A stretch of DNA of 64,000 nucleotides from Chroococcidiopsis sp. CCMEE 29 (GTDB lineage: Bacteria > Cyanobacteriota > Cyanobacteriia > Cyanobacteriales > Chroococcidiopsidaceae): contig NZ_CP083761.1 of NCBI RefSeq assembly GCF_023558375.1, positions 2,536,001 to 2,600,000 on the forward strand, written 5' to 3'. Position 1 is the first letter of the stretch. Every line of letters begins with the position of its first letter. A program made the translations under genes and the position numbers. Of the stretch, positions 1 through 64,000 are shown piece by piece. The notes beneath the pieces were generated by a model. That model did no database searches and had not been told where the DNA came from. It saw only the letters and a list, made by a program, of their open reading frames with translations.

Positions 1-1702
1 CTGCACCAACAATACTAACCTTGGCGATCGCGCTGTCAACTACAACGTCACCCCATCCTAATTCTGCTGCAGCCTGTTCCAGCATGGTTCTAGCTGCTTC
101 AGCATCCATCTGTGCCACGGTACAAGCAATATCCCGTTTCGGCACGCCATCGATTACACGGCAGCGCTGGGACTGAATAATCATGTCAACGCTGATATTA
201 TGCTCAGCTAATAATCCAAACAGCTTTGCTGCCATACCCGGACGATCTGGCACTTGGCGAATTGCTAGACGAGCTTGGTTGAGATCCAGGGCTACACCTC
301 TAGCGGGCGGAGCAGGGGAAGCAGGGGAAGCAGGGGAAGCAGGGGAAGTAGGGGAAGCAGGGGAAGCAGGGGGAGATAAAGAATTATCCTGACCCCTGAC
401 CCCACTCTTCGAGAAGCCGCTTGCGCGTCTACGTCCCTCGCCCCTAATTTCAAAGGCTTGGCAGAGAGCATCAATCGCGCGATCACCATCTGCTGCATCA
501 ATCACACAGCTGACTTTCACTTCTGATGTAGAAATCATTTGGATATTCATTCCAGCTGCTGATAGGGTAGCGAACATTTGCGCTGCCACACCCGGACGAC
601 CAATCATCCCCGCCCCAGCAATACTTACCTTGGCGATCTGCTGCTGTACCATAACCTCTGCTTCTTCCAACTTAGGCTCTTTCTGGGAGCGTAATACAGG
701 CGCTATCGCTGCCGCTACTGCTTCCGCCCGCTTCAGCATTGGGGTAGCAACAGTAAAAGCAATATCATTCGTATTGCCTTCGTGAATTGACTGAATAATT
801 AGATCGACATCCAAATCCTGACGAGCAATTTCGCCAAACAAGCGCGCCGCTACACCAGGGCGATCGGGTACTCGCAGCAACGCCACCCTAGCTTGATTGG
901 CATCAAATTCTACACCATCCACTGGGCGGGCAATCTCTAAATCTACTAAAGAGCGAGGTCGTGGTGTTGGTGAAACAACCCGCGTACCAGGGTCATCAGT
1001 CCAACTAGAGCGCACCACCAGCGGCACACCATAGTTCCGAGCAATTTCCACAGCACGGGGATGTAACACCTTTGCCCCCAGGCTAGCAAGTTCCAGCATT
1101 TCATCGCAGGTAATTTCCGACATCAGCTGGGCATCTGGCACCAACCGGGGGTCTGTTGTTAAAATTCCGGGTACATCAGTATATATTTCGCAACAGCTAG
1201 CTCTTAATGCCGCAGCGAGGGCAACCGCTGAGGTATCCGATCCACCACGACCAAGCGTTGTGATTTCTAATTCTGCAATACTGGTAATCCCCTGAAAACC
1301 AGCGACAACAACCACTTTGCCATCCCGTAAGTGGCGTTCAATCCGCTCCGTCTGAATATGCAGAATCCGAGCGCGGGTGTGTTCTGCCTCGGTAACAATT
1401 CCTACTTGTGCGCCTGTAAGAGAAATTGCTGGTTGCCCCAATTCCTGTAATGCCATACTCAAGAGGGCAATCGAAACTTGTTCTCCAGTCGAGAGCAGCA
1501 TATCCATTTCTCGGCGACTGGGATTAGTGGAAATAGTGTGGGCTAATTTGACTAGCTCGTCGGTCGACTTGCCCATTGCTGAAACTACTACCACAACTGA
1601 GTTTCCAACTTTGGCTGTTTTCAGAACGCGAGCTGCGACTGCTTGAATGCGTTCAACTGAACCAACAGAAGTGCCACCATATTTCTGGACAATTAGCGCC
1701 AT
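1..1702 (-). CDS. lysC: Aspartate kinase (3' end outside window)
   Basis: Phosphorylates L-aspartate, the first step towards lysine, threonine and methionine. The ATG at 1702 opens a frame that stays open to base 1, so 567 codons are visible and the C-terminus is missing. The N-terminal motif KYGGTS (residues 7-12) and the following kinase domain are typical. ACT-type regulatory modules follow, with the repeated VPDRPG-A-LF-IA pattern seen at least twice, as in the four-ACT cyanobacterial form of about 600 residues. Odd point: roughly residues 420-466 are a Ser-Pro-Ala-rich linker encoded by a dispersed 9-bp repeat, lying between two ACT modules and absent from the usual family length. The identification is firm. 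Confidence 0.95.
302..430. repeat. GCAGGGGAA tandem repeat inside lysC
   Basis: About seven copies of a 9-bp unit GCAGGGGAA (one copy has T for C, another extra G) lie at about 311-372, followed by a stretch resembling the GGGGCGAGGG repeats found elsewhere in the window. Because the unit is nine bases long, the lysC frame stays open and gains Ser-Pro-Ala triplets. The same unit occurs in gaps near 19156, 35633 and 38690. Confidence 0.9.
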
Positions 1703-1884
1703 GATTCCTATCTCACCAATCCTGCCTGCGATCGCCCCAACCATTTGAGTGGTCAAACTTATCAGGGACGCACAAAGGCATTGAATATCAACTAACCCAA
1801 CTAACTTATCAGACCCAGCTGTAATCAAGACCTTAAATTTACATTCTGTTGGTTAATTTTTGGGTGTTTTATCGAAATTTTGGG

Positions 1885-2295
1885 TCTAAAACCCCGTCTT
1901 TCTAAGACGGCTTTGCTTGACTTTGTTGTTTTAAGTCTGGTATATTTAAACACGAGGTGGGGTAATCAACCTCGTAAAAACCCTAATACCTAAATGGTAA
2001 CACTGTACCTTGACAATCAAATCTAAAGGGTTCTACTTTGTTGTCCTAGTTGCTCAAAAATGCTTGTTGAGCAGCCTGAAAGTAGGTAAAAGATTTGCAG
2101 GAACTAGGCGACCAGTTTTTAGCTAAAACTAATAGCTAATTCAAACAAACTTTGTAGAAATACAACTACCGAGGGGCACTCGGAAAGTCAACGCTTGGGG
2201 AAAGAACCACCTCTGGCTTAAATACTGCAAGGGATTTAAGTTAAGTGGACTTGATGAACCAAGAATCCTCATGCCTTCAGGCTGAGGAGTGTCAA
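1885..2295 (+). mobile_element. IS200/IS605-like non-autonomous remnant
   Basis: Both ends carry the subterminal hairpins typical of single-strand transposing IS200/IS605 elements. The left one is CCGTCTT-tct-AAGACGG at 1894-1910. The right one, 2267-2287, has a CCTCA/TGAGG stem, a bulged T and an inner GCCT/AGGC stem, followed by TGTCAA, a typical right-end cleavage context. About 410 bp lie between the ends and no tnpA or complete tnpB is present. The right portion resembles a tnpB 3' tail with its overlapping structured RNA region, but I cannot confirm this by eye. Exact boundaries are inferred. Confidence 0.6.
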
Positions 2296-3086
2296 CTATC
2301 TAGAGTTGTGCCTTGCCCAAAGTCCTGCGCTGCCTGCACGGCAACCGCGATCGCATTCTTAACGGCAATATCTTTCTGCTCCAACACTACATTTTCGCTG
2401 TTAGTGCGCTGTGCGATCGCGCCGCAAACACACGCTGCCGCAAAGTCATATACTCCCGCCATCTTGAACAGCGTGCCACATTCCATTTCATAGTTCAGCA
2501 CATTCAAACGCCGATACTCTTCTGTGATGCCACGCAGCCAGCGCAATAAATGCGGATTGGCAGAATCAGTTCGCTCCTGACCTTCGTAGAACGTATCCAC
2601 TGACGCGGTAATCCCGATATAATGCTCAACATTTAATTTTCGGGCTGCATTAACCAAAGCCACTGTCAGGAAAGGGTCAGCTGCAGCTGGATACTCAACA
2701 GGTGCAATGTCATTAGCTGCACCCTGCCGACACAAAGCTGCACGAGTAATGACAATACTACCCACTGGCACATGCGCTTGAATTGAGCCACAAGTTCCCA
2801 CGCGAATGATTTGTCGAATGCCCAGTTGCACCAACTCGTTGACTACAATGCTGAGAGAAGGCGCACCCATGCCGCTAGTTGTAGACAAGAGCGATCGCCC
2901 GTTTGGCGAGTTGCCGATATAACTATTCAACCCGCGATGCTCAGACAGTAGGCGCACGTTCTGTAAATACGTCTGTGCAATCAGACGGGCGCGTTCCGGA
3001 TCGCCGGATAACAAGGCGATCGTAGGAGGATCTGAGCCAAGGTCATCTCGCCCAAAACCAAGGTGATAAAAACGCTTGCCGATCAT
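2292..3086 (-). CDS. udp: Uridine phosphorylase-like nucleoside phosphorylase
   Basis: Member of the PNP/UDP phosphorylase family 1, which cleaves a nucleoside with phosphate to give free base and ribose-1-phosphate. Visible hallmarks are LLSGDPERA near the N-terminus, the central GMGAPSLSIVVNEL segment, RVGTCGSIQ, and NYEMECGTLF, which matches the EMES/EMEC motif of uridine phosphorylases that binds the ribose. The length of about 264 residues is close to E. coli Udp (253). GTG 3095, ATG 3092 and ATG 3086 are all possible starts; I prefer 3086 because an AGG lies eight bases upstream. The TGA stop is formed by the TCAA end of the adjoining IS200/IS605-like remnant. The gene is divergent from the arginine enzyme. 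Confidence 0.85.
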   Translation of the reverse strand: MIGKRFYHLGFGRDDLGSDPPTIALLSGDPERARLIAQTYLQNVRLLSEHRGLNSYIGNSPNGRSLLSTTSGMGAPSLSIVVNELVQLGIRQIIRVGTCGSIQAHVPVGSIVITRAALCRQGAANDIAPVEYPAAADPFLTVALVNAARKLNVEHYIGITASVDTFYEGQERTDSANPHLLRWLRGITEEYRRLNVLNYEMECGTLFKMAGVYDFAAACVCGAIAQRTNSENVVLEQKDIAVKNAIAVAVQAAQDFGQGTTLDS

Positions 3087-3316
3087 ACGCATCACCTATT
3101 TATTTTTGCAATTGGACTGACGAATTTTTTCAGGCGATCGCACCCACACACCGCCATCAATCCCTATGTCCCTGGGGGTAATAGAATAGAACCAAGCCTC
3201 TATACTGCCTTCTACGATTAACAGGCATATATTTCGTAGCAAATTCTACAGAATTGGAGCAGCAAAAGTCTGTATCCAGTAAAGGCTTGTTGCATTTATC
3301 ATAGTTGAAATTTTTT

Positions 3317-5431
3317 ATGAATTCGCCGATCCGCTTCCTCATGTGTCCCCCTGACCACTACGACGTGGACTATGTTATTAATCCCTGGATGGAAGGGAAT
3401 ATTCACAAATCCTCCCGCGATCGCGCCGTCGAGCAGTGGCAACAGCTATTTCATATCCTCAAAGACCACGCTGTTGTAGATTTGGTTCAACCTCAACCAG
3501 GTGTGCCTGATATGGTCTTTACTGCCAACGCCGGACTGGTTTTGGGGGATACAGTCGTCCTCAGTCGCTTCTTCCACAAAGAGCGTCAGGGGGAAGAGCC
3601 ATTCTTCAAACAGTGGTTCGAGGACAAGGGCTATACTGTGCATGAACTCCCCAAAGACCTACCGTTTGAAGGCGCTGGGGATGCCCTGCTGGATCGGGAA
3701 GGACGCTGGCTGTGGTCTGGATACGGCTTCCGCTCAGAACTCGACTCTCACCCCTACCTGGCTAAATGGCTTGACATCGAAGTCCTGTCTTTGCGGTTGA
3801 TGGATGAGCGGTTCTATCACTTGGATACTTGCTTCTGTCCCCTCAGCGGTGGCTATTTGCTTTACTATCCCCCAGCGTTTGATGCCTATTCCAACCGCCT
3901 GATTGAAATGCGGGTGCCACCAGAAAAACGGATTGCCATTGCCGAAGTGGACGCGGCAAATTTTGCCTGCAACGCAGTCAATATTGACTCTGTGGTGGTG
4001 ATGAATAAAGCAAGTGATGAACTCAAAGGACGCTTAGCGGCAGTTGGATTCCAGGTAATTGAAACGCCGTTGACAGAATTTCTGAAAGCCGGTGGAGCCG
4101 CCAAGTGCTTAACGTTACGTGTAACAGAGCCAGTGCGGGTAGAAGTTCATGCCAATGTGTCAGTGGAGAGTCGCACGATTCAGATGGAAGGGCATCTGCT
4201 TGATTCTGGCTTGCTTAACCGCGCTTTGGATCTAGTCGTGGAAAATAGCGGCAGCTTTAAGGTATTGAATTTCCAGCTAGGAGAGCAACGGCAAAGTACC
4301 TCTGCCGCAGAGGTGAAAGTGTCAGCGCCTTCCCATGAAGTAATGGAAGGAATCCTATCCCAATTGATCGATTTGGGTGCAGTGGCGTTGCCGCAAGATG
4401 AATGTGATGCCAAATTGGAACCAGTAACGCAAGCTGGAGTGTCTCCAGATAACTTCTATGTCACTACTATTTATCCCACGGAGGTGCGGATTGATGGTCA
4501 GTGGATCAAGGTACAAAATCAGCGCATGGATGGTGCGATCGCAGTTACCCGCACTCAATCGGGTCTGGTAGCTCGGTGTAAGCTGCTGCGGGATTTAGAA
4601 GTTGGCGAGCAAGTAGTGGTAGATGTGCAAGGTATCCGCACTGTCCGTAAGACTGAATCGCGAGAGCAACGTAATACCCAAGAATTCAGCTTTATGTCAG
4701 CTGGGGTTTCCAGCGAGCGCCGTGTGGAACTGGTAGTGGAACAAGTTGCCTGGGAACTGCGCCAAATTCGCGATCAAGGCGGCAAAGTAGTAGTCACAGC
4801 GGGTCCAGTTGTGATTCATACGGGGGGTGGGGAACACCTGGTGCGTCTGATTCGGGAAGGATATGTACAGGCACTACTAGGAGGTAATGCGATCGCCGTC
4901 CACGACATTGAACAAAACCTGATGGGAACTTCTTTGGGCGTGGATATGAAACGGGGAATTGCTGTTCGAGGCGGACATCGCCACCATTTGAAAGTCATCA
5001 ACACTATCCGTCGCTATGGCAGCATCGCTAAAGCTGTCGAGGAAGGCGTTCTTAAAAGTGGTGTAATGTACGAATGCGTTCGCAATGGTGTTCCCTTCTG
5101 CCTTGCAGGTTCTATTCGAGATGATGGTCCCCTGCCTGATACGCAGATGGATTTAATTAAAGCTCAGCAGGAATATTCTCGGCTGCTGGAAGGTGCAGAT
5201 ATGATTTTGATGTTGTCTTCCATGCTGCATTCAATCGGTGTGGGGAATATGACACCCGCTGGCGTGAAGATGGTTTGTGTGGATATCAACCCAGCAGTGG
5301 TAACGAAACTGAGCGATCGCGGTTCTGTAGAATCAGTGGGTGTGGTAACAGATGTAGGCTTGTTCCTTAGTCTCTTGGTACAGCAGCTGGATAAGTTAAC
5401 GAGTCCTTATCGTATAGCGCAGATGGTTTAA
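3317..5431 (+). CDS. argZ: Bifunctional arginine dihydrolase/ornithine cyclodeaminase
   Basis: Cyanobacterial enzyme (ArgZ in Synechocystis, AgrE in Anabaena). The N-terminal guanidine-modifying domain (about residues 1-280) converts arginine to ornithine, CO2 and two ammonia, feeding the ornithine-ammonia cycle. The C-terminal LOR/SDH domain (about 285-704) carries ornithine cyclodeaminase activity, giving proline, in the Anabaena protein. I chose ATG 3317 rather than the in-frame TTG 3305: this gives 704 residues and puts the nucleophile Cys (in GGAAKCLTLRV) at 264 and the His of FYHLDTCF at 168, the numbering known for Synechocystis. Substrate residues in MVFTANAGL and FEGAGDALLD are present. 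It is a single gene, divergent from udp. Confidence 0.95.
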   Translation: MNSPIRFLMCPPDHYDVDYVINPWMEGNIHKSSRDRAVEQWQQLFHILKDHAVVDLVQPQPGVPDMVFTANAGLVLGDTVVLSRFFHKERQGEEPFFKQWFEDKGYTVHELPKDLPFEGAGDALLDREGRWLWSGYGFRSELDSHPYLAKWLDIEVLSLRLMDERFYHLDTCFCPLSGGYLLYYPPAFDAYSNRLIEMRVPPEKRIAIAEVDAANFACNAVNIDSVVVMNKASDELKGRLAAVGFQVIETPLTEFLKAGGAAKCLTLRVTEPVRVEVHANVSVESRTIQMEGHLLDSGLLNRALDLVVENSGSFKVLNFQLGEQRQSTSAAEVKVSAPSHEVMEGILSQLIDLGAVALPQDECDAKLEPVTQAGVSPDNFYVTTIYPTEVRIDGQWIKVQNQRMDGAIAVTRTQSGLVARCKLLRDLEVGEQVVVDVQGIRTVRKTESREQRNTQEFSFMSAGVSSERRVELVVEQVAWELRQIRDQGGKVVVTAGPVVIHTGGGEHLVRLIREGYVQALLGGNAIAVHDIEQNLMGTSLGVDMKRGIAVRGGHRHHLKVINTIRRYGSIAKAVEEGVLKSGVMYECVRNGVPFCLAGSIRDDGPLPDTQMDLIKAQQEYSRLLEGADMILMLSSMLHSIGVGNMTPAGVKMVCVDINPAVVTKLSDRGSVESVGVVTDVGLFLSLLVQQLDKLTSPYRIAQMV

Positions 5432-5462
5432 GGAACGAACCGTTTGAAGAGGATGCGGGGAC

Positions 5463-5512
5463 GGGGAGACGCGGCGACGCGGGGAATGGAGAAAAACTCG
5501 CCGCGTCTCCCC
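5463..5512. repeat. 14-bp inverted repeat (palindromic element)
   Basis: GGGGAGACGCGGCG (5463-5476) is exactly complementary to 5499-5512, with a 22-base loop. No T-run follows, so it looks like a dispersed palindromic element after argZ rather than a classical terminator, though it could still act on mRNA 3' ends. Confidence 0.75.
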
Positions 5513-5663
5513 CTCTGGGTGTCCTCGGTTTATCAGCGGGAATTGCGAATTGAGGGTTCGGTTTTACGACTGTCGTTAGTGCAGCAATACAGATATTCTC
5601 GTAGTTAGTGAAGTTTTGTAGAACCCTACTGCAAGTTACTAGCTGTTGAAGGGGTGGATACTG

Positions 5664-7289
5664 GTGCAGAAATGGATTTTGCCAACCTTAAGTGAAATTT
5701 TAGCCTGGAGTGAATCGAGCTTGGCAAGCTGTCCCAGTGAACAGGTGGGGTGGACAGCGGCAACCCAAAACGATCGATGCGCGATAAATTTGCCTGTTTA
5801 CTCCATGACCCATGAAAAAATGCTCAAGCGTGTCAGGGCAGAACGGGAGTGGCGTGCAGCGATCGCAGCAATGGAACAACTGCTGCTACAAAGCATTGAG
5901 TTAGAAAAGTTATCGGTGACAGATAGTTCCTTGCCTGAGCAGGGATTGCTACTAGCTGGTCCAGTGCCCGTTTTGAGTCACAAGGTCCTACTTTCCAGCT
6001 TGCAGACAGGAATTTTTACCGCCGAGTGGTTGAAATTAGAAGCCAGTAGACCATTTCAACTCCCCCCAGCAACAGCGACGTCGCTGGCAGAAAATGCTGC
6101 GATCGCATCTGAACTTGAACTCAATGCTAGCTCAGTAGTGCCCTTGATACCAGGCGATCCCTTGGTAGCAGAACAGTTTTGTCTAGTTTTGACAGCCAAG
6201 TTTAGTTTGGTGCTGGTTTTAGGAGAAGACACCAGTGGTGTCCCAGCATTTATGTTTTCCTTTGAGCCAGTAGTGGTTCAACAAGCATGGCGATCGCTTC
6301 GGGCACGGGTAATGCTCACCAGTGCCCATTTCCTTGCTTCCCAGCTAGATAACTTAGTAGAACAATATTATCCAGTCGCACCCGATTACCGAACGGTAAC
6401 GCAGTTTAGCCGCTTGTTACTGAAGCATTTACCAGATGTAGAAGAGGCGAGAGGCGAGGGGCGAGAGGCGAGAGGCGAGAGGCGAGAGACGGAAGAATAT
6501 TCCTCACACCTCACACATCAACCCTCATCCCGTCCAGATGTGGAATTGCTACAGGCGTTTGCTCACGAAGTCCGCACACCTCTAACGACGATTCGCACCC
6601 TCATCCGGTTACTGCTGAAGCGCCGGGATCTGGCAACAGATGTGCTCAAGCGTTTAGAAACTATTGATAGCGAGTGTATGGAGCAAATTGACCGCATGGA
6701 GTTGCTTTTCCGGGCAGCTGAACTGGAAACATCAAAGGTTAACAATTCAAGCGCTTACTTGACAGCAATGTCTTTGGAGCAGGTTTTGCAACAAAGCATT
6801 CCCCGCTGGCAGCAACGTGCAAGGCGGCGAAATTTGACTTTAGAGGTTGTGCTGCCACAACAACTGCCAACTGTAGTCAGCGATCCAAGAATGTTGGATC
6901 AAGTGCTTACAGGCTTGATTGAGAGCTTCACCCGCAGCTTACCCGCAGGAAGCCATATTGAGGTGCAAGTTATTCCAGCTGGACACCAGTTGAAGTTACA
7001 ACTTTTATCCCAATTCCAGTCTGAAGACAGCAGTAAAGCGGCAGACAGTTTCCCAGTGCCACCAATCCGGAAATCCCTTGGTCAATTACTGACGTTCCAA
7101 CCTGAAACAGGTAACATTAGTCTCAATCTCACAGCGACAAAGCATCTATTTCAAGCGATTGGTGGGAAACTGATTGTGCGGCAACGACCCGACCAAGGAG
7201 AAGTGTTAACCATTTTCCTACCTCTAGAGGTCAAGCATACAGACTTTCCCAGTCAACGCAAAGGAATTGTTAACCAACCTGTGGGTTAA
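5664..7289 (+). CDS. Sensor histidine kinase, degenerate ATPase domain
   Basis: A soluble two-component sensor. The H-box FAHEVRTPLTTIR contains the phospho-acceptor His (residue 301 from this start) and is followed by a DHp-like helix. The N-terminal 250 residues look like a degenerate GAF-like sensing region, with no membrane segment. In the C-terminal domain, DQVLTGLIESF stands where the N-box should be but lacks the usual Asn pattern, and no clear DxGxG box is visible, so ATP binding is doubtful. GTG 5664 is chosen because GAAGGGG lies about ten bases upstream; TTG 5646 is the alternative. Residues about 260-279 (Glu/Arg/Gly-rich) are encoded by a GAGGCGA repeat tract. Confidence 0.75.
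   Translation: MQKWILPTLSEILAWSESSLASCPSEQVGWTAATQNDRCAINLPVYSMTHEKMLKRVRAEREWRAAIAAMEQLLLQSIELEKLSVTDSSLPEQGLLLAGPVPVLSHKVLLSSLQTGIFTAEWLKLEASRPFQLPPATATSLAENAAIASELELNASSVVPLIPGDPLVAEQFCLVLTAKFSLVLVLGEDTSGVPAFMFSFEPVVVQQAWRSLRARVMLTSAHFLASQLDNLVEQYYPVAPDYRTVTQFSRLLLKHLPDVEEARGEGREARGERRETEEYSSHLTHQPSSRPDVELLQAFAHEVRTPLTTIRTLIRLLLKRRDLATDVLKRLETIDSECMEQIDRMELLFRAAELETSKVNNSSAYLTAMSLEQVLQQSIPRWQQRARRRNLTLEVVLPQQLPTVVSDPRMLDQVLTGLIESFTRSLPAGSHIEVQVIPAGHQLKLQLLSQFQSEDSSKAADSFPVPPIRKSLGQLLTFQPETGNISLNLTATKHLFQAIGGKLIVRQRPDQGEVLTIFLPLEVKHTDFPSQRKGIVNQPVG
6442..6500. repeat. GGCGAGA-type repeat inside the histidine kinase
   Basis: Imperfect repeats of GAGGCGAGAG fill this stretch in frame, giving an EARGEGREARGERRE linker just before the DHp domain. 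The same GC-rich words occur in gaps near 22130, 34228, 35570 and 38617. Confidence 0.85.
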
Positions 7290-7302
7290 AACTCTGCTAC
7301 CA

Positions 7303-7426
7303 ATTTTAGATTTTAGATTTTAGATTTTGGATTTTGGATTACACTGTTGCTTCCCCTGCTGCCCCTAATCCCCACTCCGTGGGGGCCCCGAGTTCCCCTG
7401 CCTCCCCTGCTCCCCCTGCTCTTCTA
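7303..7426. repeat. Composite dispersed repeat: heptamers plus hairpin module
   Basis: Heptamers TTTTAGA and TTTTGGA (7303-7340) lead into ACACTGTTGC and a GC-rich module carrying the hairpin CCCCAC-tcc-GTGGGG, then GCCCCGAGTTCCCCTGC and CCTGCTCCCC words. The same order is seen at 36609-36790 and, in part, at 35588, 38629, 50880, 53882 and 57838. It fills the gap between convergent genes. Confidence 0.9.
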
Positions 7427-7461
7427 ATTCCCTGACCCCCGACCCCTGACCCCTTCTTCAG

Positions 7462-9225
7462 TCAATTCAGCTGGAATTCATCAAACTTCAGCACCTCTGA
7501 CTCAGGCTTGCGAGTATCAAAGCGGTAGCTGCTTACAGTACCAGTTGCCGTATCGAAAATGCTAAACACCGTGATGTCATTACTGGCAAGGTACGGCAGC
7601 GGCTTACCCTCCTTACCTAGTAGGGGTGCAATTGTCGGCATTATTGGCTCTAGTCCATTTGGATCGCCTGTTGGAATATAGTCCTGCTCATATCCAGCTG
7701 GCACTTCTCGCGGGTTGTCCCCACGATGGGCACCGTAAGAGTTGCCCACATTAGATGTTTCCAGAAAGTGCATCCCACTCGGGCTAATAAAGCGATTCCA
7801 CAAATGCGAATGCCCGTAGAAAACTAGCTGCACACCCGCTGCTTCTAACAGAGGGACAACATCACGAATAATGTAATCTGCTGACTTCGGATACTCGTGA
7901 CGTACTGCCTTGATTCTGCCATCCCGATCGCGGTCAATTATCTGTACCGGGTCAGTATATGCTGGAACAATGTTGCCACCTAAAGAATGGGGCGGATGAT
8001 GCAACATCACAACTTTGTACTTTGCTTGCTGAAACTCTGAACTGTTGAGTTCTTGCTCCAGCCAGTTGTATTGGGGGCTGCCTTTAGCGATCGCTTCAAA
8101 GATATGTTGTCCATAGCCCCACTGCTGGGGATTGTTCAAGTCCTGCTCTCGTTCCTGATACTTGCCCCTAGCCCCTGCATCAAGGTTGGGAGTTCGCCAC
8201 ATATTTGTCGCGTAAAGTACCACTAAGCGCACATCGCCAAAGGTAATGGCATAGTAAGTTTTTCCACCTGGACTGTTTTTGGGTAGGGTGAAAATCTCTT
8301 CATAAGTGTCGGTATTAAAGGAATTGTCCTTCAGCCAGCGATCGCTTACTGTCTCAGTTGGATGCGGTTTTATTTGCTGGGCAACTGTACGGGGCACCGG
8401 ATCATCAAATTCATCATTTAAGCTGCCACTCTTGCGACGACCCATCACTTCATGATTGCCGATCGCCGTAAACAGTGGGGCGTGTTGAATGATTTCCCCG
8501 CCCGTGTAGGCTGTCTTAACGTCATCTTTTTCCAGTTCGTACTTGGCACGACCTTGAAGACACGGAAAAAAAGCACCGCCGCGATTGTCATCAAACCACT
8601 CCGAGGCGCGATCGGGAATATTCACCAAATCCCCGACGAAGAAAACTCCATCCACTCTGCCAACAGTCTCGACCACTTTCTGGAGATTAGCAGCGGTCAT
8701 AGGCTTAAGTTGATGGTCTGAAGTCAGCAGAATCTTGAGTGGAGTGTTGGGTGTCGGATTGGCAGCGAGGGTGAACTCGGCGCTGCTTACGCTTTCCTCA
8801 TCTTCCCGTACACTGGTTACATGATAAGGAACACGGGTGCCAGGAGACAGCCCAGTCACCTCAGCCTCGTGCCGCCAGATGTCACGCATTATTGGTTGTT
8901 TGTAAACCTGACCGTCTTGGATCTGGTCACCGACTCTAGAATTTTGATCCTCACGACTGCGGCTAAGTTTGGTAGTCGTTGCAACCGCAATCTGATTCAG
9001 ATTTTGACCATAGGTGACTTGATGGTTAGAACCAGCAAACTCGGTAAACCAAACAACCCGCACTGAGTTTTCAGTTGGCAGTTGCAGAAATGGAACACTC
9101 AGCAACTGAGGTGGGGATGTTGTCATTTGCTGCCCTGTTGATAGCACCATTAATAGGGTAAGGCAGAAGAGTACAAGCACTACAGCCGCTGTGAGTAAAG
9201 TACGACTGATCGAGCGTCTGTGCAT
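7462..9225 (-). CDS. Exported metallophosphoesterase, purple acid phosphatase-like
   Basis: An N-terminal hydrophobic segment (residues about 10-32) marks export or membrane anchoring. A fibronectin-like purple acid phosphatase N-domain follows (about 40-150; SVRVVWFTEF, VTGLSPGTRVPYHVTS). The calcineurin-like core has the metal motifs in order: LLTSDHQ, FFVGDLVN, FTAIGNHEVMG, VVMLHHPPHS and FYGHSHLWNR. It should hydrolyse phosphomono- or phosphodiesters outside the cytoplasm; the substrate is unknown. At 587 residues it is longer than minimal phosphoesterases, with an inserted segment between GNHE and HHPP. ATG at 9225. No Pho box convinced me upstream. Confidence 0.85.
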   Translation of the reverse strand: MHRRSISRTLLTAAVVLVLFCLTLLMVLSTGQQMTTSPPQLLSVPFLQLPTENSVRVVWFTEFAGSNHQVTYGQNLNQIAVATTTKLSRSREDQNSRVGDQIQDGQVYKQPIMRDIWRHEAEVTGLSPGTRVPYHVTSVREDEESVSSAEFTLAANPTPNTPLKILLTSDHQLKPMTAANLQKVVETVGRVDGVFFVGDLVNIPDRASEWFDDNRGGAFFPCLQGRAKYELEKDDVKTAYTGGEIIQHAPLFTAIGNHEVMGRRKSGSLNDEFDDPVPRTVAQQIKPHPTETVSDRWLKDNSFNTDTYEEIFTLPKNSPGGKTYYAITFGDVRLVVLYATNMWRTPNLDAGARGKYQEREQDLNNPQQWGYGQHIFEAIAKGSPQYNWLEQELNSSEFQQAKYKVVMLHHPPHSLGGNIVPAYTDPVQIIDRDRDGRIKAVRHEYPKSADYIIRDVVPLLEAAGVQLVFYGHSHLWNRFISPSGMHFLETSNVGNSYGAHRGDNPREVPAGYEQDYIPTGDPNGLEPIMPTIAPLLGKEGKPLPYLASNDITVFSIFDTATGTVSSYRFDTRKPESEVLKFDEFQLN

Positions 9226-9530
9226 TAATGTTCTTCATTGCTTTAATTTTTACCTGCTACTTCCTCACTATTTATTAATCTCAAAGAGATTTTTTATGAT
9301 TTTAATAGCAATAAGAGCAGACAGATAACAGTTTACTTTGCCCATGGCTTATATTTCAATCATTATAACAACCAAAAATCTTGCCAAATTGATAGAAGCG
9401 ATTTCTAACTGTGTAATAAATCCTTTGTTACAGCAACGTCATCTCATTGTCATATTGCTGTCACATTCCTAATTTATGATTAATTATAAGTAGACAGTCA
9501 GTCTGCTTCCTCATGCACATACTAAAACAA
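9226..9530. other. AT-rich intergenic stretch
   Basis: AT-rich gap upstream of the phosphoesterase gene. It should hold that gene's promoter, but I see no convincing operator, RNA gene or small coding frame. Confidence 0.5.
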
Positions 9531-9569
9531 AACCCTCCTCAATGCCAAAAGGGGAGGGTATTTTTTATT
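9531..9569 (-). terminator. Rho-independent terminator of the DUF1499 gene
   Basis: Stem 9533-9540 (CCCTCCTC) pairs with 9551-9558 (GGGGAGGG), with one G-T and one C-G extension and a ten-base loop. Reading the minus strand it lies 30 bases after the stop at 9589 and is followed by TTTTGTTTT. The plus-strand side also has a T-run (TATTTTTTATT), so it could work in both directions. Confidence 0.85.
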
Positions 9570-9588
9570 CCCAAAGTTAGCTAAGAGC

Positions 9589-10011
9589 CTACACCATACT
9601 TTCTGTTTCTTGTAGTTTTGTCCGGATACTCTCTATCCTTTTGCGGTTTACTCCTAAATCAGATTTCCCCAGCCGAGAAGCTGAACGAACATGAAACACT
9701 TTTGCCTCTTCATCTAGATAAAATTCCACATCATCCACAAACCCCATAATCGCACTCGTAAATTCTGCATAGACATAATTTTGGGTTTCAGTGATGATTT
9801 TTGTTTTCGGTAAGCTTTGGATAACTTGCTTTAGGTTGGCAAGTGCCTTTTCAGGAGTAGAGCTATAAGTCAAAGGCTCTACTTGATGGACTGCATCTGA
9901 GCTTTGGCTAGAAACGCAGTTGGGTGTATTGGGACACGCTGCTAATTTACCGTCTCGAACACCCAAATTATTGGATCTCTTTCCTGCAAACAATTTCATC
10001 TCCTCCTTCAT
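9589..10011 (-). CDS. DUF1499 family protein
   Basis: Small protein of the DUF1499 family, function unknown. Signature segments are CPNTPNCVSSQ near the N-terminus, VYAEFTSAIMGFVDDVEFYLDE in the middle and HVRSASRLGKSDLGVNRKRIE near the C-terminus. The ATG at 10011 or 9999 fits homologue length best; AAGGAGGAG sits directly before 9999, which is closer than ideal for a ribosome binding site. A longer frame to 10077 would overlap the upstream gene and lacks family similarity. It follows a small gene on the same strand and ends at a clear terminator. Confidence 0.8.
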   Translation of the reverse strand: MKEEMKLFAGKRSNNLGVRDGKLAACPNTPNCVSSQSSDAVHQVEPLTYSSTPEKALANLKQVIQSLPKTKIITETQNYVYAEFTSAIMGFVDDVEFYLDEEAKVFHVRSASRLGKSDLGVNRKRIESIRTKLQETESMV

Positions 10012-10030
10012 GCTACAATTATTAAAACTA

Positions 10031-10267
10031 CTAACTTTGGCGATCGCCTGGGGAACACCACTGAGATAACGGTTCAACCCTCGCCTGCTGGATTAATTGA
10101 AACACTTCCGCTTCATTACATCCATACTTATCTGCTAATAATTGCTCAGCTTTGTTTTTAGCCTCATCCGCAGACACACCAAAGGTGATAATTTCTTCAT
10201 CCAGGTTTCCTGTAATGCCATCTACTGGAATAACACAGATATATTGCGGCTCTCTTAGTTGCTGCAT
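10031..10267 (-). CDS. Small hypothetical protein
   Basis: A 78-residue protein I do not recognise. It reads as a compact acidic domain (PQYICVIPVDG, then a helix EAKNKAEQLLADKYG and a second helix EAEVFQLIQQAR). ATG 10267 is chosen over the in-frame TTG 10297 because TAGAGGG lies upstream at suitable spacing. It sits just ahead of the DUF1499 gene and is probably co-transcribed. Confidence 0.6.
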   Translation of the reverse strand: MQQLREPQYICVIPVDGITGNLDEEIITFGVSADEAKNKAEQLLADKYGCNEAEVFQLIQQARVEPLSQWCSPGDRQS

Positions 10268-10503
10268 AATTGCTTGCCCTCTATCCCTATAATTCAAAGT
10301 GTAAATTAGTCGATTACTCCAGAGTACTAATAGATTAAGCCTTTAGTTAGATAACAATTTGTTTTTTGAGATCTTACTATTGAGGATAATGTAATAATTC
10401 GACTCTTTATTGATTGCTAGAGTTGAGAGGATTAGTTTAGATGTGTATCAACAAATGTAAGATATTTCATATTTACACGATTTAATAAAGTTAGGGATTT
10501 ACC

Positions 10504-12915
10504 ATGTATGAACTGGTTCAGGCTATCTTAAACAGTAGCGAGAAAACTGATCTGCACCAGTTGCTCAGCGAGTTACGCTCCAAAGAAAAGCAATACTTCC
10601 TGCGGAATGAAATTCTGCAAGCTTTTAGAGACTACTGCCACCAATCCCAAAAGCCAGCCTACTTTTACCACTCTTCCTCTCTAGGCGAACTAATTCACTA
10701 CACCCATGAGATTATTCTAGAAGAAGAAAACACTTGGTTTCTTGTCCGCTCCAGGATTGCGAATCAAGAATTTTGGCTGTTTAAGGCAGACCTGAGTAGC
10801 TGGGAACTGATGATGCCACAGGCGTTGCTAAATGCGCGCGATCGCCTGGTTGATCGCTACCAACCCCAAATCCTAGAAATAGACCTCCGCCCCTTTTACG
10901 ACCCCCTGCCCACCATCAGCGACCCCAGAAACATTGGTCAAGGCCTAGAGTTCCTCAACCGTTACCTATGCAACCAACTGTTTACCGACCCTCAACCTTG
11001 GTTAGATGAATTATTTAATGTCTTACAAGGACGGCAATACGACGGCATACCCCTGCTAATCAATACTCGCATTCACTCAGTCACCCAGCTACCCCAGCAA
11101 GTCAAGAAAGCCCTCAGTTTTTTAGGTCAGCAACCACCGAATGAACCCTACGAAAAAATTCATCTTGATCTCCAAGAACTAGGCTTTGAACCAGGTTGGG
11201 GCAACACGGCATCTCGGGCGCACGAAACGCTAGAACTCCTCGACCAATTTATCAACGCCCCACATCCTGCCATTCTAGAAGCCTTTGTTTCCCGTATCCC
11301 TGCCAACTTTCGCATCGTCCTAATCTCCATCCACGGCTGGGTAGGGCAAGAAGATGTCCTAGGACGACCTGAGACGGCGGGTCAGGTCGCCTATGTCCTT
11401 GACCAAGCCCGCAGCCTAGAAAACAAATTGCGAGAAGATATCACACTAGCGGGTCTCGACATCCTCGGCATCCAACCCCAAGTGATCGTCCTCACCCGCC
11501 TGATTCCCAACAGCGAAGGGACTCGGTGTAATCAACGCCTAGAAAAAGTCTACGGCACCGAAAATGCCTGGATCTTGCGCGTTCCTTTCCAGGAATTCAA
11601 TTCTAAAGTTACTCAGAACTGGATTTCTAAATTTGAGATTTGGCCCTATTTGGAAACTTTTGCCACTGATGCAGAAAGAGAACTGCTAGCACAACTTGGG
11701 GGACGCCCTAATTTGATTATTGGCAACTACAGTGACGGCAACTTAGTTGCCTTCCTGCTTGCACGTCGCTTCAAATCAATCCAATGCAATATTGCCCATT
11801 CCCTAGAAAAGACTAAATATCTGTTTAGCGACCTCTACTGGCAAGGCTTTGAGGAGCAATACCACTTCTCACTGCAATTCACCGCTGACCTGATCAGCAT
11901 GAATGCAGCGGACTTCATCATCGCGTCGTCTTATCAAGAAATTGTGGGAACACCTGACACTTTAGGTCAGTATGAGTCGTACAAATGTTTCACTATGCCC
12001 CATCTATATCATGTGGTAGATGGGATTGAACTGTTTAGTCCCAAATTCAACGTGGTGCCGCCGGGGGTAAATGAAAATATCTTCTTTCCCTACAGCCAGA
12101 CAGCAGAACGAGTTAACAGCGATCGCGAACGAGTTCACAACTTACTCTTTAGCCGAGAAGATCCGCATATCCTTGGTTATCTAGACAACCCTAGCAAGCA
12201 ACCCATTTTTTCTTTTGCTCCCATCACCTCAATTAAGAACCTCGCAGGTCTAGCTGAATGCTTCGGTCAAAGCCAGGCATTGCAAGAGCGTTGCAACCTG
12301 ATCGTCATTACTGGCAACCTCAATCCAGATGATGCCACAACCTTAGAAGAAAAAGGGGAAATCGAAAGGCTGCACAACATCATCAATCAGTACGATCTCC
12401 ACGGGAAAAGCCGCTGGTTGGGTATGCGTCTCAGCAACCCCGATCTGAGTGAAGCCTACCGGGTAATTGCTGATTGCAGGGGAATTTTTGTCCACTTTGC
12501 TCGGTTTGAAGCCTTTGGTATCACGATTCTAGAAGCGATGATCTCCGGCTTGCCAACTTTCACCACTCAATTTGGCGGCTCCTCAGAAATTATCCAAGAT
12601 GGAGAAAATGGGTTTCATATCAACCCCACCAACTTGGAAGAAACAGCGAAACAAATTTTAGATTTTATCAATCGGTGTGACATAAATCCCCAATACTGGC
12701 AAGAAATCTCTCAGCGGGCTATTAAGCGAGTACGTGACAAATACAACTGGCAGTTACATACTAAGCAACTGCTATTATGCGCTAGAATTCAAGGCTTCTG
12801 GAACTCTGTTTACCAGGAAAACCGAGAAGCAATGCTTCGCTACTTGGAAGCCTTATTTTATTTAATCTACAAACTCAGAGCCGAAAAACTCCTGGAACAA
12901 CACTTGCAGCGGTAA
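10504..12915 (+). CDS. susA: Sucrose synthase
   Basis: Reversible cytoplasmic enzyme: sucrose + NDP gives NDP-glucose + fructose; cyanobacterial forms often favour ADP. The 803-residue length is normal. The N-terminal sucrose-synthase domain (about 1-545) includes DRYQPQILEIDLRPFYD, ISIHGWVGQEDVLGRPETAGQ and the GNYSDGNLVAFLLA segment; the GT-B C-terminal domain (about 550-745) carries the E669-x7-E677 motif (FEAFGITILEAM) that contacts the nucleotide sugar. ATG 10504 has AGGGA upstream. It is the first gene of an operon with a GH65-betaPGM fusion 17 bp downstream, which points to a sugar-interconversion role. Confidence 0.95.
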   Translation: MYELVQAILNSSEKTDLHQLLSELRSKEKQYFLRNEILQAFRDYCHQSQKPAYFYHSSSLGELIHYTHEIILEEENTWFLVRSRIANQEFWLFKADLSSWELMMPQALLNARDRLVDRYQPQILEIDLRPFYDPLPTISDPRNIGQGLEFLNRYLCNQLFTDPQPWLDELFNVLQGRQYDGIPLLINTRIHSVTQLPQQVKKALSFLGQQPPNEPYEKIHLDLQELGFEPGWGNTASRAHETLELLDQFINAPHPAILEAFVSRIPANFRIVLISIHGWVGQEDVLGRPETAGQVAYVLDQARSLENKLREDITLAGLDILGIQPQVIVLTRLIPNSEGTRCNQRLEKVYGTENAWILRVPFQEFNSKVTQNWISKFEIWPYLETFATDAERELLAQLGGRPNLIIGNYSDGNLVAFLLARRFKSIQCNIAHSLEKTKYLFSDLYWQGFEEQYHFSLQFTADLISMNAADFIIASSYQEIVGTPDTLGQYESYKCFTMPHLYHVVDGIELFSPKFNVVPPGVNENIFFPYSQTAERVNSDRERVHNLLFSREDPHILGYLDNPSKQPIFSFAPITSIKNLAGLAECFGQSQALQERCNLIVITGNLNPDDATTLEEKGEIERLHNIINQYDLHGKSRWLGMRLSNPDLSEAYRVIADCRGIFVHFARFEAFGITILEAMISGLPTFTTQFGGSSEIIQDGENGFHINPTNLEETAKQILDFINRCDINPQYWQEISQRAIKRVRDKYNWQLHTKQLLLCARIQGFWNSVYQENREAMLRYLEALFYLIYKLRAEKLLEQHLQR

Positions 12916-12932
12916 TTCATAATTCACAGGTA

Positions 12933-15872
12933 ATGACTCAAGCCACCAGACAAGCTGCGATGGATGCAATAATTAATTCCGGCTATTTTTTTATCTATAC
13001 AGATTGGACCCTAATCGAAACCCAGTTTGACCCTGAACGGCTGCACCATAAGGAAACCGTCTTTACGATCGGCAACGGGTACCTAGGAACGCGGGGTAGC
13101 TTTGAGGAAGGTTATACCCGCGCATTGCCAGCCACTTTGGTGCACGGAGTCTATAACGATGTTCCCGTTGTTTACACTGAACTTGCCAACTGCCCCGACT
13201 GGCTACCGCTAACGGTAATCGTAAATGGCGATCGCTTCCGCCTCGATCAAGGCGAGATCTTAAGCTACGAACGGCAGCTTGACCTGCGTTGGGGCATTCT
13301 CAGCCGCAGAGTGCGTTGGCGTAGCCCTAGCGGGAAGACGCTAGACCTTAACTTTGAGCGCTTTGCCAGCCTAGCGGATGAACACGTGCTTTGTCTGCGC
13401 TGTCAGTTGACACCTGTAGATTTCGATGGTTCGATCAAAATTCAGGCTAGCATCAACGGCTATCCTGAAAATCAGGGCTTCAACCACTGGGAATTACTTG
13501 ACCAGGGTGAGATTGCTCAAGGTACTTGGTTGCAAGTCCGCACTCGCAACTCCCGGATTGAATTGGGTATGGCATCCGGGTTGAGCCTAGCGGGGGTCGA
13601 GGCAGCTTTGGAATTCACCGGCATTCCAGGCTATCCTACTTTGGAAACAACATTTTCAGCGATAGCAGGACAAACCGTAACGCTGGAGAAAATGGTAACA
13701 GTTTTTACCTCGCGGGATGTACAAGCTCCAGCCCAAGCAGCTAGAGATAAACTAGACCAATTGCCTTCCTACTCGGTTTTGCTCGATGCTCACAAGCAGG
13801 CATGGGAAGCAGTGTGGCAAAAAAGTGACATTGAAATTGAGGGTGATATCACCGCTCAACTGGCTGTTCGATACAACCTCTTCCAGCTGCTTGTCAGTGC
13901 CCCGCGTCATGATGATAGGGTTAGCATCCCAGCTAAAACGATCGCCGGATTTGGCTATCGCGGTCATGTATTCTGGGATACTGAAATTTTTATCCTGCCC
14001 TTCTTCATTTACACTCAACCGGAGATCGCTCGCAATTTGCTTACTTATCGCTACCATACACTGCCTGGGGCGCGGCGCAAGGCGTCTCATTACGGATATA
14101 AGGGGGCGATGTTTGCTTGGGAAAGCGCTGATACAGGTGATGAGGTGACACCCCGTTGGGCGCTACCTCACGATCCTTATGGGGAAGACGTGCGGATTTG
14201 GTGCCGTGATCGCGAAATCCATATCAGTGCCGATATTACTTACGCGGTCTGGTACTACTGGCTGGCTACTTGTGACAACGAGTGGCTGCGGGATTACGGC
14301 GCTGAGATTATCTTGGCTACTGCGATCTTCTGGATGAGCCGCGTCGAGTGGGACAACAAAGAAGAACGTTATGAAATTCGTAACGTGATTGGAGCGGATG
14401 AATACCACGAATACGTGAGCAACAATGCTTTCACGAATCGGATAGTGCAGTGGCATCTAGAGAAGGCACTCTCAGTGTATGAGTGGCTTCAGCAGACATA
14501 TCCTGACCAAGCCGCTGCGCTGGCACAGAAACTGCAAATAACTTCAAAGCAGCGATCGCGCTGGCAGGATATTGTTAATAATTTATGGATTCCCTACGAC
14601 CAATCAACCGGACTAATCGAGCAGTTTGAGGGATTTTTTAATTTAGAAGATATAAACCTGGCTGATTACGAACCGCGCCACCGCTCGATGCAAGCTATTC
14701 TTGGCATCGATGGCGGAAATAAGCGACAAGTCCTTAAGCAGCCGGATGTATTGATGCTGCTCTATCTCATGCGGCAATCACAGGAGTTTCCCTACAATGA
14801 AGAAACATTAAAAAAGAACTGGGACTACTACGCACCGCGCACTGATATTACTTATGGCTCGTCCCTAGGTCCAGCAATTCATGCGATTTTAGCCTCAGAT
14901 TTAGACAAAACATCAGAGGCTTACCAGTATTTTATGCAAGCAGCTTTGGTGGATCTAGAGGATACCCGTGGCAATGCTGCTGATGGAATTCACGGAGCTT
15001 CTGCTGGTGGCGTTTGGCAAGCAGTCGTTTTCGGGTTCGGCGGGTTCCAACTGACAGAAACTGGACCTGTAGCACATCCACATCTGCCTCCTGGGTGGAC
15101 ACGTCTGAAGTTTAAGATTCACTGGCGTGGCGATTGGCATGAATTCGATTTGCACCCTAGCTCTCCTGCTTCCCGCGCTCAAATTGGGGGAGCGATCTTT
15201 GACTTGGATGGTGTACTGACAGATACAGCAGAATTCCACTACCGCGCTTGGCAGAAGCTGGCAGATGAAGAAGGCTTGCCCTTTAATCGACAGGCTAACG
15301 AGGCGCTGCGGGGTGTGTCTCGGCGGGAGTCGCTGATGCAGATAATAGGCAATAAAGTGTTTTCTGAACAGCAAATCCAGGAGATGATGGAGCGCAAGAA
15401 CCGCTACTATGTGGAATCGATCCAAAACATCACGTCAGCAGATTTGTTGCCTGGAGCACTCGCCTTATTGGATGAATTGAGGCAAGCTGGTATTAAGATA
15501 GCAATTGGCTCAGCCAGCAAAAATGCTCAAACGGTTGTGGAGAAACTGGGTATTGCCGATCGAGTTGATGCGATCGCAGACGGTTATAGTGTACAGCGTC
15601 CTAAGCCAGAGCCTGACCTATTTCTGTTTGCAGCCAATCAGCTAGGACTTGAACCAAGTCACTGTGTGGTCGTAGAGGATGCGGCGGCGGGAATTGAGGC
15701 TGCTCTAGCGGCTGGCATGTGGACGGTGGGTCTTGGTCCCCCTGAGCGAGTTGGTGCAGCCCACGTTGTTCTGCCTAGCCTAGAAGGAGTAACCTGGGCA
15801 GACCTGTGTGCTAAGTTGGATGACTTGCCAAGGAAAAACAGTGAGTTAATTCCAAATCATTCTCGTAACTGA
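12933..15872 (+). CDS. GH65 disaccharide phosphorylase fused to beta-phosphoglucomutase
   Basis: A 979-residue fusion. Residues about 15-745 are a GH65 inverting phosphorylase (maltose/trehalose/kojibiose/glucosylglycerol phosphorylase family): N-terminal beta-sandwich domain with TIGNGYLGTRGSF, then the (alpha/alpha)6 barrel with the GADEYHE motif, whose Glu490 is the expected general acid. Residues about 750-965 are a HAD-type beta-phosphoglucomutase: FDLDGVLTD with nucleophile Asp757 and acid/base Asp759, then GSASKNA and VVEDAAAGIEAA. Together they should turn an alpha-glucoside plus phosphate into beta-glucose-1-phosphate and on to glucose-6-phosphate. The sugar substrate cannot be read from the sequence. 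Co-directional with susA (17 bp gap); its stop overlaps the next start. Confidence 0.9.
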   Translation: MTQATRQAAMDAIINSGYFFIYTDWTLIETQFDPERLHHKETVFTIGNGYLGTRGSFEEGYTRALPATLVHGVYNDVPVVYTELANCPDWLPLTVIVNGDRFRLDQGEILSYERQLDLRWGILSRRVRWRSPSGKTLDLNFERFASLADEHVLCLRCQLTPVDFDGSIKIQASINGYPENQGFNHWELLDQGEIAQGTWLQVRTRNSRIELGMASGLSLAGVEAALEFTGIPGYPTLETTFSAIAGQTVTLEKMVTVFTSRDVQAPAQAARDKLDQLPSYSVLLDAHKQAWEAVWQKSDIEIEGDITAQLAVRYNLFQLLVSAPRHDDRVSIPAKTIAGFGYRGHVFWDTEIFILPFFIYTQPEIARNLLTYRYHTLPGARRKASHYGYKGAMFAWESADTGDEVTPRWALPHDPYGEDVRIWCRDREIHISADITYAVWYYWLATCDNEWLRDYGAEIILATAIFWMSRVEWDNKEERYEIRNVIGADEYHEYVSNNAFTNRIVQWHLEKALSVYEWLQQTYPDQAAALAQKLQITSKQRSRWQDIVNNLWIPYDQSTGLIEQFEGFFNLEDINLADYEPRHRSMQAILGIDGGNKRQVLKQPDVLMLLYLMRQSQEFPYNEETLKKNWDYYAPRTDITYGSSLGPAIHAILASDLDKTSEAYQYFMQAALVDLEDTRGNAADGIHGASAGGVWQAVVFGFGGFQLTETGPVAHPHLPPGWTRLKFKIHWRGDWHEFDLHPSSPASRAQIGGAIFDLDGVLTDTAEFHYRAWQKLADEEGLPFNRQANEALRGVSRRESLMQIIGNKVFSEQQIQEMMERKNRYYVESIQNITSADLLPGALALLDELRQAGIKIAIGSASKNAQTVVEKLGIADRVDAIADGYSVQRPKPEPDLFLFAANQLGLEPSHCVVVEDAAAGIEAALAAGMWTVGLGPPERVGAAHVVLPSLEGVTWADLCAKLDDLPRKNSELIPNHSRN

Positions 15873-16678
15873 TGAAAATTGCTGATTTAATTACCTGGTT
15901 CGAGAATTGGGCAAATCCAGCTTGGCAAGAAAGCTGGGATAACTGTGGCTGGCAAATTGAACCAGGAGTGGTGGATCAACCAGCAAGGGTATTAGTCTGT
16001 TTAACGCCTACCTTGGCTGTGATGCACGAAGCGATCGCTTTGCAAAATTCCGGTATTCCAGTCAATCTGATTTTTGCTCATCATCCCCTAATTTTTAATC
16101 CGGTGAAATCGCTGCGGACTGGGGAGGCGATCGCGGAAATGACACGGCTCGCTTTTACCCATCAAATCGGAGTCTATACAGCTCACACTAATTTCGACCA
16201 GGTGCAGGATGGAACAGCTGACGTTCTGGCAACTTTGTTGGGATTAAAGCAGGTAGCACCGATAGTAGCAACGCAGGCAGGACTAGGATATGGTCGTGTG
16301 GGTGAGTTAAGCTCCGTGACCTTACAGGATTTACTAACTCAAATTCAAACCCTGCTGGCACCTCCTGACCTAATTTTTTCTCCTACTAATGATTTACAGC
16401 AAACGATTGAGCGAGTTGCCGTTTTAGGCGGTTCAGGAGCCAGCTTCATATCAGCGGTCGTTAATACAGGTGCTCAAGCTTACCTGACTTCTGACTGTAA
16501 GTTTCATCAATTTCAAGAAAGTCGTGATCGCGGTTTGATTTTAATCGATGCTGGACATTACGCCACTGAACGTCCCGCCTGCAAACAATTAGTCGCAAAA
16601 TTTAAAGCGTTAAAAGTGGAGTGGGTACAGTTGAGTCTAAATGATGAGGATTTTCGCCATTTTTACCGCAATGGTTAG
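15872..16678 (+). CDS. NIF3-like dinuclear metal centre protein
   Basis: YbgI/NIF3 family, often annotated as GTP cyclohydrolase I type 2 homologue; the true function is unsettled. Metal ligands are visible in AHHPLIF (His70, His71), THTNFD-like YTAHTNFDQ, and DAGHYATE near the C-terminus. The 268-residue length is typical for the short form without the inserted PII-like domain. The ATG shares its A with the TGA of the GH65 fusion (ATGA overlap), indicating translational coupling and membership of the susA operon. Whether it has any link to sugar metabolism is unknown. Confidence 0.85.
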   Translation: MKIADLITWFENWANPAWQESWDNCGWQIEPGVVDQPARVLVCLTPTLAVMHEAIALQNSGIPVNLIFAHHPLIFNPVKSLRTGEAIAEMTRLAFTHQIGVYTAHTNFDQVQDGTADVLATLLGLKQVAPIVATQAGLGYGRVGELSSVTLQDLLTQIQTLLAPPDLIFSPTNDLQQTIERVAVLGGSGASFISAVVNTGAQAYLTSDCKFHQFQESRDRGLILIDAGHYATERPACKQLVAKFKALKVEWVQLSLNDEDFRHFYRNG

Positions 16679-16699
16679 GGGTGGCTCTTATTTAAGAGA

Positions 16700-16947
16700 G
16701 ATGAATGACAGCCAAAGAATGAGTTAAGATCAATTACAGTAGGTTAAGCCAGAAGTAGAGTCCCGAGACTCTCAACCAATGCCATTCAACTAGAGGAAGC
16801 GAAGCAGACAACTGCATTGAGAAATGTTACCACAGGGATCTTGAGACTCAGGTGAAGTAAACCAGCTCAAACTGGGTATTATGTACTGGGGTTCAGCCCA
16901 ATATTCCAATAGAGATAACCTAACGTTTAGGAAGGCAGAAACAATAC
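16700..16947 (+). other. Long structured leader of the DUF6679 gene
   Basis: Gap of about 270 bases before the DUF6679 start. It contains the small hairpin GAGTC-ccga-GACTC near 16757-16770 and several further self-complementary words, and ends in AGGAAGG about 12 bases before the ATG. It could be a structured 5' UTR or contain a small RNA; I recognise no known family. Confidence 0.35.
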
Positions 16948-17256
16948 ATGCTACACCGCAAGATTTATCAGCTGTGTTGTGATGGGCGGGAAATTTGTAT
17001 CTTCTTGCGGGACCAGCAACGCTGGATTGAACGCGCTCGCATTATTGATATCGAAGGGGATTTAGTCACCCTACGCTATGAAACTGAAGAAGAAGATGAA
17101 GTATGCGCCTGGGAGGAAATGGTTCGCCTTGAAAGTATTGGTGCTGTCACTCAGAAATTAGCTTCGGTGCCACGAGGTAATGCCGAACCACTAGTTTCTG
17201 AGGATTGCCCAGAAGCTGAGCGAATCCGTAATCGTTACACCGATCTCGAATCTTGA
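16948..17256 (+). CDS. DUF6679 family protein
   Basis: A 102-residue cyanobacterial conserved protein of unknown function. The N-terminal half reads as a small beta-barrel (KIYQLCCDGREICIFLRD, RARIIDIEGDLVTLRYETEEEDE), followed by an acidic Trp/Glu motif CAWEEMVRLESIGAV and a variable tail. The ribosome binding site AGGAAGG supports the ATG at 16948. It is alone, convergent with the MBL-fold gene. Confidence 0.75.
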   Translation: MLHRKIYQLCCDGREICIFLRDQQRWIERARIIDIEGDLVTLRYETEEEDEVCAWEEMVRLESIGAVTQKLASVPRGNAEPLVSEDCPEAERIRNRYTDLES

Positions 17257-17286
17257 TCGGAAATCAGTAGGAAGTAAGGTGCGTTA

Positions 17287-17344
17287 GGGGCAGGTTTAAC
17301 CAAGTTGTCTATTTGACTATAGGTATATTTAACAAACCTGCTCC
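17287..17344. terminator. Hairpin between convergent genes
   Basis: GGGGCAGGTTT (17287-17297) pairs with AAACCTGCTCC (17334-17344) with one wobble. The loop is long (36 bases) and the T-run weak, so this is a possible bidirectional 3'-end structure rather than a textbook terminator. Confidence 0.4.
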
Positions 17345-17364
17345 TCTTTAAGAGTACAGTAGCC

Positions 17365-19104
17365 TCAAGTAGAATCGCCAGAAGGCGGCTCGCTCAGACG
17401 CTCAAAAGCAGGGCAGTACCCTTCAGGTGTTACCTTAAAGCCAAACAAAGGTGAGGTTTGGTTCCAACAGCGTTGCCCGCGTTGGAATCGACAAGTACCG
17501 CAGCAGTTCAAATCAGTCCACAAAAAGCGATCGCTGCTCTGGTTGAGCAACTCCCTTTGAGACAAACTTCGCAATACTAATTCCTCTCCCTGCCACCGGG
17601 CTTCGACTAGACCTGTATCGGCAAAATTCCTCCAGCGAGGGTCAGCACTAATGGCATCGGGTAGGGTAATCGTTACTACTGTTTCTAACTCATTCAGCTC
17701 ACCTTCGTAGTTCGTTTCTGGTGGCGCTGGTTGCAAGAATATTTCGCCAATTGGCAGTTCTACTAATGTTCCAGCAGCGGGGGAATGCAAGTGATAACGG
17801 TTTTGCAATTCCTCTAAACTAGTGAGATCGGCTAGGTAAGTGGGAGCTCCATGGACAAAAACTACATGCTGGGGTCGTAAGTTGTGAATCAACTGAGTGA
17901 TGCCAGGACCATCGCTGTGTTGGGCAAGTAAATAAGTTTCGATGCTGGTTCTAGCTGGTGGAGGCGGGTTCAACTCAACTATCTGTTTTCCCTCAGGTAT
18001 ATCTGATAAACCCGCCCGTACAGGGTTGAGGAGTGAGGTGTAAGGATCGACAGAGGAACCCGGTTTTTCAGACAGCAGGATGAGCCAGGGACCAGTGTTC
18101 GGTTGGCAGTATTGGCTTAAATCAGCTGTTTCATCTGTGATGATAATGCAGGGAGACTGACCAACAGTGCCACGCTGTTCGAGCGGCAAGCGGCGCATCC
18201 GGGGACGTACCCGTTCATCCCAAAATAGCGGTTGATGTTTCGCAAAGTTCTGTACTGAAGTGGGGAGATGAGGCAACATTTCCAGGTAGGCATCGCAGCC
18301 ACTGGCGACAGTCCCATCAACCCAAATATCCACGTTACGCCCGGTGAAGCTATGGTGACTGCGCAATAGCATCAAAATTTCTTGACCTAAACCTAAGGTT
18401 GGTGTGGGAAGTAGGACAGAGTAAGAATTGGCGATCGCCCGATTAATTCGCTCTGCTAGCTGATTTTCTTGGTTACGCCGATGGGGATGACGCGCCGTGC
18501 CATAACTCCCTTCAATAATCAGTACATCTGGCTCTAAGCCCCGCAATTCCTCTAAGGGCAGCCCTTCTACTAGCCGTGAGTTCGACAAGAAAAAGTCACC
18601 GGTATAAAGCAGGCTATAAGATCGGCTCGGTGTGGTGTAGGTCAGTAAAATCGCAGCGGCACCGGGTAGATGTCCAGCGGGAAACAATTCAGCCGTCAGT
18701 CCATCTTTAAACTCAACTGGCGATCGCCACGGCAATGCCTGACAAAATTGGGGAATTTTCTTGGAGTTTACCTCTGGCCAATTGAGCGGCACTAACTGAA
18801 CTGTTACTTCACTCGCATAAATCGGCAATAGCGGAAATGCTTGGTGCAGCCCTAGTAAACCCCTGGCATGATCCGGGTGAGCATGGCTACACAGCACTAA
18901 ATCTGCTGGAAGTGGTTGCTTTAGCTGTTCTTGTAGGGGCGAAAGGTCGGCTAGACCACAATCAAGCAGGATACGGTGTGGACCCATGCGTACTAGTAAG
19001 CATACGCCCTCATCGTGATGTTGGACACCATAAGGTAAACATTCTAGTTCCGAACCGGCTTCCCCAACGTTAAAGCGAGAGGATGTCGGTAAATTATCAC
19101 TCAT
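17365..19104 (-). CDS. MBL-fold/beta-CASP-type hydrolase with C-terminal Cys cluster
   Basis: Metallo-beta-lactamase fold protein resembling beta-CASP RNA-processing nucleases (CPSF/RNase J relatives). Metal-binding SHAHPDH lies at residues 73-79 (His74, His76, Asp78, His79), later ligands are seen in FPAGHLPGA and YTGDFFLSN, and a beta-CASP-like insert follows (LIIEGSYGTARHPHR, LLPTPTLGLGQE). LLAQHSDGPG and VVFVHGAP match the terminal motifs of that group. The last 60 residues carry a Cys cluster (CCGTC, then RCW, then GYCPAF), which could bind zinc or an iron-sulfur cluster. ATG 19104 is preceded by GGAGGGGAAG; a GTG four codons upstream is the alternative. The RNA target is unknown. Confidence 0.8.
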   Translation of the reverse strand: MSDNLPTSSRFNVGEAGSELECLPYGVQHHDEGVCLLVRMGPHRILLDCGLADLSPLQEQLKQPLPADLVLCSHAHPDHARGLLGLHQAFPLLPIYASEVTVQLVPLNWPEVNSKKIPQFCQALPWRSPVEFKDGLTAELFPAGHLPGAAAILLTYTTPSRSYSLLYTGDFFLSNSRLVEGLPLEELRGLEPDVLIIEGSYGTARHPHRRNQENQLAERINRAIANSYSVLLPTPTLGLGQEILMLLRSHHSFTGRNVDIWVDGTVASGCDAYLEMLPHLPTSVQNFAKHQPLFWDERVRPRMRRLPLEQRGTVGQSPCIIITDETADLSQYCQPNTGPWLILLSEKPGSSVDPYTSLLNPVRAGLSDIPEGKQIVELNPPPPARTSIETYLLAQHSDGPGITQLIHNLRPQHVVFVHGAPTYLADLTSLEELQNRYHLHSPAAGTLVELPIGEIFLQPAPPETNYEGELNELETVVTITLPDAISADPRWRNFADTGLVEARWQGEELVLRSLSQRELLNQSSDRFLWTDLNCCGTCRFQRGQRCWNQTSPLFGFKVTPEGYCPAFERLSEPPSGDST

Positions 19105-19155
19105 CTTCCCCTCCACTCAAACCTGATGCTGACCAGAGGCTATGGGCGTTTCTGT

Positions 19156-19260
19156 AGCAGGGGAAGCAGGGGAGGCAGGGGAGGCAGGGGAAGCAGGGGA
19201 AGATTATATTTATCCTTCATACTTCATACTTCATCCTTCATCCTTCATACTTTTCTTGCC
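19156..19260. repeat. GCAGGGGA(A/G) and TTCATCC repeat tracts
   Basis: Five to six copies of GCAGGGGAA/GCAGGGGAG (19156-19203) are followed by heptamer-like TTCATACT/TTCATCC repeats and CTTGCCTCTTACC words. Same 9-bp unit as inside lysC; here it is intergenic. Confidence 0.85.
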
Positions 19261-19300
19261 TCTTGCCTCTTACCTTTTGCCTTCAGCCTTTTACCTCAGT

Positions 19301-19423
19301 TTAGTGAGCAGAGCCGTTACCGTGATAGTTGTCTGAATCATAAAATCCATTTTTAGTACCAAAGAATAGGCACGATACGGTAAAAATAACGGTTAATCCC
19401 ACTAATATCAGCTTGACATCCAT
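19301..19423 (-). CDS. Small single-membrane-span protein, possibly Psb35-related
   Basis: A 40-residue protein: residues 3-21 form one hydrophobic helix (VKLILVGLTVIFTVSCLFF), followed by a polar tail GTKNGFYDSDNYHGNGSAH. The frame is clean from ATG 19423 to TAA 19301, and AAGGAGAG lies upstream (core about 12 bases from the ATG). The tail rich in Asn, Gly, His and Tyr looks like small thylakoid proteins annotated as Psb35-related, which stabilise the CP47 assembly module of photosystem II; I recall this family from memory, so the name is tentative. That it is a real gene is more certain than its name. Confidence 0.6.
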   Translation of the reverse strand: MDVKLILVGLTVIFTVSCLFFGTKNGFYDSDNYHGNGSAH

Positions 19424-19551
19424 TTTTGAGGCTCTCTCCTTAAAAACTCAATAACGACACCTAGATTCATTCTTCTCTCAGTGTTGCTGGAATTTAAATT
19501 AGTTGAGTTTAGAATTACCAGCTCCAATCTTTTTAACTTTAGATAAATGTT

Positions 19552-20169
19552 GTGAATTTAACTCTATTCAATCAGATTGTAGAACCTTTCTGGCTAGCAC
19601 GTCCATCCACTGAGGTTGCACCAGACCTACTGGGTTGTAAACTCGTGCGGCAGTTGCCAGATGGTACAATACTCCGAGGGGTGATTGTTGAAACTGAAGC
19701 TTATGCTCCTGGCGATCCAGCTTTTCATGCCTATCGGCGTCTTACCCCGCGCAATCAAGTAGTGTTTGGTCCAGCTGGGAGAACCTATATATATTTAATC
19801 TATGGCATATACCACTGTTTCAACATTGTGACGGATCGAGATGGGGTTCCTAGTGCAGTTCTGATTCGCGCTTTACAACTGGAGTCAGTACCCGCTGGGA
19901 TGGATAGCGGCTCTAAACAAAAGCTTCAGCGAATTGCTGCTGGTCCTGGGAAGCTGTGCCTTGCTATGCAAATTGACCATAGCCTGAATGGCTGTGTTCT
20001 TCAACCGGGTGAACCGTTATGGCTAGAGCATCGGGAGCGGCAATTTCAACAACAGCTTGATAGCCAAGTAATCAACTTCGTCCAAACGACCCGGATTGGT
20101 CTATCGCAGGGAACAGATTTACCTTGGCGGTGGTACATCAACAACTGTCCTGCTGTTTCTAAGTCTTGA
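19552..20169 (+). CDS. mpg: DNA-3-methyladenine glycosylase (AAG/MPG type)
   Basis: Base-excision repair enzyme of the alkyladenine glycosylase family; removes alkylated and deaminated purines. Typical segments: ARPSTEVAPDLLGCKLVR, GVIVETEAY (catalytic Glu), FHAYRRLTPRNQVVFGPAG, TYIYLIYGIYHCFNIV and GPGKLCLAM. 205 residues, normal length. The start is GTG 19552. The TGA stop overlaps the -35 box of the next promoter. Confidence 0.92.
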   Translation: MNLTLFNQIVEPFWLARPSTEVAPDLLGCKLVRQLPDGTILRGVIVETEAYAPGDPAFHAYRRLTPRNQVVFGPAGRTYIYLIYGIYHCFNIVTDRDGVPSAVLIRALQLESVPAGMDSGSKQKLQRIAAGPGKLCLAMQIDHSLNGCVLQPGEPLWLEHRERQFQQQLDSQVINFVQTTRIGLSQGTDLPWRWYINNCPAVSKS

Positions 20170-20219
20170 CATTTAAGCAAATGCTTATCTATACTGAATT
20201 TAGTTAAGTAATTACTTAA
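20166..20219 (+). promoter_or_regulatory. Promoter and likely operator of the arsR-type gene
   Basis: TTGACA (20166-20171) and TATACT (20190-20195) are separated by 18 bases, a strong sigma-70-type arrangement. The spacer contains the inverted repeat TAAGCA-aa-TGCTTA (20174-20187), and the perfect palindrome TTAAGTAATTACTTAA lies at 20204-20219, just upstream of the ArsR start. Either could be the binding site for the encoded repressor; autoregulation is the usual mode for the family. Confidence 0.7.
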
Positions 20220-20231
20220 ATATATTGTTCC

Positions 20232-20567
20232 ATGAGTAGACCCGCTGCCAGTGCGGATATCTTTCAGGCGATCGCGGACCCGACACGAAGGGCACTGCTG
20301 GATCGACTGCGCGATGGTGAGCAACCAGTGAAGCAACTCGCTGAGCCATTTGAGATGTCACTGCCAGCTATCTCCCAACACTTGCAGGTTCTGTGTGAAG
20401 CAGGCTTAGTCACCCAACGTCGAGCGGGACGACAGCGCCTCTACCAACTGAATCCTGAACCGCTAAAGCAAGTGTCTGAATGGGTCTCCCATTACGAGCA
20501 GTTCTGGCAAGAAAAACTAGATGCCCTCGCTGAATATCTGGAGAAGAATTCATGCTCGGAAAAGTAA
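20232..20567 (+). CDS. ArsR-family winged-helix repressor
   Basis: Compact 111-residue winged-helix regulator. IADPTRRALLDRLRDGEQPVKQLAEPF, the recognition region MSLPAISQHLQVLCEAGLV and the wing RRAGRQRLYQL are classic for ArsR/SmtB. There is no obvious Cys metal site (the single Cys pair is not in the alpha3 position), which fits the subgroup that regulates SRPBCC genes rather than metal pumps. Overlaps the SRPBCC gene by 16 bases and is expressed from the promoter just upstream. Confidence 0.9.
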   Translation: MSRPAASADIFQAIADPTRRALLDRLRDGEQPVKQLAEPFEMSLPAISQHLQVLCEAGLVTQRRAGRQRLYQLNPEPLKQVSEWVSHYEQFWQEKLDALAEYLEKNSCSEK

Positions 20568-21115
20568 AGACTGAAGTGTTCTATCCCTATCCACCCCAAC
20601 ACGTTTGGCAGGTACTTACTAACAGTCGAGCATTGGCAGCATGGTTGATGGACAATGACTTTGAGCCGCGTGTCGGTCATAAATTTCAATTTTGGTCTCC
20701 TCTACCAGGATTAGATCGAGCAATTCACTGCCAGGTGCTGGAACTCGATGAGCCTAAGCGCCTTGCTTATACATGGCAGGAAAGTCTGATGCAGCATCCC
20801 TCAATAGTGACTTGGACGCTAATACCCATGAGGGGAGGTACTCAGCTGCAACTGGAACATCAAGGAGTCAGGCAAGAAGCGATTGCCTTGGATGAAACCC
20901 AGGGTTATACCCAAACCTGGCAAAGTCAATTCATGTACGAGTCACTGGAAGTTACTCAGACATTAACGCCTATCCCTCGTAGTTCTTCATTGCAGTCGAT
21001 GCCTATAGGCAGGTATGAGGCGTTAGATAGTCTCATTCTCAATTCCTTTCTTACCCCCCATACACTCAAAGAACGACTGCCACAAATTCTAGTTAGTCTT
21101 ACCGCTAATAAGTAG
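20552..21115 (+). CDS. SRPBCC (AHSA1-like) domain protein
   Basis: Activator of Hsp90 ATPase homologue 1-like/SRPBCC fold: FYPYPPQHVWQVLTNSRALAAWLMDN at the N-terminus, WSPLPGLDRAIHCQVLELDEPKRLAYTW and a TWTLIPMRGGTQLQLEHQG strand pair. The family has a hydrophobic ligand cavity; the ligand is unknown. The ArsR-SRPBCC gene pair is common in bacteria and suggests a small self-regulated unit. The C-terminal 60 residues diverge from the core fold. The ATG lies inside the end of the arsR gene, so translation is probably coupled. Confidence 0.85.
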   Translation: MLGKVKTEVFYPYPPQHVWQVLTNSRALAAWLMDNDFEPRVGHKFQFWSPLPGLDRAIHCQVLELDEPKRLAYTWQESLMQHPSIVTWTLIPMRGGTQLQLEHQGVRQEAIALDETQGYTQTWQSQFMYESLEVTQTLTPIPRSSSLQSMPIGRYEALDSLILNSFLTPHTLKERLPQILVSLTANK

Positions 21116-21136
21116 CTGATTAATTGGACAGTAAAG

Positions 21137-21298
21137 ATGAACGATGCCAGTCAACAGTTGCTTGCAAGAACCTCACGTAGCAGTTACCAGCTTGGCGAAC
21201 TGATTGAGGAGACATTCTCCTTAGTTAAAAAGTATATGCCCGAGGTAGAGATAAAGGCAGCTTGGGACTATTACAAACTCTGGTCAGACAAGTATTAG
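21137..21298 (+). CDS. Possible 53-residue protein
   Basis: ATG 21137 to TAG 21298 encodes a mainly helical, charged peptide (QLGELIEETFSLVKKYMPEVEIKAAWDYYKLW). The amino-acid pattern looks coding and it follows the SRPBCC gene by 21 bases on the same strand. No good ribosome binding site is seen, and I recognise no family. Confidence 0.4.
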   Translation: MNDASQQLLARTSRSSYQLGELIEETFSLVKKYMPEVEIKAAWDYYKLWSDKY

Positions 21299-21327
21299 CT
21301 AATTCAATACACACGTCACCCCTCCCA

Positions 21328-21350
21328 ACCTCCCCTTACTAAGGGGAGGT
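21328..21350 (+). terminator. Perfect hairpin after the ArsR/SRPBCC unit
   Basis: ACCTCCCCTT-act-AAGGGGAGGT, a ten-base-pair perfect stem at 21328-21350, followed after 20 bases by GGGGTTTT. This type of palindrome is also a common dispersed repeat in cyanobacteria, so the terminator role is a guess. Confidence 0.55.
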
Positions 21351-21479
21351 GCCGCAGGCGGTGGGGTTTTGATCTGTAGTAGCAATTTAGAGAATGGTAT
21401 AAACAAAATATTTTTGTAAATGCCTGAAGTATTTGGGCGTTCAGTTTGATGTGATTTTTAGCTTTTGGAGATAGTTAAT

Positions 21480-22109
21480 ATGAACTTCCCTTATCAAAGC
21501 GGTTTTGCAATGATTATTCAACCAGCCGAACCAAAAGACAGAGCATTTGATATTTACTCTCGTTTGCTTATAGAGCGAATTATATTTGTGAAAGGTGAAC
21601 TTACAGAAGAAACAGCGAACTTAATCGTGGCACAAATGATGTTTTTAGATGCAGAAGATCCAGAGAAAGAAATTACTTTATATATCAACAGTGCTGGAGG
21701 TTCTGTAACGGCAGCGATGGCTATTTATGATGCCATGAACCAACTTCGCCCAGACGTATCTACGGTTTGCATTGGCACCGCTGCTTCAATCGGAGCATTC
21801 TTGCTTTCTTCCGGCGCTAAAGGCAAAAGATATGCCTTGCCAAATGCTCGGATTACGCTTCGCCAACTCTCAGGAAGTACTGAAGGGAAAGCCAGTGACA
21901 TTCAGGTAATAGCTAAAGAAATTTTATATCTTAGAGAATCAATGAATCGGATACTTGCTGTCAATACCGGTCAATCAAAACAGCAGATCGAAATTGACTC
22001 AGAACGAGACTTTTTCATGAGTGCTGAAGAAGCAAAAGTCTACGGTTTAGTAGACAGCATCGTCACAAAAACATCTGCATCTGTTCCATCTTCAAAAACC
22101 CAAGATTAG
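21480..22109 (+). CDS. ClpP-like protease subunit lacking the catalytic His
   Basis: Clp protease proteolytic subunit fold, 209 residues. The nucleophile is kept (Ser103 in GTAASIGAFLL) and so is the catalytic Asp (Asp177 in ERDFFMSAEEA), but the residue aligned with the catalytic His (normally MIHQP) is Arg128 in ARITLRQLSG, codon CGC. The oxyanion loop is INSAGG instead of INSPGG. It is therefore probably inactive or altered, like a ClpR-type subunit of a mixed ring, although true ClpR has also lost Ser and Asp. ATG 21480 follows GGAG at good spacing. No clpX is adjacent. Confidence 0.85.
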   Translation: MNFPYQSGFAMIIQPAEPKDRAFDIYSRLLIERIIFVKGELTEETANLIVAQMMFLDAEDPEKEITLYINSAGGSVTAAMAIYDAMNQLRPDVSTVCIGTAASIGAFLLSSGAKGKRYALPNARITLRQLSGSTEGKASDIQVIAKEILYLRESMNRILAVNTGQSKQQIEIDSERDFFMSAEEAKVYGLVDSIVTKTSASVPSSKTQD

Positions 22110-22234
22110 AACTTAAAACTAATTGCCTCGCCCCCTCGTCCCTCGCCCCTTTTTAGGAGCAGTTAAAAGCCTCAAAAATGATTGTCTAGGCGTGATCTAG
22201 GCGATCGCCGCAACAAAGAAGGAGTAACAAAACA

Positions 22235-23266
22235 ATGAAAATTCTGGTAATTGGCGGAACGAATTTTATTGGTCCTCCGGTAGTCCGCCAACTATGTGCG
22301 ATGGGTTATGAGGTTACTGTCTTTAGCCGGGGAAAAACCCAAGCTAACTTACCAGCAGGAGTTAATTACATTCGTGGCGATCGCACTCACCTTGCCGAGA
22401 TGAAAAGCGAGTTTGAGCGTCTGGCTGCTCAAGTCGTGCTAGATATGATTCCCTACACCGAGCAAGACGCGCTGACTGTTATGAACACATTTAGAGGCAT
22501 TGCCCAGCGTGTTGTCGCCATTAGCAGCATAGATGTTTACCGTGCCTACGACGTGCTTTTGGGCAAAGAATCTAGTGTTGTTCCAGTACCACTTACTGAA
22601 GACTCTCCCCTGCGCCAGCAACTCTATCCATACCGGGGTTTACCAGAAAAGCCCCTTGACCGCATGGCTGATGATTACGAGAAAATTTTGGTGGAACGAG
22701 TAATAATGAGCAACCCCAATTTACCTGGCACAATTTTACGGCTGCCTATGGTCTACGGTACAAAAGATCCACTGCATCGCCTGTTTCCCTATATAAAGCG
22801 AATGGATGATCATCGTCCTATGATTGTGTTGGAAGAGAGCATTGCTAAGTGGTGTGGTGCTTATGGCTATGTGGAGAATGTGGCATATGCGATCGCCCTA
22901 GCAGTCACAAATGAACGAGCAAAAGGTCAAATTTATCATGTGGCAGATGTAGAAGTTGTTTCTGAGGCTGAACGGATTAGTAAAGTTGGGCAAGTAGCAG
23001 GATGGCAGGGCAAAGTCGTTACTGTACCCAAAGCATATATTCCAGCCGAGCAGCAGTTGGCACTCAACACAGAACAACACTTGTTTGTAGATACAACCCG
23101 CATCCGTAAAGAACTAGGGTTCAGTGAGGTTGTACCACTCAATGAAGCACTGCGGCGAACAATTGAATGGCACAGAACTAATCCACCGCAGGAAGTTCCG
23201 CAGTGGTCAGCACCCGGACTGCTGGACTATGCCACTGAAGACACAATTTTGAACAAGCTTGTATGA
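22235..23266 (+). CDS. NAD-dependent epimerase/dehydratase (SDR family)
   Basis: Extended short-chain dehydrogenase fold. The N-terminal nucleotide-binding motif ILVIGGTNFIGPPV (GGxxFIG) is clear; VVAISSIDVYRAY stands at the position of the catalytic Ser strand, but the usual YxxxK is not obvious (YPYRGLPEKPLD), so the protein may be an atypical SDR, as in RNA-binding CSP41-like relatives. AAGGAG lies 10 bases before ATG 22235. It is convergent with the GH116 gene. The substrate is unknown. Confidence 0.8.
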   Translation: MKILVIGGTNFIGPPVVRQLCAMGYEVTVFSRGKTQANLPAGVNYIRGDRTHLAEMKSEFERLAAQVVLDMIPYTEQDALTVMNTFRGIAQRVVAISSIDVYRAYDVLLGKESSVVPVPLTEDSPLRQQLYPYRGLPEKPLDRMADDYEKILVERVIMSNPNLPGTILRLPMVYGTKDPLHRLFPYIKRMDDHRPMIVLEESIAKWCGAYGYVENVAYAIALAVTNERAKGQIYHVADVEVVSEAERISKVGQVAGWQGKVVTVPKAYIPAEQQLALNTEQHLFVDTTRIRKELGFSEVVPLNEALRRTIEWHRTNPPQEVPQWSAPGLLDYATEDTILNKLV

Positions 23267-23289
23267 GTGTTTTCTGGACAATTTTTTCT

Positions 23290-23326
23290 GTGCTACCGTT
23301 TTCGGTTAAGCAGGCTACAAATGGCT
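23290..23326 (-). repeat. 37-bp dispersed repeat, copy 1
   Basis: The reverse complement matches 40036-40072 at about 33 of 37 positions (core CATTTGTAGC and AAAACGGTAGCA). It lies in the gap between convergent genes. Confidence 0.75.
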
Positions 23327-23344
23327 AAGCTGTTTAACAGCTTA
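23326..23344. terminator. Hairpin at the convergent gene junction
   Basis: TAAGCTGTT-t-AACAGCTTA is a nine-base-pair perfect stem that overlaps the stop codon of the GH116 gene. No T-run follows, so a termination role is only possible. Confidence 0.4.
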
Positions 23345-25822
23345 ACTTGACGTATCCTGAACCTGAAAATTGCTTACAACGCCGTAAATTGCCCAGATTG
23401 CCATAGCGCGGAGATAATGACTGGCGCGGAATGTACTAATAGCCGTAATTGCTTCTGGTGTGCGGAATTGCAAACCATTGTTGTAGACTTGCTGCACTAC
23501 GGCTTTCGTTAGCTGGAACGCTTCATCTTGCATGCCCATTTGTAATAGAAAAGCAGCCAGCCCAAAATTAATCCCTGTCCAGACTTCCAGCGGATGAGTG
23601 GCATTGGGATTTTCGGGGGAACCGTCGGGTTTGACACCATTAGCAGCACCCAACTGACCATTGTGAAACTTCAAAAAGCAAGCTTCATATACAGTTCTTA
23701 ATGCCGTAAGGGCATTTTCATGAGGCACAATATCAGGCAAGCCCAGCAACCGGGCATAGAACTGTCCACATAGCTGGTCTGCCATGACTATATCTGAACC
23801 GCTCTCACTATCAAGTTGATAGTATTGTCCATTCCAGATTTCCTGATATACAGGTCGAGATTGTTCCAGCCAGGATTGATAGGTAGCAATAGTTTCCTTA
23901 AGGGTTGGTTTATTCAAGCGAGATTCAAGAATTTCTTCTAGAGGGCGATCGCCGGAGTAACTGATTAAAGTCTGACCGATCGCGATCGCCGCCTCTAAAC
24001 CTGCCAACCATAACCCGCCGCAGTAGGCACTTACACCTTGTAGTCGCCAATCATCAAAAGTTTGATCGGGGGCACCAGAATTTTCCGGAATACCATCGCC
24101 GTCAAGGTCAAAAGTTTTGAGATAGTTCAGGGTTTGCACAATGGCGTTCCAGCAGTCTGCTAGGAATTCCACATCGCCAGCACCTGTTAGAACAAAGTCT
24201 CGATATACCTGCAACACAAAGTCGCAACCCAGATCCTTCCATAAATTGCAGTCTTGATAGCTGGTGTAGTTGGTTTTCTCCCAGACATGCTCATTGGGTG
24301 CACCTAAATCGTGGGGTGTTGCACCTGCAACCTTGCGGGCTGCCATCGGACTTTCTGCTCCAATGGTGTAGTAGTAACCAATCACACGGGGAGTATCGTC
24401 ACTAGCCGGAATAGCCCGTGCAAATGCCCGAATTACCGACTTTTCCAGTTCTGGCCACAGCATCAACAGGGCGAATGAACCGTAAAGCCTTACATCTAAG
24501 CTTTCGTACCAGCGGTAATCGATACACTCTAAAACTGCAAACTGACCGAAAGGATCGCGCCGATCCGCTGCACTCCAGAGGGTACCGCCACTAGTCAAGT
24601 CATAAAGCTCGTTAAACAAAGCCATTTTGAACCAATCTGGTAAATCCTTTTCCAGAATTGGCTGCTGCCAGGATTGGATCTGCTGTTGCCAGTTTTGGTA
24701 TTGCTGCAAACCAGTGCTAGCGATCGCCCAAGCATTCTTCCCTGTACGACCAAAAAAATCTGTGTAGCGACGGTAATACTCCACTCCAGCGGCAAATTCT
24801 GTAACGGGGAAATCCCAAGCGAGAACGAAGGGAATTGAGCGAGTTTCACCCGGTTGCAGCGTCAAGCGGACAGCGATCGCCGTAGCCAATTGTTCCCCCT
24901 CTGCTACTGGTGTTTCATTTTCGTAGTTAGGTAAAGAGCCATCTCGGGCAAAGCTTTGCCAGACATCCTCACCCGTGCCAGATGGATTCCAGCGCGTGTG
25001 GTAAAAAACTTCCGAATGGGAATTTTTAAGGGTTGCAATTGACCACTGCCCTTCTCCTTCTTGTACAGGATCGCTGCTGCCAACTCGACCCAGCACACAC
25101 CCGATTTGGTCATTGTCGGCAACCTGCTGGTTGAAATTTCCTTGAGTGTCCCCTAATTTTGGCTGATACTCATAAACTGGACTGCCATCCTCTCGCAGCC
25201 GCACTTGAGGAGATTTAATTGCATTGGTAAACCAGCCCACCATGTTCTGCCAAGTGAGCATAATACTCAGAGTTAACGGCTGGTCTGTAGGGTTATGAGC
25301 TGTCCACAGAAAAACTGCTACTGGGTAGCTAGTTTCCTGGTAATTACCTGCCCAAACTGGTGAAAACTGCTCACAAGTTAGTTGGGTTTGAAACACCCCC
25401 TCATAAACAAACCAACTACGAGGATAAAGAGCATGGTAGACACCAGAATTAGTAATTAATCCATCCCCTCGCTCCTCTCTTGGATACCACTGCCACGCTT
25501 TTAAGCTGCCATCATTCGGTGGTTGGGTACACAGGGCATAAGCTTGCGTCGTTGAGGTAGCTGATTCAAAGACGCTAAATTGACAAGCGGGGATGCTTTG
25601 GAAGGTATGCTCGCCGCCATCGATATGCCAGAGGTTAAAATCTCCGCGAGAGGATCGACCAATGCAACCTGCCCCGAAGCCACCTAATGGCATTCCGTGC
25701 CAGGGACCATCATCAAGGTTACTGGGAGTGCGAACTGTGTAGGGTTTATCCCAGCCAAGACCGATAGGACGGTTCCAGGTGCAGGGAGGAATTTCTGGAG
25801 AAAAGTGCTGATGATTTTGCAT
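23342..25822 (-). CDS. GH116 beta-glucosidase (GBA2-like)
   Basis: Glycoside hydrolase family 116, related to non-lysosomal glucosylceramidase GBA2 and bacterial beta-glucosidases. The N-terminal beta-sandwich (about 1-330) begins with PLGGFGAGCIGRSSRGDF; the (alpha/alpha)6 catalytic domain follows. Expected nucleophile Glu lies in WYESLDVRLYGS and the acid/base Asp in DQTFDDW before SAYCGGLWLA. ELYDLTSGGTLW and NGVKPDGSPEN also fit. 826 residues is normal length. No signal peptide is seen, so it is probably cytoplasmic. Substrate not determinable here. Confidence 0.92.
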   Translation of the reverse strand: MQNHQHFSPEIPPCTWNRPIGLGWDKPYTVRTPSNLDDGPWHGMPLGGFGAGCIGRSSRGDFNLWHIDGGEHTFQSIPACQFSVFESATSTTQAYALCTQPPNDGSLKAWQWYPREERGDGLITNSGVYHALYPRSWFVYEGVFQTQLTCEQFSPVWAGNYQETSYPVAVFLWTAHNPTDQPLTLSIMLTWQNMVGWFTNAIKSPQVRLREDGSPVYEYQPKLGDTQGNFNQQVADNDQIGCVLGRVGSSDPVQEGEGQWSIATLKNSHSEVFYHTRWNPSGTGEDVWQSFARDGSLPNYENETPVAEGEQLATAIAVRLTLQPGETRSIPFVLAWDFPVTEFAAGVEYYRRYTDFFGRTGKNAWAIASTGLQQYQNWQQQIQSWQQPILEKDLPDWFKMALFNELYDLTSGGTLWSAADRRDPFGQFAVLECIDYRWYESLDVRLYGSFALLMLWPELEKSVIRAFARAIPASDDTPRVIGYYYTIGAESPMAARKVAGATPHDLGAPNEHVWEKTNYTSYQDCNLWKDLGCDFVLQVYRDFVLTGAGDVEFLADCWNAIVQTLNYLKTFDLDGDGIPENSGAPDQTFDDWRLQGVSAYCGGLWLAGLEAAIAIGQTLISYSGDRPLEEILESRLNKPTLKETIATYQSWLEQSRPVYQEIWNGQYYQLDSESGSDIVMADQLCGQFYARLLGLPDIVPHENALTALRTVYEACFLKFHNGQLGAANGVKPDGSPENPNATHPLEVWTGINFGLAAFLLQMGMQDEAFQLTKAVVQQVYNNGLQFRTPEAITAISTFRASHYLRAMAIWAIYGVVSNFQVQDTSS

Positions 25823-25880
25823 CCCCTGATTTTAAGGTGTTCGGCTGACTTTGCAGTGCGATCACCACCAAAATTTTCAA

Positions 25881-26588
25881 CTAAAGTCCGGCATACCATT
25901 CATAGCCCTGATCCTCCCAGTAGCCTTTAGCGGGTAGCAGATGACTGACTAGCGTAATGCGTGTTACCCACTTACTTTGCTTGTAACCCAGTTTAATTGG
26001 GGAGGCTAGACGTAAAGGTGCGCCGTTTTCGACTGGCAGAGGTTGTCCATTTTTCTGATAAGCTAGCAGCGTCTGGGGGTGCAAAGCTGAAGCTATATCC
26101 CAGCTTTCGTAATAGCCATCAGCCGATTTAAAGTAAGCGTAGCCGACATTTCCTTTAGGTTGGGCAAGGGCAATAATATCCCGCGATCGCACTCCACCCC
26201 ATTGCACGATTGCTGCCCATCCTTCGACGCAGACGTGGCGAATCGTCATTGCAGTTAGGGGCAGTTGCTGAATATCTGCCATGCTAAGGTTGAGCGGATT
26301 ATTGACTTCACCGTCAACAGTGAGACGAAACGTCACCGGGTCGATTACTGGTGTAAAGTCAAACGTATTAATCAGCAGAGCATCTGGCTCAATTGCACTC
26401 ACCGGAAATTCAGGCACAGGTTTTTGAGGATTAAATAATAAAGCTTCAACAGTTTGATTAAGTGGCTCAAAGGTTTTGCCTACTACATCCTCAAATAGAC
26501 TCGAACCACAACCGCCCAGAAGTAAGCTGATGCTGGAAAGTCCAGATAACTGAAGAAACCTGCGACGAGGAATTTGAATTAGATTCAT
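25881..26588 (-). CDS. Molybdopterin-dependent oxidoreductase, Tat lipoprotein
   Basis: Sulfite oxidase/MsrP-like Mo-cofactor protein of 235 residues. The N-terminus has a twin-arginine signal (RRRFLQLSG) and a lipobox ending in GGCGS, so it is exported folded and lipid-anchored. The cofactor Cys is expected in IRHVCVEGW; further conserved segments are VDGEVNNPLNLSM, GYYESWD and RLASPIKLGYKQSKWV. It lies nine bases after a cytochrome b gene, its likely electron partner. By analogy with MsrPQ it may reduce an oxidised extracytoplasmic substrate, but the partner here is a cytochrome b561-type protein rather than MsrQ. Confidence 0.88.
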   Translation of the reverse strand: MNLIQIPRRRFLQLSGLSSISLLLGGCGSSLFEDVVGKTFEPLNQTVEALLFNPQKPVPEFPVSAIEPDALLINTFDFTPVIDPVTFRLTVDGEVNNPLNLSMADIQQLPLTAMTIRHVCVEGWAAIVQWGGVRSRDIIALAQPKGNVGYAYFKSADGYYESWDIASALHPQTLLAYQKNGQPLPVENGAPLRLASPIKLGYKQSKWVTRITLVSHLLPAKGYWEDQGYEWYAGL

Positions 26589-26597
26589 GAAGTACTG

Positions 26598-27206
26598 TTA
26601 CCAAAACATTGATTCTACTAAACGTGAACCTCCAACCTTTAAACCCAATAAGGAGTGAATTCCTGCAAAGATTACGACTATCGGTACTGACGTAAAGTGA
26701 ACAATTCGTAGCGCCTGCCAACTGCCAAACCACTCAACAATCCAGTGGAACTGCGCTGGTTTATACATTCCGATTCCGCTGAGTATGGCAAGCAGTAAGA
26801 CAGGAATAATTACTGTATAGGCTATACGATGCCAAGCATAGTTTCTGCGCTTTGGGTTATGACTTAGTTGAAGTGCCTTAATGTCCTTGGCACTTACAAA
26901 CCGATGTTTCCAGCGGCGGCTAATGACAATATAAACACCGTACCAAAGCAGATTGAGCGCAAACAACCACATAGTAGCAAAATGCCAATGTCTACCGCCA
27001 GCTAGCCACCCACCTAGTAAAAATAAGGGTGGAAAATGCCAGCCTCCTCGTCCGCCAAACACCGGGTTAGCATTGTAAATTTGGAGTCCGCTAGTCATCA
27101 TCAACACCAAGCTTATAATATTAATCCAGTGAAATATCTTGGCTGGGATAGCCTGGTTAAACCCAGACTGAGGCTGAGATTTGTTAGAGATAGCAGATGA
27201 ATCCAT
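26598..27206 (-). CDS. Cytochrome b/b6-type membrane subunit
   Basis: Four hydrophobic helices with the His pattern of the Ni-hydrogenase/formate dehydrogenase cytochrome b group: FHWINIISLVLMMTSG, RHWHFATMWLFALNLLW, WHRIAYTVIIPVLLLAILSG and RIVHFTSVPIVVIFAGIHSLLG. Probably passes electrons from the quinone pool to the Mo protein encoded next. ATG 27206 is preferred; a second ATG at 27236 shares CATG with the divergent VOC start. Only 28 bases separate the two preferred starts, so their promoters must overlap the opposite gene. Confidence 0.85.
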   Translation of the reverse strand: MDSSAISNKSQPQSGFNQAIPAKIFHWINIISLVLMMTSGLQIYNANPVFGGRGGWHFPPLFLLGGWLAGGRHWHFATMWLFALNLLWYGVYIVISRRWKHRFVSAKDIKALQLSHNPKRRNYAWHRIAYTVIIPVLLLAILSGIGMYKPAQFHWIVEWFGSWQALRIVHFTSVPIVVIFAGIHSLLGLKVGGSRLVESMFW

Positions 27207-27234
27207 AGATCCTGTAAGGCTAGAAAGTAAAACC

Positions 27235-27612
27235 ATGAACAATCCACCCGTGCTGGGAAACATTAGCCCAATTATTCCGGCTGGCAGCGATATGGAAAAA
27301 GCTATCGAGTTTTATGAGCAAAAACTTGGCTTTACAACAATTTACCAAGAAGATGAGCCTGTAACGATGGCAATTGTAAAACGTGACTCGGCGGAGATTT
27401 TTCTTCAACAGAATGATGATACCTACCTTGCAGAGTGGACTACCTTTCGCATCCAAGTCAAACATGTTGAGCAACTTTACGAGGAGCTTCAAAATAAGGG
27501 CAGAGGGATGATTCACCCAAACGGTCAGCTTCAAACGAAACCTTGGGGAATGAAGGAGTTTGCAGTTATTGATCCGGCTGGAGTTTGTATCACTTTCTTT
27601 GAGGAGATTTGA
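27235..27612 (+). CDS. VOC (glyoxalase/bleomycin resistance) family protein
   Basis: Vicinal-oxygen-chelate fold protein of about 125 residues: SDMEKAIEFYEQKLGFTTIYQ, FLQQNDDTYLAEW, VEQLYEELQNKG and KEFAVIDPAGVCITFFEE. Metal ligands of glyoxalase I are not all clear, and it resembles bleomycin-resistance-like members. ATG 27235 is preferred to TTG 27181, which would run into the divergent cytochrome gene. Substrate unknown. Confidence 0.85.
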   Translation: MNNPPVLGNISPIIPAGSDMEKAIEFYEQKLGFTTIYQEDEPVTMAIVKRDSAEIFLQQNDDTYLAEWTTFRIQVKHVEQLYEELQNKGRGMIHPNGQLQTKPWGMKEFAVIDPAGVCITFFEEI

Positions 27613-27921
27613 TCAAGACCACTGTTTAAACTTCAGGATTTCAACTCCAGCTTTCGCCTCAGAACTTGAAGTTGCCAGATTTAAACTCGATACTCCGCCT
27701 TTACAACTGCGTCATGCGAGTTCAAAAGTTAATCAGGTGAGCAAGGGGCGATCGCCTCCTCTATTATGCTGTCTGCAAAAATCCTCAAACTGAGGTAGAA
27801 AAGCAAGCCTGTGAATGCCGCAATTATGTCTGGGACAAGGAATAGCATGGTAAAGGTAGGACAATATTATTAAGGGGAAATGCCTGATGCGTTGCCCTAC
27901 TCTTTCTAAGTCGAATCATCG
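27613..27921. other. Intergenic stretch, possible decayed gene
   Basis: No intact gene. Two coding-looking pieces in different frames can be read: about 27650-27750 (a frame rich in Leu/Ala/Arg) and 27748-27846 (YYAVCKNPQTEVEKQACECR, ending in TAG). I cannot assign a family; this may be a degraded gene upstream of the Uma2 gene. Confidence 0.3.
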
Positions 27922-28575
27922 ATGAGCAAACTGATGACTCAGCTACAGACACAATTAGTAACAGATCAATGGATTGCAGCCACTTGGGATGAGTACCTAA
28001 AAATTATTGAAGATCCAGCCTTCGACAAAGCAAGCTGCTACTACCACAATGGAAACCTGAGAATTGAAATGCCGCCCCTGGGTCACGATCATGCCTGTGA
28101 CAACACTATCATTAGCTTTGCCGTCAATTTGTTTTGCACCCTCAAAGGCATTCCCCTCAAAGGTTTAACCAACTGTACCTATCGCAAAACAGGTATAGAT
28201 GATTGCCAACCCGATCTGTCTTACTACATTGGGGATAATGCACAAGTAGTTCCCTGGAAAACAAGAATTATTGACCTAGATCAGTATCCTATCCCAGCCC
28301 TGTTTATTGAAATTGCTGATACTTCCTTGGCAGACGATAAAGGTGAAAAACGTCTTCAGTATGAAGATTTGAAAGTTGCTGAATACTGGATTGTCGATGT
28401 TGAGAATATTCAGATCCTTGCCTTTGCAATTGCTGATGGAGGTAGTCGTCGAATTTCTGAATCTCAAGTGCTACCAGCGCTAAAGATGTCTGTTCTAGCG
28501 GAAGCTTTACGACGCACTCGCCAGATGGATCAAGCGCAAGTTGGTGCATGGTTATTATCCCAATTCCAGCAATAG
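27922..28575 (+). CDS. Uma2-family putative endonuclease
   Basis: PD-(D/E)xK-fold Uma2 (DUF820) protein, a family expanded in cyanobacteria, with no settled function. Fold markers: TWDEYLKIIE near the N-terminus, YYHNGNLRIEMPPLGHDHA, DDCQPDLSYYIGD, IPALFIEIADTSLADDKGEKRLQYEDLKVAEYWIVD (the D-x-E-x-S/K-like core) and a C-terminal helix. 217 residues. It follows a gap with decayed sequence. Another Uma2 fragment lies at 61982-62197. Confidence 0.85.
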   Translation: MSKLMTQLQTQLVTDQWIAATWDEYLKIIEDPAFDKASCYYHNGNLRIEMPPLGHDHACDNTIISFAVNLFCTLKGIPLKGLTNCTYRKTGIDDCQPDLSYYIGDNAQVVPWKTRIIDLDQYPIPALFIEIADTSLADDKGEKRLQYEDLKVAEYWIVDVENIQILAFAIADGGSRRISESQVLPALKMSVLAEALRRTRQMDQAQVGAWLLSQFQQ

Positions 28576-28833
28576 CCATCCAACCTGCTCCTGTGAAAGC
28601 GATCGCTCAAACAGCTGCGAGATTCACGATTCTTAATCTAAGAGCTGCCTACCAGTTGCTGACAGGAGTTGCAGAATCCAATAGGCTGATCAAAGTGGGA
28701 ATTTCTATATCCTTAACAGGAATTACGTAGAACTCCCTTCTTGCCCCCTTTTTTAAAGCCAAAATTATTGAAGCCCAGTCGCCTCTGTGCCATTTATCGT
28801 AAAGCCAAATAGAAAAATATTTGAAGACAACCG

Positions 28834-29373
28834 ATGACCACTGGAACTGACATTCCCCCCCTCGCCAGTTTAGAATATATCCCCTACCTTGATACTAGCG
28901 GTCAATTACCCGAGCAGTTTCAGGGAAAAGTTGGAGTTTACGTCATTTTTGACCGAGACAAAGTGCTGCAATTCGCGGGCTATTCCCGCGATGTCGATCT
29001 CAGCCTCAAGCAGCATCTGGTGCGCCAACCCCAAAATTGCTACTGGCTCAAAGTCCAAACGATTGATCGCCCTAGTCGCACGATCTTAGAAAATATCCGC
29101 GAGGCTTGGATTGCTGAAAACGGCTCCATCGCAGCGGGAAATGCTGCCGAAGAAGCGAAATGGACTCAACCTATCGATGCCAAAGTAGCGATGACTCCTG
29201 ATGAGCAAACAAGGTATGCAGCGAGTGATGAACTCATGCAATCCAAACTGTTAAAAAATGTAGCTCGACGAGTGGAAGGGCAAATTCTAGCCCAGTTAGA
29301 AGCGCGGGGCGTACAAATGCAAATTCGCTTCAATCCAAAACTTAAAGAAAAGGGCTTACTCGACTTGAAATAG
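28834..29373 (+). CDS. GIY-YIG nuclease-like protein
   Basis: Cyanobacterial GIY-YIG-like protein of 179 residues. The GVYVIFDRDKVLQFAGYSRDV segment corresponds to the GIY...YIG strands in altered form (GVY and AGY), followed by LSLKQHLVRQPQNCYWLKVQ and a helix RTILENIREAWIAENG containing the conserved Glu. The C-terminal half is helical and specific to this subgroup. Catalytic competence is uncertain because the motif is changed. Confidence 0.7.
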   Translation: MTTGTDIPPLASLEYIPYLDTSGQLPEQFQGKVGVYVIFDRDKVLQFAGYSRDVDLSLKQHLVRQPQNCYWLKVQTIDRPSRTILENIREAWIAENGSIAAGNAAEEAKWTQPIDAKVAMTPDEQTRYAASDELMQSKLLKNVARRVEGQILAQLEARGVQMQIRFNPKLKEKGLLDLK

Positions 29374-29542
29374 CTAACCAAACGAGTGGGGAGTGGCGAA
29401 TAAAAGAATCTTATGATTGAGTTGCCTCTTCAATTAATTACATCACAAGGCTAAGTACGTCACTATGGATGCTGTTGTAGAGTTGTGAAAGGTGCAATTG
29501 GGCACAAGGCAATCTGCTGCGCTTACCGCTGCTAAAGTTCTC

Positions 29543-31354
29543 ATGATGACAACTCTGCTAAACAATCGCTATCAAATCATTCAGTTACTGGGAGTTGGTG
29601 GGTTTGGCGAAACCTTTCTGGCAGAAGATACGTATCTGCCTTCTCGCCGTCGGTGTGTGATTAAGCAACTGAAGCCAGTAACGCACGATCCGCAAATGTA
29701 CGAGCTAATTCAACAGCGGTTTCAGCGTGAAGCAGCAACATTAGAATCATTAGGAGAAGGTAGCTACCAAATTCCTAACTTGTACGCCTACTTTTCTGAG
29801 AACGGACAGTTTTACCTCGTCCAAGAGTGGATTCAGGGTCAAACCCTGACTAGCAAGGTAGCAGCCGAGGGTCCCCTGAGTGAAACTGCCGTCCGGCAAT
29901 TCTTAGTAGATCTACTGCCGGTGCTAGATTATGTGCATAGCAAAGGCATCATCTACCGAGATATCAAGCCCGACAACATTATTTTCCGTCCATCGAATAA
30001 CCAGCCAGTTTTAATTGATTTCGGTGCAGTCAAGGAAACAATGACTACAGCGGTCAATGCTCAAGGCAAAATTACTCACTCGATTGTCCTTGGCACTCCC
30101 GGATTTATGTCTCCTGAGCAGGGAGCTGGACGACCAGTCTTTGCCAGCGATATTTATAGTTTAGGACTAACAGCAATTTATCTGCTCACGGGCAAACTGC
30201 CGCAAGAATTGGAAATTGACCCCCAGACTGAACAGATGTTTTGGCAGCAACATGCCTTGAATGTTAGCCCCAGTCTGGCGACGGTACTTAATAAGGCAAT
30301 TCAGTACCATCCACGCGATCGCTACACTACCGCCAGAAAAATGCTAGAGGACTTGCAGTCTAGTACTTCTATTCCCCTCCTGCCTCAGCCTGCAACTCAA
30401 GCAACATTAGCCATGTCTCCTGTTCGAGGAAACACATCTAGCAAAACTGCTACTGTGACTGCCCGACAGATTGATCCAGTTATTAATTATTCTTCCAATC
30501 GCGGAAATTGGCAGAAAACTTTAATAGTTGGGAGCTTGCTTGCAGGTGGGTTGCTAGGTGGTGCCGTCGTTGCTGGTTTAGTGCGAAACCAATTGCCGCA
30601 GTCCACATCAGAACAACCCATAGTAAGCTCCACCCCTGCCCCAAAATTTCCTCAGCCGCCTTCAGAACCTACTAACGTGCCAGTTGCGCCTGTGACTTCT
30701 CAGGCTCCCAAATCGACAGAGGTAGCACCATTACCACCAGAAACCCAGCCACAGACTACCCAGGATGAGGAAGCCGTTCCACCTCCACAACCAGAAACCC
30801 AGCTACAGATTACTGCGGATCAGGAAGCCGTCGCACCCTCACACCCAGAAACCGAGCTACAGGCTACTCAGACTCCCTTACCACCCGCTGACTCAACACC
30901 GCCCCAGGAGAATGAACAACCCGATGACTCAGCCAGCAATGCCGCTAGGGGAAGTATTCCCGGATTTCCCACCGGCACTTCTGAAAGTCAAGTAAGAGCA
31001 GCACTAGGTAATCCAACCAAGTCTTCCAGAGGTGTTTGGGGCAATACCCAGGCGCTGATGTATGAAGTTCAGCCTAATCAGATTACCTTGGGCTATCTAT
31101 TTGACCGCAATTCAGGTCACCTGCGACAAACGGAAGTAGCCTTTGCTCAATCTGTTGAGCCGAAAGTAATGCAAACAACCTTGCAAGGAATGGTGGGCGA
31201 TCGCAAGCTGATTAACGTCAGCCAAGGACTGCAACAAGTTTATCAGCGCCGTACGAATAGGTACACCTTTAACGTTGGTGACTTAAAAGGTGTGATTGAA
31301 CGCAATGACCGCGATCGCATCTATATCGGAGTGTGGGATGCTGACTTACATTAG
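29543..31354 (+). CDS. Serine/threonine protein kinase with TM and C-terminal domain
   Basis: Hanks-type kinase. GVGGFGETFLAED (P-loop), VIKQLKP (catalytic Lys), YRDIKPDNIIF (catalytic loop), LIDFGAVKETM (Mg binding) and GTPGFMSPEQ are all present in residues about 1-280. A single membrane helix (LIVGSLLAGGLLGGAVVAGLV) is followed by a Pro/Gln/Glu-rich stretch with internal repeats and a C-terminal domain (GSIPGFPTGTSESQVRAALGNP) found behind several cyanobacterial kinases. ATG 29543 is the likely start; a TTG at 29492 would extend the N-terminus. Target unknown. Confidence 0.9.
   Translation: MMTTLLNNRYQIIQLLGVGGFGETFLAEDTYLPSRRRCVIKQLKPVTHDPQMYELIQQRFQREAATLESLGEGSYQIPNLYAYFSENGQFYLVQEWIQGQTLTSKVAAEGPLSETAVRQFLVDLLPVLDYVHSKGIIYRDIKPDNIIFRPSNNQPVLIDFGAVKETMTTAVNAQGKITHSIVLGTPGFMSPEQGAGRPVFASDIYSLGLTAIYLLTGKLPQELEIDPQTEQMFWQQHALNVSPSLATVLNKAIQYHPRDRYTTARKMLEDLQSSTSIPLLPQPATQATLAMSPVRGNTSSKTATVTARQIDPVINYSSNRGNWQKTLIVGSLLAGGLLGGAVVAGLVRNQLPQSTSEQPIVSSTPAPKFPQPPSEPTNVPVAPVTSQAPKSTEVAPLPPETQPQTTQDEEAVPPPQPETQLQITADQEAVAPSHPETELQATQTPLPPADSTPPQENEQPDDSASNAARGSIPGFPTGTSESQVRAALGNPTKSSRGVWGNTQALMYEVQPNQITLGYLFDRNSGHLRQTEVAFAQSVEPKVMQTTLQGMVGDRKLINVSQGLQQVYQRRTNRYTFNVGDLKGVIERNDRDRIYIGVWDADLH
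30735..30872 (+). repeat. Imperfect 57-60 bp tandem repeats in the kinase gene
   Basis: Three diverged copies of a unit encoding PETQLQIT-DQEAV-PxxP lie between the membrane helix and the C-terminal domain. They probably form an extended spacer. Confidence 0.7.
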
Positions 31355-31369
31355 ACTGAGAAAACTCAT

Positions 31370-31402
31370 ACCCTGTTTGCGTCCTTTGCGTCTTTGCGGT
31401 TG
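31370..31402. repeat. Short TTTGCGTC/CTTTGCG direct repeat
   Basis: Three staggered copies of CTTTGCG-like heptamers lie in the gap between convergent genes; the motif is common in cyanobacterial spacers. Confidence 0.55.
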
Positions 31403-31975
31403 TTATCTCCCCATATTCCGCTTCATCTGCTCTAACTCATCCTGCGTTTCCCAGCGCCGAAATTTAGCTTCTAAGTCATCTGCATTAGCAGAAAAGTTAC
31501 GACTTTGACTCCAACCTGTAGTTTCAAAGCGATCTTGAGCTTGATAAGCAGTGCGACTAGCCTGCGCCTCAGCTGCTTTGGTTTGTACCTCTTGACGCCG
31601 CTGCTGAACGCGACGCAACAGTTCCTTTGCCTGAGTAATTCGTTCTTTTATCCCTTGCATCTGTCCCCAGCGCTGATTACCTTCACGTAGTAGCGCTGCC
31701 TCTCGCTCTTGTGCTGCCTGAGCTAAATCGAGTCTCCCAGCTGCCTTTGCCTTATCCACCCGGACATGCCAGCGCTGAATTTCTTGAGCAGTGGTAAGAA
31801 TTTCATCCTGCGATCGCTTTTCTTGCATCTGGAGATCTGCAATCAGTCGTAAGCTGTCTTCCTCTTGCTCGCGCAACTGCTCTAAGAGCGCTTCTAACTC
31901 CAGATGAGGGTTATTTCGCAAAAATTCTTCTAAACGGTTTTCCAGAAATTGGCTGAGATCGTCAAATAAACCCAC
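31403..31975 (-). CDS. TIGR04376 family coiled-coil protein
   Basis: A 190-residue cyanobacterial conserved protein. It opens with MGLFDDLSQFLENRLEEFLRNNPH and then forms an almost continuous charged coiled coil (residues about 25-140) with a loose PspA-like look. The C-terminal end, FETTGWSQSRNFSANADDLEAKFRRWETQDELEQMKRNMG, is well defined. Function unknown. Convergent with the kinase gene. Confidence 0.8.
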   Translation of the reverse strand: MGLFDDLSQFLENRLEEFLRNNPHLELEALLEQLREQEEDSLRLIADLQMQEKRSQDEILTTAQEIQRWHVRVDKAKAAGRLDLAQAAQEREAALLREGNQRWGQMQGIKERITQAKELLRRVQQRRQEVQTKAAEAQASRTAYQAQDRFETTGWSQSRNFSANADDLEAKFRRWETQDELEQMKRNMGR

Positions 31976-32058
31976 TACAAGAACTCCACAGCTCAGATGT
32001 GTGCTTTCATTTTAACGATAATGATAGTTGTAGAGTCTTTAACCAAAGAAGCAAACCT

Positions 32059-32343
32059 ATGCCGAAAGCCATCTGGAATGGGACTGTTTTAGCCGAGAGC
32101 GATCGCACTGAAGTCGTGGAAGGCAATCACTACTTCCCAGCTGACACGATTAATCAGCAGTATTTCAAGGAAAGCAACACGCACACAACGTGTCCTTGGA
32201 AAGGGGTTGCCAGTTACTACAACATTGAGGTAGACGGGCAGGTAAATAAGGATGCTGCTTGGTATTATCCCACTGCCAAGGATGGAGCTAAAAACATTGA
32301 GGGCTATGTCGCCTTTTGGAGAGGGGTAAAAGTCGAGCCTTAA
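32059..32343 (+). CDS. DUF427 family protein
   Basis: A 94-residue single-domain DUF427 protein. MPKAIWNGTVLAESD, VEGNHYFPADTIN, HTTCPWKGVASYYNIEVDG and NKDAAWYYPTAKDGAKNIEGYVAFWRGV span the whole family profile. Biochemical role unknown. ATG 32059 is preferred; the upstream extension lacks family similarity. Confidence 0.9.
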   Translation: MPKAIWNGTVLAESDRTEVVEGNHYFPADTINQQYFKESNTHTTCPWKGVASYYNIEVDGQVNKDAAWYYPTAKDGAKNIEGYVAFWRGVKVEP

Positions 32344-32404
32344 AAGCAAGCAGCCACGCCCCTTGTGGGCGCGGTGCTTCACTCCTATGTAATAGGTCTT
32401 CAAC

Positions 32405-33001
32405 TTAATCCAACTCCCGTCTTCCCTCCAATGCTCTTGCCAAAGTTACCTCATCGGCATACTCCAAATCACCACCCACAGGTAACCCAAAAGCGATCCG
32501 TGTTACTCGTGTAAACGGCTTTAGTAGTTGACCAACATACAGTGTCGTCGTTTCCCCTTCTACACTCGGACTAATTGCCAGAATAACCTCTTTAGGCTTT
32601 TGCTGACTGACTCGTCGTACTAAAGGTTGAACGGTTAGCTGCTCTGGACCAATGCCCTCCATGGGCGAAATTACCCCGCCCAAAACGTGATACTTGCCTT
32701 TGTATTCTCTAGTTTTTTCCAAAGCAATCACATCACGCGAATCCGCAACCACGCAGATAATATTATTGTCTCGATTAGGATTGCGGCAGATTTCACAAGT
32801 AGGTTCAGCAGATAAATGAAAACAGATCGAACACAGTCCAACCTGTTGTTTTGCCTCAATCAAAGCTTGTGCCAGAGCCTGTACCTCCGCTTCTGACCGC
32901 TTCAGAATATGCAAAGCGAGGCGCTGGGCAGTTTTAGGACCAACTCCTGGCAAACGCTGTAACTGCTCAATCAGACGTGCTAAAGGACGTGCGTAAACCG
33001 T
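32405..33001 (-). CDS. recR: Recombination mediator RecR, non-canonical start
   Basis: RecFOR-pathway protein that helps load RecA at gaps. The helix-hairpin-helix ([20 protein letters not shown]), the four-Cys zinc finger ([16 protein letters not shown]) and the Toprim domain ([26 protein letters not shown]) are intact. Homology ([14 protein letters not shown]) extends upstream of the first TTG (32953), but no ATG, GTG or TTG exists between there and the in-frame stop at 33035-33037. ACG at 33001 lies eight bases after GGAG and gives the normal length (198 residues), so I propose it as the start; ATT 33016 is another option. Confidence 0.85.
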
Positions 33002-33049
33002 TGTCTTTTCTCCAATTGTTGCTACATTTCTATCCTACCTGTCTTTGCT

Positions 33050-34216
33050 CTATACGAGGGTTGCCTGCTTGCGTAGGCTTTGGATAGTTGCGATCGCGTG
33101 TTGTGCTACCTTGTCAATTTCATCTGCTGTATTGAAACGCCCGATGCCAAACCGAATTGAGGCATAAGCTAATTGTTCTGAGTGTCCCAGTGCCGTCAGA
33201 ACGTGGGAAGGGGCAGTTGTTGCTGACGAGCAAGCTGAGCCAGAAGACACTGCCATGATTGGCTGTAATCCTAGCAGTAGTGCTGCTCCATCCACACCTT
33301 CCACGCTGATATTGAGGTTGCCTGGTAGCCTTTGGGTCGGATGTCCGTTGAGATGAATACCATCCAGCTGGCTCAGTTGTTGCCACAATTGTTGCCTCAG
33401 CTGGTTTAAGCGTTTGGTTTCTGTAGCTTGTTCGGCTAAGGCAAGTTCTACTGCCCTAGCAAATCCGACAATTTGAGGTGGGTACAAAGTTCCAGAACGC
33501 ATCCCTCGCTCATGTCCACCACCATGCAACTGGGGAGATAAACGGACTCTGGGATTGCGGCGACGGACGTAGAGGGCACCGATGCCTTTAGGACCATAAA
33601 CTTTATGAGCAGTCATGGACATCAGGTCAAATTTCATTGCCTCGACATCCAGGGGAATTTTACCAATGGCTTGAGCGGCATCCGTGTGGAATAAAACTTG
33701 GCGATCGCGGCACAATCTGCCAATTTCTGCCAAAGGTTGCAATACTCCAATTTCGTTATTCGCAGCCATCACCGAAACTAAAATCGTCTCGGGACGGAAA
33801 GCTTGCTCTAATTGGGCAAGATCGATCAGCCCGTCACTCTGGACTGGGAGCAATGTAACTTCAAAACCGAGCGATCGCAAATACTGGCAAGGGTCAAGCA
33901 CCGCACTATGCTCAGTTTCCACTGTAATAATGTGACGACCTTTTTGGAAATAGGCTTCTGCTACTCCTTTGAGCGCTAAATTGTTTGCCTCTGTCGCCCC
34001 ACTCGTGAAAATAATTTCTTCCGGTGTCGCATGAATTGCTGCTGCCAACAGCTGCCGTGCCTGTTTCACCGCAGCTTCCGCTTCCCAGCCGTAAACATGG
34101 TTGATGCTGGAGGGATTGCCAAAATGTTCCGTGAAATAGGGAAGCATCGCCTTGAGGACGCGATCGTCAAGGGGTGTTGTTGCGTGGCAGTCTAGATAAA
34201 TTGGGCGTTGAGGCAT
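33050..34216 (-). CDS. Cysteine desulfurase, NifS/IscS family
   Basis: PLP enzyme that takes sulfur from cysteine for Fe-S clusters and thiolated cofactors. The PLP Lys is Lys205 (SMTAHKVYGPKG); the sulfur-carrying Cys is Cys329 in SSGSACSSATTAPSHVL, the long loop of the IscS/NifS group. HTDAAQAIGKI and HGGGHERGMRSGT fit. 388 residues. It lies 49 bases upstream of recR on the same strand; no iscU or scaffold gene is nearby. Bacteria often have several paralogues, so I leave the symbol open. Confidence 0.92.
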   Translation of the reverse strand: MPQRPIYLDCHATTPLDDRVLKAMLPYFTEHFGNPSSINHVYGWEAEAAVKQARQLLAAAIHATPEEIIFTSGATEANNLALKGVAEAYFQKGRHIITVETEHSAVLDPCQYLRSLGFEVTLLPVQSDGLIDLAQLEQAFRPETILVSVMAANNEIGVLQPLAEIGRLCRDRQVLFHTDAAQAIGKIPLDVEAMKFDLMSMTAHKVYGPKGIGALYVRRRNPRVRLSPQLHGGGHERGMRSGTLYPPQIVGFARAVELALAEQATETKRLNQLRQQLWQQLSQLDGIHLNGHPTQRLPGNLNISVEGVDGAALLLGLQPIMAVSSGSACSSATTAPSHVLTALGHSEQLAYASIRFGIGRFNTADEIDKVAQHAIATIQSLRKQATLV

Positions 34217-34257
34217 AGTAGGGGCGAGGGGTGAGGGGTAAAGGACAAAGGGCTAAT

Positions 34258-35529
34258 TCAATTATCGCTTTCCGTTACCCGCCAACTTAGTTTTAAGTTA
34301 ATCCAGAAATTCCAGAAGGTAACAACGGCGATCGCCATGATATTTGCTAGAAGATAGTGAACTTTTAAGGCATTAAATAAAAAGTTCAATATCAGCACAT
34401 TTAATAACAGACCAATTAAGCAGATAATGTTGAATTTCAACAGCCGCTTTAGGCGCTTTAGCCATCCTCGTTGTTGATTTGACACATCACTAAACGTCCA
34501 AGCATCATTCCAAAAAAAGTTATTGATGATGGCAGCTTCTGCAGCAATAATCTTACTGCGAGTTAGACCCCACCCCAGGGTACTAGAATCGTGGAGTAGG
34601 TAAAGCACCGCCATGTCTACAAATACACCGCTCAAACCCACTACCCCAAACCGGATGAATCGACTCCAAGGAAAGTCGATGCCTTGCCTGATTCCCCTCA
34701 TCCGTCCACTAGAAAAGCGTAACCGTAGCAAGTGCTGCAAATAATCTAAATACTGCTTCCAGGTAACTTTGCTCTCTCCCTCTTGGCGCTCTTGAAATAC
34801 GTAGCCTACTTCAGCAATGGAACCGATATCTCCCCGACCCAAAATTTCAATTAGAATCTTGTAGCCAATCGGATTTAATCTACGTCCAGCAATAGCACTA
34901 CGCCGCACTAAAAAATAGCCACTCATCGGATCTGAGACGCGAGACACCACTTGTGGTAAAATCACTATCCCTAATAGCTGAGCGCCTCGGGATAAAACAC
35001 GTCTAGTAAAGCTCCAGCTACTGACACCTCCACCTTGAATGTGTCGGCTGGCAACTGCTAAATCAGCTCCCTGTTCAATGGCTGTCAACAATTGCAATAA
35101 CACCTTGGGTGGATGCTGGAGGTCACCATCAATTACCCCTAATACGTGTCCATTTGCCGCCTGCCAACCCCGAATTACGGCAGTGGATAGCCCTTGCTCC
35201 TGTTGACGACGCATCACCTTCAACTGTGGGTATTCAGGTATCAGAGCCTGCGCTACTTCCCAAGTATGGTCTGGGCTATCGTCATCTACCACAATCAGTT
35301 CATAATTGCCAGGTATTGCTGCATCTAGCAGACTGCTTAAAACACTGATGAGTGCTTCGATGTTTTTACTTTCGTTATACGTAGGAATTACTAAAGAAAA
35401 ACTGACTGGGTAGAGTCCTAGTGGCATTGCGTAGCGAGTGTCTACTCTCTTAAATGCTGGAGCAGCCTCAGAAACCTGAAAGCAGCCTGAAGGTACAGGT
35501 AGAAGAGATTCGGGATGACTAATCGTCAT
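34258..35529 (-). CDS. GT2 glycosyltransferase fused to GtrA-like membrane domain
   Basis: Dolichol-phosphate mannosyltransferase-like GT2 domain (about residues 44-280): FSLVIPTYNESKNI, VVDDDSPDHTW, GVIDGDLQHPP (DxD) and SDPMSGYFLVRR. A GtrA domain of four membrane helices follows (about 292-420): RFGVVGLSGVFVDMAVLYLL, NNFFWNDAWTF, ICLIGLLLNVLILNFLF. Such fusions make a polyprenyl-phosphate sugar and assist its flipping for cell-envelope glycans. ATG at 35529. Convergent neighbours and dispersed repeats surround it. Confidence 0.9.
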   Translation of the reverse strand: MTISHPESLLPVPSGCFQVSEAAPAFKRVDTRYAMPLGLYPVSFSLVIPTYNESKNIEALISVLSSLLDAAIPGNYELIVVDDDSPDHTWEVAQALIPEYPQLKVMRRQQEQGLSTAVIRGWQAANGHVLGVIDGDLQHPPKVLLQLLTAIEQGADLAVASRHIQGGGVSSWSFTRRVLSRGAQLLGIVILPQVVSRVSDPMSGYFLVRRSAIAGRRLNPIGYKILIEILGRGDIGSIAEVGYVFQERQEGESKVTWKQYLDYLQHLLRLRFSSGRMRGIRQGIDFPWSRFIRFGVVGLSGVFVDMAVLYLLHDSSTLGWGLTRSKIIAAEAAIINNFFWNDAWTFSDVSNQQRGWLKRLKRLLKFNIICLIGLLLNVLILNFLFNALKVHYLLANIMAIAVVTFWNFWINLKLSWRVTESDN

Positions 35530-35569
35530 AGATCAAGTTGTGGAGTGTTTTTCAGGTGTTGACAAAAGA

Positions 35570-35655
35570 GGGGCGAGGGGCGAGGGGATTTTAGATTTTA
35601 GATTTTGGATTTTGGATTTTGGATTAGACTCTTGCTTCCCCTGCTCCCCGTGCTT
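35570..35655. repeat. GGGGCGA tract, TTTTGGA heptamers and CCTGCTCCCC words
   Basis: GAGGGGCGAGGGG, then TTTTAGA/TTTTGGA heptamers (about 35588-35625), then CTTGCTTCCCCTGCTCCCC: the same composite order as at 7303 and 38629. Lies upstream of the GT2 gene. Confidence 0.85.
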
Positions 35656-35704
35656 CGTTAGCACTTGTACTCCACCGAACGATAGATGTATAATTACTTA
35701 GCAA

Positions 35705-35893
35705 TGAAGGGGAGTAGCTGCTGGCAGCCGATTTTGCTAGCCATCTGAATCAACATACTGGCGATAATAGCCTGGTTCAGGTGACAAGTATTAGGTACAG
35801 AGTCCAGGAAACGATAATTAACTGGGCTGAAATACCGCCAACTTGGGAGTGAGACCTTCACTAAGTTCACAACAAGATGTGAGCTTGGTGAAG
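35705..35893 (+). ncRNA. yybP-ykoY manganese riboswitch
   Basis: Consensus elements of the Mn2+ riboswitch are visible: P1 5' strand TGAAGG (35705-35710) running into GGGGAGTAG (35709-35717), the conserved loop TCAACATACTG (about 35750-35760), an internal hairpin, and GAGACCTTCA (35851-35860), whose CCTTCA closes P1. The 3' strand of P1 is shared with a second hairpin, 35856-35870 paired with 35879-35893, whose right arm GGTGAAG precedes the GTG start (35898). Mn2+ binding should keep P1 and free the ribosome binding region, turning the exporter on. The gene downstream is a GDT1-type manganese exporter, as expected. Confidence 0.9.
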
Positions 35894-35897
35894 TCTA

Positions 35898-36578
35898 GTG
35901 GCTCTCATCAAGCTCATGCGACCAAAGTTAGTCAATTCTGAGGAGCTTGATGAAGTGCTGACTGCTTTCACTGCCGGTTTATTACTAATTGCGGTTTCAG
36001 AGTTAGGGGATAAAACATTTTTTATCGCCGCAATTTTAGCGATGCGTCACTCACGGCGGCTGGTATTTGCGGGTGCGATAGTGGCTCTGGCTGGGATGAC
36101 AGTAATTTCTGTGCTTGTGGGACAGGTGGCTACTCTGTTACCAGAGGTTTATATTCTTTATGCCGAAATCGTTTTGTTTATTGGCTTCGGTATCAAGCTG
36201 CTGTATGAAGCGAGCCGGATGCCTGCAAACACCTGTGATGCAGAAGTAGTCCAAGAAGCAAAAGCTGTGGTGGAGAAGGCTGAATTTAAATTGCCCAAAG
36301 AACAAACTGCGGTAACGATTTGTTTAGAAGCGTTTGTCTTAACATTTTTGGCAGAATGGGGCGATCGCACTCAAATTGCTACTGTTGCCTTGGCAGCACG
36401 TTATAACCCGGTTGGAGTAACGCTCGGTGCAATTGTTGGTCATGCTCTTTGTGCAGCGATCGCCGTTGTCGGAGGGCGAATACTAGCAGGTCGTATTTCT
36501 GAGCGCACACTCACTTTTGCTGGAGGATTCCTCTTTCTCGCCTTCGGTGTCTTCGCCGCACTACGAGAAAATCTATAA
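35898..36578 (+). CDS. mnx: TMEM165/GDT1 family Mn2+ exporter
   Basis: Six-helix UPF0016 protein with the two signature motifs, SELGDKTFF in the first half and LAEWGDRTQIA in the second, separated by a charged cytosolic loop (ASRMPANTCDAEVVQEAKAVVEKA). The Synechocystis homologue moves manganese out of the cytoplasm, into the thylakoid lumen or periplasm, which matters for photosystem II supply and Mn tolerance. GTG 35898 is the start best placed behind GGTGAAG; an ATG eight codons later is possible. Controlled by the upstream Mn riboswitch. Confidence 0.92.
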   Translation: MALIKLMRPKLVNSEELDEVLTAFTAGLLLIAVSELGDKTFFIAAILAMRHSRRLVFAGAIVALAGMTVISVLVGQVATLLPEVYILYAEIVLFIGFGIKLLYEASRMPANTCDAEVVQEAKAVVEKAEFKLPKEQTAVTICLEAFVLTFLAEWGDRTQIATVALAARYNPVGVTLGAIVGHALCAAIAVVGGRILAGRISERTLTFAGGFLFLAFGVFAALRENL

Positions 36579-36604
36579 GTGAGGAGTTAGGGTCTAGGGG
36601 TAAG

Positions 36605-36800
36605 GGGGTTTTAGATTTTGGAGCCACTTGCGTGCGGGGGTTCCCCCCGCCCTTGCAAAGTAGCGTGATTTTGGATTACACTCTTGCTCCCCCTGCTGCC
36701 CCTAATCCCCACTTCGTGGGGGCCCCGAGTTCCCCTGCTTCCCCTGCTCCTTCAGCCTTCATCCTTTCCCTGCTTCCCCTGCTTTTCCTGCGGTGCAGGG
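36605..36800. repeat. Composite repeat with a nested hairpin module
   Basis: A TTTTAGATTTTGGA heptamer run (36609-36622) is interrupted by a roughly 46-bp block holding the hairpin GCGGGGG-tt-CCCCCCGC (36634-36650), then resumes as TTTTGGATTACACTC (36669). The CCCCAC-ttc-GTGGGG hairpin module (about 36706-36721) and CCTGCTTCCCC words follow and run into the 3' end of the TPR gene. Confidence 0.9.
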
Positions 36801-37393
36801 GAGGGTGTATTGGTAGCGGCAGGCTGCTCCGTTGCCAGTTGGTTAATTTTCTCCTTGTACTGGTCAGGTGCTAACGCGGCGGCATTCTTAAATACAGGTT
36901 TTGCTTGCTCGGTTTTGCCCTGTTGTTTTAGGATAATCGCCTTTGCCAACAACGGACGAAAATCTTGTTGATCAGCCTCAATTGCCTGTTCGTAAGTCTT
37001 GAGCGCTGCCTCGTAGTTTTTCTGTGTAGCGTAGATCTGACCGAGTACCAAGCGGTATTCTGTTTGGTTGGGATAGAAGGCTATGAGCTTTTCTAGAGGA
37101 GCGATCGCTCCTTGCAAGTCGCCCAGTTGAATTCGCACCTGTACCAAACCTTGCAGCGCCGTTTGATTCTCTGGCTCCCGCTGCAAAACTACTTCATAAC
37201 CCCGTGCCTCGCCTTCTAGTTGTGAGCGTTGCTCTGCCATTGGCGTTTGGCTGATTGCTGGCGTGGCTACCGTTGATGGTTGACTTTCCCTAATTGCAGT
37301 ACTAAGTAAAGGAATCATAGAAACCCCGACAAAGCCAACGGCTGCTAGCACCAACACGATCTTAATTAACCAGCGACTGCTTGGTTGAGACAC
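36752..37393 (-). CDS. Membrane-anchored TPR protein
   Basis: An N-terminal hydrophobic anchor (IKIVLVLAAVGFVGVSMIPLL) precedes three to four tetratricopeptide repeats (residues about 60-185: AEQRSQLEGEARGYEVVLQ, LVQVRIQLGDLQGAIAPLEKLI, LGQIYATQKNYEAALKTYEQAIEAD, KAIILKQQGKTEQAKPVFKNA). Similar to cyanobacterial TPR proteins thought to scaffold membrane complexes. The last dozen residues (APQEKQGKQGKDEG) are encoded by the CCTGCTTCCCC repeat, so the natural C-terminus was probably replaced or extended. Confidence 0.8.
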   Translation of the reverse strand: MSQPSSRWLIKIVLVLAAVGFVGVSMIPLLSTAIRESQPSTVATPAISQTPMAEQRSQLEGEARGYEVVLQREPENQTALQGLVQVRIQLGDLQGAIAPLEKLIAFYPNQTEYRLVLGQIYATQKNYEAALKTYEQAIEADQQDFRPLLAKAIILKQQGKTEQAKPVFKNAAALAPDQYKEKINQLATEQPAATNTPSPAPQEKQGKQGKDEG

Positions 37394-37636
37394 AAAACTG
37401 CCTTGAACTCTATAGCCATCTCAAAACTTACCCAAACTTGGCGAATCTGTCTACAGCGACCATGATTTTGTAAAATAACAATCTCTCGACCCGAAGCGAG
37501 TGGGTACTAGCAGCAGAACATTCTAGTTTGTAGCTTATGGTATGCTGCCCACACTATACTCTGCATAAGGTCGATGAGCTACGCTTGCTACTAGCAACCA
37601 AAATGGGAACTCCGTTCTCCAACCGCTCAAACTAAC

Positions 37637-38617
37637 GTGCAACTGCAAAACGAAAATCCCGAATGGGATGTGTCTCCGCCGCAAGGAGTTTTTATGGATT
37701 CCTCTGTCAATCCGTCCTCCAACTCATCTAATTCTCCAATCCCTGAGCAGGCTCCAACCAGTGAACAGATAGCCACTTTGCCTGAAACTTCACCAACTTC
37801 AAACGAGGCTGTCTCAGCAGAGATAACCGCCGCGAGTCGGAATCAACCGATTCCGCCTCCCAGTGAACCGATGCAATATCGAGCCATTGGCTTGTTTCGT
37901 GGTCGTTACAAACCCAGTGACGAACAACTTACTCAGGGCACGTTGGTAGCAACAGATGGGACAGAACTCGATGCCGTCCTACTGGGGCGGATCATTAGTT
38001 TAGTCAGGAATCACCTAGATTTAGAACAAGAACATCTGTGGGTCGTTTATCCGCGTACGGGGCAGAAGCAAGACAACTTGCACCTCCAGATTGTTGGGGT
38101 TTGGGAACCAGAGAAGTTAAGCCAAGAATTGCCAGCCACTGTCAGACCAAAGCCAGAGGAAAAACCATTACAGGAGGAAGAGTTAGAAGCTTCCTCACCT
38201 GAAGTTGAAGATGGTTATTTTTCCATTCGTGGTGAAGTCGTTTACCAGTCTGCCTCAGACAGTCAGCTCGTTGTCAAAATCAAGCAAGCTGCCCGTAAAG
38301 AATCTGAAAAACCCAAGTATTTCAAATTAAAACTTCAGGGCGCGCTGGGAACCAAAGCAGTTGGTCAGTTTTGGGACTTACAAGCTAAAAGGCAAGGTGA
38401 CAACCTAGTGGTACAGCAAGGGGAGGCGATCGCTGTCCTGCCCTCGAAGCCTAAACCAGCGAGAAAGCCATACCCAGGTAAAGCTACTGGCGGTAGACGC
38501 AACATAGATACGCCTCGTCCAGTGCGTAAACAAAGCGGCTCCTCCACGCCAGTATCACCACCTGTACCCAAAAAGCCCACTCCCAAGCCAATCAAACGTC
38601 ATAAACCGCCACAGTAA
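37637..38617 (+). CDS. Conserved hypothetical protein with disordered ends
   Basis: A 326-residue protein. The first 75 residues are Pro/Ser/Thr-rich and likely disordered; a core about 80-165 (MQYRAIGLFRGRYKPSDEQLTQG, then LDAVLLGRIISLVRNHLDLEQEHLWVVYPRT) is well ordered, followed by an acidic linker and a second core about 195-265 (FSIRGEVVYQS, FKLKLQG). The C-terminal 60 residues are basic and Pro-rich (KPKPARKPYPGKATGG), suggesting nucleic-acid binding. I recognise it only as a cyanobacterial conserved type. The start is GTG 37637; an internal ATG at 37694 is possible. Confidence 0.65.
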   Translation: MQLQNENPEWDVSPPQGVFMDSSVNPSSNSSNSPIPEQAPTSEQIATLPETSPTSNEAVSAEITAASRNQPIPPPSEPMQYRAIGLFRGRYKPSDEQLTQGTLVATDGTELDAVLLGRIISLVRNHLDLEQEHLWVVYPRTGQKQDNLHLQIVGVWEPEKLSQELPATVRPKPEEKPLQEEELEASSPEVEDGYFSIRGEVVYQSASDSQLVVKIKQAARKESEKPKYFKLKLQGALGTKAVGQFWDLQAKRQGDNLVVQQGEAIAVLPSKPKPARKPYPGKATGGRRNIDTPRPVRKQSGSSTPVSPPVPKKPTPKPIKRHKPPQ

Positions 38618-38628
38618 GGGCGAGGGGG

Positions 38629-38725
38629 GATTTTAGATTTTAGATTTTGGATTTTGGATTTTGGATTTTGGATTACACTCTTGCTCCCCCTGCTTCCCCT
38701 GCTCCCCCTGCTTCCCCTGCCTCGC
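38629..38725. repeat. TTTTGGA heptamer array and CCTGCTTCCCC words
   Basis: Six or seven heptamers (TTTTAGA then TTTTGGA, 38630-38675) followed by ACACTCTTGCTCCCCCTGC and more GC-rich words. It lies between convergent genes. Confidence 0.9.
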
Positions 38726-38739
38726 CTCTCGCCCCTGAT

Positions 38740-39948
38740 TCAAAACTCAAAACTATTCTTCCGATCTTGGGGCAGAAAAGACCGAGCCATTGGAATGGGG
38801 GTAACGGGTTCGGTAAGGGTAAAGGTTCCTGCTTCGATCCACTGTTTCAACTCCAGAGCTACTTGCCGCGAGCGGGCAATACTCGCTAAGGGGGCAACTC
38901 TAACTGGTTTGCCATCAATTGTAATCCGCCCAGATTTTAGCTGGGCGTAGCTTACCAACCCAAAGGTAGGACGAACACGGCGGGGAATGGAAAAGTCAAC
39001 AATCGGCGCTACTAGGTCTTTGTCTTGCACAGCACAGTTGGCAGCTACTTCTTCGTGTAAGACAGGAAGTGGTACACCTACACCCAGCATTAAGGAAGGA
39101 CCGTAACTTTTGAAATAGCAACCCCGTATCCAGCGAGCATCCATCTGCTTGGCATCACCAATTAAAGCCAAAGTGGCAGCGGGACCAATGGGTGTGCGAT
39201 TAGGGAGGCGCTTTTGCAAGGGGAAGTGCTGAGTACCTTCCCAAGCTACATAACCAATACCACCTCCTAAGAAAATCCGAGTGCCAATGCCAAGCAATTG
39301 CAAATCGGGGTCGTTAAGCAAGGGGGAAATAGCACCAGGGTTGGAATAAACGGCATTGCCTAAGCGGGGTTGTAGAGGTCCGAGGTAGGTGAACAGCGGG
39401 CGATCGCCGCCATTAACTCCTACAATGAAATTTTGATATAGATTGCGTGGATTAAATAGGTAAAACTGATTAATCGTATCGCGGGTAATCGTGGTTTCAA
39501 ACGAAGCACGGGGGTAGCAGTCTGTAACCTGTCCAATCGCTCGCAACTGGATTGGTTTACCAGCAATTAGGTCGGAAATGACATGACCACCGCCTCGTAA
39601 CGCCTGCGACCTCACAAAATCGCCAACGCTCGCACGGGTTTCCTCTCCATCTTGGGCTTCAACTGCTTGAGTAGCCCCCAAATAGAGATCGACTGCCCCA
39701 AAGCCAGAGTAGGCGGGAACGCCATCTAGCCAGCAGCGGCGAATTTTAATCGGCGGGTCAGTATGCCCTAGGTTAATAATCGCACCAGAAGACTCCATTG
39801 GCTCAAAGGTGCCAGTGGTGATAACGTCTACTTCCTTTGCAGCCTGGGTGACACCTACTGCCGCCACCCGTGCTTTTAATTCTTCAACTGTCAACACCAC
39901 CGCACATCGACGGCTGATTTTGTCATTAATTTCGGCGATCGTCCGCAT
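38740..39948 (-). CDS. DUF39 protein, homocysteine biosynthesis family
   Basis: DUF39 (HcyBio) family. In methanogens and other anaerobes a member takes part in converting aspartate semialdehyde to homocysteine; the cyanobacterial role is untested. Visible family segments: VDVITTGTFEPMESSGAIINLGHTDPPIKI, GVPAYSGFGAVDLYLGATQ, GGGHVISDLIAGKPI, NPGAISPLLNDP and GIGTRIFLGGGIGYVAWEGTQH. 402 residues from ATG 39948, chosen over the TTG at 39966 because the TTG lies at the edge of the heptamer repeat. The repeat stands directly upstream, so the leader has been altered. Confidence 0.85.
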   Translation of the reverse strand: MRTIAEINDKISRRCAVVLTVEELKARVAAVGVTQAAKEVDVITTGTFEPMESSGAIINLGHTDPPIKIRRCWLDGVPAYSGFGAVDLYLGATQAVEAQDGEETRASVGDFVRSQALRGGGHVISDLIAGKPIQLRAIGQVTDCYPRASFETTITRDTINQFYLFNPRNLYQNFIVGVNGGDRPLFTYLGPLQPRLGNAVYSNPGAISPLLNDPDLQLLGIGTRIFLGGGIGYVAWEGTQHFPLQKRLPNRTPIGPAATLALIGDAKQMDARWIRGCYFKSYGPSLMLGVGVPLPVLHEEVAANCAVQDKDLVAPIVDFSIPRRVRPTFGLVSYAQLKSGRITIDGKPVRVAPLASIARSRQVALELKQWIEAGTFTLTEPVTPIPMARSFLPQDRKNSFEF

Positions 39949-39960
39949 AGGAGCATCAGC

Positions 39961-40003
39961 TACCAATTTTGGATTTTAAATTTTGGATTTTGGATTTTGG
40001 ATT
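39961..40003. repeat. TTTTGGA heptamer array
   Basis: Five heptamers (TTTTGGA/TTTTAAA variants) directly abut the start region of the DUF39 gene. Confidence 0.9.
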
Positions 40004-40035
40004 AAGTAACTCTTGCTGCTAGGCAGTTTTAGAGT

Positions 40036-40072
40036 AACCATTTGTAGCTTGCTTAACCAAAAACGGTAGCAG
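40036..40072 (+). repeat. 37-bp dispersed repeat, copy 2
   Basis: Matches the reverse complement of 23290-23326 at about 33 of 37 positions. Lies between the DUF39 gene and the peroxiredoxin promoter. Confidence 0.75.
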
Positions 40073-40223
40073 AAGAGAAGAATTAGGATGGATCTCCAGC
40101 GGCAATGGAATATTGTACAAATCTACTACATAGTCTCCATCCCTCCAGCGTTATTGCTCAATTAGATCGGGAGAAAAATACACGCAGCACTTAAGGACTC
40201 TGTGAGAACAGCAAGTCTTCGCC

Positions 40224-40253
40224 TTGACAGACCGTATTCATAATGAGTACGCT
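40224..40253 (+). promoter_or_regulatory. Likely promoter/operator of the Prx-Grx gene
   Basis: TTGACA at 40224-40229 and the weak -10 TACGCT at 40248-40253 (18-base spacer). A 7-1-7 inverted repeat TATTCAT-a-ATGAGTA (40235-40249, six of seven pairs) lies between and over the -10. Its shape fits Fur/PerR-type boxes, which would suit a peroxidase gene, but the match is by form only. Confidence 0.4.
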
Positions 40254-40284
40254 TAGGTGACAAAAATTCCAAGGAGCCAAATTC

Positions 40285-41022
40285 ATGTTGTCCAATCGAG
40301 AAGGACAAAGAGTTCCCAACGTCACCTTCCGTACTCGTCAGAACAACCAGTGGATGAATGTAACCACAAACGACCTATTTGCTGGTAAGACAGTGATTGT
40401 GTTTTCTCTACCTGGTGCTTTTACTCCGACTTGTTCATCTACCCACCTACCTGGCTACAACGACTTGGCTAAGGTGTTTCAAGAAAACGGCGTTGATGAC
40501 ATTATCTGTATTTCCGTTAATGATGCCTTTGTAATGAACGAATGGGCAAAATCCCAAGAGGCAGATAATTTGACTCTGATTCCCGATGGTAATGGTGAGT
40601 TCACAGATGGGATGGGAATGCTGGTTGACAAGGCAGACCTGGGTTTTGGTCAGCGGTCATGGCGCTATTCAATGCTAGTGAAAGATGGCGTGATTGAAAA
40701 GATGTTTATTGAGCCGCAAGTGCCAGGTGACCCGTTTGAGGTATCTGATGCCGAGACTATGCTTAACTATATCAATCCCCAGGCAGCGAAGCCCAAGTGT
40801 GTTTCCCTGTTTGCCAAGGTAGGTTGCCCATACTGTGCCCGTGCTAAAGAGATGCTGAACGAGCATGAGATAGATTATGAGGAAATTGTCTTGGGTAAGG
40901 ATGTTACAACCCGCTCTTTACGGGCTGTCACAGGAGGTGCAACAACGGTTCCCCAAGTATTCATTGATGGTAAGTTAGTTGGCGGTTCTGAGGCGCTAGC
41001 AGACTACCTCGCAAGAGTATAA
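40285..41022 (+). CDS. Peroxiredoxin-glutaredoxin fusion
   Basis: A Prx5-type peroxiredoxin (residues about 1-165) with peroxidatic Cys50 in [15 protein letters not shown], joined to a glutaredoxin (about 170-245) with CPYC (Cys181, Cys184), TVPQVFIDG and GGSEAL. Such hybrids reduce H2O2 and alkyl hydroperoxides using glutathione directly, without a separate Grx. AAGGAG lies nine bases before ATG 40285. Monocistronic, with its own promoter region. Confidence 0.95.
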
Positions 41023-41105
41023 CAACTTGCCTCGGCAATTGAATGCGATCGCCTTATTCAGTAGTTAGTCTAAATTATTGTTAAACTAGGCGATCGCCTC
41101 TTGCA

Positions 41106-42068
41106 TTAGCGGGTAATATTTATTGTCTCTTTCCTTGCCAGCAACTTTTCAAATAGGATTGAAATTTGCTCGATACTTTCGTTAGCATTTACAAATCGGA
41201 AGGCAGAAGCAGATAAATAAGACAGGTTTTGTTCAAAGACTATCCAACGACGTTGTAAGGATTCAGCTGCTGCACCTGTAGTATTGGAACCGGCGAAGAT
41301 ATCAAGCACTGTATCTGTTGGCTCTGTTAAAAAGTTAATGAAAAATAGTGGTAACTTCTGAGGAAACCGTGCTGGATGTGCTGGAGTATTAACTGCTTTA
41401 CAGAGTTGAATATATCTAGAACTACTTTCACTATTAGAAATTTGCAATAAATTAGAAGGTATCGCACCGCCATTGTTAGTCGCAAACGCTGTTCCTATAT
41501 CGTGTCCTGATGGACGTTCCTTTGCTTTGTAATATTTTTCCGGATTGGCTAACAGTTTTTTCATGCGTTCCGAATAAGGAACAAGAACATTACTAACATT
41601 CGCTTTAGGATTGTCAGTTTTTGATAACCACCAAATAGTATTGACAGAATCCTTAACTCGGATCTTACGTTTATTCACCCATTCAATCGGTGAAGGTAAT
41701 TTCGAGGGGTTGTACCAAAAAAACTCTTCAGCTAGACGAAAATCAAGCTGATCGCATAACTTAATTAATATCCGGTAGTTGTAAAGCGATCGCACTGGCC
41801 GTTTACTTTGATAGGCACCACCCAGATCAATTACAAAACTTCCATGCGGTGCAAGTATGCGGTACACCTTTTCACAAAAAGCAAACAGCCAATTGACATA
41901 AGCTTCTTGCTCAACATTGCCATAACTCTTTTCTCGTTGGAGAGCAAAGGGAGGGGATGTCATGACTAAATCAATAGAATTGGATTCAAGCTGATCTAAT
42001 AATTCAAGTGAATCACCGACATAAGCAGCGCCATAATTTGTAGTATATAAAGGCTTGTCAAGAACCAT
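41106..42068 (-). CDS. Orphan site-specific DNA methyltransferase (beta class)
   Basis: Amino-methyltransferase with motif IV TSPPFAL near residue 38 and the SAM-binding motif I DIFAGSNTTGAAAE near the C-terminus, i.e. beta-class order. SPPF/SPPY is more common in N4-cytosine enzymes, though N6-adenine activity is not excluded. No restriction gene is adjacent, so it is an orphan or part of a scattered system. 320 residues. Recognition sequence cannot be predicted here. Neighbours are a toxin-antitoxin pair and a HEPN-like remnant. Confidence 0.88.
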   Translation of the reverse strand: MVLDKPLYTTNYGAAYVGDSLELLDQLESNSIDLVMTSPPFALQREKSYGNVEQEAYVNWLFAFCEKVYRILAPHGSFVIDLGGAYQSKRPVRSLYNYRILIKLCDQLDFRLAEEFFWYNPSKLPSPIEWVNKRKIRVKDSVNTIWWLSKTDNPKANVSNVLVPYSERMKKLLANPEKYYKAKERPSGHDIGTAFATNNGGAIPSNLLQISNSESSSRYIQLCKAVNTPAHPARFPQKLPLFFINFLTEPTDTVLDIFAGSNTTGAAAESLQRRWIVFEQNLSYLSASAFRFVNANESIEQISILFEKLLARKETINITR

Positions 42069-42140
42069 AGTTGCTAAAGATGTTCTCTACTTAGCACTGC
42101 ATCTAATCCATTCTTCAGACGCAAGTAAGATAGAAGAATG

Positions 42141-42410
42141 TTATTCGCCATAGTGGGTTCTGGCTCTGATGATAAAAACAGTGCGAGTGTCTTCAATGAT
42201 TTCGTAGAGAATCCTATCGCGTTGGTTTAACCTGTAAGAGTAAAAACCACTGAGTTTACCTTTAAGCTTCTTGCCAGCTTGAGGGGTAATTGCTAAAACT
42301 TGCTGCAATATTTCTTGAAGTTTAACCTTTTGTTGAGAAGTGAGTTGAGCAATGTCTCTCTGTGCCTTCTTTGAAAAAAGAACTTGGTAATCTGTCACAG
42401 TTTCAACCAA
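42141..42410 (-). CDS. RelE/YoeB-type toxin
   Basis: A small ParE/RelE-fold protein: VLFSKKAQRDIAQLTSQQKVKLQEILQ, LKGKLSGFYSYRLNQRDRILYEII and VFIIRARTHYGE, the last matching the Txe/YoeB C-terminal R-x-HY ending. It should be an mRNA interferase acting on translating ribosomes. Its start (TTG 42410 or GTG 42398) overlaps the end of the antitoxin gene by about 8 bases, the usual coupled arrangement. Confidence 0.88.
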   Translation of the reverse strand: MVETVTDYQVLFSKKAQRDIAQLTSQQKVKLQEILQQVLAITPQAGKKLKGKLSGFYSYRLNQRDRILYEIIEDTRTVFIIRARTHYGE

Positions 42411-42654
42411 AAACTTGATCCATTGTCAAAACTTCTCCCTTGCGATATTGCTCTTTTGCTTCGGCAATATCTATCAGCAAATTAGGGTCTTGAAGTAAGC
42501 TAGCTGTCTCAACCCAAGCATCTAATTCTTCTTGGCTAATTAAAACCAAGTTTTTATCGTCCTGAACAATCACAACTCCCCCTGGCTCTGTGCTTGCACG
42601 TTCTATGACTTCATTGAAGTTATTTTTAGCGTATTCAGCTGACACCTGATGCAT
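42403..42654 (-). CDS. Phd/YefM-type antitoxin
   Basis: An 83-residue Phd/YefM-like antitoxin: VSAEYAKNNFNEVIERA, GGVVIVQDDKNLVLISQEELDAWVETASLL, and a C-terminal toxin-binding tail with helix LLIDIAEAKEQYRKGE. ATG 42654 follows AAGGGAAGGA; a GTG at 42681 is possible. It should neutralise the toxin encoded next and repress the operon. Confidence 0.88.
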   Translation of the reverse strand: MHQVSAEYAKNNFNEVIERASTEPGGVVIVQDDKNLVLISQEELDAWVETASLLQDPNLLIDIAEAKEQYRKGEVLTMDQVFG

Positions 42655-42795
42655 ATATTCCTTCCCTTGTAAAACGCTCACTCATAATCAAGTGTACCAA
42701 AAATTACCAGTAACCAGAGATCGCTTATATTTGAGAGCTTTATATTTAATATGTGTGTTTCGGTATTGCTAAGTAATTATGCTAAGTATTAGCAA

Positions 42796-43400
42796 CTAGA
42801 ACATGAAAAGATTGCTCCCATTGTCTAACCATTGAGTTTCCACACTTTCGTCAATTTTATTAAGAGCCTTAACTGATAAACGAATTGCCTCAATACCATT
42901 TTGAGCATCATCAAATGAAGCCATGCCCAAGCTTTCCCAATCATCAATTGTTTCTATACTTACCTTCCTAGTTTTGTAATGAACCAATTTATTTCTCAAA
43001 CCAACCAAGTTGTTTAAACATTGAATAGAATGTGAACCTGGTTCTATAGAATTACCTGTAACAACTTTTGGGACAATAATCCATTTATCAACTAAATTAA
43101 GCCTGTCTAAATACTTAAAGTAATTCTTTGAAGTTTTAGTAATGCCGTAGTGATTGATAAAAGCTTCAGCAGTTAAAGCAGAAAATATAACTGATACTAT
43201 AGAAAAGTGTCTAACTTCCAGCATTTTTTGAAGCAGCCAGTATATATCCGGCTCAGGTATCTTTCCAGATGCTCTAGATAGTAGCCAATACTTTTACTTT
43301 CCCTTTGGTTTATCTGCTCTTTAATCTCTGTTGCCTTATGTAAATTTTGTTTGGCAACTTCAAAATAAAGACTGTAACTTGAAACCTGAAATTCAACCAT
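42796..43400 (-). pseudogene. HEPN-like protein gene, frameshifted
   Basis: Two frames form one gene. The first (ATG 43400) encodes VEFQVSSYSLYFEVAKQNLH then QRESK and goes out of frame; the second continues as YWLLSRASGKIPEPDIYWLL and runs to TAG 42796. One missing base in the A4 tract (plus-strand T4 at 43292-43295) accounts for the break. The joined product of about 200 residues is helical and holds LRNKLVHYK, an R-x4-H motif of the HEPN type (RNase toxins, defence proteins). The break could be real decay or a sequencing error; the C-terminal frame alone could start at ATG 43224. Confidence 0.6.
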
Positions 43401-43430
43401 CTTAATGTTATCAGCATTTTATGGAGAAGT

Positions 43431-43862
43431 TTAGCACTGCATCTGCTCACTCAAACGCTGCTCCAACCGTTCTAGCAAGGTATCTACATCCGCTGCAACT
43501 TGCTCAAAACAAACAGAGGGGGGTGGTTCTGGTTCAAACTGAATTAGCTTAATTTGACCTTTGCCAATACCAACGATCAAAACCTCTTTTTCAGGTTGAT
43601 GAGCATCAACAAATCCCAGGATCTCCTGTATTTGGTTATTTACCTGACTATTTAGTTTCTCTATAGCAGCTTTGGGACAAAAGACAAAATGCGGTGTTGG
43701 TTCAAGATCAATACCCAAAGTATCATCACTGTCTCCCTTTTCCAAAAACAGTCCCCAAGATAGTGCCGCCAATTCTTGCTGATTTTCCTGGGCAAATTGA
43801 GCTAAATGCTGTCTCCAGTTTCCTTCTTCCCCTATAGGCTGGGGGTTACCAAACATGATCAT
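43431..43862 (-). CDS. Hypothetical protein
   Basis: A 143-residue acidic cytosolic protein with no membrane segment. Segments such as WRQHLAQFAQENQQELAALSWGLFLEKGDSD, TLGIDLEPTPHFVFCPKAAIEKLN and EVLIVGIGKGQIKLIQFEP suggest a compact alpha/beta domain with a C-terminal coiled helix (DVDTLLERLEQRL). I recognise no functional family, though it looks like a conserved cyanobacterial type. Alternative ATG two codons downstream. It may be co-transcribed with the upstream ABC exporter gene, 25 bases away. Confidence 0.65.
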   Translation of the reverse strand: MIMFGNPQPIGEEGNWRQHLAQFAQENQQELAALSWGLFLEKGDSDDTLGIDLEPTPHFVFCPKAAIEKLNSQVNNQIQEILGFVDAHQPEKEVLIVGIGKGQIKLIQFEPEPPPSVCFEQVAADVDTLLERLEQRLSEQMQC

Positions 43863-43887
43863 TATCTGCGTTCCGTCGTTGCTAATA

Positions 43888-45711
43888 TCATCTCAAACCT
43901 GACTGTACGCGCCAGAGGCTAGCATAAATCCCCTGTTGCTCTAGCAGTTGTTCATGTGTTCCCCACTCTACCAATTTGCCCAGCTCCATTACATAAATGC
44001 AATCGGCATTGCGAACAGTGGAAAGGCGATGGGCGATCGCAATTGTTGTTCGATTTACAGTAATACGATCGAGCGATCGCTGTATAGCGGCTTCGGTTTC
44101 ATTATCTACTGCCGAGGTAGCCTCATCCAGGATCAAAATCGGTGGATTCTTCAACACCGCACGAGCGATCGCAATCCGTTGCCGTTGTCCACCCGATAAC
44201 TTTTGACCTCTTTCACCCACAATCGTCTCATAAGCCTGGGGTAACTGCATAATAAAATCGTGAGCTTCAGCAATTTTAGCTGCTGCGATCGCTTCATCTA
44301 GAGCAGCATCAGGACTGCCATAGGCAATATTCTCCGCTACAGTGCCATGAAATAGGAAGACATCCTGACTGACTAAGCCAATGCAGGCGCGTAAATCCCT
44401 CAACTTCAGATTGCGTAAATCAATGCCATCGAGGGTGATGTTTCCTGATTGCACTTCGTACAGCCTGAGCAACAGTTTCACCAGTGTACTCTTACCTGAA
44501 CCCGTGGAACCAACGATCGCAATCGTCTGACCCGCAGGAATATGCAGCGAGAGATGTTGAATTACTGGGTTACGCCCATGGTAGGCAAAGGTGACATGCT
44601 TAAACTCCAATTCGCCGCGGACTGAACTGACGGGTAACGGTATATCCCCTGTATGAATGGCGATCGGAGTATCCAGTAGATTCATGACTCGATTAGTAGA
44701 TGCCATCGCCCGTTGATATTGATCGAACGTTTCTCCTAATCTGGTTAAAGGCCAAAGTAAGCGCTGGATGAGGAAAATCAATACGCTGTAAGTGCCTACA
44801 GACATTCTGCCAGCAATCGCTTCTAAACCACCAAACAGCAGCAAGGCTGTGAAACCGACCAAAATGATCATCCGAATTAACGGCACAAACGCAGCAGAAA
44901 GAGCGATCGCCCTCCGGTTACTTTGGCGATAAGCCGCACTTTCATCTCCCAGCCGCGCTGCTTCATATTCTTCTGCCGTAAAGCTTTTAATTGTCGTAAT
45001 ACCCGATAGATTATTTGCTAGCCGCGAGTTAAGCAGACTCACCTTTTCCCGCACCTCAGCATAGCGGGGAGCAAGTAGACGCTGAAAAACAACGGAACCC
45101 CACAAGATAAACGGCATTGGTAGCATCGCCATCCACGCCACGCTGGGAGCCAAAATAAAGAAAGCCCCGCCAATCACCAATACCGTTGTAGTAACTTGGA
45201 TGAGTTCATTGGCTCCGATATCGAGAAACCGCTCCAATTGGTTGATATCATCGCTCAGGATAGACATCAAACCACCTGTACTGCGTTCTTCAAAATAGGC
45301 AAGCTCAAGTTCTTGCAAATGTTTATATGCATCTAGGCGTAATTCGTGCTGAATTGTTTGAGCTAGATTGCGCCACAGTCGAGCGTAGGCATACTCAAAG
45401 GCAGATTCTAGTATCCAAATAATCACGGTGAGGATGGCAAGAATCAGGAATTGTCCAAACACATCTTGCACGCCCCAGCGAGCTAGGATGGAATCCTGTT
45501 GCTGCACGACCACATCAACCGCGATTCCAATTAAGGCGGGTGGCGCTAGGTCAAAGATTTTATTCAGGATTGAGCAAGCAGTCGCCAGCCGAATTTGACG
45601 ACGATATTTGTGACTGTAATCGAGTAAGCGCTTGAGGGGATGACTTTTGCGGGGGCGCTTCCTACTGGTATGTAGACTCTTTCTTGGACGCAGCTTTTTA
45701 AAAACAAACAT
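43888..45711 (-). CDS. ABC exporter half-transporter (TMD-NBD fusion)
   Basis: MsbA/LmrA-like type IV ABC exporter. The six-helix membrane domain covers residues about 30-320 and the ATPase about 360-605: Walker [12 protein letters not shown]-loop LVSQDVFLF, signature [14 protein letters not shown], Walker [13 protein letters not shown] and H-loop IAHRLSTV. A basic N-terminus ([21 protein letters not shown]) precedes the first helix. Works as a homodimer or with another half; the substrate (lipid, drug or peptide) is not evident. ATG 45711 chosen; TTG 45732 is possible. Confidence 0.92.
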
Positions 45712-45828
45712 AGAATTGTGCAGTGGAGGCAATTGTTAACCTAACTTGCTGTTGTAGAACATAGACACATATCTCTGGGTAGACCTTGATGCCCAAAATT
45801 CAATAGTGCGATCGCTAAATCAAAACAA

Positions 45829-46887
45829 ATGTCATCCCCAAATTTCTTGTTATATGGTGCTAACGGCTACACGGGTGCTTTAATTGCCCGGCTAGCAGTG
45901 CAGCGAGGGCTGCGACCGATCCTCGCAGGACGCAATCCCAACAAAGTTGAACCGCTTTCAATCGAACTAGGTTTGGAGTATCGCGGCTTCACCTTGGAGG
46001 ATCGGGCGACTGTAGACGAGGCTTTGGCAGATGTGGCAGTAGTACTCCATTGTGCTGGTCCCTTTTCCCAGACTTCCCAGCCGATGGTTGCTGGATGCTT
46101 GCGGACAAAGACGCACTATTTAGACATTACCGGAGAAGTGGCAGTATTCGAAGCGATCGCCGCCCAAGATGCAGAGGCAAAAGCTGCCGGAGTCATGCTG
46201 CTTCCCGGCGTAGGTTTCGACGTTGTCCCCTCTGACTGCCTAGCAGCGCACCTTAAGGCACGACTCCCCTCAGCGACATGGCTGGCGCTCGGTTTTCAGG
46301 CAGTAGGGCGGATGTCACGCGGAACCGCCACCACGATGGTAGAAGCCCAGCATCGAGGCGGCTTGGTTAGGCGCGGTGGGGTTCTAACCCCTGTTCCGGT
46401 AGCCTGGAAGACTCGGATCATTGATTTTGGACAAGGTGCACTCGAAGCTACAACGATTCCGTGGGGAGATGTGTCCACTGCATTCTATAGCACAGGCATT
46501 CTAGACATTGAGGTTTATGCAGCATTCCCTGCCTCCACGCGACGGGCAATGGTTGCCAGCCGTTATCTTAGCTGGTTGCTAGGCTTACCTGCGGTGCAAA
46601 GCTTCCAGAAACGTTTGATTCAGAACCAACCACCTGGACCCACCGCTACTGAACGCGCCCAAGGGAGAAGCTTGCTCTGGGGAGAGGTAAAAGACGATTC
46701 TGGCAAGGAGGTGGTTTCTCGATTGCAAGGTCCTGAAGGCTATACTCTCACCGCGATGACAGCGACAGCAATTGTTGAAAAGGTACTGGCGGGACAGGTT
46801 GCTGTAGGTTTCCAGACTCCCTCCTTGGTTTATGGTGCCGACTTCATCCTGGAAATCGAGGGGGTGATGCGGGAAGATTTAGACTGA
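45829..46887 (+). CDS. Saccharopine dehydrogenase-like oxidoreductase
   Basis: NAD(P)-binding protein of the saccharopine dehydrogenase/trans-acting enoyl reductase group. LYGANGYTGALIARLAVQRG is the Rossmann motif, followed by ILAGRNPNKVEPL, VVLHCAGPFSQTSQPMVAGCL and HYLDITGEV, a pattern well conserved in this family. GVGFDVVPSDCLAAHL and RGTATTMVE follow. 352 residues. The substrate is unknown; true lysine saccharopine dehydrogenase activity is unlikely on family grounds. Confidence 0.85.
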   Translation: MSSPNFLLYGANGYTGALIARLAVQRGLRPILAGRNPNKVEPLSIELGLEYRGFTLEDRATVDEALADVAVVLHCAGPFSQTSQPMVAGCLRTKTHYLDITGEVAVFEAIAAQDAEAKAAGVMLLPGVGFDVVPSDCLAAHLKARLPSATWLALGFQAVGRMSRGTATTMVEAQHRGGLVRRGGVLTPVPVAWKTRIIDFGQGALEATTIPWGDVSTAFYSTGILDIEVYAAFPASTRRAMVASRYLSWLLGLPAVQSFQKRLIQNQPPGPTATERAQGRSLLWGEVKDDSGKEVVSRLQGPEGYTLTAMTATAIVEKVLAGQVAVGFQTPSLVYGADFILEIEGVMREDLD

Positions 46888-46915
46888 CAGTAAGAGAACA
46901 AAAGGAGATAAGTGC

Positions 46916-47773
46916 TTGAAAACTGAGTCTTTGCAGAATTGGCAAGCAGTAGTCGGGGGAGCGATCGCCGCAGCAGTTTTGCTGATTGCTCTGAATGCTT
47001 TTGTGATTATTAACCCCGGTGAGGCAGGAGTTATGAGCATCTTGGGTAAAGCCAGAGATGGAGTCTTACTGGAAGGCATCCATTTCAAACCACCGCTGAT
47101 TTCAAAAATTGATGTGTATGATGTGACGGTGCAAAAGTTTGAAGTTCCGGCGCAGAGTTCGACCAAGGATCTTCAGGATCTATCAGCTAGATTCGCCATC
47201 AACTTCCGCCTCGATCCAAGTCAGGTTGTTGAAGTCAGAAGGACACAAGGGACATTACAGAACATCGTCTCAAAAATTATTGCCCCCCAGACTCAAGAAT
47301 CCTTTAAGATTGCAGCTGCTAGGAGAACAGTTGAAGAAGCAATTACCAAAAGAAGTGAATTGAAGGAAGACTTTGATACTGCTTTAGGTGTGCGGTTAGA
47401 CAAATACGGGATTATTGTGCTGGATACAAGCGTTGTCGATCTAACTTTCTCTCCGGAGTTTGCCAGGGCAGTCGAGGAAAAACAAATTGCTGAACAGCGG
47501 GCGCAAAGGGCTGTTTATATAGCGCAAGAAGCTGCACAAGAAGCACAGGCAGATGTCAATCGCGCCAAGGGTAGGGCAGAAGCTCAAAGACTATTAGCTG
47601 AGACTTTGAAAGCGCAAGGAGGTCAGTTGGTGCTTCAGAAGGAAGCGATTGAAGCTTGGAGGAATGGTGGTGCCCAGATGCCCAAAGTCTTGGTCATGGG
47701 TAGTGAGTCTAATAGCAGTGTGCCATTCTTATTCAACCTGGGCAATATCCAGGATGGAGCTACTCCTCAATAG
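46916..47773 (+). CDS. SPFH/prohibitin family protein 1
   Basis: Band-7 membrane scaffold. One N-terminal membrane helix (AIAAAVLLIALNAFVIINPGEAGV), then the SPFH domain (about 35-200, with ILGKARDGVLLEGIHFKPPL and VVDLTFSPEFARAVEEKQIAEQ) and an Ala/Gln-rich coiled coil (AAQEAQADVNRAKGRAEAQRLLAETLKAQG). The start is TTG 46916, supported by AAAGGAG nine bases upstream. Homologues form large rings that protect or sort membrane proteins. Paralogue of the gene at 49193-50035. Confidence 0.9.
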   Translation: MKTESLQNWQAVVGGAIAAAVLLIALNAFVIINPGEAGVMSILGKARDGVLLEGIHFKPPLISKIDVYDVTVQKFEVPAQSSTKDLQDLSARFAINFRLDPSQVVEVRRTQGTLQNIVSKIIAPQTQESFKIAAARRTVEEAITKRSELKEDFDTALGVRLDKYGIIVLDTSVVDLTFSPEFARAVEEKQIAEQRAQRAVYIAQEAAQEAQADVNRAKGRAEAQRLLAETLKAQGGQLVLQKEAIEAWRNGGAQMPKVLVMGSESNSSVPFLFNLGNIQDGATPQ

Positions 47774-47877
47774 CTGCGATCGCATCTTAACCAAAAAGTT
47801 GTCTAGTTTTGGCAAAGCGGCATCTGAGCATTCCCCAATCAAAGGCTTGGGAATGTCAAGATCGAGAAAGATAAAAT

Positions 47878-48951
47878 GTGACCGTAATGCCAATTTCCCC
47901 TATATATACCCAGCAACCTTGGACAGAAACTTACAGCGAAATTATTGATGTACGTTCCCCTAGCGAATTTGCTGAAGACCACATCCCTGAAGCGATTAAC
48001 CTTCCGGTACTGGATGATGCTGAACGCGCTGAGGTAGGAACGATATACAAACAAAGCCCCTTCAGTGCCCGGAAAACTGGCGCTGCCTTGGTAGCCAAGA
48101 ACATCTCCCAGCAGCTAATTGAACACTTTGCCTCAAAACAGAAGGACTACCGCCCTCTGGTTTACTGCTGGCGCGGTGGGCAGCGTTCTAATAGCATGGC
48201 AGCGGTACTGGCGCAAATAGGTTGGAAAGTTACAGTCCTCGACGGAGGGTACAAGACGTATCGGGCTTATGTAAGGCAACAGTTGGAACATCTGCCCGAA
48301 AAATTTACCTATACAGTATTGTGTGGTCTAACCGGAAGCGGTAAGACGCATATTTTACACCAGTTACATCAGCGTGGCGCTCAAGTGCTTGATTTGGAAG
48401 AACTAGCTAATCATCGCGGTTCTCTACTCGGTGAAGAATGGGAAGGGAAACCTGCTGTCCAACCTTCACAGAAATACTTTGAATCTTTACTACTGCAGCA
48501 GCTGCAAAGCTTTGAACCGAGTAAGCCAGTGTGGATAGAGTCGGAAAGCAATAAAATTGGGCGAGTCTATTTACCCCAGTCCCTTTGGCAGAAAATGAAA
48601 CAAGCCAGCTGTGTAGAGATTCAACTACCTATTAATAGTAGAGTGCGGTTTCTTTTACAGGAATACCCGCACTTAGGAACTTACCCCGACCTTTTGATAG
48701 CAAAGCTTGAGAAACTTAAATCTCGATATGGACGGCAGAAATTAAATGAGTGGTATCAGCTGATTGATGCTAGCCAAGGAGAAGATTTTGTCAAAGATTT
48801 ATTATTGTGTCATTATGACCCCACCTATACTCAATCGATCAGGCGAGATTTTCCCAGAGTTGAAACAGTGCTATCTCTCCCAGATTTATCCGCTCCAAGT
48901 GTCGATCAATTGGTAAAGTCTTTGCTGTCAGATTGTGACTCAGTTTCTTAA
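47878..48951 (+). CDS. mnmH: tRNA 2-selenouridine synthase
   Basis: Also called SelU/YbbB: converts 2-thiouridine to 2-selenouridine, via a geranylated form, at the wobble position of some tRNAs. An N-terminal rhodanese domain with Cys97 in VYCWRGGQRS is followed by a P-loop domain with GLTGSGKT at residues 150-157 and ESESNKIGRVYLP. 357 residues. GTG 47878 or ATG 47887 may be the start. No selD lies in the window, so the selenium donor cannot be judged. Flanked on both sides by SPFH genes. Confidence 0.93.
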   Translation: MTVMPISPIYTQQPWTETYSEIIDVRSPSEFAEDHIPEAINLPVLDDAERAEVGTIYKQSPFSARKTGAALVAKNISQQLIEHFASKQKDYRPLVYCWRGGQRSNSMAAVLAQIGWKVTVLDGGYKTYRAYVRQQLEHLPEKFTYTVLCGLTGSGKTHILHQLHQRGAQVLDLEELANHRGSLLGEEWEGKPAVQPSQKYFESLLLQQLQSFEPSKPVWIESESNKIGRVYLPQSLWQKMKQASCVEIQLPINSRVRFLLQEYPHLGTYPDLLIAKLEKLKSRYGRQKLNEWYQLIDASQGEDFVKDLLLCHYDPTYTQSIRRDFPRVETVLSLPDLSAPSVDQLVKSLLSDCDSVS

Positions 48952-49192
48952 GGCGATCGCTTGTTTTGCTGCGTTGAAGTTTAAAATTAGCTCTCGACAA
49001 CGACCGCATTTTCTGATATATTTGTTTTATAATAGTAATATTGACAAAAATTTTATTGAGACAAATACTTCCATTATTAAAATATACCATGTTAGCAACT
49101 ATATAGCAAGCTACTACTTTAACTAACAAGAAAATTTTTGCTCGTGGCAATTTGGATTTAACCACTTCTATCGCAGCAATGAATAATTGGTA

Positions 49193-50035
49193 TCATTTAG
49201 GTTTCTGCTGGGTAGACAAGCTGGCAGGATCAATGTTAATTAATGGCAGCGTACCATTGCCTCCCATAACCGTTGGGAAGCGCCCATCCCACTTTTCTAT
49301 TGCTTGTTTTTGTAACAGTTCTGGCGTTAAAGTTAGCCGCTGTAATCTTTGCGCCTCGGCTTGACCTTTAGCTCGATTTACTTCGCCAATCGCTTCCTTA
49401 GATGCTTTGACTGCAATAAATTCTGCCTGCTTTGCTTCTTGTTCAGCTATCTGTTTCGCTTCAATCGCTTTACTAAACTCTGGTGAAAAAGCAAAATCAA
49501 CCAGGGAAACATCATCTACAATCACACCATAAGCTGCAAGACGAGTTTCGAGATTGCGGTCAATTTCTTCTTTCAAATCCGTTCTTCTAGTGATAATTTC
49601 TTCGGCTGTTTTTTTCGCAGTTGCTGCCTTAAGTACTTCAGAAACAGCAGGAGTGATAATTCCAGTAACAATTTGCTGCTGATCGCCAACTTGTTGAAAA
49701 ATTTTGTTAACTCGTGCTGGATCAATATGCCAATTGATGGCAAGTTCTGTTGTAACTCTTTGTAAATCTTTAGAAGCAGCATCGGCATTGAAAGTATTTT
49801 GTTGAACGCGAACGCTGAGTCTTTTCACTGATGTCACAACCGGGATGATTGGGTGGATGCCTTCATCCAATACCCCATCCTGGACTTTGCCAAATTGCAT
49901 GATAACACCTCGTTCTCCAGCATTCACAATCGCAAAAGGTCGGAATAGAATCGCTCCAAGTAGTAGGAATATACCCCCAGCTAGGAAAACACCAACCTTA
50001 AAATTATCAGTAACTGCTATTCTGCTGCTTTGCAT
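49193..50035 (-). CDS. SPFH/prohibitin family protein 2
   Basis: Same architecture as the protein at 46916-47773: membrane helix (VGVFLAGGIFLLLGAILFRPFAIV), SPFH domain (GERGVIMQFGKVQDGVLDEGIHPIIPVV; SLVDFAFSPEFSKAIEAKQIAEQEAKQAE) and a C-terminal coiled coil (GEVNRAKGQAEAQRLQRLTLTPELLQKQAIEKWDG). Clearly paralogous but diverged. Probably a hetero- or homo-oligomeric membrane ring. ATG at 50035. Transcribed towards mnmH. Confidence 0.9.
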   Translation of the reverse strand: MQSSRIAVTDNFKVGVFLAGGIFLLLGAILFRPFAIVNAGERGVIMQFGKVQDGVLDEGIHPIIPVVTSVKRLSVRVQQNTFNADAASKDLQRVTTELAINWHIDPARVNKIFQQVGDQQQIVTGIITPAVSEVLKAATAKKTAEEIITRRTDLKEEIDRNLETRLAAYGVIVDDVSLVDFAFSPEFSKAIEAKQIAEQEAKQAEFIAVKASKEAIGEVNRAKGQAEAQRLQRLTLTPELLQKQAIEKWDGRFPTVMGGNGTLPLINIDPASLSTQQKPK

Positions 50036-50213
50036 ATTAAATGGTTAAATAAGGGACTGTCATAAGTTGCTGGCATTCCTTATTCAATGTATTTAGCAAT
50101 CAATATTTTGAAGTCAGGAAAACCACTGAAAAGTTTTCAGCTTACCTATGAAGACTGCAACACCACTGATAGTGATGTTTCCGGAAGGTACAACAATTTA
50201 AACTTTTAGAATT

Positions 50214-50879
50214 ATGAAAATTTCTCAACGTCATGCTTGGCCTCTGACTGTGGAAGAAGCGATCGCCATCCAACAACAGCTTAGAGGAGAAATAATTACC
50301 TCAGATCAACTGAAGGAACCAGTGCAGTATGTGGCTGGGGTAGATATGGGTTTCGAGGCAGCTGGTACGATTAGTCGGGCAGCGGTGGCTGTGCTGAGTT
50401 TTCCAGATTTGCAATTGCAAGAGTCAGCGATCGCTCGTCGTCCTACCTCTTTTCCCTATGTCCCAGGGTTCCTCTCATTTCGGGAAATCCCAGCTGTGCT
50501 AGATGCATTGGAAAAAATCAGCACCGTACCAGACTTAATCCTATGTGACGGTCAGGGCATTGCCCATCCTCGTCGGTTGGGTATCGCTTGCCATTTAGGG
50601 CTGATTGTGGACATACCAACAATAGGTGTGGCGAAGTCTTTGCTGATTGGCAAACATCAGGAAGTGCCAGATTCACGAGGCAGCTGGCAACCTCTGATCA
50701 ATCGGGGTGAAACAATTGGAGCAGTGCTACGGACACGGGTTGGCACCAAGCCACTTTATGTTTCCAGCGGTCATCGGGTGAGTCTGCCAACGGCAATTGA
50801 TTATGTGTTGCGTTGCACGCCGAAATATCGGTTGCCAGAAACTACCCGCATTGCTGACAAACTTGCCTCTGGAAAGTAG
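50214..50879 (+). CDS. nfi: Endonuclease V
   Basis: Repair enzyme that cuts DNA 3' to deaminated adenine (inosine). Catalytic segments are visible: VAGVDMGF (Asp44), PDLILCDGQGIAHPRRLGIA, IGVAKSLLIG and the C-terminal VSSGHRVSLPTAIDYVL. 221 residues, normal length. A dispersed repeat begins at the base after the stop codon. Confidence 0.93.
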   Translation: MKISQRHAWPLTVEEAIAIQQQLRGEIITSDQLKEPVQYVAGVDMGFEAAGTISRAAVAVLSFPDLQLQESAIARRPTSFPYVPGFLSFREIPAVLDALEKISTVPDLILCDGQGIAHPRRLGIACHLGLIVDIPTIGVAKSLLIGKHQEVPDSRGSWQPLINRGETIGAVLRTRVGTKPLYVSSGHRVSLPTAIDYVLRCTPKYRLPETTRIADKLASGK

Positions 50880-50942
50880 CAGGGGGAGCAGGGGAACTCG
50901 GGGCCCCCACGAAGTGGGGATTAGGGGCAGCAGGGGGAGAAA
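50880..50942 (-). repeat. Inverted copy of the CCCCAC-GTGGGG module
   Basis: Reverse orientation of the module seen at 7345 and 36684: GCAGGGGGAGCAGGGGAACT, then CCCCCAC-gaa-GTGGGG and ATTAGGGGCAGCAGGGGGAG. It starts immediately after the nfi stop. Confidence 0.9.
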
Positions 50943-50978
50943 GAACACAATTAGGGTCGATCTTTCAAGATCCTGATC

Positions 50979-51515
50979 TTAGAATCTCTGTGATTCTTCC
51001 GGCGCGACAGCCCCTGGTTGATTCAGGTAGTAGTTTTTGGCAGCATCATTCTGGTAGACGCAATTAATTTCCGGTGAACTTCCTAAGTCACCAGTGAAGG
51101 CAAATGTATTCATCCGGTTCTTGCAATCCCGCACTTGATTCGATGACACTAGTCTTCGTTGCTCTAAAATTGCCCAATTATTGGAACGCATTACGCATCC
51201 AGGTCTAAGACTAGGCTGAGCTACATAGACACTGAAGGGGTTTAGCGATACAAACAAGCGCGTGTCCATGACCATAGCGCTGGCTCCATACTGCACGCAC
51301 AGCTCAGGATTCGGCGCACTGGCATCAATGAATTCACGGGAAGCCACGTTTGACGGGCTCAGAGTCGCTGTCGAACTAAAGGCAATGCCAATCCCAATTC
51401 CCAAAATAAACACCCCAGCAAGAATAAACATGGAGGTGTAGTTTAAGGCACTTAATGCCTTAGATGTGAAGGCGGGAGCTTTAGTAGCGTTGGGTTTAGT
51501 AGATTTACGTTTCAT
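50979..51515 (-). CDS. DUF3172 family membrane protein
   Basis: Conserved in cyanobacteria and plastids, function unknown. A basic N-terminus is followed by one membrane helix (YTSMFILAGVFILGIGIGIAFS), then the DUF3172 domain: FIDASAPNPELCVQYGASAMVMDTRLFVSLNPF, RPGCVMRSNNWAILEQRRLV, VRDCKNRMNTFAFTGDLGSSPEINCVYQNDAA. Conserved Cys residues suggest a lumenal disulfide domain, which would fit a thylakoid membrane location (inference). 178 residues, ATG 51515. Confidence 0.88.
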   Translation of the reverse strand: MKRKSTKPNATKAPAFTSKALSALNYTSMFILAGVFILGIGIGIAFSSTATLSPSNVASREFIDASAPNPELCVQYGASAMVMDTRLFVSLNPFSVYVAQPSLRPGCVMRSNNWAILEQRRLVSSNQVRDCKNRMNTFAFTGDLGSSPEINCVYQNDAAKNYYLNQPGAVAPEESQRF

Positions 51516-51779
51516 CTTTGCTGAATCAATTTCAACCAGATTTGATAGGGAGTCATTGCGATCGCTCTCCTTATCCCAGTATGCAGCTATTATTACCTAC
51601 CTGTGTTGAAAATAGGGTAAGCCTGCCTTTTTGGAGCTTACAACTGAGTAATTCTGCTCTGAGACAACTTAGCGAAGTATGTTTCCTTTTACACGTTGAG
51701 TAGCACCGAATCTGTCCACAGTCGGTTGAGCTTTTGTTAAATGTAAATTAAAAGTTACCAAATATCGCTTACATTTAAC

Positions 51780-52613
51780 TTGAAGCAAGTGAACTCTCAA
51801 AGATCGCTCTCATTGGGCAAAACCTTCAAAGCCTCTCAAACTCTTTTGGCAGATAGCCTCACTGTCTTTTGGGGAGACTGGTTAGATTTGCGGGTTCGAA
51901 TTGTGCAAGTTGCAGCCTCTGGATTAGTGTCTCCCTTAATTTATATTCTGGCTTTTGGTTTGGGTCTAGGTAGCTCAATCAGACCAGGAGCAGGAATCAG
52001 CGGTGCATACGATAACTATTTAGAATTTATTTTGCCAGGAATGGTGGCGCTATCCTCAATGACGATTAGCTTCGGTGGTACGACATTTTCAATTTGTGGC
52101 GATCGCCTGTTCACCAAAACCTTTGAGGAACTGCTGCTAGTCCCGATTCATCCCCTAGCGTTACACCTTGGCAAAATGCTAGCGGGGATTGTGCGGGGCT
52201 TGATGACTTCTGGTTCTGTCATCTTGGTGGCGGTGCTGTTCACTGGTAAGGTTTGGAGTTTTCTCAATCCCCTGTTTCTGTTGTTGCTGGTGCTTAATTG
52301 TGCGGTTTTTTCTGGATTAGGAGTGCTTGTAGGATTGAACGTGCGATCGCTCGAAAGTGTGGGTTTGTACAACAACTTTGTTATTGTCCCCATGTCTTTC
52401 TTGGGAGCGACATTCTTCGATCCCGCTGCCTTACCAACTGCCCTTAAAGCCCTTATTTATCTGCTGCCACTAACTTATACCAGCATTGGATTGCGTGCAG
52501 CTGCTTATTTACCAGTGTCACAGTTTCCTTGGTATACAGTACCAGTGCTGCTGGTAATTGCGATCGCGCTGTCTCTACTGGGTGCTTACCAATTCGCCCA
52601 TCAACAGGATTAA
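51780..52613 (+). CDS. ABC-2 type transporter permease
   Basis: Six-helix ABC-2 membrane protein: an N-terminal amphipathic stretch (FWGDWLDLRVRIVQVAASGLVSPLIYILAFGLGLG), NYLEFILPGMVALSSM, SLESVGLYNNFVIVPMSFLGATFFDP and a final helix VLLVIAIALSLLGAYQF. It needs a separate ATPase subunit, which is not next to it. The start is TTG 51780 or GTG 51789, with no strong ribosome binding site, so the N-terminus is unsure. Substrate unknown. Confidence 0.85.
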   Translation: MKQVNSQRSLSLGKTFKASQTLLADSLTVFWGDWLDLRVRIVQVAASGLVSPLIYILAFGLGLGSSIRPGAGISGAYDNYLEFILPGMVALSSMTISFGGTTFSICGDRLFTKTFEELLLVPIHPLALHLGKMLAGIVRGLMTSGSVILVAVLFTGKVWSFLNPLFLLLLVLNCAVFSGLGVLVGLNVRSLESVGLYNNFVIVPMSFLGATFFDPAALPTALKALIYLLPLTYTSIGLRAAAYLPVSQFPWYTVPVLLVIAIALSLLGAYQFAHQQD

Positions 52614-52754
52614 AATTGACTTCTCAGATTGTTTAATCAGCAGACAGAATCAAATTCACGGATGTAGCGAAACGGTTTCCTTTGATCAGGCAGTCAAAGG
52701 AGTCGATGGGGGAGCATCCCGTTTTGGCAAATCGCCCTTAGACTGGAAGTCTGG

Positions 52755-52825
52755 GGCTACAAAAACAAAGCCTGCCTCCGCAGGCTATATATAAGTCCGC
52801 GCAGGCGGACTTAGTTTGTGTAGCC
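52755..52825. repeat. Composite palindromic repeat
   Basis: Outer arms GGCTACA (52755-52761) and TGTAGCC (52819-52825) enclose two perfect hairpins, GCCTGC-ctcc-GCAGGC (52770-52785) and AAGTCCGC-gcag-GCGGACTT (52793-52812). The whole block folds into a three-way structure and lies between convergent genes. Confidence 0.85.
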
Positions 52826-52890
52826 GCGATTTCTAATCGCCAAGTATTTTTTCCAAAGTGGGATGCACCCGTCGATGGCTTGGTCATCCT

Positions 52891-53826
52891 CTAAGCTTTA
52901 CGAGTCATTTCAAACAAATTTTGGGCATTTCTTCCTAGAAAAGCTGCAAAAAGCTCCCACTTCTCCGGTGCTACTTCAACTGGGTGGCGTTCAGCAATTT
53001 CGTAATAAGCATAAGTCCAGGGAATGCGAACTACTTCACCACTAGTGTCATCAATTGTAGTAACCATTTCTGTGACTGCATGAGTTGCCGTCTGACGGAG
53101 ACCAACACCTAAACTGCCCTCAATTTCAGCTTTCATTGGCACACCTAACGAAGCTAGACCGCGAGCTGTACTCTCAATATCTGGGTATTGAGGCGTATTC
53201 TGGCGGTTGATGTAGCCCGTAAAGTGGTTAACTGAATAACCGTGCAGCAGCACCCAAGCTCCATATTGGGTTACCGAGTTTACCGCTTCGACAACAGATC
53301 GCTGAGGAGGCAACCAGGGACGAGTGAAAACACCCTGAAGTTGACCAACAATCGGCTCCACCTCTGAATCAGCCGCAACATGGTCAATCCAGCTTTTTAC
53401 TGTCTGCACATCCAAAAGCCCATTGCCCCTACAATCAGAGCTGACCGTTTGATGGATGAGAGTGGCGATCGCTTCCGGCAGTTCCTCTACAATCAATTCA
53501 CTAACAAACAGCTTGGGTAGATCCAAGCGATCTTGTTCAGGATGCTGATAGTGACGAGCATAGAGTTTCTGGTCAGCAAAAGTATACTCCCCAGCAGCTG
53601 AGTAACCCAGAGCTTCAGCAATACCTCCTACATACTCAATTCCTAGATTTTTCTTTCCTTCTGGACTATCTATAACCAAACGCAGAGAGCGAAACGCAAT
53701 GTGATCGTTGGCAACTGTCCCACCCGCTTGAGCGATCATCTGCTGGTAGGTCTGAGCATAGCTAACTCTAGTGCTGTAGTCTTCCCAAAGTTTATCCCAG
53801 AGTTTACGTGCAATCTTGCCTTTCAT
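52891..53826 (-). CDS. DUF1338 protein, 2-oxoadipate dioxygenase/decarboxylase-like
   Basis: DUF1338 (HglS/FLO7) family. Characterised members convert 2-oxoadipate to 2-hydroxyglutarate, a step in lysine breakdown, with a single metal ion. Family segments: YAQTYQQMIAQAGGTVANDHIAFRSL (first metal His), YPDIESTARGLASLGVPMKAEIEGS (metal Glu region) and NHFTGYINR (second His). ATG 53826 is preceded by GGGAG at good spacing; an extended frame to 53865 lacks similarity. A class III aminotransferase gene lies 105 bases upstream on the same strand. Confidence 0.88.
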   Translation of the reverse strand: MKGKIARKLWDKLWEDYSTRVSYAQTYQQMIAQAGGTVANDHIAFRSLRLVIDSPEGKKNLGIEYVGGIAEALGYSAAGEYTFADQKLYARHYQHPEQDRLDLPKLFVSELIVEELPEAIATLIHQTVSSDCRGNGLLDVQTVKSWIDHVAADSEVEPIVGQLQGVFTRPWLPPQRSVVEAVNSVTQYGAWVLLHGYSVNHFTGYINRQNTPQYPDIESTARGLASLGVPMKAEIEGSLGVGLRQTATHAVTEMVTTIDDTSGEVVRIPWTYAYYEIAERHPVEVAPEKWELFAAFLGRNAQNLFEMTRKA

Positions 53827-53881
53827 TTGAGACTCCCTGGGCAAACGCCCACAACTCAGAAGCAAAATACCAGTCCATCAA

Positions 53882-53912
53882 TCCAAAATCCAAAATCTAA
53901 AATCCAAAATTG
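53882..53912 (-). repeat. TTTTGGA heptamers, reverse orientation
   Basis: Four heptamers reading TTTTGGA/TTTTAGA on the minus strand, in the gap between the aminotransferase and DUF1338 genes. Confidence 0.9.
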
Positions 53913-53931
53913 GTACCTCCCCCTGCTTATT

Positions 53932-55251
53932 TCAGGTAAGTTCTACAAGCAAATTATCAATAATCTGGAGAGCGACCTGAATTTGGTTACTATCGATTAC
54001 CAAGGGCGGACAAAACCGAATGGCAGCCTTGCCGCAACCGAGTAGCAATAAACCCCGTAAGAAAGCTTGCTCGACAATGCGATCGCGTAGTTCAGTATTA
54101 AGATTGCCTGCGCGATCCAATACATCAATCGCCAGCATCAGTCCCTTACCGCGTGGTAGAGAAACGCACTGAAATCGCTCTGCTAGCTGAGTTAAACCTG
54201 AGAATAATAGCTCCCCCATCTGGCAGGCATTATCAATTAGACCAGCCTCCAGGAGTCGTAAAGTTACATTGGCGGCGGCGCAAGCAACTGGATTGCCACC
54301 GAAAGTAGTGGCATGAGAGCCTGGAGGCCAGGTCATTAGCTCAGGTCGAGCTAGGATTGCTCCTAAAGGCAAACCGCTGGCGATGCCTTTGGCTAGGGTA
54401 ATGATATCCGGCATGATGCCCCAATGTTCAACTGCAAACAGGCGACCAGTCCGACCCATCCCGGATTGCACCTCATCCACTACCATCAAGATGCCATAGC
54501 GATCGCATATTCGGCGGAGGCGCTCCAAAACACCATCCTCCGGTACAATATATCCTCCCTCGCCTTGAATCGGTTCGATAAAGATGGCGGCAACTTCTTC
54601 TGGTGGCAGTACTGTGGGAAACAGCTTTTCTTCCAGGTAATCAAGCCCAGCATGGGTGCCGTAGGGGATATGAGTGACTCCTGGTAATAACGGTCCAAAA
54701 TTCTGGCGTTGGACAGCTTTAGAACCAGTTAAGGACATCGCCCCATAAGTACGTCCGTGAAATGCACCTAGAAAAGCAATGATATGGAAACGCCCTGTGT
54801 AGTAACGAGCTAGTTTAATAGCCCCTTCGTTGGACTCGGCTCCAGAGTTTGTAAAAAACAACCTTGCCCTTGTTCCATTTATCGGCATCGGAAAGGGGGC
54901 ACGCGCTGCCAAGTTTTCCGCCAATGCCACCATTGGTTCATAGTAAAAATCAGTTCCCGACATATGCAGGAGACTGGCAGCCTGGTTTTGAATTGCCTGC
55001 ACAACTTCAGGGTGAGCGTGTCCAGTTGCCGCGACTGCTATTCCCGCCGTCAAGTCTAAAAAGACATTACCATCCACATCTTCCAACATGCAGCCCTCGC
55101 CACGAGCAGCTACAAGAGAGTAAACACGAGTGTAGGAGGGGGAGGTGACAGCTTGGTCACGTTTGATTAGCGCCCGGGCGCGGGCACCTGGCAAGGAACC
55201 TACCAAACACGGCACACGAGGTAAAGGTCGGTTAATTGGGAGGCTCAGCAT
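53932..55251 (-). CDS. Class III aminotransferase (acetylornithine/GABA type)
   Basis: PLP enzyme of the acetylornithine/4-aminobutyrate group, 439 residues. Markers: FLDLTAGIAVAATGHAHPEV, FFTNSGAESNEGAIKLARY, FHGRTYGAMSLTGSK, FIEPIQGEGGYIVPEDG, VVDEVQSGMGRTG and the PLP Lys in ITLAKGIASG. The adjoining DUF1338 gene suggests the substrate might be lysine or 2-aminoadipate, making the 2-oxo acid for that enzyme; this is inference from neighbourhood only. ATG 55251. Confidence 0.9.
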   Translation of the reverse strand: MLSLPINRPLPRVPCLVGSLPGARARALIKRDQAVTSPSYTRVYSLVAARGEGCMLEDVDGNVFLDLTAGIAVAATGHAHPEVVQAIQNQAASLLHMSGTDFYYEPMVALAENLAARAPFPMPINGTRARLFFTNSGAESNEGAIKLARYYTGRFHIIAFLGAFHGRTYGAMSLTGSKAVQRQNFGPLLPGVTHIPYGTHAGLDYLEEKLFPTVLPPEEVAAIFIEPIQGEGGYIVPEDGVLERLRRICDRYGILMVVDEVQSGMGRTGRLFAVEHWGIMPDIITLAKGIASGLPLGAILARPELMTWPPGSHATTFGGNPVACAAANVTLRLLEAGLIDNACQMGELLFSGLTQLAERFQCVSLPRGKGLMLAIDVLDRAGNLNTELRDRIVEQAFLRGLLLLGCGKAAIRFCPPLVIDSNQIQVALQIIDNLLVELT

Positions 55252-55301
55252 AGTTTTACTCTTTTATACTGAAAGAATTCTAGTGAGACAGCAGGGAGAG
55301 A

Positions 55302-55331
55302 TACCAATTTTGGATTTTAGATTTTGGATTG
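55302..55331. repeat. TTTTGGA heptamers upstream of the aminotransferase
   Basis: CCAATTTTGGATTTTAGATT and one more heptamer, about 50 bases before the aminotransferase start. Confidence 0.85.
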
Positions 55332-55523
55332 ATAAACTGCTGCTGTAAGCCACTTGCAGAGTAGCTATTTATGACCTGATTAGCCGAAAGGGGGAGAATA
55401 ACTGGTATTTTGCTCTCGGGAATATGCAAGTTAAATGTGTAACAGCTTAATAGTGATTAGCATAGAATTGCCATAATCTCAGTTGCACCCTATTACCTTC
55501 CACGCCCATAGGCGGGAAATACC

Positions 55524-56564
55524 ATGTTTGCGCTTATCATCGCTGTGGTTACTGTTCTCTCAGGTTCAGCCATCTGTTCTAGTGTAGAAGCTGCGTTGTT
55601 TTCAGTCTCTCCACTCCGAGTTCGACAGTTAGCACACTCAAATAACCCAGCTGCAGTAGCACTCTTGGCGATTCGCGAAAATATGAATCGACCTATTGCA
55701 ACGATCGTCATCCTTAACAACATTTTCAACATCGTTGGCAGTATTGCGATCGCTCGCCTCGCTACTTCTGTATTGGGAGATACATTGTTAGGTTTATTTT
55801 CAGGAGTTCTGACCTTCCTGATCATCATTTTTGGTGAAATCGTCCCAAAAACCCTTGGCGAACGCTACGCTGAAGGGCTAGCCTTAATTACTGCTTTGCC
55901 TGTTACTGGACTTACCTTTATCTTCACGCCTTTAGTGTGGATTATGGAAAAGGTGACAGCCCCTTTCACTAAAGGTAAGAAACGACCAACAACGAATGAG
56001 GCTGAAATTAAGCTTTTGGCAAATATTGGGTATCAAGAGGGAATCATTGAAGGCGATGAAGCCGAAATGATCCAACGGGTGTTTTTGTTGAATGACATGA
56101 AAGCGGCTGACGTAATGACCCCTAGAACAGCGCTGACGTATTTACGCGGTGATTTAACTTTAGCTGAAAGCAAAAGAGAGATTATTTCCTCACAACATAC
56201 TCGAATTATTGTGATTGAAGACTCTATCGATCAAGTGATTGGAGTAGCATTAAAAGATGAGTTGTTGACGGCAATCATTGAAGGCAAGCGAGAACAAACA
56301 GTTGCTAACTTGACCCGGAAAGTTCGTTTTGTTCCTGAGACAGTTCGAGCCGATCAACTACTTAAAAATTTTCAGAAAGCCCGCGAACATTTGGTCGTAG
56401 TGGTAGATGAATATGGGGTTGTATCGGGTGTGGTAACACTGGAGGATGTGCTTGAGGTGCTAACGGGTGAAATAGTCGATGAGACTGATCGGATTATTGA
56501 CTTGCAAGAGATGGCACGCAAGAAGCTAGAAAGGATGCTGCAAGCTAGGGGTTTTAGAAAGTAG
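55524..56564 (+). CDS. CNNM/CorC family membrane protein with CBS pair
   Basis: A DUF21 membrane domain (four helices, residues about 1-150, with SSVEAALFSVSPLRVRQLA and FGEIVPKTLGERYAE) is followed by a CBS pair (about 190-325: MTPRTALTYLRGDLTLAE, LVVVVDEYGVVSGVVTLEDVLEVLTGEIVDETD). The usual CorC/HlyC C-terminal domain is absent, so this is a short form (346 residues). Family members transport or sense Mg2+ or other divalent ions; annotation as hemolysin is historical. ATG 55524. Confidence 0.9.
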   Translation: MFALIIAVVTVLSGSAICSSVEAALFSVSPLRVRQLAHSNNPAAVALLAIRENMNRPIATIVILNNIFNIVGSIAIARLATSVLGDTLLGLFSGVLTFLIIIFGEIVPKTLGERYAEGLALITALPVTGLTFIFTPLVWIMEKVTAPFTKGKKRPTTNEAEIKLLANIGYQEGIIEGDEAEMIQRVFLLNDMKAADVMTPRTALTYLRGDLTLAESKREIISSQHTRIIVIEDSIDQVIGVALKDELLTAIIEGKREQTVANLTRKVRFVPETVRADQLLKNFQKAREHLVVVVDEYGVVSGVVTLEDVLEVLTGEIVDETDRIIDLQEMARKKLERMLQARGFRK

Positions 56565-56654
56565 AGGGTGGAACGGAAGCTTAGTCAGGTTACCAATAGG
56601 TACTCTTATACCTACTAGGAGTCAAACAATTTTAGATAAACCACTAATCCCTAA

Positions 56655-57416
56655 TTAAAGCCATCCTTCTTGTTCCAAGGTTTCAATTAGCTGAAGAGCA
56701 CGAGGATCGCCGACCCCTAAAAGTGCAGACTTAGCATCTTCCCTGACTCCCAGATCTTCATCTTCGGCAAAGGCTTGAATTAGGGCATCAATTGCAGTGG
56801 CATAAACAACATTGGAAGGCAGTTCGCGGCACAATTGTCCGATAGACCAGGCACAGTTACTCCGCACCGCTGCCACGGGGTCTCGCACCAAGGCTTCGAT
56901 TAACGGGGGAATAGCTCCCAGGACTGCTTCATAACCCACCTCTGACATCTGAGCCAGAGCGCTAGCTGCCCAGAGACGCACTGCAGAAATATCAGTTCTC
57001 AACGCTTCTGCAAGTGGTGCTAAAGAGCGGCGATCGCGGCAATTTCCCAAAGCCCAAACAATACCCTTACGCACATAACCATTCCAATCTCGGTTCAGGT
57101 GGGTAATTAAAGGCTCTACCGCTTCTGCACTAGGATTCCGTCCAATGCCATAGGCGGCACTAACCCGAACCAACGGGCAAGTATCGGTTAAGAGGCGAAT
57201 CAGATGGGGGGTAGCCCGTTCATCTTCCAGCTCACAAAAAGCACGCGCCGCCAGCATCCTTTGCTGCGGTTGCGGAGCTTCCAACAGAGCCAGCATTACA
57301 TTTGGATCTGGCTTTGGCACCTCTGACTCAGCAGTGAGCGACCCTAGATGATCTAAAGGGCTTTCTAGCTCAACTTCGGGGTCTTCGAGTAGGTTCAGGT
57401 CGTCTTCGTCATACAT
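56655..57416 (-). CDS. HEAT-repeat (PBS lyase-like) protein
   Basis: An acidic N-terminus (MYDEDDLNLLEDPEVELESPLDHLG) precedes five to six HEAT repeats of the phycobilisome-lyase type (RMLAARAFCELEDERATPHLIRLL, VRVSAAYGIGRNPSAEAVEPLITHL, VRKGIVWALGNCRDRRSLAPLAEAL and so on). Could be a protein-interaction scaffold or a CpcE/NblB-like factor; no phycobiliprotein gene is nearby, so a specific role is not supported. 253 residues. Confidence 0.85.
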   Translation of the reverse strand: MYDEDDLNLLEDPEVELESPLDHLGSLTAESEVPKPDPNVMLALLEAPQPQQRMLAARAFCELEDERATPHLIRLLTDTCPLVRVSAAYGIGRNPSAEAVEPLITHLNRDWNGYVRKGIVWALGNCRDRRSLAPLAEALRTDISAVRLWAASALAQMSEVGYEAVLGAIPPLIEALVRDPVAAVRSNCAWSIGQLCRELPSNVVYATAIDALIQAFAEDEDLGVREDAKSALLGVGDPRALQLIETLEQEGWL

Positions 57417-57503
57417 AATATTGATAAAGTACCGTATCCTACCGCCATCTACCAGCCTTTAACTGGTCGGCATTGTTTAGGATATCTACACAATGATTTC
57501 TCC

Positions 57504-58097
57504 TCATTCCATCAATGTCTCTGGATAGAGTGGTTTGACCATCCAGAGTGACTGAGTTTGATAGCCCAATTGGTTGTAAAGATTTAATGCATTCTTGTTT
57601 GACTGAAAGACTTGAAGACCAATCTGGCGATCGCCCCTTGCCCTCGCCCAGTTTTCCAGATAACGCATCAAAGCTGTGCCAATACCCCGCCGTCGGTGTT
57701 CTGGTACTACATAAAGCAGAAAAATGTGAGCATGGCGATCGCCCTGTACCTGATCCACCGCATTTCCTACCCACAGACAAGCCACTATGGAAGGTGAGGA
57801 GTGAGGCAATCTTTGATTTTGGCGTAGGAACTTTCCCTCTGCTGCCCCTGCTGCCCCTGCTTCCCCTAATCCCCACTTCGTGGGGGTCCCGAGTTCCCCT
57901 GCTTCCCTGCCCAAGAACTCAACCCACCACAGGGGTGTTTCTTTAGAAAAGTATTGCTCGACCGTTCGCGCTAGATGGGAAAAATCCTGTTCTAGAAGAA
58001 TCTCCTGGTAAGTCCGTTGCATGAACTTTACCAGTAAGGCGCGTTCCAAGCCCGATCCAACCCGAATATAATATCCTGGTAGCAGCTGCTCAGACAT
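57504..58097 (-). CDS. GNAT acetyltransferase with repeat-encoded insert
   Basis: GCN5-related N-acetyltransferase, 197 residues. The acetyl-CoA loop RRRGIGTAL is in HIFLLYVVPEHRRRGIG, with QIGLQVFQSNKNALNLYNQLGYQ at the end. Residues about 64-90 (GREAGELGTPTKWGLGEAGAAGAAEGK) come from an in-frame copy of the CCCCAC-GTGGGG dispersed module and sit between the first strand-helix part (WWVEFLG) and the core (ACLWVGN), a loop where extra residues can be tolerated. Substrate unknown. Confidence 0.88.
   Translation of the reverse strand: MSEQLLPGYYIRVGSGLERALLVKFMQRTYQEILLEQDFSHLARTVEQYFSKETPLWWVEFLGREAGELGTPTKWGLGEAGAAGAAEGKFLRQNQRLPHSSPSIVACLWVGNAVDQVQGDRHAHIFLLYVVPEHRRRGIGTALMRYLENWARARGDRQIGLQVFQSNKNALNLYNQLGYQTQSLWMVKPLYPETLME
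57836..57912. repeat. CCCCAC-GTGGGG module inside the GNAT gene
   Basis: Contains CTGCCCCTGC words, CTAATCCCCACTTCGTGGGG and GTCCCGAGTTCCCCTGC, nearly identical to intergenic copies at 7360 and 36700. Here it is translated. Confidence 0.92.
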
Positions 58098-58116
58098 TAG
58101 AGCTACCTGCCTGAAT

Positions 58117-58323
58117 TTAACTGATGCTAAAACGCGACATTTCTAATGAGAGCAATTCATTAACTGAATCAAATTGAGCGTGCTGCTGAGTCCTTTCTTC
58201 CTCAATTGGTGCCGGTGCTGCCATATCGCTGGGCAAAAAGATCCGGGCGCTAACTGCGACGAGAGCGATTAAAAACACTAGCAGCACGAGGAATGGAGCA
58301 ATATATTGACGAAAAATAGCCAT
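58117..58323 (-). CDS. Small membrane protein
   Basis: A 68-residue protein with one membrane helix (APFLVLLVFLIALVAVSARIFLPSDM) and an acidic C-terminal tail (PIEEERTQQHAQFDSVNELLSLEM). ATG 58323 is chosen: earlier in-frame starts (58371, 58395) would abut or overlap the end of the MFS gene. Looks like a conserved cyanobacterial single-span protein, function unknown. Follows the MFS gene by 49 bases on the same strand. Confidence 0.65.
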   Translation of the reverse strand: MAIFRQYIAPFLVLLVFLIALVAVSARIFLPSDMAAPAPIEEERTQQHAQFDSVNELLSLEMSRFSIS

Positions 58324-58372
58324 GTTTGTAGCCGTAGGAGCGAGCTGAAGATTTGTTAAATCCTCTTCCATC

Positions 58373-59665
58373 CTACAACTGCGATGAATCATCATCCAGT
58401 CTAGGTCTTGGCACCGCTAACACTTTCGGGTTCCAGGGAGCAAATATTGGCAGTAGCATTAGTCCGGGTATAGCAGCTAGGATGCTAATGATGAAAAACA
58501 TAGGCCAACCCGTGATTTCTACCAACCTGCCAGCTGGGGCAACCAGGATATCACGGCTGACAGCCATTAGGCTTGAAAGCAAAGCATATTGGGTGGCGGA
58601 AAAGCGCTGGTTACAAAGACTCATTAAAAAGGCAACAAAAGCAGCCGTTCCCAGCCCAGCACAAAAATTTTCGATGTTGATAGTCAGGATCATAAACCTA
58701 TAGTCTCTACCCAACTGAGCTTGGATAAAGTAGGCTAAGTTACTCACAGCTTGTAACCCACCAAAAACCCAAAGCGAGCGATTAATGCCAATTTTGCTCA
58801 AAATCACTCCACCAGCTAGCGCACCCACAATCGTGGCGATTAGTCCCATGCCGCCTTGAATCGCTCCAATATCTGTTTGGGTAAAGCCTGTTTGGAGTAA
58901 AAACGGTGTGGACATATTATTAACTAAGGCATCGCCCAGTTTATAGAGGACGATGAAAAGCAGAATCAACAAGCCTTGGAGTAAACCCAGCCGTTGGAAA
59001 AATTCCCCAAAGGGTAATACTACGGCATCTGCTAGCGACGCGGGTGGGCGATCGCGTTCTTTCGGTTCTGGTGCGACAACAGTGCCAATTATCCCAATCA
59101 CCATCACGGCTGATATTAACAAGTAAACAGATGGCCAGGAAACTCGATCTGCCAGGATCAGTGCCAAAGAACCAGTGAGTAGCAGTGCAATGCGATAGCC
59201 TAAAACGAAAACAGCGGCACCCGCTCCCATTTCCCGTTTTTCTAGGACATCAGCACGATAGGCATCCGCAGCGATGTCTTGAGTGGCACTTAAAAAGGCG
59301 ATCGCCAAAGCGTTGACGGCTAGAATTTGTAGCGCTTGAGCGGGCCTTTGCAATGCCATCAATGCGATCGCTACCAACAACGTACACTGAATTAGAATCA
59401 GCCAACCCCGCCGCCGTCCCAAAAAAGGCAGCGTAAATCGATCCAATAAAGGTGCCCAAATAAACTTCAATGAGTAGGGCAACCCTACCAGGCTGAACAA
59501 CCCAATGGCTGCCAAATTTACTCCTTCCACCGTCATCCAAGCCTGTAATGTCTTACTAGTTAAGAACAACGGCAAACCCGATGAAACACCCAATAAAAGT
59601 AAAGCCGCCATCTTGCGACTTTGAAAAACTTGTAACAGCGATTTCGTTGCTTTCACCGTCAACAC
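58373..59665 (-). CDS. AmpG-like MFS transporter
   Basis: Twelve-helix major facilitator of the AmpG (muropeptide permease) group: LLGVSSGLPLFLTSKTLQAWMTVEGVNLAAIGLFSLVGLPYSLKF and the loop PLLDRFTLPFLGRRRGWLILIQ match the AmpG signature; ATQDIAADAYRADVL is also typical. AmpG imports GlcNAc-anhydroMurNAc peptides for cell-wall recycling; in cyanobacteria the substrate is not confirmed. Start GTG 59665. 430 residues. Confidence 0.87.
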   Translation of the reverse strand: MLTVKATKSLLQVFQSRKMAALLLLGVSSGLPLFLTSKTLQAWMTVEGVNLAAIGLFSLVGLPYSLKFIWAPLLDRFTLPFLGRRRGWLILIQCTLLVAIALMALQRPAQALQILAVNALAIAFLSATQDIAADAYRADVLEKREMGAGAAVFVLGYRIALLLTGSLALILADRVSWPSVYLLISAVMVIGIIGTVVAPEPKERDRPPASLADAVVLPFGEFFQRLGLLQGLLILLFIVLYKLGDALVNNMSTPFLLQTGFTQTDIGAIQGGMGLIATIVGALAGGVILSKIGINRSLWVFGGLQAVSNLAYFIQAQLGRDYRFMILTINIENFCAGLGTAAFVAFLMSLCNQRFSATQYALLSSLMAVSRDILVAPAGRLVEITGWPMFFIISILAAIPGLMLLPIFAPWNPKVLAVPRPRLDDDSSQL

Positions 59666-59921
59666 GCTCCTCAGCTATTATCACGCTCTTAGCATTTAGT
59701 CATCATGCCACAGCTGAGTAGTGGCATATAGCAATCTGTCCTTATTCTTCGTAGCCACAGATACAGAGTTAGGTCAGCACCTAGGTCTTAATTACACTAA
59801 TGGTCTATCAAGATAATTGTGATGGGCACAAGTAGCGCGTTAGAGAGTTGGAGAGTATTACTACGTTACTCCCTCACCCCTTCACTGACCAGACAATTAG
59901 AGTGTGTTGCAGAGCTTCGGC

Positions 59922-60270
59922 ATGTCTGAACCAATTCCTGAATTACTAGATTCAGCGCGGCTTCTGTTTGACTTGCAGCGAGGTAACGAAATTGCCCAGA
60001 GCTGCTCTGGCTGTCTTGCGCCAGAGGTAATTGCTCGTCGTGTAACAGATGGTCTGGTGGAAAAATTTGACTGTGCTTTGGCTCGCATCTAGCTGGTAGA
60101 AGCCGATCAAACTGCTGTCCGATTGGTCGCTTCCTCTGGCATGTACACTCATATAAACGGCTCGTTTGCCCGAGTGCCAATGGGAGCATACAAAGTCGGA
60201 AAAATTGCCCAGAATCGCGTTTCGTTCCTCAGCAATAACTTGGCGGACGAGGCTTGGGTAAAAGACCGAC
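59922..60270 (+). pseudogene. GAF-domain sensor fragment with amber stop
   Basis: ATG 59922 opens a GAF domain (PIPELLDSARLLFDLQRGNE, then VEKFDCALARI), interrupted by TAG at 60090-60092 and continuing in the same frame as LVEADQTAVRLVASSGMYTH, VPMGAYKVGKIAQNRVSFLS and LADEAWVKDRHD. The expected residue at the stop is Trp (ARIWLVE), so a single TGG-to-TAG change explains it. The 3' part of the sensor is missing: an IS1 fragment begins where the GAF ends. Confidence 0.75.
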
Positions 60271-60429
60271 ATGACTAGGGTAGAAGGTGAGAACACACGA
60301 TTACGACATTATTTAGCGAGGTTGCATCGTCAGACGTTGTGTTATTCCAACTCAGTAGAGATGCTGAAACACTCGATTCGATTGCTACTTCACTACTTGA
60401 AATTCCGTTCCATCCTAACATTCTCTTGA
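60271..60429 (+). pseudogene. IS1-family transposase C-terminal remnant
   Basis: The frame reads MTRVEGENTRLRHYLARLHR, then QTLCYSNSVEMLKHSIRLLL and HYLKFRSI, the highly characteristic C-terminus of IS1 transposase (InsB). Only the last 52 codons remain. It is fused directly to the GAF remnant. Confidence 0.85.
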
Positions 60430-60441
60430 TTCATACTCAAT

Positions 60442-60681
60442 TCAGCAACGCCGATTTTAGTTGTGCCATTTTCATCTGATATACAGAGTGCTGTTAATAA
60501 TCCCACTCGCGTTTTGATTCCAGTAGGTGGAGGCGGACTAGAGCTAAACTCTGTTGCGATGTGCGAGGTGATTACCAACGTTGAGAAACGCTATTTAGAA
60601 CGTGGTCCCTATGGGGAAATTAGGCCTGAATCTTTAGAGCGAATTCAACGAGCGATTCAGGTAGCGATCGGGGTGTTTTAA
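60442..60681 (+). pseudogene. PemK/MazF toxin, 3' fragment
   Basis: In-frame from about 60442: PILVVPFSSDIQSAVNNPTR, VLIPVGGGGLELNSVAMCEV and TNVEKRYLERGPYGEI, ending RIQRAIQVAIGVF. This matches the second half of PemK-type mRNA interferases. The N-terminal half, with the conserved first strand, is missing, cut by the IS1 remnant, and no antitoxin gene remains. Probably inactive; a GTG at 60463 could start a truncated product. Confidence 0.75.
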
Positions 60682-60852
60682 CAATTAAACCAACAATTAA
60701 CACTATGGCTTAAGAACTTCCGCTCTTTCAATAACAAACCATTCATGGTACAAAATAGCCAAAAATAAATTTTCACCTGCAACGCGATCGCATACTGCTA
60801 TGATAAAAGCCCTAATTTTATCCTAGAGATTACGCTTAGTCGAAGACAATTA

Positions 60853-61968
60853 CTAACCAGAGCATAGATTAGTTAACATAGTAGCTGTAGCCACGTCCGG
60901 AGTCTGCCATGAAACTCAAAGACGCTCGCCATCTGTCAGCCAAAGCTCAAGAAGCACTTCGCTACCGAGTGGTAAATGCAGTCGAGAGCGGTATGAGTAA
61001 ATCAGAAGCAGCGCGTGTTTTCAACGTTTCGCGTACAGCAGTGCATAACTGGACAAAAGTGGTAGCTTCCAGCGGTGCGACATCGTTGAAAGCAAGAAAG
61101 CGTGGTCCTCGTGCTAGCTCACGTCTGCTCCCCCATCAAGCGGCAACAGCAGTGAGGTTAATGGAGCAAAAGTGTCCAGACGCTTTAGGATTACCATTTT
61201 ACTTATGGACACGCGAAGCAGTGCAACAGTTTTTGGCTCAACGGTATGAGCTATCGGTGTCAGTGTGGACAATAGGGCGTTATCTCAAGAAATGGGGTTT
61301 TACACCACAAAAACCGCTGCGTCGGGCATACGAACAGGATCGCAAGGCAGTGCAGTACTGGTTAGAAACTGAGTATCCCCAGATTTGTCGTAAAGCCCAT
61401 CAAGAAAAAGCACAAATTCACTGGGGAGACGAAATGGGAGTCCGCTCGGATTATCAAGCAGGACGTTCCTATGGACGAACTGGACAAACGCCAGTTGTGT
61501 TAGGGACAGGTAAGCGCTTTAGCTGCAATATGATTTCAACAATTACCAATCGTGGCAAGCTGTACTTCAAGTTATTCACACAACGGTTTGATGCCGCGCT
61601 CATGCTTGATTTCCTGCGGCGTTTGATTCGTCAGTGTGACCAAAAGGTGTTTCTGATTGTAGATAGTCATCCTGTGCATCGCTCTCACGTAGTTAAAAGC
61701 TGGGTTGAGCGTCATGCCGCTCGCATCCGCCTGTTTTTCTTGCCTTCTTATAGCCCTGAACTAAACCCAAATGAGCTACTCAACCATGATGTTAAAGCCA
61801 ATGCTGTTGGGCGGCAACGTCCCAGAAATCAAACACAGATGATTAACAACATCCGTAGCTATTTACGTAGCACACAACGTCACCCTAACGTTGTGCAAAA
61901 CTTCTTCCACGAGAAACACGTTGCTTATGCAGCTGCCTAGACTGTTCACTATTTAATGCTCTGGTTAG
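60853..61968 (+). mobile_element. IS630-family insertion sequence, intact
   Basis: A 15-bp perfect inverted repeat including the TA target, TACTAACCAGAGCAT (60851-60865) and ATGCTCTGGTTAGTA (61956-61970), frames an intact transposase gene. The TA at 60851-60852 and 61969-61970 is the target duplication expected for IS630/Tc1-mariner elements. Total length 1116 bp. It inserted into already decayed sequence between a PemK and a Uma2 remnant. Confidence 0.92.
60909..61940 (+). CDS. IS630 transposase
   Basis: DDE transposase, 343 residues, apparently intact. The N-terminal helix-turn-helix part (GMSKSEAARVFNVSRTAVHNWTK) and a second winged-helix domain (VSVWTIGRYLKKWGFTPQKPLRRAYEQD) bind the ends. 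The catalytic triad is Asp174 (HWGDEMGV), Asp252 (LIVDSHPVH) and Glu289 (YSPELNPNE), with a 36-residue gap between the last two. A cut-and-paste enzyme targeting TA. ATG 60909. Confidence 0.95.
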   Translation: MKLKDARHLSAKAQEALRYRVVNAVESGMSKSEAARVFNVSRTAVHNWTKVVASSGATSLKARKRGPRASSRLLPHQAATAVRLMEQKCPDALGLPFYLWTREAVQQFLAQRYELSVSVWTIGRYLKKWGFTPQKPLRRAYEQDRKAVQYWLETEYPQICRKAHQEKAQIHWGDEMGVRSDYQAGRSYGRTGQTPVVLGTGKRFSCNMISTITNRGKLYFKLFTQRFDAALMLDFLRRLIRQCDQKVFLIVDSHPVHRSHVVKSWVERHAARIRLFFLPSYSPELNPNELLNHDVKANAVGRQRPRNQTQMINNIRSYLRSTQRHPNVVQNFFHEKHVAYAAA

Positions 61969-61981
61969 TATTTTTCAGTGA

Positions 61982-62197
61982 CATACCCTGTTGGATGATA
62001 CACTGTCGCTAACTAGTGAAGTATTAGGGCTGGAGTTGCAAGTTCAATCGGGAAAAATGCGTTTCTACGATCCAATGACGGGTCAAAAACTCCTAACCCA
62101 TGAGGAAGAAGCAGCTGCGCGACAGCAAGCCGAGGAGCGATAGCAGCAATTAGCCGCTAAACTCAGAGAATTAAACATTGATCCAGATACTCTATAG
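61982..62197 (+). pseudogene. Uma2-family nuclease, C-terminal fragment
   Basis: Frame: LDDTLSLTSEVLGLELQVQS, GKMRFYDPMTGQKLLTHEEE and AAARQQAEER, then TAG at 62141-62143, then QQLAAKLRELNIDPDTL to TAG 62195. This is the C-terminal helix region of the longer Uma2 proteins. The nuclease core is missing, and the internal stop shows decay. Confidence 0.75.
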
Positions 62198-62315
62198 CAG
62201 CAAGGTGAGCAAACCCTTCTGCAAACCTCTCCATTTCCTCATCTGCTATCAGCTTAAAATGTAACTATTAAGACGAGTAGAACTTTCAGAACGGCAAAGT
62301 TTAGAGGGAACTCCT

Positions 62316-62825
62316 ATGTTTCACAAGTTACTAGTTGCCATCGACACATCTGCAATCGGCAAGTATGTCTTTGATGAAGCCCTGTCTTTAGCAAAAGCGA
62401 TTAACGCTAGCATGCTGCTGTTGCACATTCTTTCGGCTGAAGAAGTGGGTAGCCCAAGTATGCCGATCCTCCCGAGTTTAGAGTACTATCCTACTGTGAC
62501 GGAAAAAAACCTAGAGCTGTATCGAGAGCAAAAACAGGCATTCGAAAGGCAAGGTTTGGAGTTACTGCGATCGCGTACTCGTAAAGCAATGGCGGCTGGA
62601 GTTAGCACCGAATTTACCCAGCTTGCAGGTAGTCCAGGTAAAACCATCTGTGACTTAGCCAGTGATTGGGGTGCTGATCTAATTGTTATGGGACGTCGGG
62701 GTCGCTCTGGTCTGAGTGAGTTAATTCTGGGTAGTGTAAGTAATTATGTGCTTCACCATGCTCGCTGCTCAGTTTTGACTGTGCAGCATCCAGTTGAGCT
62801 CGTTAAAGCTACTCAAGCAAATTAA
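62316..62825 (+). CDS. Universal stress protein
   Basis: UspA-family protein of 169 residues. LLVAIDTSAIGKYVFDEALSLA at the N-terminus and the ATP-binding GRRGRSGLSELILGSVSNYVLHHARCSVLTV (G-2x-G-9x-G-S pattern) at the C-terminus. Expected to bind ATP, dimerise and act in stress survival; no specific partner is evident. ATG 62316 directly follows GAGGGAACTCCT. Stands alone after the IS region. Confidence 0.92.
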   Translation: MFHKLLVAIDTSAIGKYVFDEALSLAKAINASMLLLHILSAEEVGSPSMPILPSLEYYPTVTEKNLELYREQKQAFERQGLELLRSRTRKAMAAGVSTEFTQLAGSPGKTICDLASDWGADLIVMGRRGRSGLSELILGSVSNYVLHHARCSVLTVQHPVELVKATQAN

Positions 62826-62870
62826 CCGCCTCACCTCAAGTGCTGACTTGCAAGGTTAGACGCCTGGTAT

Positions 62871-63128
62871 CTACACAGCCAAACCATATTCGCTGCGGGT
62901 TATCATTAATAGAAAAAATATTAAGGCAGTCGTAACAATAGTAAGCACTAAAATAATTTGAATTTTTCTACTGAGAATCCCTACAGTCAGTACTACACTG
63001 ACGAAGAAGATAGTAGAGAAAATCCTGACTAAATTTCTCAGCTCCCAAGCAATCAATGGGTCTTCTACACTTCCAGACACATCGAGGTTGCTAGCTATAA
63101 TTTCTGCCCACAGCTTAATAGCAGCCAT
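62871..63128 (-). CDS. Small two-helix membrane protein
   Basis: An 85-residue protein with two adjacent membrane helices (IFSTIFFVSVVLTVGIL and IILVLTIVTTALIFFLLMI) after an amphipathic N-terminal part (AAIKLWAEIIASNLDVSGSVEDPLIAWELRNLV). No family recognised. ATG 63128 has AAAGGT close upstream; TTG 63149 is the alternative. Confidence 0.6.
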   Translation of the reverse strand: MAAIKLWAEIIASNLDVSGSVEDPLIAWELRNLVRIFSTIFFVSVVLTVGILSRKIQIILVLTIVTTALIFFLLMITRSEYGLAV

Positions 63129-63233
63129 AGTACCTTTTGGTAGCGCCAAGTACTTTTAATTTCTTTAGTTTAACTTTAATAGTGGTGTAAGGTATCTTCC
63201 TGTCCTTTTTTTGTTCACTAGGGTTTAGATCAA

Positions 63234-63256
63234 TGGGGTGGACGATACCCACCCCA
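63234..63256 (-). terminator. Hairpin after the GH57 gene
   Basis: TGGGGTGG-acgatac-CCACCCCA, an eight-base-pair perfect stem a few bases beyond the stop of the GH57 gene. No clear T-run on the minus strand, so termination is likely by position but not certain. Confidence 0.5.
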
Positions 63257-63261
63257 ACTAG

Positions 63262-64000
63262 TTATAGAGGTCGATAGGCGCGATAGTTGATTTTGGGGAA
63301 GATGTTATCCATTTGCTCAACTTTTTCTAGCCAACCACTGTCGATTTTGCCGATTTTAATATCTTCGTAAAGCTTGTTGAACCGCATTAAGTGCGATCGC
63401 GTCCGTCTTACCGCATAAGGTACCATTGTTCCCGTCCGCATAATGAATGCCCAGTCAGAGGATTGCGCCAGCAGCAGTTCTCGCGCTGCTTGGTTGAGTG
63501 CCATCCACTCCAGTTCATCTGCTGGTTCTTGCCGCGCTAGTTCAATCATCCGCTCTGTTGCTTTGTGCAAATGGGGATAAATCCAGGCATTTGTCTCATT
63601 CAACCAATACTCGTGGAATCCCTTGAAGCCCCAACTGGACTGAGAAGGACGGCAGACTTGCTGAGTGGGATTTGACCGTAAATAATCTGCCAAGTGGGTC
63701 ATCTGGTATGTGCCTTGGTCATACCAGGACTTGCGGAATAGGTAATCGATGAACCAAGGACCTTCGTACCACCAATGACCAAACAACTCAGCGTCGTAGG
63801 GTGAAACGATAATTGGTGGTCGTTGCATCATCCCATACAGATGCTCAACTTGCCGCTCTCGGTTATACATAAAATTACCGGCGTGTTCAGCTGTTTTTTC
63901 CCTTGCCCAGTAGGGATCGTAGAGTGCTTTATCTCCCAACCCTAAGCCACGACCTGTGATTTTGTGATACTTGATACCTGTGTTTTTCCGCTGCCCATTC
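63262..64000 (-). CDS. GH57 1,4-alpha-glucan branching enzyme (5' end outside window)
   Basis: C-terminal 246 codons of a family GH57 glycogen branching enzyme; the frame stays open to the window edge. NGQRKNTGIKYHKITGRG, DPYWAREKTAEHAGNFMY and SPYDAELFGHWWYEGP (catalytic Asp region) are characteristic, and the C-terminal helical domain (SSDWAFIMRTGTMVPYAVRR, HLMRFNKLYEDI) follows. The enzyme makes alpha-1,6 branches in glycogen. The internal GTG at 63939 is not a true start because similarity continues upstream. Confidence 0.92.
   Translation of the reverse strand, partial: NGQRKNTGIKYHKITGRGLGLGDKALYDPYWAREKTAEHAGNFMYNRERQVEHLYGMMQRPPIIVSPYDAELFGHWWYEGPWFIDYLFRKSWYDQGTYQMTHLADYLRSNPTQQVCRPSQSSWGFKGFHEYWLNETNAWIYPHLHKATERMIELARQEPADELEWMALNQAARELLLAQSSDWAFIMRTGTMVPYAVRRTRSHLMRFNKLYEDIKIGKIDSGWLEKVEQMDNIFPKINYRAYRPL

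What the first reader, a model, noticed from the sequence alone, without database searches (positions are those of the whole stretch)
35705..35900. Complete two-state fold of a manganese riboswitch readable in the sequence
P1 of the yybP-ykoY aptamer (35705-35710 with 35855-35860) competes for bases 35856-35860 with a 15-bp hairpin (35856-35870 with 35879-35893) whose right arm includes the GGTGAAG just before the GTG start. This gives a translational ON switch when Mn2+ binds, rather than a terminator, since no T-run follows the hairpin. The gene downstream is a GDT1-type Mn exporter.
Basis: partly seen in the sequence, partly recalled or inferred. Interest (0 to 1): 0.65.

Follow-up and report, generated by a model that had tools for sequence, protein, structure and literature searches.

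The report
Manganese riboswitch controlling a cyanobacterial exporter
A cyanobacterium carries, in front of its manganese exporter gene, an RNA switch that probably turns on protein synthesis when manganese is in excess; the sensor is of a known kind, but the switching part is a four-segment relay conserved among cyanobacteria, and the curated RNA database threshold misses it.

Summary
The aptamer is real. Window 35704-35861 is a yybP-ykoY (Mn2+) aptamer upstream of a GDT1-family Mn exporter (mnx). Rfam RF00080 scores it below threshold (21.7 vs 45 bits), as it does every cyanobacterial copy tested (0 of 146 genomes pass). A model built here finds it in 49 of 292 Cyanobacteriota genomes. Its 32 pairs covary.

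In 104 distinct leaders translation starts at the position of window GTG 35955 (SD 35940-35945), about 60 nt beyond the hairpin, so the hairpin cannot hide the SD. A four-segment relay does: seg1 35855-35872, seg2 35877-35894, seg3 35900-35918, seg4 35942-35960 (SD and start). P1:seg1, 1:2, 2:3 and 3:4 exclude one another in a chain. OFF is 1:2 plus 3:4; ON is P1 plus 2:3. Cognate segments pair better than swapped ones (0/5000 permutations, each helix). Forcing P1 before seg4 is transcribed flips the platform in 103/104 leaders (shuffled control 16/330). At full-length equilibrium only 17/104 flip, so the choice must be co-transcriptional. Mn response was not tested. Known aptamer class, new variant of expression platform.

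The parts
35665..35694 (+). probable promoter: TTGTAC (35665-35670), 18-nt spacer, TATAAT (35689-35694); transcript would begin about 35701-35703, at the foot of P1
   Evidence: read in sequence; a loose -10-like box (TANNNT) lies 4-26 nt upstream of P1 in 102/104 leaders versus 50/104 after shuffling. The strict consensus scan did not report it.
35704..35861 (+). Mn2+ (yybP-ykoY) aptamer, four-way junction P1.1, P1.2, P2, P3, P4
   Evidence: RF00080 sub-threshold; own model R1 93.7 bits, window included in its training set; 32 pairs, 96% paired, 16 pairs with changes on both sides over 26 sequences
35705..35710 (+). P1.1 5' strand TGAAGG
35709..35718 (+). L1 core motif GGGGAGTAGC
   Evidence: identical to RF00080 consensus
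35717..35719 (+). P1.2 5' strand (pairs 35848-35850); G-C/G-U/A-U covariation
35750..35759 (+). L3 core motif TCAACATACT
   Evidence: identical to RF00080 consensus
35742..35783 (+). P3 stem-loop (35742-35752 with 35773-35783)
   Evidence: 6 of 11 pairs with double changes
35855..35872 (+). segment 1: P1.1 3' strand (35855-35860) plus left arm of hairpin 1:2
35877..35894 (+). segment 2: pairs with segment 1 (OFF) or segment 3 (ON)
35900..35918 (+). segment 3: pairs with segment 2 (ON) or segment 4 (OFF)
35940..35945 (+). Shine-Dalgarno GAGGAG
   Evidence: AGGAG-type SD at the same place in the relatives
35942..35960 (+). segment 4: SD, spacer and start codon, sequestered by segment 3 (OFF)
   Evidence: overlaps SD in 103/104 leaders and reaches the start codon in 95
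35955..36578 (+). GDT1/UPF0016 (Mnx-type) Mn exporter gene, true start GTG 35955
   Evidence: PF01169; conserved N-terminus VLTAFTAGLLL in 80 relatives

Best explanation
A cyanobacterial Mn2+ riboswitch (yybP-ykoY aptamer) that turns on translation of an Mnx-type GDT1 Mn exporter when cytoplasmic Mn2+ is high. Without Mn2+, segment 1 (35855-35872) is free and pairs with segment 2 (35877-35894); segment 3 (35900-35918) is then left to pair with segment 4 (35942-35960), hiding the Shine-Dalgarno GAGGAG and the GTG 35955: OFF. With Mn2+, the docked aptamer holds P1.1 (35705-35710 with 35855-35860); the shortened 1:2 helix loses segment 2 to segment 3, the 2:3 helix forms, and segment 4 with the SD stays free: ON. 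The choice is predicted to be made while the transcript end is between about 35914 and 35951. Shown here: aptamer, gene, start site, and the pairing and matched variation of 1:2, 2:3 and 3:4. Inferred: Mn2+ as ligand (from the family), ON polarity in the cell, kinetic decision.
For: Aptamer: covariation, core motifs identical to RF00080, present upstream of 80/80 nearest homologues, hits in 49/292 Cyanobacteriota genomes. Start: same column in 104 distinct leaders, most with no other usable start. Relay: seg2:seg3 complementarity median z -4.4 and seg3:seg4 median z -2.3 against shuffles; cognate pairs stronger than swapped ones, 0/5000 permutations reach it for each helix; a seg2 variant with an extra nucleotide goes with a matching extra nucleotide in seg3 in most leaders; triple matched changes, A-T-A to G-C-G in L104 and T-A-T to C-G-C in L125. 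Switching: before seg4 is made, 1:2 dominates in 97/104; forcing P1 gives 2:3 in 103/104, against 16/330 with the segment 3 region shuffled. In Synechocystis the mnx transcript does not change under Mn excess (PMC11649195), which is compatible with control of translation, though whether that strain has this element was not checked.
Against: At full length and equilibrium, forcing P1 leaves the SD sequestered in most leaders (2:3 dominant in only 17/104; mean SD accessibility unchanged, 0.23 to 0.24), so the model needs a kinetic decision. The seg3:seg4 signal for the window alone is weak against shuffles (p = 0.06), and for the paralogue there is none (p = 0.5). Seg2 and seg4 resemble each other, so part of the cross-complementarity follows from shared motifs. 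Swap and shuffle tests do not correct for relatedness. In the gap-free subset seg2 varies little, so matched triples are few. The RF00080 gathering threshold is not reached. No Mn2+ binding or expression data.
Confidence: 0.75

Rival explanations
1. One reading: a single switch in which hairpin 35856-35870/35879-35893 itself hides the ribosome site of a GTG at 35898.
For: The hairpin exists, competes with P1, and its right arm carries GGTGAAG 4 nt before a GTG.
Against: The start is at the 35955 column in 104 leaders, with an AGGAG-type SD; seg2 ends 49-73 nt upstream of the start in all of them; the 35898 start and the extra N-terminus are not conserved.
Confidence: 0.05
2. The 1:2 hairpin acts (also) as a transcription terminator or pause in some lineages, giving dual or transcriptional control.
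For: Many Nostocales have TCTTTT after segment 2 (longest T-run of 4 in 45/104 and 5-6 in 6/104). Deep-branching relatives in the phylum have a similarly placed hairpin of the P1 3' strand followed by a T-run (L130 CCTTCACCA...TGGTGAAGGCTTTTTT).
Against: The window has no T-run there (longest 1) and no terminator is called; none is called in the Nostoc-type leader L014 either. Conservation of 2:3 and 3:4 would be unexplained.
Confidence: 0.12
3. The aptamer only modulates; the 3:4 hairpin is a constitutive or protein- or ribosome-opened structure and Mn2+ changes little.
For: Equilibrium folding keeps the 1:2-type platform with P1 formed in 87/104 full-length leaders.
Against: Would not explain conserved and co-varying 2:3 pairing, or that forcing P1 before seg4 exists flips 103/104 leaders but only 5% of shuffled controls.
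Confidence: 0.1

Closest known systems
yybP-ykoY Mn2+ riboswitch (Rfam RF00080), e.g. Lactococcus lactis yoaB and Xanthomonas oryzae aptamers (PMC6754395, PMC11087558)
   Same: L1 GGGGAGUAGC and L3 UCAACAUACU motifs, four-way junction, P1.1 as switch helix stabilised by Mn2+, gene for Mn export
   Different: Below the Rfam gathering score; expression platform is not a terminator but a translational relay
E. coli mntP and alx translational Mn2+ riboswitches (PMC11647493, PMC9603457)
   Same: Mn2+ ON switch that frees the ribosome-binding site of a Mn exporter
   Different: Different gene families (MntP; Alx is TerC family). Those papers describe OFF and ON conformers without the relay seen here, but the original E. 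coli study (Dambach 2015) was not held, so the platforms could not be compared in detail. Rho termination is part of mntP control; cyanobacteria lack Rho (general knowledge, not tested).
Anti-sequestor translational riboswitches such as E. coli thiM (from general knowledge)
   Same: Alternative helices decide whether the SD is paired
   Different: thiM is an OFF switch with one intermediate helix; here two intermediates (1:2 and 2:3) lie between P1 and the SD helix, which gives ON polarity
ManS/ManR two-component control of Mn in cyanobacteria (PMC11649195, PMC7020235)
   Same: Mn homeostasis in cyanobacteria
   Different: Protein-based, senses external Mn, represses the importer mntCAB; not an RNA sensor of Mn excess

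Membership tests
yybP-ykoY / Manganese riboswitch (RF00080) | Rfam covariance model match at or above gathering score (45 bits); a curator's annotation cut-off rather than a biological property | tested here: not met
   21.7 bits, E 6e-4; no cyanobacterial genome of 146 passes, though E. coli and B. subtilis controls do
yybP-ykoY / Manganese riboswitch (RF00080) | Conserved metal-core loops L1 (GGGGAGUAG) and L3 (UCAACAUAC) | tested here: met
   Exact in the window, near-invariant in relatives
yybP-ykoY / Manganese riboswitch (RF00080) | Four-way junction with P1.1, P1.2, P2, P3 and P4 supported by covariation | tested here: met
   96% paired, 16 pairs with double changes, shuffles 0/500
yybP-ykoY / Manganese riboswitch (RF00080) | Located in the leader of a Mn-homeostasis gene | tested here: met
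   GDT1; a GDT1-type frame follows in every one of the 127 leaders parsed
yybP-ykoY / Manganese riboswitch (RF00080) | Binds Mn2+ selectively | not testable with these tools
   needs in-line probing or similar
Translational ON riboswitch | Ligand-free fold hides SD | tested here: met
   predicted 1:2 plus 3:4 fold; seg4 overlaps SD in 103/104
Translational ON riboswitch | Ligand-bound fold frees SD | tested here: inconclusive
   2:3 wins before seg4 is transcribed (103/104) but in only 17/104 at full-length equilibrium
GDT1/UPF0016 Mn exporter | Pfam GDT1 match and E-x-G-D-(K/R)-(S/T) motifs | tested here: met
   PF01169 2.8e-47; ELGDKT and EWGDRT in the translation

The most novel reading that the evidence does not exclude
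The main sensor of Mn excess in a large part of the cyanobacteria is an uncatalogued branch of the Mn2+ riboswitch with a four-segment translational relay that must be decided during transcription: a terminator-type hairpin of the ancestral element appears to have been re-used as the first half of an SD-sequestering relay.
Probability: 0.5. Interest if true: 0.6.

Novelty: new variant of a known kind. Interest (0 to 1): 0.47.

Why it matters
Mn is the metal of photosynthetic water splitting, and Mnx is the central defence against Mn excess in Synechocystis. Yet a 2024 study states that only the ManSR system is known to regulate Mn homeostasis in cyanobacteria (PMC11649195). A riboswitch on mnx would supply the missing sensor of excess. 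It is missed by standard annotation because cyanobacterial copies fall below the Rfam threshold (0/146 genomes). The relay is also a compact natural case of a co-transcriptionally decided translational ON switch, directly testable by compensatory mutation. Limit to the claim: a review citing earlier surveys already reports the riboswitch at 328 of 333 UPF0016 genes (PMC7380456), so the association of riboswitch and gene family is not new.

Tried and rejected
Rfam at gathering threshold: no hits, so a lineage-specific model was built (R1). Equilibrium folding of full-length leaders with P1 forced did not show SD release; kept as evidence against a purely thermodynamic switch and followed by transcript-length scans. 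MAFFT alignment of the whole platform misplaced indels in segments 2 and 3, so alignment-free swap tests were used, plus a gap-free subset. Terminator model: no T-run or terminator call in the window. The consensus promoter scan did not report the TATAAT. The miRNA hits are far below their cut-offs and were taken as chance. Literature searches for a cyanobacterial Mn riboswitch found none.

Full report
What is there. A GDT1/UPF0016 gene (PF01169, E 2.8e-47) is preceded by a leader with the Mn2+ riboswitch motifs GGGGAGTAGC and TCAACATACT. RF00080 matches at 21.7 bits against a gathering score of 45, so the standard annotation is silent.

Aptamer. Eighty homologues of the protein were fetched; all carry the aptamer upstream. 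A 26-sequence alignment with the known architecture gives 96% paired cells and 16 of 32 pairs with changes on both sides, including P1.1 (G-C, G-U, A-U) and P1.2 (G-C, G-U, A-U); no shuffle reaches this and slid registers collapse. The model R1 built from it scores the window at 93.7 bits (the window is one of the training sequences) and finds 49 of 292 Cyanobacteriota genomes, in 32 of 116 genera. RF00080 itself puts 0 of 146 such genomes over its cut-off while E. coli and B. subtilis controls pass. The own genome holds a second copy in front of a second GDT1 gene.

Start codon. In the relatives translation starts at one column, corresponding to window GTG 35955, about 9 nt after an AGGAG-type SD; most have no other in-frame start. 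GTG 35898 is therefore not the start, and GGTGAAG is not the SD. Segment 2 ends 49-73 nt upstream of the start in 104 distinct leaders, too far to hide the ribosome site by itself.

Relay. Behind P1 lie four segments: seg1 35855-35872, seg2 35877-35894, seg3 35900-35918, seg4 35942-35960 (SD and start). For each of 104 leaders the best partner of seg1, then of seg2, then of seg3 was located; seg4 overlaps the SD in 103 of 104. Complementarity of seg2 to the seg3 region exceeds shuffles (median z -4.4; window 0 of 200 shuffles), that of seg3 to the SD region more weakly (median z -2.3; window p 0.06). Over 57 diverse leaders, cognate segments pair better than segments swapped between species for 1:2, 2:3 and 3:4 (0 of 5000 permutations each); these tests do not correct for relatedness. 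Seg2 forms with and without an extra nucleotide mostly go with matching seg3 forms (34 without with CTCA, 15 with it with CTTCA, 16 of a third type with CTCCA), with exceptions, chiefly a Nostoc group of 15. Matched changes in all three segments occur in L104 and L125. Divergent families that start with ATG and pair seg3 over the ATG itself keep the scheme with different letters (L107, L114, L117, L120, L122, L123), although their seg2:seg3 excess over shuffles is modest (p 0.03-0.15).

How it switches. Before seg4 is transcribed, free leaders fold 1:2 (97/104); forcing P1 gives 2:3 in 103/104. With the region after seg2 shuffled this happens in 16 of 330 trials, against 55 of 55 real leaders tested. 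For the window, 2:3 wins with P1 formed while the transcript end is between about 35914 and 35951. Once seg4 is complete, equilibrium folding prefers the shortened 1:2 plus 3:4 even with P1 in 87 of 104 leaders, and mean SD accessibility does not rise. So either the decision is kinetic, with the ribosome capturing the ON state, or the energy model misjudges the docked aptamer. This is the main weakness. Known features of the family favour a kinetic view: Mn2+ and RNA polymerase pausing just behind P1.1 cooperate in L. lactis (PMC11087558).

Known and not known. Mn2+ stabilises P1.1 in this family (PMC6754395), and E. coli mntP is a translational Mn2+ ON switch (PMC11647493). A review states that 328 of 333 UPF0016 genes screened are under yybP-ykoY (PMC7380456), so riboswitch plus GDT1 is known. 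For cyanobacteria a 2024 paper says only ManSR is known to act in Mn regulation, and mnx mRNA did not change under Mn excess in Synechocystis (PMC11649195); no paper found describes a cyanobacterial Mn riboswitch (open-access library only). Not all mnx genes have it: of 20 R1-negative genomes, three have a close Mnx-type gene and none of those three carries the element.

Verdict. New variant of a known kind.

Noticed in passing
G000:C1:2974517-2975350 (-), L001/L003: Second riboswitch plus GDT1 gene in the same genome (66% identical protein), with the same four-segment layout but a weaker seg3:seg4 helix.
   Followed up: partly
G000:C1:1740365-1741018 (-), L004/L005: Two adjacent half-size GDT1 matches without a riboswitch model match, resembling the Hmx1/2-type Mn importers described in Synechocystis.
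   Followed up: no
L129-L133: Deep-branching relatives in the phylum have Mn-type aptamers followed by terminator-like hairpins with T-runs; L130 precedes a TerC gene and L129 a Na/Ca exchanger-family gene.
   Followed up: partly
L042: Record labelled as a Tatlockia sp. metagenome bin carries a typical cyanobacterial mnx with its riboswitch; probably a misbinned contig.
   Followed up: no
L123: Second copy in genome G170: the GDT1 frame meets a stop soon after ELGDKTFF; possible decayed duplicate.
   Followed up: no
window 35568-35662 and 36581-36791: Related imperfect repeats (such as GATTTTGGATTA.ACTCTTGCT.CCCCTGCT) flank the riboswitch-mnx unit on both sides.
   Followed up: no
leaders L006-L128 as a set: About half of the leaders keep a run of four or more T after the 1:2 hairpin, possibly a trace of an ancestral terminator.
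   Followed up: partly
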